DNA from: Clitopilus passeckerianus
Taxonomy: Eukaryota > Basidiomycota > Agaricomycetes > Agaricales > Entolomataceae
Length of the DNA stretch: 64,000 bases
Direction of reading: 5' to 3'
NCBI GenBank assembly: GCA_944990035.1
Contig: CALYLX010000159.1
Coordinates: 186,001 to 250,000, forward strand
In this document: positions 1 to 64,000 of the stretch, in pieces
Layout: each line of letters begins with the position of its first letter
Numbering within the stretch: position 1 is the stretch's first letter
Made by a program: the position numbers and the translations under genes
Notes under the pieces: model-generated
Databases searched by the model: none
Told to the model about the DNA's origin: nothing
Seen by the model: only the letters and a program-made list of their open reading frames with translations

Positions 1-26
1 CAGCAAAACACTGTACACTGGATTTA

Positions 27-925
27 TCAAATAAAATGTTCAGTTATAGGACCACGCCCATGTTTTGCCTGGTCGAGGAGGGCCAGCCGCTCCTCTTCCT
101 CCTTGAAGCTCTCCTCCGCCATGTTGAGCAGCCGCTCCTTCAATGCCTCAGGCGCCAGCTTCAAATCCCCGTCCGCTAGCCTCCCTGCTTCTTCCCTCAC
201 AATCCGCCGTGCCAACACCAATCGGGCCTCCTCCTCCTTCTTAAGGTCGCTTGCTACCGCATCCGCCAACCCACCCTCTAATCCCTTGAAATCTTCCAGC
301 ACTATCTTACCAGGCTTCACGAGGCGGGTTGCGATATCCTCCATTGCCTCCGGCCCAAGCTTCTCCTCAACCATCTTCAACTTTGCGGCTTCGGCTTTCT
401 CTTGCTCCTCTTGAGCTTTCCTGGCGCTCTCCTCCTCTTTCTGACGTTCGATGGCACTCTTCCGAGCGAAGTCGTCCATACTCTTCTTCACGCATTTGAG
501 GTCGCCGAGCGAACTGTAGCCGGACCAACGAGATCTGCACTTTGCTTCTCTCTTCCTATCCATTCCATTGATTTTTGCTGTACAGTCTTTGTCGGAGCTG
601 CATGTCAACCATTGGGCATCATTGTTGCGGTTGTTGTCGGCCAAGACGCTGGTAACCCAACACCAGTCGGAGTTGTCATTACATTGCCATGTACAGTAGC
701 CACTGTCACATTTATCGTGGTAGACCTCACCGTCAAGGCTGTCGGATCTGTGACGAGGTGGTCAATTTCGGAGCGTGGGGTAAAGGATGGATAATTGAAT
801 ACGTACGCCGCATTCGTCACCTGGTCCTGGGATTCTTGCTTAATGGCAGCTCCAATGATAGTGGGCATGACGGCGAAGCCGAGTGCAAGTGAGATGATGG
901 CCGTACGAATGTTGATGATTGCCAT
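27..925 (-). CDS. Secreted Cys-containing protein with charged coiled-coil tail (hypothetical)
   Basis: Two exons, 925-807 and 747-27, separated by a 59-bp intron (806-748) with GTACGT donor and CACAG acceptor; splicing joins the frames and gives about 279 aa. The ATG at 925 opens a hydrophobic segment (IISLALGFAVMPTIIGA) that reads as a signal peptide. Downstream is a segment with six Cys and many Trp, containing DKCDSGYCTWQC and later CSSDKDC, then a long Glu/Lys/Ala-rich region (about residues 140-270) predicted to be coiled coil. I do not recognise the family. Secretion and disulfide bonding are inferences. The splice is well supported because either frame alone leaves a truncated product, whereas the spliced frame places the Cys segment between signal peptide and helix. 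No operon-like context; the next gene starts beyond the inverted repeat at 1369. Confidence 0.6.
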
Positions 926-1368
926 GTCAAAGAAAAGTTATATCAAGGTTGCGAGTTTAGTAGAAGGCCACGGTGGTGGTTTTCTGGGAGACGGCATTTT
1001 GATGGGGTGAGGATTTAAAGAATTTGGCGAGTGGATTATTCGCTGCATGTGAGCTGTCAAACCGGCGGAGGTACAATAGTATTCGTCCCCAAAAACGTTA
1101 GCTATCTAATAGTTTTAGGCAAGGATCCGAAGAGCGTTAACATATCCCCTAAGTAGGGTATGGTAAATCCCATTTGGAAGGTCAATAGAATGAATGATAG
1201 ACCCCTCTCTGAAGATAAGCCTGTGAGAGCCCTAGTGAGAGCATTTATCGAGCATAGATGATCCGAAAGTCATGCACGGTGAAAAACGGCTCTACAGTTG
1301 GGGACAAGCAAACACATCAAATTTTGTCGGCCAAATCTGGAACTTCCCAAAGGGGCAGGAAATCCCCG
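926..1368. other. Intergenic stretch, no gene recognised
   Basis: About 440 bp between the secreted-protein gene and the left inverted repeat. It should hold the upstream region of the minus-strand gene starting at 925 and the left flank of the candidate element. I see no RNA gene, and only short unconvincing ORFs. Confidence 0.5.
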
Positions 1369-1508
1369 AAAACCATCGGAATCGACAGACTCCTAAAACC
1401 AGTCTCTCCCTGCGCTCGGCCATCCGGGGGATGCCGGTTCCCGAAGGGAACCAAACAAACAACTTTAGTTGTTTGCGAGCGCAGCGAGCGACTGGCAAAC
1501 TTTCCAGT
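1369..1508 (+). repeat. Left inverted repeat of the RecQ/DUF6589 element
   Basis: The core 1434-1508 (75 bp) is the reverse complement of 14331-14405 with two mismatches. Weaker similarity continues outward to about 1369 (shared TCG, CAG, CTCCT and CCCTGCGCTCGG blocks). It contains small palindromes: GGTTCCCGAAGGGAACC, CAACTTTAGTTG and CGAGCGCAGCGAGCG. These could be transposase-binding or promoter sites for the helicase gene beginning about 150 bp inside. Confidence 0.8.
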
Positions 1509-1658
1509 GGAGCATCAGAGCCATCAGGCTCGCTTGTAGTCGGTAGCACGTTTTAGGAATCTCAACATATGGCCCTCGCGAAATAAAATAGGGTTAGGTC
1601 TAAGGGCCATGTCACGCTGAATTGAGCAGTCAGACTTCCTAATTGAGTCAGTTCGTTC

Positions 1659-4039
1659 ATGCCTCAAAGCACAACGCGTCGTAAGTGGACTGTTGAGTCC
1701 ATTCGCGACCTTGTGGAGCAAAGGTTCAAGAAACGAGCATGCTGGTTCCAAATTCAGGTGGCTCAGGCCCTATACGACGGCAAAGACGTTGTAGGATGTG
1801 CCCCTACAGGTGCCGGCAAGACACTTTCATTCTGGATCCCCCTTCTCATGTCCCTTGCGGATGGCGAGGACAAAATGACATTTGTTATCACGCCACTGAA
1901 CATCCTGGGCAAGCAGAACGAGCAGCAACTACTCGAGGCTGGACTCCCTGCTGTGGCAGTTTCAAAAGAGAACGCAAACGACCGGATATTTGCAGTGAGT
2001 TCAAACGAGATAAACATTTTACATGTGGCTCATAGCTAGTAGGATATCAAAGACGGCAAATTTCGAGTGATTGTCATGAACCCTGAAATTGTCATGGTTA
2101 ATGAAAAGGTTGTTGCATGGTGGAAGCAGCCTACCTTGACCAAGAGAATACTGAACTTCATCCTTGATGAGGGCCACTGCGTCAGTCAATGGAGCACATT
2201 TCGCAAAGAGTATGGACTCCTTGGTCAACTCAGGCTCCTGATACAAAACCGAGTTCCCTTCTATGTTGCCTCAGCCACCCTCCCTCCTCCCGTGCTCCGA
2301 GAAGTTGAAGGAATACTCCGCCTCCGCCCAGAGACAACCGAGCATCTCCTGCGCTCGAATGACCGCCCAGATATCCACCTGATGGTCCAACCCTTGGTTC
2401 ACCCAGCTAACAGCTTCCGCGATCTCGACTTCCTGGTATCCCCTGAAATACAGGAAGGTAGAGCATCCCCACCAAAGTTCCTTGTATTCTTCGACAGCAC
2501 TAAAGAAGCGGAGGCAGCGTGTCATTACCTCCGAGCCAAGCTTCCAGAGTCAGAGGCGTCCAAGCTTCGATATTTCCATTCAGTCATGACACAGAGTTAT
2601 CGGGAGAAAAATGTTGAAGAGATCCAAAAGATGATAGCTGTCGGTTTTTGTTGTACCAACGCGTTTGGAATGGTAAGTGTCTGCTCCAACACCCATGGAC
2701 ACTGCTGACTTGTATTTGCAGGGAATGGACGTGTCGGACATTGAGATTGTGGTCCAATATAAGGCGACGTGCGACTTGTGCACGTTTTGGCAGCGATGGG
2801 GACGTGGAGCTCGAGGCGCAGATTATACGGCTGTTGCAATTCTGCTTGTTGAGAAAAAAGACACGAGGGAGGAGAGAGAGGCAAAAACTAAGCGTGCCGA
2901 AAAACGGAAATCCTCAAAGACGCCGACAGGACAGATGAGAGGGAGGAAGCGTAAGGCTCCGACTTCAGAGCCGGATTCCCAAGCCAAATCACCCAAGCGT
3001 CCCGCGCTCGCTCAAAGAAACTCCAACCTCAATAAAGATCCACCGGAAGCAGGTGCAGAAGAGGTCGACGGAGGTGCAGAGGAGGTCGATGCCGCTGTTG
3101 ATGACCCCGAGACGTTCAACGTTGCAACGTGGTTGGCGGAAAGGCGGATTGAGTATGGAAAGGGAGATAAGACGGTAGGTGATGGGCGTAAAGACCGTGG
3201 TGTTGTGGAAGGCAGCGTGATAGATGATTTCATCAACCTAGCATCGCTGGCGAAGGGCTCAGAGGACGTCGTTTGCAGGAGGTTGGTGATGAAGGCATAT
3301 ATGGGAAGTGACAGACCCGATCGACTCGGTAAGCGCTCGAACTGTTTGTTGGCAACTCGCTCACACGCCCTACCTTGGTTAGGGCTGCAGGATCACCTTC
3401 TCTGTGATCCTCTTACCACTGGCGGTTGTTCTCGCTGTCGCCCACGAACGCCCACGATCTGCTGCGACCAGTGCAGCCCAGATTACTTCCAAAAGTTCAT
3501 GGTTGGGTCCCAGAAGAATGTCACACGGAACACCAACGGCAAATCCCAGCTACCGAAGAACTGGACGAAAACTAACACCGACAATTGCCTCACCAACGCT
3601 CTCATTCAATGGCGTGACGCCGTGGCACTGGAACGGTTTGGATGGGGCGTATACAACACCCTCGGCAGCCGCCTGTTAATGACGGACGACACCGTCGACG
3701 CTATTGTTGTGTATGCTCACAACGGCAAGATACATACCATTGAGAGCATCACGAAGGAGACTGGTTGGACACACGAGGCTCACTGGCTCAAGGACCATGG
3801 CCAATCTCTTCTGGCGCTCATTCATGAGCATTACCCGCCACCTGCTAAGGATTCTGCGCCAGCCTCTGGTTCTCAACGGTCATGCAAGATCTGTGGACAG
3901 CCAGGTCATAATCGTAAGTAGCATGCTTCCTCAAGTCTTTATGCACCTCATTTCTATGTTTCCAGGAGCTACCTGTCGAGTTTACTGCAAGTACTGCGAA
4001 GCCTCTCAAGAGAAATGTGGGCACAGCTCACAGACTTGC
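1659..4039 (+). CDS. RecQ-like DEAD/DEAH-type helicase, 5' part (gene split by gypsy-1)
   Basis: Superfamily 2 helicase expected to unwind DNA with ATP. Exons are 1659-1994, 2043-2672, 2722-3913 and 3966-4039, with introns of 48, 49 and 52 bp bearing GT-AG ends; the frame stays open through all four. Visible motifs: CAPTGAGKT (Walker A, about residue 46), DEGHCVSQW (motif II, Glu-Gly replacing the common Glu-Ala/Cys), SATLPPP (III), NAFGMGMD (V, assembled across intron 2) and WQRWGRGAR (VI). A Lys/Arg-rich linker and a Cys-rich patch follow. The end has CKICGQPGHNRATC (CX2CX4HX4C zinc knuckle, created by splicing intron 3) and CKYCEASQEKCGHSSQTC. No HRDC domain is evident. The gene is interrupted at 4039 by gypsy-1 and resumes at 11300 in frame. 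Confidence 0.8.
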
Positions 4040-4192
4040 TGTTATGATTTTGCTTACATGTTTCTCCTTACATACCCCGGCCCGCTTACCTATGCACGAT
4101 TACTCACATATGCTGCGCATCACTGCGCATTTTTCATCTTTTTCCATGCTTACTCCGCATCTCTCACGATCGTGAGAGACTTATACCTTATC

Positions 4193-4319
4193 TGACTCTT
4201 TCTGACTCGCATTGAGTCATACTGACTCATGTACTTACTCATCATGCTGCGCATGACTCATTACTTGCTCAGCATGCTGCGCATGTGCTATATTTAGAAC
4301 TACTAGATAGGTATATAAA
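4193..4319 (+). promoter_or_regulatory. gypsy LTR promoter: TGACTCA cluster plus TATA box
   Basis: Three exact TGACTCA heptamers (4213-4219 reverse, 4223-4229 and 4254-4260) and two TGACTC copies (4193 and 4203) lie 50-120 bp upstream of TATATAAA (4312-4319). TGACTCA is the Gcn4/AP-1 class bZIP site; in fungi Gcn4-type factors mediate amino-acid starvation responses. That it controls this element is inference. Confidence 0.6.
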
Positions 4320-4344
4320 CCTGTACCATTTGGTCAAGGCTCCT

Positions 4345-4355
4345 CAGCTTGACCT
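4345..4355 (+). promoter_or_regulatory. Predicted transcript 5' end that self-primes
   Basis: CAGCTTGACCT begins 33 bp after the start of the TATA box, where transcription should begin. It is the exact reverse complement of AGGTCAAGCTG at 4527-4537 just inside the LTR. This matches the known Tf1/sushi self-priming scheme, in which the first 11 nt of the transcript pair with the primer-binding site. Confidence 0.65.
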
Positions 4356-4526
4356 AGGCAATCTACCTAACTGCTTAGTTCTCTACTTCGCCTTTAAGTC
4401 CCTTGCTTCGTCAATCTCACCAGGTCGTCAGTACAGCCGCAGCTGCTGACAAATCTCTGTCTTTGTTTATCAAAGACATTGAGCGTAAACAGTATTACCT
4501 AAGTTGTTAGGCTCTGCCTTAACAAA

Positions 4527-4537
4527 AGGTCAAGCTG
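4527..4537 (+). promoter_or_regulatory. gypsy-1 primer-binding site (self-priming type)
   Basis: AGGTCAAGCTG lies 2 nt inside the 5' LTR. It does not start with the TGG expected for a tRNA 3' end, but pairs over 11 nt with 4345-4355. The same arrangement is present in gypsy-3 (immediately left of 36791 on the minus strand). Confidence 0.65.
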
Positions 4538-5119
4538 TTCAGAAGGCCCGCTCATTGTTAGCGCAGGCCCACCCCACGACAACACAGCAGAAGCACGCAA
4601 CAGGCCGATTGCCGTTGCGGCTACCACTCAGTCACCACGGTCGTACACAGGGCAGACCACCCGCCACGAAATACCACTCTAGTAGAAGGAACCAACAACG
4701 TCTACAAGTTCACCAACGGAAACTACTGCGGTTTTAATCACAACAATAACCGCTGGTGCTACGCCTCTCTCTCTTGGCAAATTCACATTCACCACCGTTG
4801 CCGTTGAAAACAGACACTTCCACGCTCTAGACTTCCCTACCCCTGAACGACCTCATAAGACCCTGCTATTGTCCGAGCTCAACGAGAACACGACATTGAA
4901 GTAGACGAGGAGGAACAGCGACGCTTCGCACCATTACCCACAGCAATATCCAGGAACCCATCACTAGTCCCATCTACCAGCGCTTCTGTCTTGCCCGAAG
5001 AGGAAGAAGAAGAACACCAAGTACAACAACAGCTAGAGGAGAGCCCCACAGCTGAGCCAGAGGAGCGCCCCAGTGCAGAAACAATTGAACCAGAGACCGA
5101 CTTCGATTTCGACTACGAA

Positions 5120-6047
5120 ATGTCACAAGACAACAACAACAAGAAGGACATTGGAGCCAAACCCCAAACGTTCTCCGGAGACCGATCCAAGACCAGAAAG
5201 TTCATTCAGGAACTTGAAGACTACCTCATCCTAAACAACCTCAACCAACTCGAAGATGACAAGAAGATTCGCATCGCCTTATCCTTCCTCAAAGAAGGAA
5301 CTGCAGCAGCATGGGGATTAGAATTTCACGATAAATATTCAGCAGCTGAAAGGAAAGCCACCTACGCTGAATTTATCAGCCAATTCAAAGAAGCCTTTTC
5401 CCTACCGACGACAAAGCTGCCGCACTTCTCCAACTCAAAGCCTTACGACAGGATGGGACAGCTGACGAATTTGTCACCGTCTTCAAGAATATTCTTGCAC
5501 GAACTGATCTCAGCGGTGACACTGCAAAGATCGAGATCTTCATGGAAGGACTTACCCCAAACTCCGAGAGAAAATTCTCTTTTCCGATTCCCCTCCTACC
5601 ACATTCGACGATTGGGTCAAGAAAGCCGTCCAGTTTGACAACAACTGGCGACGTGCCAAGACAATCATGGGACATACCCGTATCATCAAGACATCTGATA
5701 TGGTCAAAGGTGCTTACAAAACACCTACTGGAGCCCGAGACCCAATGGCTATGGATGTTGATCGTTTCACCACTGATCCACCCAAACGCCGCCTCACCCA
5801 GGAGGAAAGAGAACATCACAAGAAGAACAACTTGTGCTACTATTGCTCCAAGAAAGGTCACACGATCCAACAATGTCTTCAAAGGAAGAATTTTGGAAGA
5901 ACCTACCCCAGCAACAACGACAGCCGTTTCCACAAGAAACCTGAGAAGGGAGCCGAGTTGATCAAATATGTCAGAACAGTCCTAGCTGACATGCCCCAAG
6001 AAGAAGCCGCTGAATTCTACACCGAAGCAGAGGCTGAGGGTTTTTAA
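5120..6047 (+). pseudogene. gag: gypsy-1 gag (frameshifted)
   Basis: Capsid/nucleocapsid polyprotein. First in-frame ATG is 5120 (MSQDNNNKKDIG). The same frame is open upstream through a Glu-rich segment but has no ATG. The C-terminal half carries the CCHC zinc knuckle CYYCSKKGHTIQQC. Compared with gypsy-3 there is a lost base near 5400 and two extra bases near 5590, so the reading frame shifts out and returns. Both changes are in C-rich runs and could be sequencing errors. The stop TAA at 6045-6047 directly follows the slippery site. Confidence 0.85.
6038..6044 (+). promoter_or_regulatory. Candidate -1 ribosomal frameshift site, gag to pol
   Basis: G GGT TTT in the gag frame is followed at once by the gag TAA. 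The -1 frame from here is open, without a stop, into the protease. The X XXY YYZ form fits established eukaryotic slippery sites. Also present in gypsy-2 (21736-21742, minus) and gypsy-3 (35269-35275, minus). Confidence 0.65.
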
Positions 6048-9000
6048 AGAGGAAGACTGCAAAGCCGACGTCAGTACTTCCTCGCCCGATTGATATTTCC
6101 AGTGTACTTGTAGCTACTGATTTTTATGCTGAATCTATGCGTATCCCAATCTCTCTACAAGACCCCCTAGATGGAAATACAACAATCGCCGGCACAAAAG
6201 CTCTCATTGACTCTGGAGCGCAAGGGTCATTTATCGACTCCGTCTTTGCCAAGACACATCACCTCCCGCTACTCCCACTCCGACAACCGATTACAGCACG
6301 AAACGTTGATGGCACCCTGAACAAACAAGGAACTATTACCCACTTTACCTGGGTTATTGCCAAGATAGGGACAGCCATCATCAAGGAAAGATGTTTTATC
6401 ACTGGACTCGGGAAAGACCACCTGATTTTTGGATTACCCTGGCTAAAACGGGTAGATCCAATCATATCGTGGAGCGACGGCACACTCGAAATCGACGAAT
6501 CACGCATTACCCAACGACTGTCGCAAACATTGATGCGAGCAGTAGACATCAAGCGGATGAGAGCCATCCGAGAACAACTACTAGAGGAAAACACGCCACC
6601 TACCCCAGCACCTGATTGTTCCGAAGAGAATCCCGGAAAATCAGAAGGACTTAGCGACTATTTCCGAATAGTCGAAGACGGAGAAGAGATCAATGAAGAT
6701 TTTCTCATCGCATACTGCCAGAACGAACCGGCAGTCGGAATATTCACCAAGGAGGAACCCCACTTACGCAGGAACACACAAAGGATTACCTTGTGTACGG
6801 GCCAATCAGGCCAACTACCACAATACGACAGACGGTGGTAACACACCATCCAGCAACCAGACACCACACACAGCAGGTGTGGATACGTGCGAAAACATCA
6901 ATTTCGCAAGCTCTGGAACATAAACGAGAAGATAAGGAACCAAAGAAATCCCTTGACGAAATCATCCCGACTATCTTCAAGACTACAGAAAAGTCTTTGA
7001 GAAAGCAGCATCCGAACGATTCCCACCAAGCCGACCCTGGGATCACGCCATAGATCTGAAGACAGATTTCGTGCCAAAAGACTGCAAGGTCTATCCGCTC
7101 AGCCCCTTAGAGCAAGAAAAACTCGACGAGTTTCTCAAGGAAAATCTAGCCAAAGGATACATCCGAGAATCCAACTCCCCACAAGCATCTCCGTTCTTCT
7201 TTGTTGCAAAGAAAGACTCGGAAGCCCTAAGACCATGTCAGGATTACCGACGACTCAACGAAGGAACAATACCTAACGCTTACCCCTTACCGCTGGCTAG
7301 CGAACTCATCGATAAACTCAAAGGAGCAACTGTCTTCACCAAACTCGACATTCGATGGGGATATCACAACATCCGCATCAAAGATGGTGACCAATGGAAA
7401 GCAGCGTTCAAGACCAACCGAGGGTTATTTGAACCAATGGTGATGTTCTTTGGACTAATGAACTCACCCGGTACCTTCCAAGCAATGATGAACCACCTTT
7501 TCCGAGACATGATAGACGAAGGATGGGTCATCATCTACATGGACGACATCCTCATCTTCTCCAACGATCCAGAAAAACACCGAGAACGCACACGCAGAGT
7601 CTTACAAAGACTACAAGACAACGATCTCTACCTCAAAGCAGAGAAATGCCAATTTGACACCACAAGAGTGGAATACCTCGGGTTCATCATTGAACCAAAC
7701 AAGATCTCCATGGACCCTGTCAAACTTGCAGGGATGCGCGACTGGCCTACGCCAACTACAGTAAAGGAAGTCCGATCATTCCTAGGATTCGGAAACTTTT
7801 ACCGCAGGTTCATCGGACAATATGCGGAAATTGCCAAACCGCTGAACGAACTCACCAAGAAAGACAAGAAGTGGGAATGGACCAATGAATGTCACAAAGC
7901 TTTCACTACCCTGAAAGACAAATTCCTGGAAGCGCCTGTGTTGCTGATGCCTGACCCCACGAAGCCATTTGTGGTGGAAAGCGACGCCTCAAAACATGCA
8001 ACAGGAGCAGTCCTACAACAACGTGACGCCAACGGATCATGGCACCCATGTGGTTTCATATCTAAATCGTTCTCGGAAACAGAACGGAACTATGAAATCT
8101 ACGACCGAGAACTTCTAGGCATTATCCGCGCATTAGAAACCTGGCGACACTACTTCCATGGATCCCAACATTCAGTTGTGATTCTATCCGATCACAAAAA
8201 CCTCACATACTTCCGAGAAGCCCGGAAGTTGAACCGACGACAAGCAAGATGGAATTTGATGCTATCCCAGTTTAACATCAAACTTGTACACACCCCTGGT
8301 GCAAAGATGATACAATCTGACGCACTATCTCGACGACCAGACCACATCCCAGGTGAAGACACCGACAACGAAGACATCATTCTCCTCCCCGACAAGCTCT
8401 TCCTTCGCTCAATCGACATTGAACTAAAGGACGAAATTGTACACAAGATGGTCAATGACAAACTGATTGTTGACGCCATTCGCACCGCCAAAGAAGACGG
8501 ACCCCCACCAATCCGATCAAACCTGGAAGACTGGAAATTTGACGATGGCATCTTGTACTACAAGGACAAGTGCGTGGTACCAGATGACGAAGACCTCCGA
8601 AGGAAGATAGTCCAACGTTATCACGATCTACCCAGCGCAGGACACCCTGGACAATTTGGGACACTGGAGAAAGTCCGGAAGGACTACTGGTGGCCAGGGA
8701 TGTCAGTGTTCATCAAGAACTTTGTGCAGGGCTGTGCAATGTGCCAGCAAATGAAAATCAATCGCCACCCCACCGCTCCACCATTAATGCCCATCAAATC
8801 CGAAACCACTAGGCCATTTTCGCTAGTGACGTACGATTTTCACACGGATCTCCCAGAGAGTGATGGTTTCGATAGCATTATGGCCGTGGTCGACCATGGA
8901 GCTACGAAGGGGGCAATTTTCATCCCTTGCACAAAGAAAATCGACGCCACAGGAACTGCAAACGCCTACATTGACAACGTTTACCGTCGCTTTGGACTCC

Positions 9001-9868
9001 CCGACAAAGGAATTTCTGACAGAGGACCTCAATTCGCCTCTAAAGTTTTCCAAGAAATGGGACGACTTCTTGGAATCAAGCTCAACATGAGCACCGCCTA
9101 CCACCCACAAACCGATGGTGCGACAGAAAGGATCAATCAGGAGATTGATGCCTATCTCCGCATCTTCTGTGCACAGAACCCCGAATCCTGGTCCAAATGG
9201 ATTACCACTCTAGAATTCTCCTACAACAGCCGAACACACTCTGTCACCAAACGAACCCCATTCTACCTAATGATGGGATACGAACCACCTGCACTCCCAT
9301 CAATTGCTCCCACTAGCAAAATTCCCGCAGTTGACAAACGGATCAAGGAACTTCTGCTAGCACGCGATGAAGCAAATGCTGCACATGCACTTGCTGCGCA
9401 ACGCATGGCAGAGAAGATCACACGACAGTTCACCCCATTCAAAGTCGGAGAAAAGGTGTGGTTAGAAGCCACAAATCTCAATCAAGGAAACATCTCCAAG
9501 AAACTAGCACCCAAACGAGAAGGACCCTTCAAGATACTCGAGGTAAAGGACACCTGACCTATAAACTCGACCTGCCAAGACGATGGAAGATCCACCCGGT
9601 GATTCACGCATCACTTCTCACCCGTTACATCTCCACCAAAGCGCATGGACCCAGCTTCTCTAAACCGCCACCTGACGAAATCGACGGAATAGAAGAATAC
9701 GAAATAGAAGCAATTGTGGCCCATCAGAAACAAGGCAAAGGGCGACACAGATACCTCGTAAAATGGAAGGGATGGCCATCAGCGGACAACGAATGGATGC
9801 CCGAGTCGGAACTGCGGAACGCCAAGGAAATACTCACCGAGTATAAAAAGAGGAAGAAACTCACCTGA
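6048..9868 (+). pseudogene. pol: gypsy-1 pol: protease, RT, RNase H, integrase, chromodomain (frameshifted)
   Basis: Protease DSGAQGS (about 6211), reverse transcriptase with YMDDIL (about 7536), RNase H, integrase zinc-binding and DDE domains (HPGQFG...CAMCQQ; SDRGPQF; HPQTDGATERINQ), and a C-terminal chromodomain (YEIEAIVAHQ...YLVKWKGWPSADNEW) that ends at TGA 9868. Three one-base losses relative to gypsy-3 break it, near 6756 (C run), 6966 (C run) and 9546 (A run). The chromodomain class targets integration to modified heterochromatin in known chromoviruses. If the losses are sequencing errors, the real gene is intact. Confidence 0.9.
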
Positions 9869-9906
9869 CACCACATAGCAAACCCACTCACATCCACTAT
9901 ATAACA

Positions 9907-10776
9907 ATGTCTCAAAATGCCTCTTCCTACGACCGCACCATCATCCGCAACACCTTCAAATCCGATACCGCTATTACGGCGCTCCGTACGCATACTGCCT
10001 GGAGCAGCGACGACAACCCTCTCACCGCTGTGGGAGAACAAGGAACCCTTTACCAAAACCGACGAACCGAAACTCGCAACGAAGTGGCTCGTCTGCGCCA
10101 CCAATTTGCGAAAACCACTGACGATCTTGATCAACTTTTGGACAAAGTTGATCGAGAAACGGAGGAGACCCTCACAGACCTCTTCTTTGCTATTGGAGGA
10201 ACAGCTTTCCTCGACGAATTCTTCCCCGAACGACAAAACTGGTTCAACAACCCAGAGGAGACAGACTTCGAAACCCTTGCCTCCAATCCCTGGGGGCCTG
10301 AGGAAAGTCAAGAAGAGGAAGTCACGATCCTCACTGCACGTCAAGTTTGCGGAACCCTACGAGCATTTCCTCCCGTCACCAATTTACACACCACCGCAAA
10401 AATAAAACATAACCCCTTCGTCAAAGAAGAACAGAACGACAACAAGGAAAACATCAACCCCAATGGCAAACCCTCCAACGCCATACCTCTCCGCATTCGA
10501 AAGCCCACCAGAGTCCGACTCACCAACGCTGGTGAACCTTCCCCCTCGACAATATCGTCCCAGAAGGCGCCGCGCACTGGATACCTTGCCAACAGACCAC
10601 CACCACCCAGATGGTTCAGATGCTACATTTGTGGAGGCAGACACCGACAGTGTCATTGCTTTCGTTTTGTGTGTCGTCTGTGCCATCGTCGTGGCCCAGG
10701 CCATTACCCGGTTAGCTGCCCACAACGCTACCACAAGGGCATAGACCGTCACTTCTGGGGTAAAGGAAGGAATTGA
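9907..10776 (+). CDS. gypsy ORF3: unknown 289-aa protein with zinc-knuckle-like tail
   Basis: Intact ORF starting 38 bp after the pol stop and ending about 30 bp before the 3' LTR. It is present at the same place in all three gypsy copies (17445-18314 and 30533-31403, minus). The N-terminal 130 residues are helical and charged (ARLRHQFAKTTDDLDQLLDK). The centre is low-complexity. The C-terminus has CYICGGRHRQC and CRLCHRRGPGHYPVSC, i.e. CX2CX6HX4C. No signal peptide or membrane segment, so although it occupies the env position it is not env-like. Nucleic-acid binding is inferred from the Cys/His motif. Confidence 0.75.
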   Translation: MSQNASSYDRTIIRNTFKSDTAITALRTHTAWSSDDNPLTAVGEQGTLYQNRRTETRNEVARLRHQFAKTTDDLDQLLDKVDRETEETLTDLFFAIGGTAFLDEFFPERQNWFNNPEETDFETLASNPWGPEESQEEEVTILTARQVCGTLRAFPPVTNLHTTAKIKHNPFVKEEQNDNKENINPNGKPSNAIPLRIRKPTRVRLTNAGEPSPSTISSQKAPRTGYLANRPPPPRWFRCYICGGRHRQCHCFRFVCRLCHRRGPGHYPVSCPQRYHKGIDRHFWGKGRN

Positions 10777-10809
10777 AGTCAGGAGACTTCAACGATAGCG
10801 AGAGGGTAA

Positions 10810-11294
10810 TGTTATGATTTTGCTTACATGTTTCTCCTTACATACCCCGGCCCGCTTACCTATGCACGATTACTCACATATGCTGCGCATCACTGCGCAT
10901 TTTTCATCTTTTTCCATGCTTACTCCGCATCTCTCACGATCGTGAGAGACTTATACCTTATCTGACTCTTTCTGACTCGCATTGAGTCATACTGACTCAT
11001 GTACTTACTCATCATGCTGCGCATGACTCATTACTTGCTCAGCATGCTGCGCATGTGCTATATTTAGAACTACTAGATAGGTATATAAACCTGTACCATT
11101 TGGTCAAGGCTCCTCAGCTTGACCTAGGCAATCTACCTAACTGCTTAGTTCTCTACTTCGCCTTTAAGTCCCTTGCTTCGTCAATCTCACCAGGTCGTCA
11201 GTACAGCCGCAGCTGCTGACAAATCTCTGTCTTTGTTTATCAAAGACATTGAGCGTAAACAGTATTACCTAAGTTGTTAGGCTCTGCCTTAACA
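10810..11294 (+). repeat. gypsy-1 3' LTR
   Basis: Appears identical to 4040-4524. Preceded by the purine-rich GCGAGAGGGTAA (polypurine tract) and followed by the duplicated target CTTGC. Confidence 0.95.
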
Positions 11295-11299
11295 CTTGC

Positions 11300-11656
11300 C
11301 CATCCCTCAACTCGTCCACACCCTATCGATCATCCGCTATTTGCTCACCTGCAAAAGGTATACCAAACACCTCACAAACACCTCTGCGCTCTCGCGTAAC
11401 AAATGACGAAAACATACCACCCGTCGACCCACCAACAGTCGCAATTCCACGTCACTATCAATACCTAGTGGATCGAACGCCCACGACTCCTTCCGCACCT
11501 ACAACAGCCAACCGTTATTTATATTCGCCATATCTACTCGCTCGTCCATCGTATTATCTACCTACAGGTCCGCCATCAAGTCAGCATCATCATACGCCTC
11601 ACGATCAAGGACATCTTCCACCGCATCCTCCCTCTCCTCTGTACCGTCGCTCGTAA
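11300..11656 (+). CDS. RecQ-like helicase, 3' end of last exon after gypsy-1
   Basis: Continuation of the exon that starts at 3966. The duplicated target CTTGC (4035-4039 and 11295-11299) flanks gypsy-1. Dropping one copy makes 74 + 357 nt join in frame and run to TAA at 11656. The tail is Pro/Thr/Tyr-rich and low-complexity, with no domain I recognise. Its last 95 bp overlap the last exon of the convergent DUF6589 gene (stop at 11562), so the two genes are packed tail to tail. With the retroelement in place, the native protein probably is not made. Confidence 0.75.
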   Translation, partial: PSLNSSTPYRSSAICSPAKGIPNTSQTPLRSRVTNDENIPPVDPPTVAIPRHYQYLVDRTPTTPSAPTTANRYLYSPYLLARPSYYLPTGPPSSQHHHTPHDQGHLPPHPPSPLYRRS

Positions 11657-14185
11657 GTGTTACATTTGACGTGTCTTTGAATGGCTTGCTCATGCCAATT
11701 GCCATTGCGTCAGGTAATGCATAATTTGTAGTTCGTCCAGGAATATATTCATTTGGTCTTGCCTCGTGTATGTGGAGTTGGAGCCTCTTGAATGTCGCCT
11801 CCATGTTCGGTGATGAGTGGCGGATAGTTCTGTTATCAAGATGGAACATATTTTCAAACTGGAGCCGTAAATTCTTGTACACCTCAATGAGCACTGACTC
11901 CTCAAGAATTCGACTTTTCTGGTGGTTAGAATACTTTCCGCCGTGTATTCTCTAGCCAAAGTGTGAGTACATCATTTTCCTAACCCTGAATGATTACTGA
12001 CCTTGATAAAGAGGTTGTTGTGTTCGACGAGCCAGTCTATGCCACGAAAGCAACCTTTTCGCCCCGTCGGATTGCAAAGAATGTTCATTCGGATGGCACG
12101 ACTGAGACCCTTAGGATAATGAAAGTGTACGTTCTCCAGATATCGTCGCATCTCCAAGGCATACTTATGTTTGCCGCAGCCTTGAAAGATATACATCCAC
12201 GGGACAAATAGGACTTCAACACGCCCAATGTCACCATGGTTGAGTGCGTAAGACATTTCCTCATACCAGAGGAAATAGTCGTGCAGTAGCAGTGTGTTCT
12301 CCTGTTGCATGTCTCTGTCATCGTCGTCCTTTCGGCGTAGAGACGAGAGGTGATGAGGTGGCGGTGCATACTTGCGAGCGAGCTCGTCTGCAAGTTTCTC
12401 AACCTCTTCCCAGGTTGGTTCCGAGGCTGCAAACTCCTCGAGAGACTTGTGTTTCTTTTCTGTAGCCGTGATGATCCGTGTCCATGCGTCGAGACGGAGC
12501 ACTGTCCCCACATGCTGAATGACTTCGTGCATCTGTCGGAAGGTGGGTTTGCTTTCTATCTTCCCCGTTTCTTTTGGTCGAAGTTTACTGACATAATCTG
12601 CCAGACTAGTGGTGTCCTTTCGAGCATCCTTTGGGAAGATGCATATCTTCCAGATGGCAACCACACACGCCATCTTGAGATGAAATAGGCCCATGACGAA
12701 GACAATAGCCTGGAGGCGATTCCAGTCTGATGTATCCTTAGTACGCGAGTTGATGAGGCTCCGAGCATGCTGACCGGTGAGCAAGTCCCCAACCACGAGC
12801 ATCACCATATTAACCGGGTTGACAACTCCAGGAGTCTCCTCGGGATCGCCAACTGCCGCTTGCTGGAAAATGTGGTCAAGGGCATTTGCGTTGTCTCCAG
12901 GGGTACTGGGCTTGATATCCATGGCACTCATAGGTAGCTGCTCAGTCTTCGTGATGGGTATCGCTTCTATGACTTCAGGATCCCCCAGGGTGCGTCAAAA
13001 CTTCACGCGAAAATACCCAGGACCGTGGCTGATCAAATCCTCTTTGAATTTGTAGGACACGTAACGCTGGCGACGCGTTAGCCCAGATGGGTGCTCCTTC
13101 TCGGGGTGTATGGCTATGAGCTTGTCAATTGTCACGGCGGGGCGATTGGGCAGGTTCATCGAAGGGTTGATGGCGGTCTTCTCCCATACTTCCTTCGCAC
13201 AGTCAAGGTCTTCTCGCTTCACTCCGTGATTCAAAGGAAGCATCGTGGCTGATGTAAGATGGATGAGGGTGTCGGCTGAGGTCTCAACAGTAGGTGTAGA
13301 ATGCTTCAAATCCATGTCAAGATTGTCGTATGCGTACATGGTGAGTAAACCGCGCCCTTTTGCTCGTATAGCATGTAACGCTGACTTGGACAGATTCTTG
13401 ATTGAAGAGTTAATTGAGGTGGACGACACAGAGAGGCCTGCATGTGCCAGAAATTCTCAAACGGTCTCTGGGGTGCCGCAAGAATGAAGAAAGACCCCAA
13501 TAAGCCCCTGAAGGGCATTGCATTGTCGGTTTGTGCTATTCGCCATGATACTGATACATATGACCTTTTTCTATTGCTATCGGTGAGCAACACGTATACC
13601 AGCTTGGGACAGTATCAAACTCACGATTTCAAGCAGTGAATCATACAGCATGGTTGAAGAACTGTAGCTGTCTTTGTTCCCTTCCTCGGCATCTGTTTGC
13701 TCGTCGTCGTCGCCTCCAATTGCTTCAGCAAATCCCTCTCGGCGTCTCCTCTTTGATGATGCACCTGATGTCTGCCCGTTTGCGCGTTTTCTTTTCCACT
13801 CCCTCTCCTGATTGACGTCTGAATCAGCAGAGAGCAGCGAGTCCATCAGCCGCCACAAAGTAGGTGTCACCCCCCGCATCTTCTTGGCAATCTGGCTGAT
13901 CTCAATCTCTTTCAGCCTCTTTTCGGTGACATCGTCGGCAATAAATCGAAGTTGGTGCCTCTCCTTTGTGAGCTCGGCGACTTCAGCCTTGAGTTTGTCC
14001 TCGAATTGTGCGACAGTTCGGCCGTCCTGCAGCAAGGTACTACCCCAGATAACATCAAGCAGAGGGTTGATTCGTTCAGGGAAACTTTGGCTGTCCAACA
14101 GAGAGGTGATAAACTCCTCTGGAGTGGTACCCTCTCGGTCAAGAAATCCAAGGATAGCTCTAATTTTCGAGTCGGCGAGTGGCAT
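11562..14185 (-). pseudogene. DUF6589 protein (candidate transposase), two in-frame stops
   Basis: Three exons, 14185-13625, 13570-12002 and 11951-11562, with 54- and 50-bp introns; lengths 561, 1569 and 390 nt keep one frame (about 839 codons). The first real ATG is 14185; the frame is open further upstream without ATG. Family features recalled from basidiomycete DUF6589 proteins: TAPTLW-like GVTPTLW, YAYDNLDMD, LPLNHGVKRED, LVVGDLLTGQHARSL, EEMSYALNHGDIGRVE, GKHKYALEMRRYL, and WLVEHNNLFIK joined by splicing to RIHGGKYSN. Premature TGA codons occur at 13457-13459 and 12995-12997. The surrounding residues are conserved, so these are stops rather than missed introns; a C-to-T change at CGA would explain both. 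Role unknown; DDE-type activity is my inference. Confidence 0.75.
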
Positions 14186-14330
14186 GGAGAGAGTGGCCCT
14201 CCCTTTGTGACAGGCAGTCTGTATTAGGTAGTTTTCTATCACGTGGATGCTATTTTATTCTAAATAATAAACGCGTGGCCATCTTTTCCGACTGCCAAAT
14301 GTGGTCGAATCTGATGTCCGTGATCAACGG

Positions 14331-14465
14331 ACTGGAAAGTTTGCCAGCCGCTCGCTGCGCTCGCAAGCAACTAAAGTTGTTTGTTTGGTTCCCTTCGGGA
14401 ACCGGAACTTCTGCCGAGCGCAGGGAGTGGCTGGTTATAGGAGCCTGCGGAATCGACAGTTTTTG
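14331..14465 (-). repeat. Right inverted repeat of the RecQ/DUF6589 element
   Basis: 14331-14405 is the reverse complement of 1434-1508 with two mismatches in 75. Weaker similarity runs outward to about 14465. Its inner edge is about 145 bp from the DUF6589 start. Confidence 0.8.
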
Positions 14466-15206
14466 TTCTTACAGTTCGATGGGTACCAACCAATTTCCTT
14501 ACTGTTGATGGCCCTGATCCTGGCCGCTGAAAGGTATTCCGCCTCTGGGGAGGCATTGGTCAACCTTTAGACAGTCGAGTTGTGGTTTATTTTATGCTAC
14601 AATGAGTTCTAAATACAGCTATGCTATGTAGATCAGGTATTTCACTCTGACGAAGACTCCATGAGCAAAATGAGACCCCTAGGTCTATTTGATGGCCAGA
14701 CCGGGAAGCTGGCCAGTCGGCATGTACAGCAACTTCCTCTTCCTTTGGAGCTCTCGGGAACAGTAAAATTGATTCTACTCAGATATATGAGTAGAATGAA
14801 GCCCCACTTGCCCCGCGGAAGTTGGAATTTGTTTCTTCACAAAGTGGCCAAGTTTCAAGAGCCGACAATTAGTGATTTTTGCCATCTTTCGAGCAATCAC
14901 GCGCTGTCCACTCAAAATATTTCTTTATGTATGATTTTATCACTTTTAAAATATACTCTAGTCTCTTATCTATCAAATTGTGTATTCACTTTTTGAGCAG
15001 AAGGAGTGTATCCAAAAAAAAGTGTGGGTGGCCAGTTCGGTGGTCTGGCCAGCTTCCGGGCCGGCAACAGTACTGCCGTTTCGGAAAATAATGTCATAAC
15101 CGAAATTTCTTTTTTCTCGTGCGTGTGATCACATGACCCGGTCTCTCACTTAGCCGAGGCGCGGTCGTCGAGTTCAACTGGTCCCATCGAGCCACTGCTG
15201 CAGCTC
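14466..15206. other. Gene-free stretch with a small inverted repeat
   Basis: No coding region recognised. GGAAGCTGGCCAG at about 14705-14717 recurs inverted (CTGGCCAGCTTCC) at about 15045-15057, enclosing about 340 bp of AT-richer DNA, a possible MITE. The last part should contain the upstream region of the mariner-type gene at 15207. Confidence 0.4.
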
Positions 15207-16333
15207 ATGGTTTTCCGTCACTTTAGCGAGGATCTCAAGGCTCATGCACTTTGGTTACTGGATCATGACTACATCCCCGAGGATGTTGCTGAGATCCTAG
15301 GTGTTTCTGTCCGAAGCCTTGCTTGCTGGCAGCACAATGTTGCAGAACATGGCTCAGCACTGCCTCTGCCTGCTTATACTCGTGGTCGACCTTGCATCCT
15401 CACGGCAGATACAATGTACAGTGTTGTCGATCTTATTGAGAACACACCTGAGATGTATCTGGATGAAATCCAGGAGTGGATTGCTCTAGAGCATGATGCT
15501 GTTATCTCGCGGACCGCATTGCATGAGAACATTTGTGATGCTGGAATGAGCTACAAGATGCTATCAAAGGCAGCTCTGGAGCGGGATGAAGAGGCTCGTG
15601 ATGCTTGGAGAACTGAAATGTTGAATCACTGGGTAGCGGGTCAGATTGTGGTAGTTGACGAGATCAGCAAAGATGACTGAACCATTTTCCGCTGCTATGG
15701 ACATTTGTTTCGGGGGCAGCAAGCCAATATATCTGCTAACTTTGTTCGTGGAACAAGGTATAGCTTGGTTGGTGCCATGGCTGTTGATGGATATGTGGCG
15801 AGCTGTGTGGTGGAAGGTTCTGTTGATGGCGATGAATTTTTTGACTTTATTGTCGAGAATGTGGTGAGGCTTTTTCTTCTTTGCCCATTGAATATCATTG
15901 ATACTTATCATTGTTCCTCAGCTGCCAAAAATGAACAGATTCCCATTGGATAAGAGTGTTCTTATTATGGATAATTGTGCAATCCATAAATCTGACTTGC
16001 TGCGTGAAGTAATTGAGGGCCATGGTGCGTGTCAATCTTCTAGTAAGAATTTAGTAGAACTCATTCATTTTTTTTCAGGCTGTGTCCTTGAATTCCTTCC
16101 CCCATATTCACCCGATTTCAACCCAATTGAGGCAAGCTTTAGTTGTAGTAAGTTTTGTGATTATTGTTCCATTTGTATCTCACACTATTACTACCAGTCA
16201 AAAGCTGGATTCACCGTCGTTATAAATACATGCAGAATGCCAAAGATCCATATGCTGCACTTTATGAAGCAACAGGTGCTGTCACAGCAGACAAGGCTCA
16301 AGAGTGGTTTTTGAACTCAGGTTACCAGCTCTA
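15207..16333 (+). pseudogene. Tc1/mariner-type DDE transposase, 3' end lost
   Basis: ATG at 15207 begins a helix-turn-helix domain (HFSEDLKAHALWLL; DVAEILGVSVRSL), then a DDE domain: VVVDEISKDD, LIMDNCAIHKS, and LPPYSPDFNPIEASF. Exons are 15207-15863, 15922-16024, 16079-16147 and 16198-16333; all junctions are GT-AG and keep frame. A TGA at 15678-15680 falls where relatives have an Arg (KDDRT), fitting a CGA-to-TGA change. The last codons run into the Copia-A2 LTR at 16334, so the natural C-terminus and the 3' terminal repeat are missing. Not functional as read. Confidence 0.8.
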
Positions 16334-16931
16334 TGTCGAGCAAGCATGCCTTCCAGCGAGGGAAGTTGCAGATGACCCTTACCTTGAGCTACATAGGTGT
16401 GGGCTTGTGAGGTGAGAGCGAACTATGTAATAAGACTAGAGAAGTCTCCAATGTATTAGGGTAAAGTACGTAGGTTTATATACATAAGGAGAGTGTGCAC
16501 AGACCATGTATATGTAAGCATATCTAGAATGTTCTGTGCTAAATATAGTACGGAAGTGACACGGAATGAGTCATAAGTAGTCATGAAGTGTCACGTGAGT
16601 TGCCATGAGGCATATTCGTAAGAAGACGTAATAATGGTGCAATATGGCGCATTACTAATCATGTGATGTCACGTGAGTGGTACGCGTCAATCCAACACAC
16701 CCCCCCGAAGACCACCTATTGTGTGTCTTTGTTCTTAGACGAGTAAAACTCAAGTCCAAGTTGAGATCTGAACTGCTCAAATTTGACACGTTCCAAATTC
16801 TTGGTCAGCATGTCAGCAGTGTTCTCGTTTCCAGGTATAAAGTATAACTCTATTATACCGTTTTCAACACATTCGCGGGTGTAGTGATAGTGAATATCAA
16901 TGTGTTTAGTTCGGCGTTTCTGGACAGGATG
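16334..16931 (-). mobile_element. Copia-A2 remnant: 3' LTR and end of pol
   Basis: LTR 16334-16697 (TGTCGAGC to CCAACA on the plus strand) closely matches the Copia-A LTRs at 24663 and 38792. To its right, 16698-16931 encodes the C-terminus of Copia RNase H on the minus strand, as in 25035-25262. It is cut at 16932 by the gypsy-2 LTR. No partner LTR lies in the window, so most of this copy is gone. Confidence 0.85.
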
Positions 16932-17416
16932 TGTTATGATTTTGCTTACATGTTTCTCCTTACATACCCCGGCCTGCTTACCTATGCACGATTACTCACA
17001 TATGCTGCGCATCACTGCGCATTTTTCATCTTTTTCCATGCTTACTCCGCATCTCTCACGATCGTGAGAGACTTATACCTTATCTGACTCTTTCTGACTC
17101 ACATCGAGTCATACTGACTCATGTACTTACTCATCATGCTGTGCATGACTCATTACTTACTCAGCATGCTGCGCATGCGCTATATTTAGAACTACTAGAT
17201 AGGTATATAAACCTGTACCATTTGGTCAAGGCTCCTCAGCTTGACCTAGGCAATCCACCTAACTGCTTAGTTCTCTACTTTGCCTTTAAGTCCCTTGCTT
17301 CGTCAATCTCACCAGGTTGTCAGTACAGCCGCAGCTGCTGACAAATCTCTGTCTTTGTTTATCAAAGACATCGAGCGTAAACAGTATTACCTAAGTTGTT
17401 AGGCTCTGCCTTAACA
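16932..17416 (-). repeat. gypsy-2 3' LTR
   Basis: 485 bp, same family as 4040-4524 with scattered transitions (for example GGCCTGC for GGCCCGC, CACATCGAG for CGCATTGAG). It shares several of these with the solo LTR at 49702, suggesting a subfamily. Confidence 0.9.
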
Positions 17417-17444
17417 CTCTCGCTATCGTTGAAGTCCCCTGACT

Positions 17445-18314
17445 TCAATTCCTTCCTTTACCCCAGAAATGACGGTCTATGCCCTTGTGGTAGCGTTGTG
17501 GGCAGCTAACCGGGTAATGGCCTGGGCCACGATGATGACACAGACGACACACAAAACGAAAGCAATGACACTGTCGGTGTCTGCCTCCACAAATGTAGCA
17601 TCTGAACCATCTGGGTGGTGGTGGTCTGTTGGCAAGGTATCCGGTGCGCGGCACCTTCTGGGACGATACTGTCGAGGGGGAAGGTTCACCAGCGTTGGTG
17701 AGTCGGACTCTGGTGGGCTTTCGAATGCGGAGAGGTATGGCGTCGGAGGGTTTGCCATTGGGGTTGATGTTTTTCTTGTTGTCGTTCTGTTCTTCTTTGA
17801 CGAAGGGGTTATGTTTTATTTTTGCGGCGGTGTGTAAATTGGTGACGGGAGGAAATGCTCGTAGGGTTCCGCAAACTTGACGTGTAGTGAGGATCGTGAC
17901 TTTCTCTTCTTGACTTTCCTCAGGCCCCCAGGGATTAGAGGCAAGGGTTTCGAAGTCTGTCTCCTCCAGGTTGTTGAACCAGTTTTGTCGTTCGGAGAAG
18001 AATTCGTCGAGGAAAGCTGTTCCTCCAATAGCAAAAAAGAGGTCTGTGAGGGTCTCCTCTGTTTCTCGATCAACTTTGTCCAAAAGTTGATCAAGGTCGT
18101 CAGTGGTTTTCGCAAATTGGTGGCGCAGACGAGCCACTTCGTTGCGAGTTTCAGTTCGTCGGTTTTGGTAGAGGGTTCCTTGTTCTCCCACAGCGGTGAG
18201 AGGGTTGTCGTCGCTGCTCCAGGCAGTATGGGTACGGAGCGCCGTAATAGCGGTATCGGATTTGAAGGTGTTGCGGATGATGGTGCGGTCATAGGAAGAG
18301 GCATTTTGAGACAT
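17445..18314 (-). CDS. gypsy-2 ORF3
   Basis: Intact 289-aa copy of the third gypsy ORF, near-identical to 9907-10776 with about a dozen substitutions. Staying open while the neighbouring pol is deleted and carries a stop suggests either young age or constraint. The zinc-knuckle-like C-terminus is conserved (CRLCHHRGPGHYPVSC). Function unknown. Confidence 0.7.
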   Translation of the reverse strand: MSQNASSYDRTIIRNTFKSDTAITALRTHTAWSSDDNPLTAVGEQGTLYQNRRTETRNEVARLRHQFAKTTDDLDQLLDKVDRETEETLTDLFFAIGGTAFLDEFFSERQNWFNNLEETDFETLASNPWGPEESQEEKVTILTTRQVCGTLRAFPPVTNLHTAAKIKHNPFVKEEQNDNKKNINPNGKPSDAIPLRIRKPTRVRLTNAGEPSPSTVSSQKVPRTGYLANRPPPPRWFRCYICGGRHRQCHCFRFVCRLCHHRGPGHYPVSCPQRYHKGIDRHFWGKGRN

Positions 18315-18352
18315 TGTTATATAGTGGATGTGAGTGGGTTTGCTATGTGGTG

Positions 18353-21300
18353 TCAGGTGAGTTTCTTCCTCTTTTTATACTCGGTGAGTATTTCCTTGGC
18401 ATTCTGCAGTTCCGACTCGGGCATCCATTTGTTGTCCGCTAATGGCCATCCCTTCCATTTTATGAGGTATCTGTGTTGTCCTTTTCCTTGTTTCTGATGG
18501 GCCACAATTGCTTCTATTTCGTATTCTTCTATTCCGTCGATTTTGTCAGGTGGCAGTTTAGAGAAGCTGGGTCTATGTGCTTTGGTGGAGATGTAACGGG
18601 TAAGAAGTGATGCGTGGATCACCGGGTGGATCTTCCATCGTCTTGGCAGGTCGAGTTTATAGGTCAGATGTCCTTTTACCTCAAGTATCTTGAAGGGTCC
18701 TTCTCGTTTGGGTGCTAGTTTCTTGGAGATGTTTCCTTGATTGAGATTTGTGGCTTCTAACCACACCTTTTCTCCGACTTTGAATGGGGTGAAGTGTCGT
18801 GTGATCTTCTCTGCCATGCGTTGTGCAGCAAGTGCATGTGCAGCGTTTGCTTCATCGCGTGCTAGCAGAAGTTCCTTGATCTGTTTGTCGACTGCGGGAA
18901 TTTTGCTAGTGGGAGCAACTGATGGGAGTGCAGGTGGTTCGTATCCCATCATTAGGTAGAATGGGGTTCGTTTGGTGACAGAGTGTGTTTGGCTGTTGTA
19001 GGAGAATTCTAGAGTGGTAATCCATTTGGACCAGGATTCGGGGTTCTGTGCACAGAAGATGCGGAGATAGGCATCAATCTCCTGATTGATCCTTTCTGTT
19101 GCACCATCGGTTTGTGGGTGGTAGGCGGTACTCATGTTGAGCTTGATTCCAAGGAGTCGTCCCATTTCTTGGAAAACTTTAGAGGCGAATTGAGGTCCTC
19201 TGTCTGAAATTCCTTTGTCGAGAAGTCCAAAACGGCGGTAGACGTTATCAATGTAGGCATTTGCAGTTCCTGTGGCGTCGATTTTCTTTGTGCAAGGGAT
19301 GAAAATTGCCCCCTTCGTAGCTCCATGGTCAACCACGGCCATAATGCTATCGAAACCATTACTCTCTGGGAGATCCGTGTGAAAATTGTACGTCACTAGC
19401 GAAAATGGCCTAGTGGTTTCGGATTTGATGGGCATTAATGGTGGAGCGGTGGGGTGGCGATTGATCTTCATTTGTTGGCACATTGCACAGCCCTGCACAA
19501 AGTTCTTGATGAACACTGACATCCCTGGCCACCAGTAGTCTTTTCGGACTTTCTCCAGTGTCCCAAATTATCCAGGGTGTCCTGCACTGGGTAGATCGTG
19601 ATAGCGTTGGACTATCTTCCTCCGGAGGTCTTCATCATCTGGTACCACACATTTGTCTTTGTAGTACAAGATGCCATCGTCAAATTTCCAATCTTCCAGG
19701 TTTGATCGGATTGGTGGGGGTCCGTCTTCTTTGGCGGTGTGAATGGCGTCAACAATTAGTTTGTCATTGACCATCTTGTGTACAATTTTGTCCTTTAGTT
19801 CAATGTCAATTGAGTGAAGGAAGAGTTTGTCGGGGAGGAGAATGATGTCTTTGTTGTCGGTGTTTTCGCCTGGGATATGGTCTGGTCATCGAGATAGTGC
19901 ATTGGATTGTATCATCTTTGCACCAGGGGTGTGTACAAGTTTGATGTTAAACTGGGATAGCATTAGATTCCATCTCGCTTGTCGTTGGTTCAACTTCCGG
20001 GCTTCTCGGAAGTATGTGAGGTTCTTGTGATCAGATAGAATTACGACTGGGTGTTTGACAGGGTCCATGGAGATCTTGTTTGGTTCAATGATGAACCCAA
20101 GGTATTCCACTCTTGTGGTGTCAAATTGGCATTTCTCTGCTTTGAGGTAGAAGACGTTGTCTTGTAGTCTTTGTAAGACTCTGCGTGTGCGTTCTCGGTG
20201 TTTTTCTGGATCATTGGAGAAGATGAGGATATCATCCATATAGATGATGACCCATCCTTCGTCTATCATGTCTCGGAAGAGGTGGTTCATCATTGCTTGG
20301 AAGGTACCAGGTGAGTTCATTAGTCCAAAGAACATCACCATTGGTTCAAATAACCCTCGGTTGGTCTTGAACGCTGCTTTCCATTGGTCGCCATCTTTGA
20401 TGCGGATGTTGTGATATCCCCATCGAATGTCGAGTTTGGTGAAGACAGTTGCTCCTTTCAGTTTATCAATGAGCTTGCTAGCCAGCGGTAAGGGGTAGGT
20501 GTTGGGTATAGTTCCTTCGTTGAGTCGTCGGTAGTCCTGGCATGGTCTCAGGGCTTCCGAGTCTTTCTTTGCAACGAAGAAGAACGGAGATGCTTGTGGG
20601 GAGTTGGATTCTCGGATGTATCCTTTGGCTAGATTTTCCTTGAGAAACTCGTCGAGTTTTTCTTGCTCTAAGGGGCTGAGTGGATAGACTTTGCAGTCTT
20701 TTGGCACGAAATCTGTCTTCAGATCTATGGCATGGTCCCAGGGTCGGCTTGGTGGAAATCGTTCAGATGCCGCTTTCTCAAAGACTTTTCTGTAGTCTTG
20801 AAGATAGTCGGGGATGATTTCATCAAGAGATTTCTTTGGTTCTTTATCTTCTCGCTTGTGTTCCAGAGCTTGTGAAATTGATGTTTTTGCACGTATCCAC
20901 ACCTGTTGTGTGTGGTGTCTGGTTGCTGGGTGGTGTGTTGTCACCGTCTGTTGTATCGTGGTCGTTGGCTTGATTGGTCCGTATACGAGGTAATCCTCTG
21001 TGTGTTCCTGCGTGAGTGGGGGTTCCTCTTTGGTGAATATTCCGACTGCCGGTTCGTTCTGGCAGTATGCGATGAGAAAGTCTTCATTGATCTCTTCTCC
21101 GTCTTCGACTATTCGGAAGTAGTCGCTGAGTCCTTCTGATTTTCCGGGATTCTCTTCGGAACAATCAGGCATTGGGGTAGGTGGTGTGTTTTCCTCTAGT
21201 AGTTGTTCTCGGATGGCTCTCATCCGCTTGATGTCTACTGCTCGCATCAGTGTTTGCGACAGTTGTTGGGTAATGCGTGATTCGTCGATTTCAAGTGTGC

Positions 21301-21731
21301 CGTGGCTCCACGATATGATTGGATCTACCCGCTTTAGCCAGGGTAGTCCAAAAATCAGGTGGTCTTTCCCGAGTCCAGTGACGAAACATCTTTCCTTGAT
21401 GATGGCTGTCCCTATCTTGGCAATGACCCAGGTAAAGTGGGTAATGGTTCCTTGTTTGTTTAGGGTGCCATCAACGTTTCGTGCTGTAATCGGTTGTCGG
21501 AGTGGGAGTGGCGGGAGGTGATGTGTCTTGGCAAAGACGGAGTCGATAAATGACCCTTGCGCTCCAGAGTCAATGAGAGCTTTTGTGCCGGCGATTGTTG
21601 TATTTCCATCTAGGGGGTCTTGTAGAGAGATTGGGATACGCATAGATTCAGCATAAAAATCAGTAGCTACAAGTACACTGGAAATATCAATCGGGCGAGG
21701 AAGTACTGACGTCGGCTTTGCAGTCTTCCTC
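18353..21731 (-). pseudogene. pol: gypsy-2 pol, deleted in RT/RNase H and with a stop
   Basis: Protease through RT reads from 21643 to about 20045 and then jumps straight to the late RNase H region (VILSDHKN). About 450 bp present in gypsy-3 (33140-33590) are absent. A TAA replaces Gln in the integrase zinc-binding domain (near 19567), and a base change or indel also breaks the region near 19885. The distal integrase and chromodomain (19522-18353) are open. Not functional. Confidence 0.85.
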
Positions 21732-21732
21732 T

Positions 21733-21956
21733 TTAAAAACCCTCAACCTCTGCTTTGGTGTAGAATTCAGCGGCTTCTTCTTGGGGCATGTCAGCTAGGA
21801 CTGCTCTGACATATTTGATCAACTCGGCTCCCTTCTCAGGTTTCTTGTGGAAACGGCTGTTGTTGTTGTTGTTAGGATAGGTCTTTCCAAAGTTCTTTCT
21901 TTGAAGACACTGTTGGATCGTGTGACCCTTCTTGGAGCAATAGTAGCACAAGTTGT
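21733..21956 (-). pseudogene. gag: gypsy-2 gag, 3' fragment
   Basis: Codes for the CCHC knuckle (CYYCSKKGHTIQQC) and the gag C-terminus, ending at TAA 21733-21735 with the slippery G GGT TTT at 21736-21742. Its 5' side is replaced by the Copia-B LTR at 21957. Confidence 0.85.
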
Positions 21957-22370
21957 TGTCGAACAGGCACACCCCCGGCGAGGGGAGGTGCAGTAAGGCT
22001 ACTAACCTGGGGTAGAGTAGAGTGAGGCTGTGAGAGCGAACTAGAGAGAAAAGAAGTGTAACTCCTTGTTGTATTGAGGTAAACTACTGCTAGTATTTAT
22101 ACAAAAGGATAGAGTGCACAGACCATGTATATGTAAGCATATCTAGAATGTTCTGTGCTAAATATAGTATGGAATACACAAGGAATGACGAAGAATGAGT
22201 CATATGTGAGTCATGATGATGTCATTGTGGAGCGGAATGTGCTAGAAGTATTTGTAATGCTCCACGTGTGTATGTCATGATAATGATGCAATCAAGTAAT
22301 GTGATTTGTAGTCATGTGGTGTCACGTGACTGTTCATGTGACAAAGATGTGAGACGCGTCAAGTTCAACA
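21957..22370 (-). repeat. Copia-B 3' LTR
   Basis: Plus-strand ends TGTCGAAC and TTCAACA. Preceded in element sense by the polypurine run GAGGGGGTGTG. Contains CACGTG palindromes. Confidence 0.9.
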
Positions 22371-22390
22371 CACCCCCTCGCTAAGAACAA

Positions 22391-24662
22391 CTAGGTAGTT
22401 TTCTGAGCGGATGACTTGGACGAGTAGAACTCAAGTCCCAATTGGCTTCGGAATTTTCCGAATTTGACATGTCCCAGATTCTTGGTGAACATATCTGCCG
22501 GGTTTTGTTCTCCTGGTATGAACTCAACATTGACGATGCCATTTTCAATGCATTCACGAATATAGTGATAGCGGATGTCAATGTGTTTCGTTCGTTTTTC
22601 CTGAACAGGGTTTGATGCAATGAATAACGACCCTTGGTTGTCACCAGCGATAGGTGTCATATCATATTCAATCCCGATCTTGGAAAGGAGAGATTGAAGC
22701 CATGTGACTTGTCGACATGTGTCAGACAAGGCCATGTATTCGGCTTCAGTAGACGAGAGTGCAATTGTTTTTTGTGCACGTGATTGCCAACAGATGATAC
22801 CATCAGCAAGTTTCATGAAAAATCCGGATACGGATCGGCGGGTATTCTCATCAGATGCCCAATTACTGTCTGTAAATGCTACTAAACCTTTATTGGATGC
22901 ACCGTTGTAAACGAGCGCATATTCTTGAGTTCCAATAAGGTATCGTAGAATATATTTAGCCTTATCAAGATGTTCCTTGGAAGGATTAGCAGAGAACTGC
23001 GACAACTTGATTACAGTGTAAGCGATGTCTGGTCGGGTGCCCAGCATCAGATACAGTAGTGATCCGATTACGGATTGAAGCTGTGAACGAAGTTGTGGGT
23101 CTGGAGCCTGAGCATTAGCCTTGGGCTTCCAACCAGTTGGTAGCGGTGTCAGAGCAGGTTTAGCATTAGTCATTCCAAAACGCTGTAGGACCTTTTTGAG
23201 ATATGGCACCTGATCAAGTTTGATCGTGTTACCAGTCCGAGAAATTCTCATGCGTAGGAATTCCTTAGCTTCTCCAAGGTCACGACACTCCCACTTCTTT
23301 ATAAATTCGGATTTTTTCTTCAGAACAAGGTTCCGATCTGATCCGAAGAACAGGGCGTCATCAACATAGACAACGGCAATGACTATCTTGCCATCATTGG
23401 TTCGGTAAACGAACACGCCGGCATCAGAGATAGTGCGTTTAAAGCCAAGTGCTTCCATTGACTTTGACATTTCTCGCCACCACGAGAGTGATGCTTGCTT
23501 AAGCCCATATAGAGCTCTTTTGAGACGCAAGACTTTGTGTTCTTGGCCTTTGACAGTGAAGCCTTCAGGTTGTGACATATAGATTTCCTCATCGAGTAGT
23601 CCATACAAGAAAGCGGATTTGACATCAACACCTTCTATGTGCCAGCCTTCTAACGCTGCAAGGACAAATAATAGGCGCACAGTCTCAAATTGTACAACTG
23701 GGAAAAAGATCTCATCAAAATCTATACCCTCGATCTGTGAGAAACCTTTGGCAACGAGTCTAGCCTTTTTCCGACCATCCGTTTTGATGTCGAAGACCCA
23801 GCGGTTTTTAACCACTTTGCGGCCTTTAGGCAAATCAACAAGTTCAAAAATGTCACGTTCTCGGGGTGCCTCTAACTCCAATTGTGCCGCTTTCATCCAT
23901 TCCTGTTGCTCCGCTTTTGGCAGTTGAGCAATATCACGAAATTGCATTTCGCGAATGTTTGATGGAAGACGGTTCTTTCCATCAGATAGAAGTGCATGAT
24001 CCGGTGGTGTTGCATTCTCATCAGATGACATAGTCATGTATGAGCCTGATGGAGCAAGTATTGGATCAGAGGCTCTCCTCCATCTTTGCACGCATTGTGC
24101 AACCAGGCGAGATCAACGTCCATCTGATCTTCATCATTAGGTTGTTGATTCTTTGGATGATTATCCGGGGATGTATCCATGTTATCGCCTGTCTCTCCTT
24201 GATCTACGGTATTGCTTGGAGGTTGTTCGCTAGTAACCGGTGCATCTGGCCTAGTTGAAGTCGTTTGAGAAGATGATTGATTGCTCTTTCTCTTTGGCTT
24301 CAGTAGGTTTGGTGCGTACAGCCGGTGTTCATTTGGAATGCCTACAGTGCATTTCCATTTTCGCTCCGATGCAATAGTTTCCTTCAATATTTCAGAAGGT
24401 AACCGGTCTTCGCTGTAGATGTTACCCGGTCTTCGAGTAACGTTCCTCACACGTGTACCTCGACGTGGCTCAGTGGTGTTCGAAGAATCACCTCGGCTAT
24501 TCTGAGGGTCAAAGTTGTTCCGTGATGGAATTGTGTGAGGTGGAGTCCATGTGTCCGGATTAGGATCACTTGGAGCATCCTCTTCCGTCGGGTTAAGTCT
24601 GTAGGACTGTTTACCCTTATCCTTGCTTGATAAGCGCGGAGAGGAAGGTGGAGAGGGAGAAG
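22391..24662 (-). pseudogene. pol: Copia-B pol, 3' part: linker, reverse transcriptase, RNase H
   Basis: From the insertion point at 24662 a Pro/Ser/Asp-rich linker leads (with a frame change near 24035-24090) into the copia RT: ARLVAKGFSQIEGIDFDE, YVDDALFFGSDRN, then RNase H with FTDSNWASDENTRRSVSG and ALSSTEAEYMAL, ending at 22391. The frame change makes it non-functional unless it is a sequence error. Confidence 0.85.
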
Positions 24663-25034
24663 TGTCGAGCAAGCATGCCTTCCAGCGAGGGAAGTTGCGG
24701 ACGACCCTTACCTTGAGCTAGGTGTGGGCTTGTGAGGTGAGAGCGAACTATGTAATAAGACTGGGTAAGTCTCCAATGTATTGAGGTGAAGTACATAGGT
24801 TTATATACATAAGGAGAGCGTGCACAGACCATGTATATGTAAGCATATCTAGAATGTTCTGTGCTAAATATAGTACGGAAGTGACACGGAATGAGTCATA
24901 TGTAGTCATGAAGTGTCACGTGAGTTGCCATGAGGCGTATTCGTAAGAAGACATCATAATGGTGCAATATGGCGCAATACTAATCATGTGATGTCACGTG
25001 ATTAGTCACGTGAGTGGTACGCGTCAATTCAACA
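24663..25034 (-). repeat. Copia-A 3' LTR
   Basis: TGTCGAGC to TTCAACA on the plus strand. In element sense it has three CACGTG boxes in U3 and TGTATATAAACC as TATA. The polypurine-like GAGGGGGTGTG lies just upstream in element sense. Confidence 0.9.
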
Positions 25035-25052
25035 CACCCCCTCAAAGACCAC

Positions 25053-28000
25053 CTATTGTGTGTCTTTGTCCTTAGACGAGTAAAACTCAAGTCCAAGTTG
25101 CGATCTGAACTGCATAAATTTGACACGTTCCAAATTCTTGGTCAGCATGTCAGCAGTGTTCTCGCTTCCAGGTACAAAGTATAACTCTATGACACCGTTT
25201 TCAACACATTCGCGGGCGTAGTGATAGCGAATATCAATGTGTTTAGTCCGGCGTTCCTGGACAGGATTTGATCCGATAAAGATCGATCCCTGATTATCAC
25301 CGATAACCATAGTTGGTTCAGTTTCAGGTAGACCTATTTCGGAAAGAAGTGACCGAAGCCAAGTGACTTGTCGACAAGTATCTGACAAAGCCATGTACTC
25401 AGCTTCTGTCGATGATAGCGCAATTGTCTTCTGCGCTTTTGACGTCCAACAGATTAAGCCATTGGCAAGTTTCATAATATATCCGGAGGTTGAGCGACGT
25501 GTGATTTCGTCTGATGCCCAATCAGAATCTGTATATGCATGCAATCCACCATTACTATCTCCGTCGTAGACAAGTGAGTAGTTGGGGAAGGTAGCTAAGT
25601 ACCTTAGCACATGTTTGGCCTTTTCGAGATGCTCTTTGCTTGGGTTTGCAGAGAACTGCGATAGTTTGATTACCGCAAAAGCAATATCGGGCCGTGTGCC
25701 TAGCATGAGATATAACAGAGATCCGATCACGGATTGAAACTCTGATTTGATCGTAGGATTGAGAGATTCGGTGTTGACTTTAGGTTTCCAGCCAGATGGC
25801 AGTGGAGTATAAGTGGTTTTAGCATTAGTCATTCCATAACGTTGCAGCACCTTTTGGAGGTAGGGGACTTGATCAAGTTTAATTTTAGACTTGTCCCGTG
25901 TGATGCGCATGCGTAGGAATTCCTTAGCTTCACCAAGGTCTCGACATTCCCATTTCTTCATGAATTCGGATTTCATCTTTAAGACAAGGTTCCGATCAGA
26001 CCCCATGAACATTGCATCATCGACATATACAATGGCTATAACAATTTTGCCATCTTTGGTATGGTGTACAAATACACCTGCGTCGGATGTTGTTCGTTTG
26101 AAACCCAATGCTTCCATGGATTTCGTCATCTCTTTCCACCAAGAGAGACTAGCTTGTTTAAGACCATATAGTGCCCGTTTAAGTCGATAGACCATATTTG
26201 GGTGGCTTTTGGATTTAAATCCTTCTGGTTGCTCCATATAGATTTCTTCTTCGAGTTTTCCATATAGAAAGGCAGTTTTCACATCAACACCTTGAATGTG
26301 CCATCCTTCTAATGCGGCTAGCGCAAATAAGGTCCGGACGGTTTCAAAGCGTACGACTGGGGAAAAAATCTCATCGAAATCTATGCCCTCAATCTGTGAG
26401 AAGCCTTTGGCAACAAGCCTAGCCTTTTTGCGACCATCAGATTTGATGTCAAATACCCAGCGGTTTTTGACAATCTTTCGGCCTTTAGGTGGATCAACTA
26501 GCTCATACACGTCACGTTCACGGAGCGCCTCAAGCTCCTGTTGACATGCATTATGCCATTCCTTTTGCTCCGCTTTTGGCAGTCGAGCAATATCGCGGAA
26601 TTGCATTTCGCGAATGTTGGGTAGTCTAGGTGTAGAACTATCCGATAGAAGTGCGTGGAGATACGGTGGAGTATACTCATCAGCTGGCATAGCCAGGTCT
26701 GCCTGATGGAGTAAATATTGTATCAATGGCACACCCCCTTCCTTGCACAATTTCTGTGCCCAAGCAAGATCAGCATCAGTATCTTCACGAGGCCATTTAG
26801 GTGGATGTGGCAACTGTTGTTCAGGCACAACGCCTTGCATGCGATCCTCAACCTGGTCTCCTGATGGTTGATCGTCATCATTCTCTGGCTGTTCGCTAGT
26901 ATTGGAGGTTATGATCCCTTCCATCGTGTCGGTAGGCTGGAATTGTGCCTCACGTTGGTCATAATCGGGCCGTGGTATCCGTCTGGCGCGCCCAGGCATC
27001 TCTCCTACGGTCTTTTTCCAATATCTGTCCATGAGAATGTCCCTTTGTATTTCGGAGGGAAGACGATTTACTCCATATACATTGCCAGGTTTCCTGGTAA
27101 TGGTACGTATCCTTTGGGGATAGCGGCGCAATGGTATGCCACGAGGCAATTGCGGGCCGGTATTATTTTCAAATTGAGCGCGATCGGGAAGTGACCGCCA
27201 ATTTTCCACGTCAACTCGACGAAGTCGGAATTTCGATGGATCAATTTGATATGATTCTTGTCCTTGATTGGACTGATCATTAGGATACGCGGAACTCTGA
27301 TCTGCTGGTGTTGGGTCATCAGCATAGAAGTCATTGAAGTCTTCCTCAGGTTCCTCTTCCACATTAGGCGCTTTGCCTTTACCCTTGTCCGATTTAGGCT
27401 TCAGAGTGGAAGGTGGAGAAGGAGAAGGGGTCCGGTTGTGATCAGAAGCATGATCATCTTGACGATGATTTGGTGGTGTAGAACCATCATTATCATCATC
27501 ACCAGATTCCGAAGGAATTTGTTGATCTGGAACATAATGTTCCGGGTCTTGCATCATAGGTTTATCACCTACACGTGTGATGCCACGATTCTTGTGTTCA
27601 GGACACTTTGGGAATAGTGTTTCGTCAAATAGTGCTGTCGTTCCAACAAATATTGTGTTGTTGTGAAGTCGCATGAATTTGTGTGCCTTCATACCTGGTT
27701 CTGTACCAAGGTACAACATGAGTTCCGATTTCGGAGCAAGTTTGTTGGCTCGTTTGTCCTCAGGGAGGTAAACGTAAGCACCACAACCAAATACACGGAG
27801 GTGAGAAATGTCTGGTTTCTCTTTATAGATAACCTCGTGGGGTGTTTTCCAATCGATTCTTCGAATTGGAGTTCGGTTGTATAGATGAGCACTATGTGCC
27901 ACAGAAAATTCCCACCACATGTTAGGCAGGCACGCATCGTGATGCATAGCCATAGCTTTATCCATGATTGTGCGGTTAAAGCGCTCTGCACGGCCATTTT

Positions 28001-30016
28001 GTTGAGGCGTGTGCGGTGCACTCTTGTGAATCTGAATGCCACGTTGTCTCAGTGCATTCTCAAACTTGGTGAATTCACCCCCTCCATCAATACGCCAAGT
28101 TTTGATCTTAGCTCCGAATTGGGTATTAACCATGGCAGAAAAGTCTTCCATAGCCTTGACAGCTTCTGATTTTTTACGTAGGAACGTCACCCATCCGTGG
28201 GAGGAGTTATCATCCAAGAAGGAGATAAAGTATTTGTATTTGTGATATGACATCACAGGGAATTCCTTGAGATCAGAATGAATCATCTCGAAAGGTTCCT
28301 TTGCACGAGATTCAGATGGCAGGAAAGACTTTGAAGGCATTTTCCCTTGTGCACATCCTTGGCAAATCGGATTCTCTTTTGGGAATTCGATGTTCTGCGG
28401 TCCTTTCCGCGTATGTACTTGACTACGGCGTAAAACCTCCTTAGACGGATGTCCGAGGCGTTTATGCCACAAGTCGTACGTGGCTGCAAACACGCATGAT
28501 GCAGCGACCATCTCCTTTGCAGAAGTGATCTTGGTATCTAACCAATAAAGGTTATCACCAGGAATGTGTGGTTTACACACTATCTCTGCACGATTCTTAT
28601 TTCGAGAATAGAATGTCATCGTGGAAGATGAAGCCCTAAGAAGGAGTTTCTCCTTCTGTAAGAATTCTCCCATAGCGAGTAATCGCGTGGAGAGCTCAGG
28701 GAAGTAATAGACTGGAAATAGACGTGTAGTCACTTCAACAGTCTTGTCGGTTCCGGGTCTCACAAATGAATGATCGATGAACACAGTTCCTCGACCCCTT
28801 ATGGAAACTTGACCGCTTGCGGTTATAACATTTCCAAAGTCACCTTCTTCGTAGTCGGTGAAGTCATTGAGATTATTCGTAAAATGATACGAAGCACCGG
28901 AATCCATGATCCATGATGCGGATCCGTCATCTGGTCTCTTTCCCTTACACTTGTTGCAGTTAATTGCATGATTCATAAATTTTTGTGACGAGTTAGTCAC
29001 AGATCCTAGTGCTGGCATACATGTCATAGTAGAAGTGGGGGTATCCCCGAATGCATATGTATCGTGTATAGTAAAGTCCGTAGAGTTCGTGCGTGGAATT
29101 AATCGTCGCCGAAGAGCTCGCTGGAACTTTCTATCAGCATTTGATCTTGAATCAAACGTGCAAGGTACTTGCCTGTCAAGAGGACCGGTTTGGTCATTGG
29201 CGGCCATCTCCGCATCCCAATCCATCTCCATGTGACCATCTTGACGCTGATCTTCCTGATCCGATTCTCCGCCGAGAGATATTTCGTCGTCGTCGCAACG
29301 TGTACGTTTAGTAGGGCGGGGAGAAGGGGGAAGATCAACAACTTCCTCAGTCTGCGCAGATGATGTGGGAGTTTCCTCCGAAGTAGAAGACTGCGCTACA
29401 GTCTTCTTGGCGCGTGTACGAGGGTCATTGGTCTTGCCACATGTATGCTTGACTGGTCCTTCGACCTCTGGATTAGTCCAGCAGCCACACCTAAGTTGGC
29501 AAGTCAGCTCCGCAATTCGCTTGGCATGATCGGGATGATCGCACGTGTTATTATCACATTCAAGCAGATGCGGCCATGGGCATCCAGCCTTAAGAGTCGC
29601 AGCATAGTCCTTTTGGACACCGTCAATGATGGGTCTGCTGTCCCATTTCCCTGGGAGAGCACCTACATCAATGTTGTAGTCGTGGATACCGCAGGCACGA
29701 AGGAGTTCTCGATCAGAGAATGATTGCTCCTTGTGGAACATTGCCATCAAGGGGCGAAGGTAGCGGGGCTCAACAGGCATGGACATGCGTTCCAAGAAAA
29801 CCTTGGCTTGCATGTAGCGTGGATCCTGTTGATCGCCAGATTGGCCTGGGCCAGTCCACGATGCAGGGGTGGAGATGCGCTCAGAGAGCGTGACTCCAAG
29901 ACGGTTGATAAGTGCGACCTTAGCGGTCGTGGGGGCAGGAGGTGGAGGTGGAGTAACCGGTGGAGCCACCATTGCCATGGAGGCAAAAACGGTGGCTGCC
30001 TCAGCCTGATGGGCGT
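25053..30016 (-). CDS. pol: Copia-A gag-pol, main part (protease, integrase, RT, RNase H)
   Basis: Open without a stop for more than 1,640 codons to 25053. Order: end of gag with a Cys/His-rich stretch, aspartic protease WIMDSGASYHF (about residue 358 counted from 29978), integrase with HKRLGHPS and CQGCAQGK, HSDLKEFP, DGGGEF (about 633) and NGRAERFN, RT ARLVAKGFSQIEG and YVDDAMFMGS (about 1318), RNase H YTDSDWASDE (about 1488) and ALSSTEAEYMAL. The 5' end continues beyond 30016 into the gag pieces at 37276 and 38294, separated only by the gypsy insertions. The coding sequence is intact apart from them. Confidence 0.9.
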
Positions 30017-30501
30017 TGTTAAGGCAGAGCCTAACAACTTAGGTAATACTGTTTACGCTCGATGTCTTTGATAAACAAAGACAGAGATTTGTCAGCAGCT
30101 GCGGCTGTACTGACGACCTGGTGAGATTGACGAAGCAAGGGACTTAAAGGCGAAGTAGAGAACTAAGCAGTTAGGTAGATTGCCTAGGTCAAGCTGAGGA
30201 GCCTTGACCAAATGGTACAGGTTTATATACCTATCTAGTAGTTCTAAATATAGCACATGCGCAGCATGCTGAGTAAGTAATGAGTCATGCGCAGCATGAT
30301 GAGTAAGTACATGAGTCAGTATGACTCAATGCGAGTCAGAAAGAGTCAGATAAGGTATAAGTCTCTCACGATCGTGAGAGATGCGGAGTAAGCATGGAAA
30401 AAGATGAAAAATGCGCAGTGATGCGCAGCATATGTGAGTAATCGTGCATAGGTAAGCGGGCCGGGGTATGTAAGGAGAAACATGTAAGCAAAATCATAAC
30501 A
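30017..30501 (-). repeat. gypsy-3 3' LTR
   Basis: 485 bp, plus-strand TGTTAAGG to CATAACA, same family as 4040-4524. Next to it internally is CGAGGGTAA (polypurine end, minus strand). Confidence 0.95.
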
Positions 30502-30532
30502 TTACCCTCGCTATCGTTGAAGTCTCCTGACT

Positions 30533-31403
30533 TCAATTCCTTCCTTTACCCCAGAAGTGACGGTCTATGCCCTTGTGGTAGCGTTGTGGGCAGCTAACCG
30601 GGTAATGGCCTGGGCCACGATGATGGCACAGACGACACACAAAACGAAAGCAATGACACTGTCGGTGTCTGCCTCCACAAATGTAGCATCTGAACCATCT
30701 GGGTGGTGGTGGTCTGTTGGCAAGGTATCCGGTGCGCGGCGCCTTCTGGGACGATACTGTCGAGGGGGAAGGTTCACCAGCGTTGGTGAGTCGGACTCTG
30801 GTGGGCTTTCGAATGCGGAGAGGTATGGCGTTGGAGGGTTTGCCATTGGGATTGATGTTTTCCTTGTTGTCGTTCTGTTCTTTTTTGACGAAGGGGTTAT
30901 GTTTTATTTTTTGCGGCGGTGTGTAAATTGGTGACGGGAGGAAATGCTCGTAGGGTTCCGCAAACTTGACGTGCAGTGAGGATCGTGACTTCCTCTTCTT
31001 GACTTTCCTCAGGCCCCCAGGGATTGGAGGCAAGGGTTTCGAAGTCTGTCTCCTCTGGGTTGTTGAACCAGTTTTGTCGTTCGGGGAAGAATTCGTCGAG
31101 GAAAGCTGTTCCTCCAATAGCAAAGAAGAGGTCTGTGAGGGTCTCCTCCGTTTCTCGATCAACTTTGTCCAAAAGTTGATCAAGATCGTCAGTGGTTTTC
31201 GCAAATTGGTGGCGCAGACGAGCCACTTCGTTGCGAGTTTCGGTTCGTCGGTTTTGGTAAAGGGTTCCTTGTTCTCCCACAGCGGTGAGAGGGTTGTCGT
31301 TGCTGCTCCAGGCAGTATGCGTACGGAGCGCCGTAATAGCGGTATCGGATTTGAAGGTGTTGCGGATGATGGTGCGGTCGTAGGAAGAGGCATTTTGAGA
31401 CAT
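30533..31403 (-). pseudogene. gypsy-3 ORF3 (one-base T-run insertion)
   Basis: Same protein as 9907-10776. The run near 30903-30912 has one T more than in the other copies (plus strand TATTTTTTGC against TATTTTTGC), truncating the first frame after about 168 codons; the zinc-knuckle end continues in another frame. A homopolymer error in the sequence is a plausible explanation. Confidence 0.75.
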
Positions 31404-31441
31404 TGTTATATAGTGGATGTGAGTGGGTTTGCTATGTGGTG

Positions 31442-34400
31442 TCAGGTGAGTTTCTTCCTCTTTTTATACTCGGTGAGTATTTCCTTGGCATTCTGCAGTT
31501 CCGACTCGGGCATCCATTCGTTGTCCGCTGATGGCCATCCCTTCCATTTTACGAGGTATCTGTGTCGCCCTTTGCCTTGTTTCTGATGGGCCACAATTGC
31601 TTCTATTTCGTATTCTTCTATTCCGTCGATTTCGTCAGGTGGCGGTTTAGAGAAGCTGGGTCCATGCGCTTTGGTGGAGATGTAACGGGTGAGAAGTGAC
31701 GCGTGAATCACCGGGTGGATCTTCCATCGTCTTGGCAGGTCGAGTTTATAGGTCAGGTGTCCTTTTACCTCGAGTATCTTGAAGGGTCCTTCTCGTTTGG
31801 GTGCTAGTTTCTTGGAGATGTTTCCTTGATTGAGATTTGTGGCTTCTAACCACACCTTTTCTCCGACTTTGAATGGGGTGAACTGTCGTGTGATCTTCTC
31901 TGCCATGCGTTGTGCAGCAAGTGCATGTGCAGCGTTTGCTTCATTGCGTGCTAGCAGAAGTTCCTTGATCTGTTTGTCGACTGCGGGAATTTTGCTAGTG
32001 GGAGCAACTGATGGGAGTGCAGGTGGTTCGTATCCCATCATTAGGTAGAATGGGGTTCGTTTGGTGACAGAGTGTGTTTGGCTGTTGTAGGAGAATTCTA
32101 GAGTGGTAATCCATTTGGACCAGGATTCGGGGTTCTGTGCACAGAAAATGCGGAGATAGGCATCAATCTCCTGATTGATCCTTTCTGTTGCACCATCGGT
32201 TTGTGGGTGGTAGGCGGTACTCATGTTGAGCTTGATTCCAAGGAGTCGTCCCATTTCTTGGAAAACTTTAGAGGCGAATTGAGGTCCTCTGTCTGAAATT
32301 CCTTTGTCGAGGAGTCCAAAACGGCGGTAGACGTTATCAATGTAGGCATTTGCAGTTCCTGTGGCGTCGATTTTCTTTGTGCAAGGGATGAAAATTGCCC
32401 CCTTCGTAGCTCCATGGTCAACCACGGCCATAATGCTATCGAAACCATCACTCTCTGGGAGATCCGTGTGAAAATTGTACGTCACTAGCGAAAATGGCCT
32501 AGTGGTTTCGGATTTGATGGGCATTAATGGTGGAGCGGTGGGGTGGCGATTGATTTTCATTTGCTGGCACATTGCACAGCCCTGCACAAAGGTCTTGATG
32601 AACACTGACATCCCTGGCCACCAGTAGTCCTTCCGGACTTTTTCCAGTGTCCCAAATTGTCCAGGGTGTCCTGCGCTGGGTAGATCGTGATAACGTTGGA
32701 CTATCTTCCTTCGGAGGTCTTCGTCATCTGGTACCACACACTTGTCCTTGTAGTACAAGACGCCATCGTCAAATTTCCAGTCTTCCAGGTTTGATCGGAT
32801 TGGTGGGGGTCCGTCTTCTTTGGCGGTGCGAATGGCGTCAACAATCAGTTTGTCATTGACCATCTTGTGTACAATTTCGTCCTTTAGTTCAATGTCAATT
32901 GCGCGAAGGAAGAGCTTGTCGGGGAGGAGAATGATGTCTTCGTTGTCGGTGTCTTCACCTGGGATGTGGTCTGGTCGTCGAGATAGTGCGTCAGATTGTA
33001 TCATCTTTGCACCAGGGGTGTGTACAAGTTTGATGTTAAACTGGGATAGCATCAAATTCCATCTTGCTTGTCGTCGGTTCAACTTCCGGGCTTCTCGGAA
33101 GTATGTGAGGTTTTTGTGATCGGATAGAATCACAACTGAATGTTGGGATCCATGGAAGTAGTGTCGCCAGGTTTCTAATGCGCGGATAATGCCTAGAAGT
33201 TCTCGGTCGTAGATTTCATAGTTCCGTTCTGTTTCCGAGAACGATTTAGATATGAAACCACATGGGTGCCATGATCCGTTGGCGTCACGTTGTTGTAGGA
33301 CTGCTCCTGTTGCATGTTTCGAGGCGTCGCTTTCCACCACAAATGGCTTTGTGGGGTCAGGCATCAGCAACACAGGCGCTTCCAGGAATTTGTCTTTCAG
33401 GGTAGTGAAAGCTTTGTGACATTCATTGGTCCATTCCCACTTCTTGTCTTTCTTGGTGAGTTCGTTCAGCGGTTTGGCAATTTCCGCATATTTTCCGATG
33501 AACCTGCGGTAAAAGTTTCCAAATCCTAGGAATGATCGGACTTTCTTTACTGTAGTTGGCGTAGGCCAGTCGCGCATCCCTGCAAGTTTGACAGGGTCCA
33601 TGGAGATCTTGTTTGGTTCAATGATGAACCCAAGGTATTCCACTCTTGTGGTGTCAAATTGGCATTTCTCTGCTTTGAGGTAGAGATCGTTGTTTTGTAG
33701 TCTTTGTAAGACTCTGCGTGTGCGTTCTCGGTGTTTTTCTGGATCGTTGGAGAAGATGAGGATGTCGTCCATGTAGATGATGACCCATCCTTCGTCTATC
33801 ATGTCTCGGAAAAGGTGGTTCATCATTGCTTGGAAGGTACCGGGTGAGTTCATTAGTCCAAAGAACATCACCATTGGTTCAAATAACCCTCGGTTGGTCT
33901 TGAACGCTGCTTTCCATTGGTCACCATCTTTGATGCGGATGTTGTGATATCCCCATCGAATGTCGAGTTTGGTGAAGACAGTTGCTCCTTTCAGTTTATC
34001 AATGAGCTTGCTAGCCAGCGGTAAGGGGTAGGTGTTGGGTATAGTTCCTTCGTTGAGTCGTCGGTAGTCCTGGCATGGTCTCAGGGCTTCCGAGTCTTTC
34101 TTTGCAACGAAGAAGAACGGAGATGCTTGTGGGGAGTTGGATTCTCGGATGTATCCTTTGGCTAGATTTTCCTTGAGAAACTCGTCGAGTTTTTCTTGCT
34201 CTAAGGGGCTGAGCGGATAGACCTTGCAGTCTTTTGGCACGAAATCTGTCTTCAGATCTATGGCGTGATCCCAGGGTCGGCTTGGTGGGAATCGTTCGGA
34301 TGCTGCTTTCTCAAAGACTTTTCTGTAGTCTTGAAGATAGTCGGGGATGATTTCGTCAAGGGATTTCTTTGGTTCCTTATCTTCTCGTTTATGTTCCAGA

Positions 34401-35268
34401 GCTTGCGAAATTGATGTTTTCGCACGTATCCACACCTGCTGTGTGTGGTGTGTGGTTGCTGGATGGTGTGTTACCACCGTCTGTCGTATTGTGGTAGTTG
34501 GCCTGATTGGCCCATACACAAGGTAATCCTTTGTGTGTTCCTGCGTAAGTGGGGGTTCCTCCTTGGTGAATATTCCGACTGCCGGTTCGTTCTGGCAGTA
34601 TGCGATGAGAAAATCTTCATTGATCTCTTCTCCGTCTTCGACTATTCGGAAATAGTCGCTAAGTCCTTCTGATTTTCCGGGATTCTCTTCGGAACAATCA
34701 GGTGCTGGGGTAGGTGGCGTGTTTTCCTCTAGTAGTTGTTCTCGGATGGCTCTCATCCGCTTGATGTCTACTGCTCGCATCAGTGTTTGCGACAGTTGTT
34801 GGGTAATGCGTGATTCGTCGATTTCGAGTGTGCCGTCGCTCCACGATATGATTGGATCTACCCGTTTTAGCCAGGGTAATCCAAAAATCAGGTGGTCTTT
34901 CCCGAGTCCTGTGACAAAACATCTTTCCTTGATGATGGCTGTCCCTATCTTGGCAATAACCCAGGTAAAGTGGGTAATAGTTCCTTGTTTGTTCAGGGTG
35001 CCATCAACGTTTCGTGCTGTAATCGGTTGTTGGAGTGGGAGTAGCGGGAGGTGATGTGTCTTGGCAAAGACGGAGTTGATAAATGACCCTTGCGCTCCAG
35101 AGTCAATGAGAGCTTTTGTGCCGGCGATTGTTGTATTTCCATCTAGGGGGTCTTGTAGAGAGATTGGGATACGCATAGATTCAGCATAAAAATCAGTAGC
35201 TACAAGTACACTGGAAATATCAATCGGGCGAGGAAGTACTGACGTCGGCTTTGCAGTCTTCCTCTTTA
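31442..35268 (-). CDS. pol: gypsy-3 pol: protease, RT, RNase H, integrase, chromodomain (intact)
   Basis: Open -1 frame from the slippery site at 35269-35275 to TGA at 31442. Counting from the Met at 35176: protease DSGAQGS (about 25), RT YMDDIL (about 466), RNase H VVESDASK (about 617), integrase zinc-binding CAMCQQ (about 868), catalytic Asp/Asp/Glu in AVVDHG, SDRGPQF and GATERINQE (about 922, 962, 998), and a chromodomain (about 1188-1232) with aromatic residues in YEIEAIV, YLVKWKGW and NEW. Likely made as a gag-pol fusion by -1 frameshifting. The most likely autonomous copy in the window. Confidence 0.92.
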
Positions 35269-36192
35269 AAAACCCTCAGCCTCTGCTTTGGTGTAGAATT
35301 CAGCGGCTTCTTCTTGGGGCATGTCAGCTAGGACTGCTCTGACATATTTGATCAACTCGGCTCCCTTCTCAGGTTTCTTGTGGAATCGGCTGTCGTTGTT
35401 GCTAGGGTAGGTTCTTCCAAAACTCTTCCTTTGAAGACATTGTTGGATCGTGTGACCTTTCTTGGAGCAATAGTAGCACAAGTTGTTCTTCTTGTGATGT
35501 TCTCTTTCCTCCTGGGTGAGGCGGCGTTTGGGTGGATCAGTGGTGAAACGATCAACATCCATAGCCATTGGGTCTCGGGCACCGGTAGGTGTTTTGTAAG
35601 CACCTTTGACCATATCAGATGTCTTGATGATACGGGTATGTCCCATGATTGTCTTGGCACGTCGCCAGTTGTTGTCAAACTGGACGGCTTTCTTGACCCA
35701 ATCGTCGAATGTGGTAGGAGGAATCGGAAAAGAGAATTTTCTCTCGGAGTTTGGGGTAAGTCCTTCCATGAAGATCTCGATCTTTGCAGTGTCACCGCTG
35801 AGATCAGTTCGTGCAAGAATATTCTTGAAGACGGTGACAAATTCGTCAGCTGTCCCATCCTGTCGTAAGGCTTTGAGTTGGAGAAGTGCGGCAGCTTTGT
35901 CGTCGGTAGGGGAGAAGGCTTCTTTGAATTGGCTGATAAATTCAGCGTAGGTGGCTTTCCTTTCAGCTGCTGAATATTTATCGTGAAATTCTAATCCCCA
36001 TGCTGCTGCAGTTCCTTCTTTGAGGAAGGATAGGGCGATGCGAATCTTCTTGTCATCTTCGAGTTGGTTGAGGTTGTTTAGGATGAGGTAGTCTTCAAGT
36101 TCCTGAATGAACTTTCTGGTCTTGGATCGGTCTCCGGAGAACGTTTGGGGTTTGGCTCCAATGTCCTTCTTGTTGTTGTTGTCTTGTGACAT
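35266..36192 (-). CDS. gag: gypsy-3 gag
   Basis: First in-frame ATG at 36192 (MSQDNNNKKDIG), stop at 35266-35268, about 308 aa. Has a capsid-like retrotransposon gag region (TFSGDRSKTRKFIQELEDYL) and CCHC knuckle CYYCSKKGHTIQQC near the end. The same frame stays open upstream for well over 100 codons without any ATG, including Glu-rich and Cys/Asn-rich segments, so a longer non-AUG-initiated form cannot be excluded. Ends on the slippery GGG TTTT. Confidence 0.85.
   Translation of the reverse strand: MSQDNNNKKDIGAKPQTFSGDRSKTRKFIQELEDYLILNNLNQLEDDKKIRIALSFLKEGTAAAWGLEFHDKYSAAERKATYAEFISQFKEAFSPTDDKAAALLQLKALRQDGTADEFVTVFKNILARTDLSGDTAKIEIFMEGLTPNSERKFSFPIPPTTFDDWVKKAVQFDNNWRRAKTIMGHTRIIKTSDMVKGAYKTPTGARDPMAMDVDRFTTDPPKRRLTQEEREHHKKNNLCYYCSKKGHTIQQCLQRKSFGRTYPSNNDSRFHKKPEKGAELIKYVRAVLADMPQEEAAEFYTKAEAEGF
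35269..35275 (-). promoter_or_regulatory. gypsy-3 candidate -1 frameshift site
   Basis: Minus-strand G GGT TTT directly before the gag TAA; the -1 frame continues uninterrupted into the intact pol. Identical to 6038-6044. Confidence 0.65.
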
Positions 36193-36790
36193 TTCGTAGT
36201 CGAAATCGAAGTCGGTCTCTGGTTCAATTGTTTCTGCACTGGGGCGCTCCTCTGGCTCAGCTGTGGGGCTCTCCTCTAGCTGTTGTTGTACTTGGTGTTC
36301 TTCTTCTTCCTCTTCGGGCAAGACAGAAGCGCTGGTAGACGGGACTAGTGATGGGTTCCTGGATATTGCTGTGGGTAATGGTGCGAAGCGTCGCTGTTCC
36401 TCCTCGTCTACTTCAATGTCGTGTTCTCGTTGAGCTCGGACAATAGCAGGGGTCTTATGAGGTCGTTCAGGGGTAGGGAAGTCTAGAGCGTGGAAGTGTC
36501 TGTTTTCAACGGCAACGGTGGTGAATGTGAATTTGCCAAGGGAGAGAGAGGCGTAGCACCAGCGGTTATTGTTGTGATTAAAACCGCAGTAGTTTCCGTT
36601 GGTGAACTTGTAGACGTTGTTGGTTCCTTCTACTAGAGTGGTATTTCGTGGCGGGTGGTCTGCCCTGTGTACAACCGTGGTGACTGAGTGGTAGCCGCAA
36701 CGGCAATCGGCCTGTTACGTGCTTCTGCTGTGTTGTCGTGGGGTGGGCCTGCGCTAACAATGAGCGGGCCTTCTGAACAGCTTGACCTTT

Positions 36791-37275
36791 TGTTAAGGCA
36801 GAGCCTAACAACTTAGGTAATACTGTTTACGCTCAATGTCTTTGATAAACAAAGACAGAGATTTGTCAGCAGCTGCGGCTGTACTGACGACCTGGTGAGA
36901 TTGACGAAGCAAGGGACTTAAAGGCGAAGTAGAGAACTAAGCAGTTAGGTAGATTGCCTAGGTCAAGCTGAGGAGCCTTGACCAAATGGTACAGGTTTAT
37001 ATACCTATCTAGTAGTTCTAAATATAGCACATGCGCAGCATGCTGAGTAAGTAATGAGTCATGCGCAGCATGATGAGTAAGTACATGAGTCAGTATGACT
37101 CAATGCAAGTCAGAAAGAGTCAGATAAGGTATAAGTCTCTCACGATCGTGAGAGATGCGGAGTAAGCATGGAAAAAGGTGAAAAATGCGCAGTGATGCGC
37201 AGCATATGTGAGTAATCGTGCATAGGTAAGCGGGCCGGGGTATGTAAGGAGAAACATGTAAGCAAAATCCTAACA
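36791..37275 (-). repeat. gypsy-3 5' LTR
   Basis: 485 bp; differs from 30017-30501 at only a few positions (for example GGTGAAAAA against GATGAAAAA, CAAAATCC against CAAAATCA). The self-priming site AGGTCAAGCTG lies just left of it on the minus strand. Confidence 0.95.
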
Positions 37276-37808
37276 GGCGTGGCCTTCTTGCTTCTTCTTC
37301 TGCGGGCGCCGATTATTCTTGGTCTTCTTTTGGGAAGGACCAGAGTTCGAAGATCCGCCTTGCGGCTGTGATTGCTGCTGGTTTTGACCCTTTTTGTGTT
37401 TGGGGTCAGCACCTTTGTGTTTGACAGCAGAGATCTTGTTGGCAACAACGTGGTTACCGGAGCGGCGTTCAAATTCGGCAATGATGGATGATCTGATGTT
37501 GGGGAAGCTTAAGTCTGCGACGGTCGTATTAGGACCGGAGAGCGAAAGGGCTGCAACGCTATCCCATTTCTGGGGAATTGCAGCAATCAGAATCATTGCT
37601 TTGACGAATTCGGGCAGAGAAGAACCATTTGCAGCGAGGCGTTCAAAGATAAGGTTTAAGGCAGCGATTTCAGAAGTGGGATTAGCGTTCCCAGAAAGCT
37701 TAAAAGTGATGGCTTTCTTGAAATCAGCAAAGATGATGGAAGGTCCAGGGCTGTCGTAGTTCGTGACAAGATTGTCCCAAGTGGCAGCCGAGTCGGCGCC
37801 AATGTTGG
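37276..37808 (-). CDS. gag: Copia-A gag, middle part
   Basis: Copia gag segment between the two gypsy insertions: FAD/FKKAIT-type UBN2-like region, FVKAMILIAAIPQKWDSV, then a basic Lys/Gln-rich stretch (KKGQNQQQSQPQ). Open frame; joins 38294-38554 upstream and 25053-30016 downstream when inserts are removed. Homologous to Copia-B 42467-41750. Confidence 0.85.
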
Positions 37809-38293
37809 TGTTAAGGCAGAGCCTAACAACTTAGGTAATACTGTTTACGCTCGATGTCTTTGATAAACAAAGACAGAGATTTGTCAGCAGCTGCGGCTGT
37901 ACTGACGACCTGGTGAGATTGACGAAGCAAGGGACTTAAAGGCAAAGTAGAGAACTAAGCAGTTAGGTAGATTGCCTAGGTCAAGCTGAGGAGCCTTGAC
38001 CAAATGGTACAGGTTTATATACCTATCTAGTAGTTCTAAATATAGCACATGCGCAGCATGCTGAGTAAGTAATGAGTCATGCGCAGCATGATGAGTAAGT
38101 ACATGAGTCAGTATGACTCAATGCGAGTCAGAAAGAGTCAGATAAGGTATAAGTCTCTCACGATCGTGAGAGATGCGGAGTAAGCATGGAAAAAGATGAA
38201 AAATGCGCAGTGATGCGCAGCATATGTGAGTAATCGTGCATAGGTAAGCGGGCCGGGGTATGTAAGGAGAAACATGTAAGCAAAATCATAACA
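37809..38293 (-). repeat. Solo gypsy LTR inside Copia-A gag
   Basis: 485 bp, full LTR with a perfect GTTGG duplication on both sides (37804-37808 and 38294-38298). A solo LTR of this kind arises by LTR-LTR recombination after insertion of a complete element. Confidence 0.93.
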
Positions 38294-38554
38294 GTTGGCT
38301 TGGGACATTGCATTACTCATGCGAAGTGTCATGATACCCTGGGCCTGATCATTCTTATCATGCCAAGACCGAATTTCTTTGAGTTCGTCTGCAGTAGGTG
38401 CCTGAGGGTTGGCAGGCGTGGGAAGCGGATAGTGACCGCCAACGATTTGCCAGAGCCCTTGGGACTGCAAGTAGGCTTTCATCTTCGTTTGGAAGATGAT
38501 CCAGTTACTACCATCAAAGGTAGGGACGAGTGACGTCATGTTTGATGAAGACAT
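38294..38554 (-). CDS. gag: Copia-A gag, N-terminal part
   Basis: ATG at 38554 (MSSSNMTSLVPTFDGSNW), typical copia gag N-terminus (DGSNWIIFQTKMKAYL). Runs 87 codons to the solo LTR, then resumes at 37808. Confidence 0.85.
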
Positions 38555-38791
38555 TGATCTAGATCAAACAAAAGAAGTCAGCATCAGTTGAGACACATGT
38601 AACAGTGACGACACTGCTGTGCTCAACGAGCTATGAACCTCTATACCAGATGGTATTGAGATACTTCCTGAGTTGTCGTAGATCCAACCCTTGAGGTTGA
38701 TCTAAACGACAAGCTCAGAGGTCTAGAACCGATCCGCAATGTCGAGCACATCTGTGAGGATAGCTACAGACAGCGATCAGGGCCCATAACC
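38555..38791 (-). promoter_or_regulatory. Copia-A leader with half-tRNA-Met primer site
   Basis: Untranslated leader between the 5' LTR and gag. Directly against the LTR, minus-strand GGTTATGGGCCCTG (38791-38778) is the complement of CAGGGCCCATAACC, matching the anticodon arm of initiator tRNA-Met (CAU loop) rather than its 3' end, as known for copia and Ty5. The rest holds no gene. Confidence 0.7.
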
Positions 38792-39163
38792 TGTCGAGCA
38801 AGCATGCCTTCCAGCGAGGGAAGTTGCGGACGACCCTTACCTTGAGCTAGGTGTGGGCTTGTGAGGTGAGAGCGAACTATGTAATAAGACTGGGTAAGTC
38901 TCCAATGTATTGAGGTGAAGTACATAGGTTTATATACATAAGGAGAGCATGCACAGACCATGTATATGTAAGCATATCTAGAATGTTCTGTGCTAAATAT
39001 AGTACGGAAGTGACACGGAATGAGTCATATGTAGTCATGAAGTGTCACGTGAGTTGCCATGAGGCGTATTCGTAAGAAGACATCATAATGGTGCAATATG
39101 GCGCAATACTAATCATGTGATGTCACGTGATTAGTCACGTGAGTGGTACGCGTCAATTCAACA
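38792..39163 (-). repeat. Copia-A 5' LTR
   Basis: 372 bp, nearly identical to 24663-25034 (I notice GAGAGCATGCAC against GAGAGCGTGCAC). Followed on the plus strand by the duplicated AGAAG. Confidence 0.93.
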
Positions 39164-42100
39164 AGAAGAGGATCGGGAATGATCATGTGAAGCGTGATCA
39201 CTTGGATGTGATGGTCCTGGAGCCGTTCCAGAGTTATCATCATCCCCCGTTTCTTCAGGAATAGGTTGATTTGGGATATCATCCTCCAAATCTGTTGAAG
39301 GGATTGGCTTATCGCCGACACGTGTAATGCCACATTGTTTTTGATCAGGGCACCTTGGGAACAAGGTTTCATCAAAAGTCGCTGTGGTGCCTATAAATAG
39401 AGTATTGTTATGCGTCCGCATGAACAGGTACCCTTTGGTGCCACGAGGTTGGCCAAGATAAACCATCATTTCGCTTTTGGGGGATAGTTTATTGACACAT
39501 TTGTCCTCAGGTAGATAGACGTAGGCTCCACATCCGAACACTCGGAAATGAGTAATGTCCGGTTTCTTCTTGTGAATGATCTCATGTGGTGTGACCCACT
39601 TGAGTCATCTAATTGGAGTGCGATTTATAAGATGAGTTGCATGTTCCACGCTGAATTCCCACCAGGATGGAGGTAAGCAGGCCTCATGTCGCATAGACTC
39701 TGCTTTGTCCATAATGGTACGATTAAGTCGTTCCGCACGGCCATTTTGTTGAGGCGTGTGTGGAGCGCTTTTGTGAACCTCGATGCCTAATTTGCTTCAT
39801 GAATTCACCACCCCCATCAATGCGCCATGATTTGATAGATGAACTGAAACGATTCTTGACCATCGCTTCAAATTCTTCCATCTTCTGGATGGCATCCGAT
39901 TTCTTTTTAAGGAAACCAATCCAGACATGTGATGAATGATTGCAGAGAAATGTGATGATATACTTGTAGCCATGATACGATCTAGTCGGAAATTCCTTGA
40001 GATCGGAGTGTATCAACTCAAATGGCTTTGAAGCACGTGTTTCGGATGTTGGGAAGGATTTTGATGGCATCTTCCCTAAAGAACATCCTTTGCATACGGG
40101 GTTTTGCTTGGGAAATTCAAGCTTCTGTGGAACACCGCGTGTATGCACCTGAGCACGTTTAAGCACTTCTTTGGAAGGGTGTCCAAAGTGTTTGTGCCCC
40201 GTGTCATAGTCAGTATTCGTATTAACGATTGCCGGCATGGCAGTGTCAGGAGTAGATATTTGGGTACTAAGCCAATATAGCGTTTCGCTAGGACAATGCG
40301 GTTTGCACTGCATCATAGCACGATTTTCTTCCTTAGAATAGAAATACATGCTAGATGATGATCCACGAAGTAGCAGACCATCGTCTTGTAGAAAACATCC
40401 CATAGACAAAAGTCTTACTGAGAGCTCTGGGAAGTAGTAGACAGGATACAACTGTGAGGTTATTTCTACCGTCTACTTGGAACCGGGTTTCTCGAGTTTG
40501 TGTCTTAAGATGACAGTGCCTCTGCCAACGACTTTGCCTCTTCCGTTAGCAGTGATGACTGATCCGAAGTCGCCTTCTTCAAAGTCTGCAAAGTCATCGA
40601 GAGTGTGTGTCAAATGCATTGACGCTCCGGAATCCATTATCCAGTTGGCTGTTCTGTTTTCAGGAACTTTTCCCTTTCGGCAAGTTGTACATTTAGCAGC
40701 ATGATTGTCATATTGTTGTGACGTTTGAGTCACAGATCCTAGTACGGGCATACAAATCATAGGGGAGGTATGCATAGAGTCCGAAATGTGCGTATGTAAA
40801 GTATCAAAAAAGTCCGTGTGATTGTGAGAATTAAGCTGTCGCTGGTTCCACCGAATCTTCTCCGAAGAGTGAATCGTAGAAGGCGTCACTATGGCTTTTT
40901 GATTAGCACAGGATCTGATATCATGTGAAAATGGTACTTGCCTGTCGTCCATATCAAGATCGACAGTTTCCTCCAACTGCTCACCGGTGACCATGGGAGA
41001 ACCTTGACACTGATCTTCGATTTCCATTTCCTCGGCCCAATTGCTTGTGATGGCAGGACCATCAAATTCGAAAGGGGTAAGAGAGCGAGAACACTTCTTT
41101 GGGCGAGGGGAATCGTCAACCTTATCAGCGCGCTTGTCCTTAGAAGATTTTTTGGACGGACATTGGCACGGGTCAATGGTTTTGCCACAGTTGCTGGCGT
41201 GTACAAGTGGCAGTTTGCTAGGTGCTACCCAGCAGCCACAACGGAGTTGACACGTCAGCTCCTCTTCATACTTGGCGTGATCAGGATGCTCACATGATTC
41301 GTCATTGACGCAATCCAAGAGATGAGGGTAAGGGCAATTCTCCCGAAGGATCATAGCGTAATTCTTTTCAACACCGTCAATAACACGTTTGGTGTCCCAG
41401 TAGCCTGGGAGACAACCCACCCGGATGTTATAGTCGTGGATACCGCATACCAAGAGGAGTTCACGATCAGTGAATTGGCGATCCTCATGGAACTTTGCCA
41501 TCAAAGGCGAAAGATACCTGCGTTCGATAGGCATGTTCATGCGTTCGAGGAAAGCCTTGGCTTGTGCGTATCGGGGGTCAACTTGATCACCGGATTTACC
41601 GGGACCAGTCCACGAAGCGGGTGGTGAAACACGTTCAGAGAGCGTGACACCAAGACGGTTGATGAGAGCGACCTTAGAGGTCGTCGGTGGAGATGGAGCT
41701 ACAGGAGCAGGGGGTTGATGGATGGCTGCCGAAGCAAAGCCTAGGACCACATTGGTGTTACCGGATTGTTGCTTGTTCCCTTTGCCGGTGTTAGCGCGGC
41801 GAGTTTTCTTCTTCTTGTCAGAAGAGCCTGAAGATTCGCCTTGCGGCTTAGACTGCTGTTGGTTTTGACCCTTTTTGTGTTTCAGATCAAAACTCTTGCG
41901 CTTGACAGCAGAAATCTTGTGGGCGGAGCCAGAAACACCAGAGGATCGGCGTTCGGCTTCAGCAATGATGGCCGCTCTGATGTCAACAAACTTCAGATCG
42001 GCAATCTTCTTGCCGCTTGACAGTTGCATGGCTGCAACTGCATCCCATTTGGCGGGGATAGCAGCAAGCAAGATCATTGCTTTGATAAACTCAGGGATTT

Positions 42101-42536
42101 TGGCGTCTCCTAAATTGGAGTCGAGACACTCAAACAACATGTTAAGATTACTAATTTGCGGAGTTGGGGCAGAGCCGTCCAACTTGAATGCAATAGCTTT
42201 CTTAAAGTCAACAAAGACAATGGATGAGCCAGGGGTAGCATATGCTTTCTCGAGACTGTCCCAAGTTTGCTTGGCAGTATCTCCAACATGAACGCGCATA
42301 CTCTGGGAAAGTGTCAAAGTGATGTCGCCAATGGCTTGATCATCTTTGCAGTCCCAATCCTGTGCTGCCTTAGTCTCTTCCGGCTTAGGCGGAGATGATT
42401 CAGTCGGGCGGGGAATACCACCGTTCGTGTACTGCCACACTCCTTTTGATCGGAGATAGGCTTTCATCTGTTCCGACCATTGGATCTAGTTACTTCCATC
42501 AAAGATGGGAACAAAGTTCTTGACGTTTGATGACAT
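39164..42536 (-). pseudogene. gag-pol: Copia-B gag and 5' pol: gag, protease, integrase (several stops)
   Basis: ATG at 42536 (MSSNVKNFVPIFDGSN), then TAG at 42486-42488 where Copia-A has Trp. Gag, Cys/His-rich stretch and protease WIMDSGASMHL follow; another TAG near 40473; integrase HKHFGHPS, CKGCSLGK, HSDLKEFP and DGGGEF; a frameshift near 39800 and a stop near 39605; last block is the integrase C-terminus (FGCGAYVYLPEDK) up to the Copia-A insertion at 39163. Clearly inactive. Confidence 0.88.
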
Positions 42537-42766
42537 GGTAATCTGTCAAACAAGAATGTTAGCTTATGTTGCACATGCGACAGCGAGAAGCGTGCTATGA
42601 GCAACAAGCTACAGCCCTCTATGCTGTGAATAGCGTAGAGTACTTCCTGAGCGATATCAAAGGTGCTGCCCTCAGGCGCTACACTTTGAGCTCAGTGGCG
42701 AAGCCAAGCTGCACAGCGATCAGCTACAATTAAGTAGCGATCAGCTTGCGGGCAGGGCCCATAACC
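42537..42766 (-). promoter_or_regulatory. Copia-B leader with half-tRNA-Met primer site
   Basis: Minus-strand GGTTATGGGCCCTG (42766-42753) abuts the LTR, the same primer class as Copia-A. No gene in the leader. Confidence 0.65.
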
Positions 42767-43180
42767 TGTCGAACAGGCACACCCCCAGCGAGGGAAGGTG
42801 CAGTAAGGCTACTAACCTGGGGTAGAGTAGAGTGAGGCTGTGAGAGCGAACTAGAGAGAAAAGAAGTGTAACTTCTTGTTGTATTGAGGTAAACTACTGC
42901 TAGTATTTATACAAAAGGATAGAGTGCACAGACCATGTATATGTAAGCATATCTAGAATGTTCTGTGCTAAATATAGTATGGAATACACAAGGAATGACG
43001 AAGAATGAGTCATATGTGAGTCATGATGATGTCATTGTGGAGCGGAATGTGCTAGAGGTATTTGTAATGCTCCACGTGTGTATGTTGTGATAATGATGCA
43101 ATCAAGTAATGTGATTTGTAGTCATGTGGTGTCACGTGACTGTTCATGTGACAAAGATGTGAGATGCATCAAGTTCAACA
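42767..43180 (-). repeat. Copia-B 5' LTR
   Basis: 414 bp, matches 21957-22370 with several transitions (GACGCG to GATGCA, CTCC to CTTC and others). Its right flank cuts the Tnp2-like gene. Confidence 0.9.
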
Positions 43181-45474
43181 CCTTGCGCTGATAATACAAC
43201 ATCTCGAACTCTTGGGAGAAAGACCGAAGCATATTCTCGGCCACAATCAGATCCGATGTCAGGATGGAGTGTTGATGCAGAATGCGCATACCCCGGACCA
43301 GCTTGCAGAAATGTGACCAGTATGGTTGGGGCAGCACACTGTACAGTAGCGCTGGTGCTAAACCATACAAGTATAGGAGCCACTCCCAGGCTTTGTAGCC
43401 GCTGTTAATCTTCTCCACGATATTACGTGGTGGGCGGTCAAATGATCCTGGAAGGAATGGGGTTGCTGCAGCAACTGCCTGGCCATGTGTTGCCCATACG
43501 GTACCTGTGAGAACAGCCCAAGGCCAGTTTGACAGGGGATCGTTTCTGCTGTGATCGAACGTCCCTCGCCATAAAGGGAGTAAGAGATCCCCGAGGTTAA
43601 GGGACGCTAGATGCATGATATCACTTCCAAAACATCCAGGTATACCCAATATACGGCCTTTGGGCATACCGAGAAACAAGGTAGGTTTCACTATCCCAGT
43701 GTCCAACTGACGTTTCTTATACTGTGTCTCATTCAGAGATTCCAGAAGAAATTGCAGGTTACAGAGATAATTGGCGGGCGAGGTAACCAGCGGTGTGAAG
43801 TGGGAAATGTCATGATGATCGCACCCCGGCATGACATAGTCGTCCGGCTTCAAGAGAGCAGGGTAATAGTGGCCACCACCTGGCTTGTGCCGTCCTGGAA
43901 CAGGACAATAGAGACGACATCCGTACTTTCCGTGATGTCCAACCAAGCTATTGAGGTATGCCATACCAGGGCCATCCGCGGTATTCAAGGCGAGGAATAG
44001 ATATGAGCGAAAGAGACGATTTTCGGACGAGTCCCATATTAGGAGACCTTCGCGCTGTAGAGCCGAAAGGTGATGAAGGCCAGGGAAAATAAAAGAATCA
44101 ATGTTCTTTGGTTTATTCGGCCCTGGGATGAAGCCACCTGGTAAAACGCGCAACTTCTTGTACCGTTCTTCTGGTGAGATGTCCATGAGAATCCATAGAT
44201 ATATCCAGCAATCGGATGCTTTGTGAGCATACAGCTGGGCACCATCGATCAAAAACATCAGGACCATGTCGTCATCTTGGATATTCCCATTCTTGATATG
44301 GTCGAGATAATCGCTTCCGTCGAAGAAGTCGTCGTATGAAGAGAGACTCCCGCCCGCTTGAAGCTTGGATATGATATCTGAGGTCTTCTGTCGTCGATAA
44401 CGGAAACTTTGAGCGGTAGTTGGGTCACGCCAGAGGGCTTGCAGCAGCGGACCGAGTAAGATTGTGTGGAATTCCTGGTATAGTTTCTTGGTGAACAGAC
44501 AAAGCTTCAAATGTCCGCATTTGGGGCAGCAGCCAAGATCGATAAACGGACCGGTGAACGCAAGACAACTGTTCTTGCACATTGGGTGAACAACGGAGGT
44601 AACTCCAGTGATTTCGGTAATGATTCGTCTGATTTGATGGTATGAAAGGATATCGTCCTCAGGATGGCGCCGTTGAACGGCTTCGGCGTTTGCTGTGTAC
44701 GCATCAGCTGAGAACTTCACGCTGGCCATGAATAGATCCAAGGATAAGTGTAAGTCTGGCATACTCTGAATGTCAAAGGATTTGGTTTGGGGATGCCGCA
44801 AGCGATTCAGGGACTTATGGTCAATATTGCTATGAACATCGTCATGGGATGCTGACTGGAGTGCCTGGATAAACTGATTGGCGGTTCGAAGATCCTCCAA
44901 GAGGGTGTTTTCGAAGATGCTGTCAAAGCTCGGCTCTGTGACCACGTTGTCTTCAGCCAGGGGACGAGAGTCGTTGATGCAGCCAGGATCCATATTATTG
45001 TCGTTAAGGCCATCTTCTGGACAATCGGTCAGCTGTTGATTTGAGTCTGATTCTTCGTCTATGGCGGCCTTGCCAGTGTGGCTCTCCTCAAATCCACCGG
45101 TGGCCGCATCCTCAGGCTGAGGTATGGGTTCAGGAGATCCAGATCCTTGATCACCACAACCAAGGTAATCCGAGTCTTCGGATGTTCTGGCAACATCAGA
45201 AGGTTCTCGGGGAGAATCTTGGGTCAATGTTGCTTCAATTTCTTGGGACGACACCTAATTGACATTTAAGCTATGATTCTCTCTGTGGTATGTGAGAAGA
45301 ACCTACATTTTGAGGCGGGTTTTGGGTGGTATTGCATCTGTCATTCTCCCTGAATTTGGCATGTTTGTAGTACATGTATCTCGAAACCTCTCGAGGTGCA
45401 CCATTGCAGCCTTCATGACAATCACAGTTATATGATTTCTTAGTCTGAGGAGCTTCTGACTGTGCTTTAGGCAT
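43181..45474 (-). pseudogene. Tnp2-like (CACTA/CMC-type) transposase, 3' truncated
   Basis: Start ATG 45474; exon 45474-45307, 52-bp intron 45306-45255, then one long exon to 43181, where the Copia-B LTR cuts it. N-terminus has a Cys/His finger-like segment (NCDCHEGCNGAPREVSRYMYYKH). An acidic Ser/Asp-rich region is followed by the transposase core typical of basidiomycete Tnp2-family proteins: CKNSCLAFTGPF, CCPKCGH, FLIDGAQLYAHKASDCW, DISPEERYK, LPGGFIPGPNKPKNIDSF, and later CRLYCPVPGRHK. About 745 codons remain; family members are longer, so the C-terminus is missing. The remainder of the gene is not in the window. Confidence 0.75.
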
Positions 45475-45817
45475 GGAGAACACGGCAGTATGAGGAAAGT
45501 GTTGCTTTACACGTATTCCATCGCAAAGTCACACTCTCGCAGCTGGATTCCAGTATGAACGATTTCTATCTATTAAGCAGCGCTTGCGTGGTGTTCTGTG
45601 CTGTTAAGCGACGTCGCAAACCTGTGCTTGCCTCGGACATTTCCCTTTTTGGAAAAGCGGGGTGCATCATTAAATTTGCGCATGCCTGTCTATTCGAAAG
45701 AAATCATTCCTCTTCAAAACCCTCGCAAGCCACGCGAGATATTCGGATCACCTCGGTTGTGTTCAGTGGCATTCAAGTCGATTTTCACTGGGAATGAGGC
45801 GTGATTCGTGTGAATTT
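45475..45817. other. Intergenic stretch between head-to-head transposases
   Basis: No gene recognised. Upstream region of the Tnp2-like gene and outer flank of the Plavaka element. Confidence 0.4.
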
Positions 45818-45849
45818 GGTGAGCTGATGATTCTGTCGGAAAAAGGTTT

Positions 45850-45970
45850 TCGGCCTGATCAGAATTTTGCCGTGATCAGCTGTGAGCAGGCCCAGCCCAT
45901 CGGCAAGATCAGACCTGATCAGAGTTCGGCCGAACCTGATCATCTCTGTTGCAGTCCTGAACAGCGACAC
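45850..45970. repeat. Left subterminal CTGATCAG repeat cluster
   Basis: Contains GGCCTGATCAG, CGTGATCAG, AGATCAG, ACCTGATCAG, ACCTGATCA and TCCTGAACAG within about 120 bp. CACTA-like elements use repeated subterminal motifs for transposase binding. Confidence 0.65.
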
Positions 45971-46059
45971 CATCCATACCTATCTACCTCCATCGCTGGC
46001 AAACATTTGTTTCCACAGGATTACCGTGTCTTCTATCCTTTAGCTACAAAACTGTTGTA

Positions 46060-49000
46060 ATGAGTCAAAATGATGACACTCTATGCGAAAATTGTGGGCA
46101 CACATTCAAGAGTCGTGGCATTGGTCGGCATCGAAACGCCTGCACTGTCCAGTCAGTGTACAAAGAGATTAATACAGAATTTGTTGTCTCGCACCTACAT
46201 CAAGCATCTACGTCTGACGCAGGTAAGTTTTCATCATGATATGTATGCCTCAAAATGACGCTAGATCTCATCCGTAAATGGAACAGTCCGGGAAAATAGC
46301 CTCCCTCGTGGGTTAGAGGGAAACATATCCAGGTAAACTACTCTCTGAATTTCACGTTGTGGTCTAAACGTATGATAGTGTAATCGACGAAGGGCCCACT
46401 CAATTTGAATTCGGCAGTCAAGATGCCACCGTTCAAGTTGATCAACCCGCTGGCAGTGAAAGTCCTGGTGCAGAATTCCTTCCAAAATTGAACCCCGCTG
46501 AAGCGCAAGAAATCCAAAATCCAGCAGACTCCGAGATCCACCTACAGACGGGGGACCTACTACTCCCTCCAGATTTTTTAAAAACCCTGAAGATCGATGA
46601 CATTGTTACGGAATATCACCCAAATTCCGAGAAACCACTCCGTGTCGATTCTTTCGGCGATCATGGCCACCTTCGTTCACCGTCGGTCCTTCCGGAGGAG
46701 TATCCATACAGCCCATTTAGGACCCGTATCGATTTCAAATGGGTGGAGATCATGCTTGATGCCGCCCTCAGCCAGAAGACGTGTCAGCGCGTTATCAAAC
46801 TTATTCACCTCGCGGTTCAGCATGCCGAAGACGATAACCTTAAATTCACTCTCAAGGACGCAACTGAAATGACAAATCTCTGGGATATGGCTGTAGCACA
46901 GCGTGTACGAGTACGGCATCTCTCTGTCTTGATATCAAGATGCACTAATACGAGACATAGTTCGAGAAGAAGACGATCACAGTGAAATACAAGAAGCAAG
47001 ACCACCATTTCAAGTTCAAACATCGAGATCTTTGGGAATGGGTCCTGGAAATCGTCAAAGATAGCCATCTTGTATTGAACATGGCTTGGGAGGCTCAGCG
47101 AACGTATAAATGGAACGGCACCGAACTCGAGCGATTTCTGGATGAACCTTGGACAGCAGAGGCCTTTTGGGAGGTTCAGGTACGTTGGTAGCCTTTGCTG
47201 ACAGCTTCAAGATGGCTTAACACTTGTAGTCACAACTTCCTGTGGGTGCCACACCGATAGGAATAATTCTCTATGCCGACAAATCGAAGCTATCGACATT
47301 TGGGACTGCCAAAGGTCACCCCATCATTTCTCGATTGGCAAATCTCCCAGTGAATATTTGTAATGGAGACGGTAGGGGGGGAGGCTGTGTTATTGGGTGG
47401 CTCCCAATTGTAGTTATCTCACTTCCTCTCGATACCACAGTTAACTAACCAAACCACCATTCAGGTTCACGAGGACACAGCTGAGAGTAAGAAAACACGC
47501 TTTGTCAACTTCAAAAATGCGGTCTGGCACGAATCATTTCGGGAGTTCTTGGAAAGGGTGGCCCAAATCTCAAAGGTTGGAGATTGACGGAAATGCGGGG
47601 ATGAAGTGACGAGATGGCTGTGGCCGTTTATCATCATAAAGTCGGCAGATTATGAAGAGAAGTAGCTTACCTCTCTTGGTTTTCTTTCGATAATCCATTG
47701 ATTATATTTGCAGCACCATAGTTGCACTTATTCGTGGACTCAAGGGCCATTTCCCATGTCCGATCTGCCTTGTTCCGAAGAAAAAACAAGCTGATCTGAC
47801 TGTAACTTTTCCTCGGCGGACCCAACGAAATATGATCAAAGTTTACAACCTTGCGATGGAAGAAAAAACCCAAGCGAAGCAAGAATCGATTCTGAAGAAG
47901 TATAGTTTACGCCCCGTCAAGGTGAGCTATTACATCTCAAGTCCATCAACGTCATCTGAGACTAACTATCAAATTACACCTCAAAAGAATGCATTCTGGA
48001 TGGTTGACCATACAGATATTTATCAAGCAATCTCATACGACAGCCTGCATTTGGACGATAATGGGCTATGGGAGGATCATTTCTTCCCGCTCTTCAAGGA
48101 TCTGATGTCCTTGAAGGAACAGAAGTCGAAGGTGGATCGAATGTACGTTACAGTTTATCAAGGGGATGGCTGATTAACACTTGGAGCGATAGTTTTGACT
48201 CTATGCCTCAGTGGTCGGGCCTGCATCATTTCAAATCTGTCATGAACATTTCATTCAATGATGGATCGAAGAATTATGCCATCTCTCGAGTACGGCGTTA
48301 CACTGCAAATGTGTGGCGATCCGAATTAACATCTGTCTATATAGATCTTCCTCTATGCTTCACAGAGCATTCTGAGCCAAGACCGACAATCCAATGGTTA
48401 TCTATTACTTCGGTGCTTGAGATACTACTTGAATGTGCACATGTTCGCGGATTTTGATCTGCACACAAAGAAAACCATAGCTGCTGGGCGTGAAGAATTA
48501 GCAAAATTTGCTGGTGCTATGTAGGCTTGTGATCTACATTCGTTCCTACTCGTTTTCACTACTCTGACTGCAGATTAGGAATACATTGCAGCTACTAGCG
48601 TAAGGGTGGAATCAGAATCCCCCGTTCTGAGTCAACATGAGGAATTTACTGAACCACTAGGCTCCGATTCGGGTGAGGAATCGTCCTCGGGTGATCCGAA
48701 CGACGCAACAAATCGCAGTCGTTCCGTTGATTCAGATCGTGAGGTACACGGATCTGCCAGTGGCGGCTCAGTGGATGGAAATCCTGGCATGGCACAGTCA
48801 GATGAAGATTCGGATATTTTGCTGCCTTCAAATGACCAGGATCATGAAATCATCCAAGCCCATGATGTTGGCCCGTATGAATCCGAGGTGCCAACAGGTG
48901 AATCGGCTACAGATGCAGCCGAAATACAAGGGATGAAATCTTGGAATTTTCCCAAGATGCATCTCCGAACACATCTCTTCGACGATATCATCAAGAAAGG

Positions 49001-50656
49001 AGCCACGCGGAACTACAGTACAAAACCAAATGAGAAGATGCATGGTCCAATCAAGAAATCATATCTACGGCGGACAAATTTCAAAGACTATGGAAATCAG
49101 GTTTGTGCACAATGATGCACTTCTGCCGTGAATGACAACACCTCCTTCAGATTCTCCGTGCGGAAGAATACCTGACGGTAGCTGGACTCATTCAAAGCAA
49201 CCTCGACTATCACAACGACTATTACAAGCCCAAGAAATCGACTAACGCAGACGGGGATCCAGAGAATTCAGACAGCGACTGGGGTTCTGATTCCAGTGTG
49301 GAGGACTCGGAGGATGCACCCCAATCCAAGGAGCTGACGGTCGCTGACGCTGCAACCAGGACCGTGACTCAGGCCGAAGCCGCCGAGGCTTCAAGGTCTA
49401 ACCACTCCAAGTCAACATCAGCTATTAGTGCTTACACAACAAATTACAAAGATGTTCGCAAATTAGGCTCACCTCTCAAACCTACAACGCTAGGCGAGAT
49501 CGAGGCAACGAAGGGTCCTTCTGATCGAGCATTTCTTGACTTCCGCAAGCGTCTTGGGAAGGGTATAACGGCCATGTTCACAGCATACGGGATATCATTA
49601 CCGAGCAGGAGGGGTGTCACTTTTAAGGCTGGAGATGAGGTATGTAATTATCATATCTGACTCCAACTTTGGATGCCCGCAATATCTGACCGGCTCATCC
49701 CTGTTATGATTTTGCTTACATGTTTCTCCTTACATACCCTGGCCTGCTTACCTATGCATGATTACTCACATATGCTGTGCATCACTGCGCATTTTTCACC
49801 TTTTTCCATGCTTACTCCGCATCTCTCACGATCGTGAGAGACTTATACCTTATCTGACTCTTTCTGACTCACATCGAGTCATACTGACTCATGTACTTAC
49901 TCATCATGCTGTGCATGACTCATTACTTACTCAGCATGCTGCGCATGCGCTATATTTAGAACTACTAGATAGGTATATAAACCTGTACCATTTGGTCAAG
50001 GCTCCTCAGCTTGACCTAGGCAATCCACCTAACTGCTTAGTTCTCTACTTCGCTTTTTTAAGTCCCTTGCTTCGTCAATCTCACCAGGTTGTCAGTACAG
50101 CTGCAGCTGCTGACAAATCTCTATCTTTGTTTATCAAAGACATCGAGCGTAAACAGTATTACCTAAGTTGTTAGGCTCTGCCTTAACAGTCCCTTACAAC
50201 AATGTATCAGATTACAGAGTATCGATACCTGCAGGTCAAATACACCTCAAAATCAGACTGGAAATCGAAAGTAGATCTCTTGCGGTGCAACGACCGCTTC
50301 CATGGAGCTCCTCGACACAATTGCGTTCTTGTCCTTTCCAACCCACCGTATTTTGCTCGACTGCTGATGTTGTTCACTTGTGAGGTTGGAGATGAAACAT
50401 ACCCAATCGCATTCATACATCCCTTCAGTGCAATTTACGAGCACGGCAACCGGCTGCAGAAAGATATTGATTTCGAGTTCCTGCACTTAAGAGAGTACCC
50501 AGCCAATAAGACTGAATTTGTTTCAATCCATTCAATCCTTCGTGGAGCCGTTCTTGCGCCTTCAGGTGATCTCTCAGATCGATACACTGGGGATTTCCTC
50601 CTCTTTGATCTCTTGGATCCTGATATATTCCTACGGGCACGGGAAGAACTTGCAAG
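46060..50656 (+). pseudogene. Plavaka-type transposase, multi-exon, decayed
   Basis: Starts ATG 46060 with the family's N-terminal finger CENCGHTFKSRGIGRHRNAC; first exon 46060-46222 then GTAAGT. Following exons carry family blocks in order: EYHPNSEKP, PFRTRIDFKWVE, KHRDLWEWVLEIV, DEPWTAEAFWEVQ, LYADKSKLSTFGTAKGHP, RLANLPVNI, KKTRFVNFKNAVWHESF, KCGDEVTRWLWPFIII, LIRGLKGHFPCPICLVP, NAFWMVDHTDIYQAIS, NFPKMHLRTHLFDDI, NEKMHGPIKKSYLRRTNFKD, and, after the intron 49640-50210, DEITEYRYLQVKY and VGDETYPIAFIHPF. Many short GT-AG introns are needed. A TGA at 47585-47587 replaces an expected Trp, and some junctions are uncertain. I take it as inactive. Confidence 0.75.
49702..50188 (+). repeat. Solo gypsy LTR in an intron of the Plavaka transposase
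   Basis: 487 bp, full TGTTATG to TTAACA. Flanks ATCCC and GTCCC (4/5 match, an ageing duplication). It lies wholly inside the intron 49640-50210 (GTATGT to CAG), whose flanking exons still join in frame. Confidence 0.9.
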
Positions 50657-53109
50657 GTACGTCTGTAATGTAAACTTCAGAGCACCAATTTCTCAAAACT
50701 GACTTGGACCCGTGATAAGGTGCCAGCACTAACTTGAATAATTGTAATACCTCATCTATTCCCTTGCAATGGCGCTGAAATCCCAGGCTCCCAAGAAATG
50801 ATTTGTTATTGGCGCCAAATATCTCATTGTGTCACCGCAATGATCCTTACCAGCACCTACAGTACCTACAACCGGTGTTCATCCGTACCCTCACCCTTGT
50901 ACTGGTGGAGCCCAATCACGAAATCACCAACCTCCTCCACCCCCGCCTACCACATTACCAGCACCATCCCTATGCCTATTATAGTGGCTTTGCTGAGAGG
51001 CTTGCCAAGGCACCTCTCATGGATCGTCTTGTCAATTCCCGAACCGATGTCTTTCAATTTTGCCCCTCCCACCTTCAAGTTGTCCAGTTTATCAGTGACA
51101 AGTGCGGTCCTTGCTAGTATGTGTACGCTAGAAGAGCTGTACGACTAGCTTCAATCGCGTAGTTGTGAATGTGATTGGTTTCAGTGAACTACTCCGAAGG
51201 CCACGACGAAGGGACGGTCGTAGGTCGAAGTGAGAGGTACAAATTCGACGAACGCAGGATGTGCTGTCGAAGATGCTAAGAACAGCAATGGGCAGCTGTT
51301 CGAAGGTGAGCGAAGAGAGAGAGAGAGAAAAGAACGAAGAGAGACAGAATAATTCTGAGCCGGAAAGTCGAGACGAGCGAGGGGGATCGAAAGATGAATT
51401 CCAGTAAACTACTGACAAGGTCTTGTATTCCTACTCAAAGGTAATGCCACGTAGTTTGACCGGAATAAAGATATGTACATGGTTCGATTATTGGGTGAAG
51501 TGTAAGGTAACTAGACTCAAATTAGAAGGTAAGTAAAAGATTTTGTTCAGTGAGAAATGTCCGATGAATAAAATAGTCCGATAAATCGAATAGATAAGTG
51601 AAAGAAATTTTACTAGTGCAGAAATGTCAAACCATGAGGGTCTTGAGGACCCTCGAGGTTGGAAGTCGAAGTTTGCCAATCATGTGAAGTGCGAATAATG
51701 ACGTTTTGACATTCTAAATCCGGCGGAATCGTGGATGTCGGCCAGGGGAACAAGGAACGCGTGTTTGAGAAGTTTGAGAGGTAGTGTAAAATTGAGGGTC
51801 GAATTGTTGGAAGTCAAAGTAGAGTAGGATGAGGTGAATTGATGGGAGAAATGCAGGAGCGAAGTTGATGATAAGATCGGAAAAAGCTCGGTGGTTGAGT
51901 GAGTCGGGATTCGGAAGATGAGCGCGGTCGAAGGTGAAGTTCGAAGATGACGGAATCGTGATTTACATGCCTAGAATCCGATGAGGCATGTCATCAGCAA
52001 TCCAAGAGGGCCACTCATCGAGGCATTCAATAATTATAGTAAAGTGTGCCCAGGCCGCTTTTTTGTATCATGTTATCTACTATCAGATCTGCAGGAGTAA
52101 AACAATCTGTATTCTATATCTATGAAATATATACAGCAGCTTACCAACTAGGCGACAAGTGGATCTTCAGACTGACGCAGGCCATCAATTATGGGGCCAC
52201 GATACAGACGCAATTGAGGAGATCAATTTGTGATCACATCCACCTTGTTCACTCCCATCATCTCCTTTCCAACGCATCTCCTGAACCAAGGCACTACCAG
52301 CTCTCCGCTCGACAACCTTGGTTGCAGGATACCAAGAGTTAACAATGGATATGGTCATGTTCCGATGAGCTGATAACAGGGCGTACCAGGCGAGAAGGCT
52401 GGAGGGAAATGAAAGCTTTAACCTGGGATTAATGGTACGTCACGGGTAAGTTCTGTAAATTACTTTTTCCCTGACAAACCGCTAGTGATCTAGTCTCGTT
52501 TCTCGCTATTCATTTGGGATACATATTTGGAAAAGTTAGCGTGTCGGCACTTCACCTACGTCCCCATGTACAATTCACGGAGGTTTTCAATTGACACACC
52601 TTTGCTCCCCATGTACCTTGTATCCAATTCCTTCCTGATTCCGATGGTAAACAAGCCTGTGTTTCACCAACAGCATGCCAATTCAAATATCCTATTCTCC
52701 GGAACACGAGGCTAGAGACTACGTGATGTACACACCAGCCCGTTCAAGATTCTGGCTCCTGCTTATCTTTCTGGACCTTGTCAACACCTGGGATATCTCA
52801 TTTGTAGATACCTTTGACTTGAAGCTTACTGTCGCCTTTCGGAGTCAAAGAAACCTATTCTGAACAGCTACTCTGCATTCGGCTCAGGATTTTGAACATG
52901 GAACATGTGTGCAACCCTATGGTCTAGCTTTCAACATGTTTGGGTTCTATTAGCTCTGTAATTCTTGGCATTGGAATGTGGTCACAGCCTAACGCATGAG
53001 CCTGCTTGCCCCTTGCGATTCGGACACCAAGAATCTATAAAAGCTCTGCCTGAGTCCTGTAGCGACGTCAGGACTTACCGTCTTTCCTCAATCTAAGCAT
53101 TCTCTCTCA
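50657..53109. other. Gene-poor interior of the Plavaka element
   Basis: Only short ORFs without recognisable domains. 50803-51117 has about 100 open codons with no family I know. 51290-51370 is GA-rich low complexity. The word AAGGTGCCAGCACTAA at about 50718 recurs near 55108. The region just before 53110 has TATAAAAGC (about 53036), a plausible promoter for the next gene. Confidence 0.4.
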
Positions 53110-55215
53110 ATGGTCTGCGCTGTAACTGCTATCAATACTAGTGTCCTTTACAGCGCTCTGGGAGTTGCTGAAGCTGCCCTCAATTCGTCGTCTGCCAATC
53201 TCGCATCGTTACGCTCGGTATGTAGCACCTAATTTTGATGTTTGCCTGACAGATGCAAGCTCACGACTGCTGCTTTCTTGCAGGCATTGGAGACGTCTCA
53301 GGATGCCTTCATTGAGTTACAAGGGATCTTAGACGATGCCCAGGATGACCTGAAGCACCTTCGGATCGAGAATGCGCGGTTGTCCGCAGTTGCAGCCGGC
53401 CCAACTGTGGGGAAGAAATCAAAGGGCCCAGGGATGCCAACCAATCTGTCAATAGATTGGAATCATGAAGAGTTTGTGAAGTATGCCAAGGCCTTTGCTT
53501 TGCTCCAATCACCGTGGATTAGCAACCGGTCGTTTCTCCGTCGATGCCCTCCTTCCTCAGTTGAAGACCTCAATGTCCGTTATGAGCCAAGCGATATTGA
53601 TGAACACAATTGCTGGTTACTCTATAATTTTCTACCAACGAGTTACCATGACTTCATCCGAAACTATCCGAAGTTTTCTACTGAAGTGAGTCATATTATT
53701 CATATCATTCTCCTCTGTCTACACAAAGATCCTGACAATACTATCTGTTAGTTTATTGGGCAAATGCAACAGTGTCGATCATCAACAACAAGAAACCTGC
53801 GAGCCCATGCTGGCCGGATCTATGCTGGAATAGACAATGTTCCTATTGATCTGTAGTCGCGCGATAAAGGTGCAGAACGAGGCAGCCATGCTGGTTGTCT
53901 TGCTCTTATCTCCACATCGGGCAGGGCTGATAATCTAGATGAGCTGCCGCCCGTTCTCTATTCCAACTTGGATGCCTTGAGGGAGTGCGAAGTTTTTCGT
54001 GGAGCGGCTCTCTTTAATGTAAGTCAGAAGATTCTATGCTCATCCTACGGCTGACAATTTTGTGGATAGATCGCAAGTGTTTCTTTGTTTGGTCCCACCT
54101 CGTTATCCAGCCAAGTAATGTCTAGCACTCTTGGTCGGCAGCTAGGTATCCAGGAAGCTACACCTGCTTTAATTGCATTTTCAGTGATGATGGTGCGTGC
54201 TGTATCTCTGTTTCTAATTGTCGGGCTAACTCTTTGCAATAACAATAGGCATGTCATCTCCCATCAGCCGACACATCTTTTTCTCAAGGCATCGGAGCTA
54301 GCAAGGTCGATTGGGCTGCCCGATACTACTTATACAAGCTTATGATTGAAGATCCATCAAACCACGCTACTCGGGGGCTCGTTGACTACTGGAATAAGAA
54401 GTTATTCATGAAGAACAAAGGTAGCACGTCAACGAAAGGTACAGATGGGGATTCGGACTCCTTGCCTGTCAGTGATGAATCTGCAAGCCAAGGGATTGCA
54501 GCTCGGTACAAGCAGCTTCAAGCAGCACGTGCCTCAAGCTCTGAGCCTGCCCCAGTGCATTCGAATTCCCCCTAATAGCACAGCTGGCGTTATTGGCTGG
54601 GATGTGGAATACGACCTTCAAGCTGGGACTGATGGAGTGGCAGCGTCACAAGCTGATGCTCTATCACCACCTGTCCATGCTGCAAGTAATTCATGTCAGC
54701 CATCGTCCGCTGTATCCTCACTTTCCTCGCTTGCCGCCGTTTCCGCCCTCCCTGCACCCCGACTTGGCTCTGCCCTGCTATTTGACTCCGATTCCGATCA
54801 CGACCTTTCTGAACACGAGACCTCACCTCCGCCACCTGCCGTTAACCCTCCTGATCCCTCTCACCAATGTTCGCAGGCAGATTCCTCCCAGGCCCTAGCT
54901 CGAGGTATGGAAACCCTTCAAATCACTGGCACCACTGGCACCTGCCAACCACAGGCTCGCGTGCACCGAGGTTCTTCAGCCTCCCCCCAACACACGCCAT
55001 TAGAAGATGCTATTCCCTCTCATGACATTCAGTCAGCTATGGTATCATCAAAGCGCGCGAGACCTCAAGCTTGACCTAAAGGTGGTGATCGTGACCGGGC
55101 ACAAAAGGTGCCAGCACTAAGTGTTCAGCTTGCCTCGGAAGTCACTCTAGAGCAACCCGTGGATCTGACACTAGAGAAGGTGCCTCAGCGATCTCGTCGT
55201 AAGAAAGCTGCATAG
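53110..55215 (+). pseudogene. DUF6698-like basidiomycete protein (element cargo), interrupted
   Basis: Exons 53110-53217 and 53284-53685, a third from 53752, and at least two more joined at GTAAGT (54017) and GTGCGT (54192) introns. The sequence pattern (LLYNFLPTSYHDFI, LPPVLYSNLDALRECEVFRGAALFN, SLFGPTSL, PALIAFSVMMACHLPSAD, DWAARYYLYKLMIEDPS, GLVDYWNKKLF) resembles DUF6698 proteins found beside DNA transposons in mushrooms; I am moderately sure. In-frame TAG at 53854-53856, a frame change near 54560 and a TGA at 55072-55074 break it. Ser/Pro-rich tail ends in a basic RSRRKKAA at 55215. Function unknown. Confidence 0.5.
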
Positions 55216-55514
55216 GTAGACTACATATTTAGATGATCATTTGGTTGACCTTTCTGTCGCATTTATGTACTCATGCCAAGTTGTGTCTACTAGTTGATGA
55301 GAATATATTGCATTGACTCTACTCTAGTTTAAAGGCCATTTAGACCAGCGGAAAGTATGCATAATTACCATTTCAAAGTAAGTACCCTATAGGTCGCGAG
55401 TTCGAATCCCTCTATTGACATTCATTAATTTATAGACAATTCAAAATTTGAAGTCCCCACTACAATTCGGTTCAATTGAACCCGACCTCTCGTACTACTA
55501 CTGCCACGACGACG
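55216..55514. other. AT-rich non-coding stretch with a B-box-like word
   Basis: No gene. GAGTTCGAATCCC (about 55398-55410) resembles a tRNA T-arm / pol III B box, but a full cloverleaf is not supported. Confidence 0.35.
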
Positions 55515-55745
55515 ACCTGATCAGGACCGGCGGCGTTTGTTATTTTATGATTACGACGGCCAGCGCTGCCAAGGCCTGATCACGCCGGGATGCCTGTTTA
55601 GGCATGATCACGGAACCCGCTGTGCAGGCCTGAACAGGGCCATCCGTGATCAGGCGCTCTCATTCTGAGCAGGCGACGTTTCTCCGCACAGGCCGGATCA
55701 GGGCCCCTCTCCTGATTTGGAATGACGACGCCTGATCAGGCCGGA
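55515..55745. repeat. Right subterminal CCTGATCAGG repeat cluster
   Basis: Includes ACCTGATCAGG, GGCCTGATCA, GCATGATCA, GGCCTGAACAGG, CGTGATCAGG, CCGGATCAGG, TCCTGAT and GCCTGATCAGG. Mirrors the cluster at 45850-45970. Confidence 0.65.
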
Positions 55746-55780
55746 ACATGACGAAAACAAATTTCCGACATCACCTCACA

Positions 55781-56200
55781 GGCTTGTTGCGAAAGGCGCT
55801 GAAAGAAGCGCTTGAATGAGTCAGCAAGGGAGCATGGAATTAGGAAAAGACTCCCACGCCTTGCTGAGACTACCTCGTCGCAATTCATTAATTGGCTCGC
55901 CTCCCATTTGCACACTTGTCGATTTCTCTCCCAAATTCCTGGAAAGTGAGCCAAACGGCATAAGCCACATCCCATTGAGTCAGAATGTTAGGCATCGAGC
56001 TCTCGATTGCATCTCGCTGGCCATGCCAACGGTCTTGCCTCTTGAGTCATCGGCACAAATGCAGGTCTCCCGCTCCTCCCACTCCGCCACAGGTCAAAAA
56101 CAAGTCAGAGGCTCCAAAAGAAGATCTAGGTTGGCTTAGTCTGCTACCCTGCGGACTCGACGAAGAACACTCTTAAGCCGGTTCCTAGATTGTTCTGTCA
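55781..56200. other. Intergenic stretch, no gene recognised
   Basis: Short overlapping ORFs only; no domain or RNA gene seen. Confidence 0.4.
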
Positions 56201-56897
56201 ATGGATAACTGGAAAATTTGCCCAGAGGCGGATCCCGAATATGCCAAGCAGGTATGGGAGGCAAGCCCACCACCGTTCTACCCTCTGTCGAACCTCTTGA
56301 CGCTGCTCGCGTATGATATGCCTACGTTGAAGCTCATACGGCATGCCTTTGACCATCTTTTGGCGAGACCTCTCATTGCTCGCCTACTCCTCGTTATCAA
56401 TGTACGCTCCTTACATCAATTTTGTCTGCTCAAAGCTGATCTTGTACTAGATTTTTCTTGCACGTAAACCATCCCTGAACTAACTCCACAAAGACGAAGA
56501 TTAAGATGAGGGTATGGATATGGCGTATTCCGTTTTCAGCAGCCTGCCGCCTATCGTGGACGACTTCGAGGAGGAGGGAGTTGAGGTGATAGACGGCGAA
56601 GAAATCGCGGCGGTGTTGCTGAAGCAAGAGGAACAAGGCGACAGGATTCCACCTTCACCACCATCCCCGTCCACCTCCCTCGTCTCCACCTACCCTCTCA
56701 ATAACTCAGAGCTCAAAATCGACCAAAGCACGGCTACGAAAAGTGCCACCTACACACGGAACGAAGACTTCTCCCACCTCCCTTCTGCTACGGAAGTGGA
56801 ATTTATCATTACGCGGCCTGAAGCTATCGTTCTTCTATTCCTAGAGAAACCCGAATCTGGCGTGGAAGGTTATGAAGACGAGCTGGACATTATTTAG
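56201..56897 (+). CDS. Hypothetical acidic protein
   Basis: Tentative model: exon 56201-56401 (MDNWKICPEADPEYAKQVW), intron 56402-56450 (GTACGC to CTAG), a tiny exon 56451-56463, intron 56464-56505, and a last exon to TAG 56897. Alternatively the second part is a separate ORF from 56514. The first part has a Leu-rich stretch (LSNLLTLLAYDMPTLKLIRH); the second is Glu/Asp-rich and low-complexity (DDFEEEGVEVIDGEEIA), ending EDELDII. No recognised family. A diverged echo of its 3' end lies at about 60915-61010. Confidence 0.4.
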
Positions 56898-57604
56898 GGG
56901 AAACATACCAACACCCAACGAAGAAGGAAGGAAGAAGGGCAGATGAATAGAGTGAGGAAACCTAGACACCAGTGGAATCTATCGCGTAGGAGAAGGCGGT
57001 CGTGACGACGGGTGTGTTGGTGCTTGCAGTTGCGTTGGCGATTGAGGGGGGTTGAGGGGGGAGGATAGGAAGAGTAGGAGGGATCAGGAGAGCAAATGAA
57101 GAGGAGTGGAGGAAGGTGTTGGCGTGGGTTCCTGGGGCGGTCGGTTATTTGAGCATAGAACGGTAGGATAAGGAGGAAGAAGGCTGTGGGCCTATAAAGG
57201 TTGGTTGGTTTTCTAATTATCAAGGAATAACGAGCTATATTGATGACATGCTCTCTAGACGATGCCTCGTTGAATATCAAGACGAGAAAAAAAAAGTTGA
57301 TCTCAGTGAGACATGACCCTCAAAATTGGCCGTTGAGCCGTGAAAGAGGAGCATGCGCGGCAACTTGAGAACACCAGCCCATTGGCGCTACAACGACGAA
57401 AGAACCTGTAGATATAATGGGGAGCAGGAGGGGGTCATGATGATGTCCGTAGCATTGGAAGCGAGATCCTAACTGGGCACAGACAAGCGTCTTTAGGCCA
57501 ATGTTTCGCTCTCGTTGGTGAATTCGCCATTTCCGAGCTCTATTTGTTATCACGGATGTCACTACACCGTTCACACAATGTATATTGCCGATACAGGTGG
57601 AAGA
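56898..57604. other. Intergenic region, no gene recognised
   Basis: GA-rich stretch 56920-57200 and otherwise unremarkable sequence downstream of the minus-strand membrane-protein gene. Small ORFs lack support. Confidence 0.4.
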
Positions 57605-59593
57605 CTACTCTGCTTTCAAGTCTTCAGGCATGCCAAAACCAATCCCTCCGCTTTTCAGTTCTCCAAGTCGGAATTGTACCAGTCGAGATGATCTTCGTTG
57701 ACTGCGGGCGATATCGCCGTCGTTCCAGTTCAGTACGTGGAGAGATGAATTTCGCGTGATGCCGACGGTGTCGGAGAAGGATGATGTGAGGTTTCCTCGG
57801 TTGAGTCTGAGGAAGACCATGATACCAAGGACGAGACACAAAGAGACGATGAGCAGAGCAACCTTTAACGCAACCAAGTGAGTACGACACTAGAAGTAAA
57901 GATCCTCTGGTTTCAAGATACTCACCCCGTAAGGTAACCACAGATTCAACTGGTCATAGTCGTAAATGATGTCTTGACGGGAGACGTTACATCTACTATC
58001 CTGAACTCCCAAGTCCATCGTCAATATAGCGGCTGATATGTTATGCGACAATTGTTCGATTCCGCGCGCCACATTTCCCCAAGTAAAGCCGTTGCCGTTG
58101 GTCAATGAAGGATCAAAGAACGCTGCTGAGATGACCGACGAATCGAATTTGGGTGAATCGCCGCTGGCTCCATGCTGGACTGAAACGGTTCCAAGGAGTA
58201 AGGACCGCATTGCCACAGAGATAGACGATAGTTGCTCAACGTAGGCTAGTTCAAGGTGGGATAGCTTCGTTGCGTCGGTGCTGTGGGTGTCGATGAGGTC
58301 TCCGGTATGTGTTACGTTGTAATCGACGGATTGTTGCCCGTTCGTGATTTGGATCTGTACACGAATATCCACGTTCAGAAAGTCAGATACTTAATGTTGA
58401 AGAACTGATCAGCTAGTCACCGTAAAATCGTAATTTGCCGTCCCAACCGTGCACAGAGCAGTTCCGTTGGTACCAGACTGTGTCGTAGACTTCCAATAAA
58501 CGTAAAATGCTGTCGGCGGACTAGCTCCATGGGCTGAATTGACAGTTGCGTTCCAAAAGGGCTCTTCCCACAACCCGATAGGTGTACCTGACGTCCCAGC
58601 CGGCAGATCGACACCTTCCTGGCACCTGAATGCAATGGAAGGGAGTGAGACGGAGTATGTGCAATTTAAACCGCATGGTTGAGGAAGTGCCGGGATTTGC
58701 TGCGCCACGAAAGTCGAGTACGCGAGTTTTTGAGCGATTGGCGTGATGCCTGCCCAGTAACCCCATCCTCCTGTAACGTACATGATGCTACCAGGCCCGC
58801 CGTTCGTAAGATTGCCCGTTGGGACCTGACATGGGCTCGACGGATCGATGGAGGTGTGGGGGACAACCCTCAGGGAGGATGGTGTAAGGGCCGTTGGGAC
58901 CTCCAATAGGAATGACACCGCTACAGTGATAACGAGGAGAGGGCTTTTAAAAATGCTGGGAGAGAAAAATGTGGCCATCACGTCCCCGGCCGCAGTGAGG
59001 TACACGTTGTCGATTTCTAGAGGTATCAAAATGGGGCAACGATTATCAGCCAATGCGTAGGGTTGTGGAGTGTCGACGAACCTTCAAATGTCATAGATTT
59101 CGTTCGTAATGTCAACCACATAAGTTGACAGAGTACAAAACCAAGCGACGTAGAGAGTGCCGCTTTGAAGCTGAGAGCAAAAGCGGTCCCAATGCGACTT
59201 GTCCAAACTTGAGGGACAGAATGGTCGCTAGGCAAAAAGGATCAGATTCAGCAAGGCAGGTGAGAGAGGACGGGAACTCACAGAGACTTTCCATCTACAA
59301 AATCATTAAAGAGGTGGTGACCGAGAGCGAAAAGAGCTCCAAGAAGGAGTATGTTTGTTGGTTTCACGAGCGGCACGACGACCTCTTGCTTGGTGGTAGA
59401 GTTCACTCGGGAACTGGACGGGTCCTGTCATAGATGTCAGTTTAGCTGCGAAGAACTTGAGAACTGGTGAAGCTTTGAAGAGTTACTCACAAAGTACTTT
59501 GTTCCTCTTGATTCCTTTGAAGTCGTTTTCAAATTGGTTATCCTCCTCCACCACACCCGTCTCGGTATTTGCGTTCCGAACATAACTCGACAT
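57605..59593 (-). CDS. Multi-pass membrane glycoprotein, basidiomycete family, copy 1 (intact)
   Basis: Six exons: 59593-59498, 59424-59282, 59227-59082, 59016-58421, 58354-57926, 57862-57605; introns 54-73 bp with GT-AG ends; total 1,668 nt, 555 aa, all phases consistent. Start ATG 59593 (MSSYVRNANTETG). Membrane segments: NILLLGALFALGHHLF, ALSFKAALSTSLGFVLC, SPLLVITVAVSFLLEV near the N-terminus, and VALLIVSLCLVLGIMVFL near the C-terminus. Between them is a large, probably extracellular domain rich in Cys and Asn-X-Ser/Thr (CQVPTGNLTNG, CGLNCTYSVSL, FWNATVN). The cytoplasmic tail has SSFSDTVGITRNSSL. The pattern is familiar from large lineage-specific families of mushroom fungi without known function. 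Paralogue at 62805. Confidence 0.8.
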
Positions 59594-61615
59594 TGTGTTC
59601 ACCCCAACTAAAATTTTACGATTGACCTTTTGGATATTCTATTTATCTAGATGGTGAATTGCGGTCAGAAGGAATCAAAGGCCAAGCCTCTTATCCTCGT
59701 CAAGAAATCCGGGGCAATGGGAGAGGGTATGAAAGGACTTGAATTTGGAAGTAACCTGGGTGGATGTCGACGAGGGGAGAGGATTTCACGTGCATTTACA
59801 CGCATCGTACCTGTTTTCACTCTCGGTTGTTCGACGTTCGCAATCGGACGTGTGAGTTTTGGACAGGACAAGTACTTTGCAAGGAATGGCGCATGTCTAG
59901 CGCACGCCATGAGGAGTCCGAAGACCGGCGGCGAGAACATTAGATCCGCTGATCCAGGTCACATGTCACCTGCAGATCCTCGAGGACTTGCTTTGGTTGC
60001 GCAGATATCCGTGGCAAGTACTCATTTGTCATGATATAAAAGTAGGATTTCATTGTTCTTCCCTTTTCCCTATGGTTCTGCAGTGACCGTCGTTGTAAGT
60101 TTTGTCCCGAAACTGGCGCGTCGGCGATGGCTTGGCTCTGGCAGCAGGCTGGATGAAACTGATCGGACCTTCTATAAGGAGATGGTGGCAGTGACCATCA
60201 CAAGGCACGGCGTTTCAACGATGCGATGGTTTGTGTTGCTTGTAATTTCGGACACAGATCTGGCCATCCACTATCCCACCACCTGTCTAGGCTGTCGCCT
60301 CCTCTCACCTACGTCAAATGAGTATCTGCGTGAGATGGCCTGTTCTACTAGAGTCGTACGTCTTCTCTTACCCATAGTCCTCTCCCTGACCGAAGGGCTA
60401 ACTTTTCCATGCTTTTTCCCAGCAGCTATAGCTAATACCACGGGTCTGGATGAGATCGACGAATAGAACAGTTCATGAGTGCTTTGTCCGAATTCCCGAT
60501 TCCATGATCAATATCCGCTTCAATATCGACAACACCACCTCTCCGCCTTCACGTAGATCAACGGCGGAATAGAGGTGCTGACGGCGGCTTCGACTGCTGC
60601 CTCCTAGCTCAAGCATCAAGCCCACCAAAGTTCTTTGAATGTCATGGATGTGGAGCAGTACGGGATGTAGCATCGTGACTAATGCGTTTATTTTTCTTCT
60701 GATTCAGTTCACTCATCCATCGTAAATGATAGGTCACGTCTTCTCAGCGTCACCCCTTCTCCTGAAGGCATCTCAAGGCGAGCAGGTGCAGCATGACAAT
60801 GACCGCAAAACCTGTCTTCGCGCACCCCAATGAGTGAGAATCTTAACCTTTAGCACCTCTGAATTAAGCTACCCACCGTCGGTCGAAGAAGCAGACGGGC
60901 CAGTCTTGCACCCCGAAGCCGTGGTACTCTCATCCTTCAAAGAACCCAAATCTGGCCGAAGAGGATGAGGAGGACGAGCCGGACCTCATCTCCGAGAAAC
61001 CACCTAAGAACCATGCGAGGAGGGAAGGGATGTTAAATAGGCATGAGAAACCTTGGGTTCTTGGTTTCGTTCTCGGGGCTTAGTAGGGGTGTACGGAGGT
61101 TATGGAAGGAGGACGGCCTGGCGTAGTTCGAGCGACACAAGGAATACAGGAACCTGACATGAACTAAAGATTAGCTCTGTAAGCACTTTCGCAGTCACTC
61201 CCGGGACACCCGATAATGAAGATTGCTGCTGTCAGAACGGATAGTTTTTCCGACCGAGATTGCCCAGGCCTATATCAAATTTGAAATACCAGAGCAAACG
61301 TCTAGCTGTCTTTGGCGGGAGGAGTTCTATCTTACCCTTCCTTTGTACTTATCCTTCGGCTATGAGAGGCTTGAAATTCGGGCCGTTTAGCCTACGCGTT
61401 TAAACCATAAGGCGTAATATCCTCCGTTATAGTGTGGTACCAGCACATCTATAACGACCCTTCGAATGGATTAATTCTGAAGGTATGACAGGAAGCTCTG
61501 AAGTAAGTGCCACAGCTAAATCGAATTGGACTCCTTTGCAGCCGCCGTGAAGCGTAGTTTTATAAAGCGAGCTTCACTGTTCTCGGCGTGCTCCCGATCC
61601 CTCCCATCTGTCCAA
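59594..61615. other. Intergenic region with a gene relic
   Basis: No confident gene. About 60915-61010 resembles the 3' end of the hypothetical gene at 56201-56897 (CCGAAGCCGTGGTACT against CTGAAGCTATCGTTCT, CCCAAATCTGGC against CCCGAATCTGGC) and looks like a decayed duplicate. ORFs at 59651-60034 and 60053-60466 show no recognisable domain. Confidence 0.4.
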
Positions 61616-62682
61616 ATGTCTTCGTTTCAAAAACCATCCTATGTCTCTTCCTTTGAGCCCAAAGAACATCCTTTGGCGTCGAAAATCATCGCTAATGTAC
61701 AAACATATTTTCTCAAGAACTGGCAATGGGGTAGCCAAGAAGAGAAGGACCACTATCTCAAGCAGGAAATCGAACGCTGTGCCACCTATACCCAGCCGTA
61801 TGCACCTGTGGACCGAGCGGAGGTGCTCACGATTTGGTATACCTGGGGAATCCTCCTTGATGATAAAATGGAAGTAATCTCTCGTGGGGACAACTCTGTG
61901 AGTGACTCGGTGTTTTGTCCAATCATCCACAGCTAATGACACGAACGAACAGCGAGCAGGACATTTTCTTTTGTTCGGGGACTTGATTCTAGGGAAGGGC
62001 ATTCCAGACAGAAGCTCAGCTCTCCAGTCCGTCACCTATGACGTCCACCAACTATTTTTGGACGTCGATGATGATGAAAGCAAGGAGCTTGGTGGCGACA
62101 GTTACATGGCTGAAAGAGGTTGTTCAGGACTCAGCGTTGGGTCCTCCTACGGGGCCCATTACATTCGAAGCAATGGTAGAGAAAAGGAGAAAGACCGCTG
62201 GCGTATGGTTAGTCTTCGCTTCTGGTTCCCTCTCATGCATATTACTGATCTATCCCGTTAGGGTAGTATTTCTGGCCATGCGCTGGTCGCTCCGCACCAA
62301 ATGGCCTCAGCAAGCGGCCCTGCTATCCGAGGTGCAACGCTTCGAAGATATCACTGAAACATATTGCATTTATTTGAACGATCTATACTCGTATCGAAAC
62401 GAATTCAAGGCGGCTAAAGATCGCGGGGCTGAATCAGACACTCTCTATGTCGAGAACGTGATAGCAGCGATTATGGTGGAGAACGGATTGTCCGAGGAGA
62501 TAGCCATACAGGAGCTGGTCAGGCGTCTGCGTGGCCTAGAGGAAGAATTCTCTATCGCAGAGACGCAGTTCGGCGGAGATTCCAATAGTCCAGAGTTGAG
62601 TTCTTTGAGATGTTATATTCAGGCCTTGAAGGCTGTGATGGCCGGAACCAACACCTGGAGCTTGATGTCCCATAGATACTGA
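61616..62682 (+). CDS. Class I terpene cyclase (sesquiterpene synthase-like)
   Basis: Cyclises a prenyl diphosphate, probably farnesyl diphosphate, using Mg2+; cytosolic by family. Exons 61616-61897, 61953-62026, 62085-62207 and 62262-62682; introns 55, 58 and 54 bp with GT-AG ends restore a single frame, giving about 299 aa from the first ATG (an upstream open stretch has no ATG). The first metal motif is LLDDKME (DDxxE) near residue 80. The second is NDLYSYRNE, a full NSE/DTE-type ND(L)xSxxxE. The C-terminus ends in WSLMSHRY, matching the conserved W...RY ending. Intron 2 (GTCCGT...GCAAG) is needed to link RSSALQ to SLVATVTWLKEVV. Product not predictable. No P450 or other tailoring gene is visible in the window. 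Confidence 0.8.
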
Positions 62683-62804
62683 ATCTGACTGGTGTATTTT
62701 AATCGGATCTGTTATTGACCCCTAGTCAATTCGTCGGTCACAACATTGTCCACACAATATTACGGGAGAAAGTGTCCATATCGATTGTAAATGTAGATTC
62801 AGGC

Positions 62805-64000
62805 CTACTCTATTTTCAAATCCTCACGCAATCCGAATCCCGCCCCTCCATTCTTCAGCTCTCCAAGACGGAACCGTAGCAGGTGAGACCTTCGCTCCGT
62901 ATCGGTCAGGTCACTGTTATTCGAGGTCAATGCTGCATTGAGAGATGAGTTGCGCGTGATGCCGACAGTGTCGGAGAACGAGGGTGTGAGGTTCCCTGGA
63001 TTGAGGCTGAAGAATACCATGATGCCCAGGGCGAGACACAGGGAAACGACGAGCAAAGCAATCTTCAAACGAATGAAGTGAGTAAAACATCTACAACGGT
63101 GCAGAAGGTACAGGTACTCACCCCGTACGGTAACCATAGGTTCAACCGGTCATACTCGTATATGATATCTTGCCGGGAGACATCGCACCCACTATCTTGG
63201 AGTCCCAGATCCATGGTCAGGATAGCGGCTGATACGTTGTGCGACAGCTGCTCGATGCCGCGTGCAACATTCCCCCAAGTAAAACCTGTGCCGCTGTTCA
63301 ATGAAGAGTCGAAAAACGCTGCTGAGATGACGGGTGAATCGAATTTGGGTGTTATAGTGCTGACTCCATGAAGGATTGAAATGGTTCCGAGGAGTAAGGA
63401 CCTAGTCGCACTAGCGATTGACGATAGCTGCCTTGTATACTCTATTTCAAGACTAGATAGTTTTAGAACGTTGGCGTCCTGAGTAGAAGCCAGATCTCCG
63501 GTACGTGTTACGTTGAAATCGACGAATTGTTGCCCATTCTTGATCTGGACCTGTGAGGAGACGATACCATTCCATCAGTCAGACGAGGGTCGTAAAAAGG
63601 CATACCCCTTGCTCACCGTAAAGTCGTAATTTGCCCTTCCAACTGTGCATAACGCGGTTCCATTGGTGCCAGATGCTGTCGTAGATTTCCAATAAACGTA
63701 AAATGCCGTTGGTGGACTCGCGGAATAAGTTCCATTGGTCGTAGCATTCCAAAATGGTTCGTCCCAAGTCATACCAGGTGTCCCCGACATCCCAGCTGGA
63801 AGCTCGACACCTTCCTGGCACTGGAATGCTACGGAAGGCACCGAGACGGAGTAGGTGCAGTTTGAACCGCATGGCTGAGGAAGTGATGGGATTTTCTGTG
63901 CCGCGAATGTCGAGTATGCGAGCTTCTGTGCGACTGGTGTGATGCCAGACCAGTAGCCCCATCCTCCTGTGAGGTACATGATGCTACCGAGACCGCCATT
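62805..64000 (-). CDS. Multi-pass membrane glycoprotein, copy 2 (5' end beyond window)
   Basis: Paralogue of 57605-59593. Last exon 63062-62805 (258 nt) and the exon 63550-63122 (429 nt) have exactly the lengths of the corresponding exons in copy 1; the preceding exon runs from 63616 out of the window. Introns 63063-63121 and 63551-63616. Extracellular part with CGSNCTYSVSV, CQEGVELPAGMSG and FWNATTNGT; C-terminal membrane helix IALLVVSLCLALGIMVFF. Open throughout. The last residues diverge (NAALTSNNSDLTDTERR against copy 1). Confidence 0.8.

Follow-up and report, generated by a model that had tools for sequence, protein, structure and literature searches.

In the genome of the basidiomycete Clitopilus passeckerianus, inverted repeats enclose a gene for a RecQ-like helicase and one for a DUF6589 protein. 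Does this pair form a mobile unit and, if so, which protein would move it and to which group of transposons does it belong? The stretch analysed, called the window below, is 64,000 nucleotides long (C156:186001-250000) and comes from an assembly of 64.8 Mb in 160 contigs. An earlier note, made from the sequence of this window, had proposed an autonomous mobile unit representing a new class of DNA transposon.

Edges of the element and target duplications

Alignment of the copies present in the genome placed the edges of the element at window positions 1386 and 14447, where the alignments end within 3 bases; the edges of 1369 and 14465 given in the earlier note are corrected accordingly. The inverted 75-bp core that it described (1434-1508 and 14331-14405) is present, 97% complementary, and is the inner portion of longer terminal inverted repeats, the left one of 123 bp (1386-1508, plus strand) and the right one of 117 bp (14331-14447, minus strand). 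These are 86-88% alike across their full extent. The left repeat starts with CAGACTCCTA and holds the palindromes GGTTCCCGAAGGGAACC and CAAACAACTTTAGTTGTTTG; the outer end of the right repeat, read inward, is CAGGCTCCTA. Immediately outside lies a 9-bp target-site duplication, CGGAATCGA, at 1377-1385 on the left and in identical form at 14448-14456 on the right. A perfect 9-bp direct repeat is found at each copy, with a different sequence each time (CGGAATCGA in the window, GAGCAGGCC on contig C34 and CGTAGACCC on contig C83).

The outer 17 bases of the element, allowing at most two mismatches, matched the genome 42 times, and the six exact matches were the element ends. A control with the reversed pattern gave 49 matches, a number that the 42 do not exceed, and matches of this class therefore carry no meaning. 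Five regions with one-mismatch end matches were examined, and several hold palindromic repeats that align to the element end (best E 1.6e-13). Palindromic repeats measuring 53-108 bp were observed on C126 (461280-461387), C138 and C53, with ends resembling the outer 30-50 bp of the element; by eye, the C126 unit and the first C138 unit showed no matching 9-bp duplication. These short repeats may be small non-autonomous relatives of the element.

Copies and insertion sites in the genome

The left end, searched against the genome, gave six matches, namely both ends of each of three elements, one on C156 (the window), one on C83 and one on C34. The 75-bp core, used as the only query at E up to 10 in the 64.8-Mb genome, matched the same six places, all of them element ends; it was found neither alone nor in other contexts. 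Both genes lie between the same ends in all three copies, whose aligned interior pieces are 99.4-99.8% identical. Beyond the edges, the sequence shared near the copies consists of repeats only, such as an LTR of the retrotransposon described below, more than 1 kb outside the C83 edge.

Empty sites were sought by joining the flanks of each insertion and searching the joined sequence against the same genome. Element-free related sites were found for all three insertions (C53:72333-72465, 94%; C36:169783-170045, 83%; C82:160258-160560, 92%), and a second one, at 80%, for the C83 insertion. The alignments cross the junction with a single copy of the target. The C53 target is identical, but with a 6-bp gap two bases away from it, and the C36 and C82 targets differ by one base each. 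These are related sites and not proven alleles. Our reading is that the three copies are separate insertions of one DNA transposon that was recently mobile. The earlier note expected a mobile unit to show multiple copies with both genes always between the same repeats, with target-site duplications or empty sites in other strains; this genome holds three such copies, with 9-bp duplications and with related empty sites of its own.

Nested insertions and element size

A Ty3-type LTR retrotransposon occupies positions 4040-11294 of the window (plus strand). It is no part of the transposon proper and is absent from the C34 copy. A 5-bp duplication, CTTGC, surrounds it (4035-4039 and 11295-11299, the whole feature being 4035-11299), its LTRs are identical at 484 of 484 compared bases, and it encodes RVT_1 (reverse transcriptase), RNase H and integrase domains. 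The uninterrupted C34 copy, which lacks this insertion, measures 5802 bp, in agreement with the predicted unit of about 5.8 kb. The earlier description of only two genes, convergent, between the repeats is right as to the convergent pair, and right as to the number once the nested retrotransposon is discounted. In the C83 copy a different insert of about 6.7 kb, of LTR type with identical 413-bp ends, lies inside the DUF6589 gene.

Other repeats were observed to the right of the element. Beside its right end, at 15207-16415, lies a Tc1-like transposase gene in pieces, with an HTH_23 domain and the motifs MDNCAIHK and LPPYSPDFNPIE, read by eye. Positions 16454-16569 are 87% like 120 bp of the ends of the C83 insert. 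A further copy of the nested-retrotransposon LTR (98%) lies at 16932-17231, and it is followed, to 20000 and beyond, by sequence from the interior of that retrotransposon in inverted copies (96-97%).

The helicase and DUF6589 genes

The two bracketed genes were identified as described in the earlier note, and their starts also lie, as stated there, about 150 bp inside the repeats. The helicase gene (1659-4039, plus strand) begins with an ATG at 1659, 150 bp inside the left repeat. Its exons were modelled as 1659-1994, 2043-2672, 2722-3329, 3384-3914 and 3967 onwards, with exon ends taken from GT..AG and the reading frame, not from RNA; in the window, the last exon is broken by the nested retrotransposon. 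The protein matches the RecQ family model TIGR00614 (E 5e-39) with a score below the model's own cut-off, and for this reason we call it RecQ-like rather than a standard RecQ. Its nearest solved relatives include RecQ, WRN, RecQ1 and BLM. Near the C-terminus is a zinc knuckle, CKICGQPGHNRATC (Pfam E 0.005 for the exon, under the cut-off). The helicase is present in all three copies, and a genome search with a 221-residue piece of it matched three places, one per element.

The DUF6589 gene (11562-14185, minus strand; modelled exons 14185-13625, 13570-12002 and 11951-11562), encoding a probable DDE transposase, begins with an ATG at 14185, 145 bp inside the right repeat, and matches PF20231 with an E of 2.3e-87. 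Its candidate catalytic codons are D at 13325-13327, D at 12785-12787 and E at 12023-12025; these three residues are conserved. Two AlphaFold models of DUF6589 match Hermes, the P element, ISCth4, Transib and RAG1; the Foldseek TM-scores against Hermes are low (0.15-0.33), and the sequence identity is about 10%. A DUF6589 profile had no serious match among solved structures (one row at E 0.82), and a Pfam scan of 37 homologues at E up to 0.1 matched no family besides DUF6589 in more than three of them. From the predicted fold and the conserved acidic residues, DUF6589 is very probably a DDE transposase with an RNase H fold and a large helical insertion ahead of the catalytic glutamate, its activity being predicted. 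The role of recombinase proposed for it in the earlier note agrees with this model.

One search returned 433 DUF6589 homologues at E 0.001 or better. In another, whose query alignment was headed by a long chimeric sequence, the best 120 of 303 matches were all DUF6589 proteins, and those with names came from mushroom-forming fungi; the named relatives of both DUF6589 and the helicase, among the matches listed, are likewise from mushroom-forming fungi. In viral contigs, 41 stretches matched the patterns used to look for DUF6589 loci, but no relative was among them. Within the genome studied here, the family was found in the three elements and in one short diverged piece on C152, which was observed at 465088-465276, scores 46.6 bits over 63 profile positions and showed no recognisable element ends. 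In the literature searched, which included few subscription journals, DUF6589 was absent and PF20231 appeared only by chance in an unrelated optics paper; the link between DUF6589 and a transposase seems to be unreported there.

Decay of the present copies

The three copies differ at 39 sites, with 36 transitions and 3 transversions, and 23 of the changes are CpG to TpG. This pattern fits decay of methylated DNA. The DUF6589 gene of all three copies has an in-frame TGA at 12995-12997; at this site seven aligned homologues lack a stop and are one residue shorter ahead of it. Each copy has a further lesion: an additional stop at 13457-13459 of the DUF6589 gene in the window, a helicase frame that ends early, at the zinc knuckle, in C34, and a DUF6589 gene split by the 6.7-kb insert in C83. 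By these gene models, the common TGA and the individual lesions therefore leave no autonomous copy in the assembly, although the copies are young. Probably, the present copies are not autonomous now and moved in trans or before they decayed. Such a state of young copies could be explained if an intact copy elsewhere moved them in trans, if the stop is read through, or if an intron went unrecognised. The presence of the TGA in all three DUF6589 copies is odd for recent movers and counts against the AcademH reading preferred below. Of the autonomous mobile unit proposed earlier, mobility is supported, by three copies, 9-bp duplications and related empty sites; autonomy is not supported for these copies.

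Pairing of the two genes in other mushrooms

Both proteins were also sought in other mushrooms, and shared contigs were indeed found. Co-location was tested by the contig sizes given for 70 named DUF6589 rows and 73 named helicase rows among the matches listed. The count leaves out the 50 of 120 listed DUF6589 rows without names, the helicase rows P0176 and P0192 (fungal-type, without names) and 45 helicase rows from P0196 on. Seventeen row pairs share a contig; in each of them both rows belong to one species, and no pair joins two species. Of the 70 named DUF6589 rows, 53 are without a helicase partner among the matches listed, which weighs against the AcademH reading preferred below. Six of the 17 pairs are on contigs shorter than 100 kb, co-location on longer contigs being weaker evidence. 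One pair, P0048 with P0135, whose gene numbers lie far apart on a contig of 2.18 Mb, is likely due to chance. By gene number, the two genes are immediate neighbours in Tricholoma furcatifolium (H0H92_004012/004013, on a 5792-base contig), twice in Cerrena zonata (QCA50_004608/004609 and 014705/014706) and in Trametes cinnabarina (scf184690 g3/g2). An extra pair beyond the 17 is EVJ58_g6058 and g6060 of Rhodofomes roseus, both given with a 36130-base contig.

Distances among the DUF6589 proteins correlate with those among the helicases (r 0.53, p 5e-5, the floor of 20,000 permutations) in a set of 17 pairs, namely the 16 that remain without P0048 together with the window's own pair. At the level of protein sequence, this correlation supports joint descent of DUF6589 and the helicase without proving it, because species history alone would yield some correlation.

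A proposed mechanism

We propose that the transposase would bind the ends of about 120 bp and cut them, and that the cut ends would be joined to the strands of the target with a stagger of 9 nt. The helicase may play an accessory part, opening or clearing DNA either at the ends or in the target gap, and the donor copy could be either excised or copied. The fold that DUF6589 shares with known transposases does not prove that it is active. On this model, a Pfam family without a function acquires a likely one, DUF6589 being read as a transposase, and the DUF6589 genes of mushroom genomes, to judge by the 433 homologues, would be mobile DNA and not host genes. With its exact ends, 9-bp duplication and paired helicase, the element would be a clean system for asking what part a RecQ helicase plays in DDE transposition.

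Classification and comparison with known systems

The defining paper of the AcademH lineage, within the Academ superfamily, is reportedly that of Kojima in 2020. That Academ elements can carry a RecQ helicase was pointed out in 2013 (accessible text of PMC3627910). In the accessible parts of later papers, AcademH is described with 9 or 10 bp duplications and a helicase, AcademX with 3 or 4 bp duplications and a nuclease (PMC10045372), and AcademH as low-copy in Basidiomycota, Ascomycota and Mucoromycota (PMC10799480). Since RecQ-bearing Academ and AcademH elements are already in print, the new class of DNA transposon claimed in the earlier note is not supported. We hold it highly probable that the element belongs to the AcademH kind of class II DNA transposons, because helicase type, duplication size, inverted ends, low copy number and host group match the printed accounts; the comparison with AcademH was drawn from published descriptions of it. 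The idea that the helicase sets the duplication size has been put forward from AcademH and AcademX (PMC10045372, accessible text), and the element described here allows this to be asked.

Among the alternatives, the one that survives best is a separate undescribed superfamily, in which DUF6589 would be a DDE transposase unrelated to that of Academ, the RecQ helicase would have been acquired independently and the 9-bp duplication would be coincidental. We judge this quite unlikely: a sequence link to Academ is not shown, the 37 members scanned gave no other recurring Pfam relative, the profile search found no solved relative by sequence, and DUF6589 is named in no paper of the literature searched, but the five features just listed fit AcademH. 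The claim, taken by itself, that DUF6589 proteins form a DDE transposase superfamily of their own, spread through mushroom-forming fungi, often accompanied by a RecQ-like helicase and without homology to Academ, is unlikely; if it were true, hundreds of proteins now labelled unknown would be its transposases.

It is very improbable that the element is a Mutator-like element (MULE) with a captured RecQ helicase. MULEs make duplications of 8-11 bp (accessible text of PMC6446971), a range that includes the 9 bp found here; long inverted ends are a further likeness, and a distant link by fold is possible (ISCth4). The element nevertheless differs in that no MULE domain was found, since Pfam searches with the window exons (E up to 1) and with the 37 homologues (E up to 0.1) yielded no MULE family, and the helicase, which accompanies DUF6589 in many species, is no isolated capture. 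The reading as a subtelomeric repeat of a RecQ helicase, or as a segmental duplication, with no transposon involved, deserves almost no credence: a link between RecQ genes and telomeres is described for several fungi (accessible text of PMC4522978), but all three copies sit 163-218 kb from the nearest contig end, the alignments end at the repeat edges and are followed by the 9-bp duplication, and empty sites exist.

The AcademH assignment was also set against other known transposons. Helitrons have, to our knowledge, neither a target duplication nor inverted ends; the element has both, and Helitron was rejected. Hermes, a hAT transposase, resembles DUF6589 in the catalytic domain, whose predicted fold has a helical insertion ahead of the last acidic residue; it differs in sequence, as noted above, and hAT elements make 8-bp duplications and, as far as we know, carry no helicase gene, against 9 bp and a helicase here. 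Kolobok elements duplicate TTAA, and KolobokH was rejected on the 9-bp duplications of varying sequence. Like the present element, KolobokH is a DNA transposon with a RecQ helicase; it is described from fungi only, with the helicase downstream of the transposase domain (accessible text of PMC9587614), whereas the helicase here is a separate convergent gene.

With AcademH, the likenesses are a 9-bp target duplication, perfect at all three copies, against 9-10 bp; a helicase in every copy, RecQ-like with a score under the RecQ model cut-off; terminal inverted repeats, here of 123 and 117 bp; a DDD/E transposase, which DUF6589 would be by predicted fold and conserved residues; and low copy number in Basidiomycota, with three copies here and named relatives from mushroom-forming fungi. 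Among the features compared there is no difference, the name DUF6589 for the transposase being absent from the literature searched. The element fits best as a new family within AcademH, to which the useful addition is the transposase identity of DUF6589.
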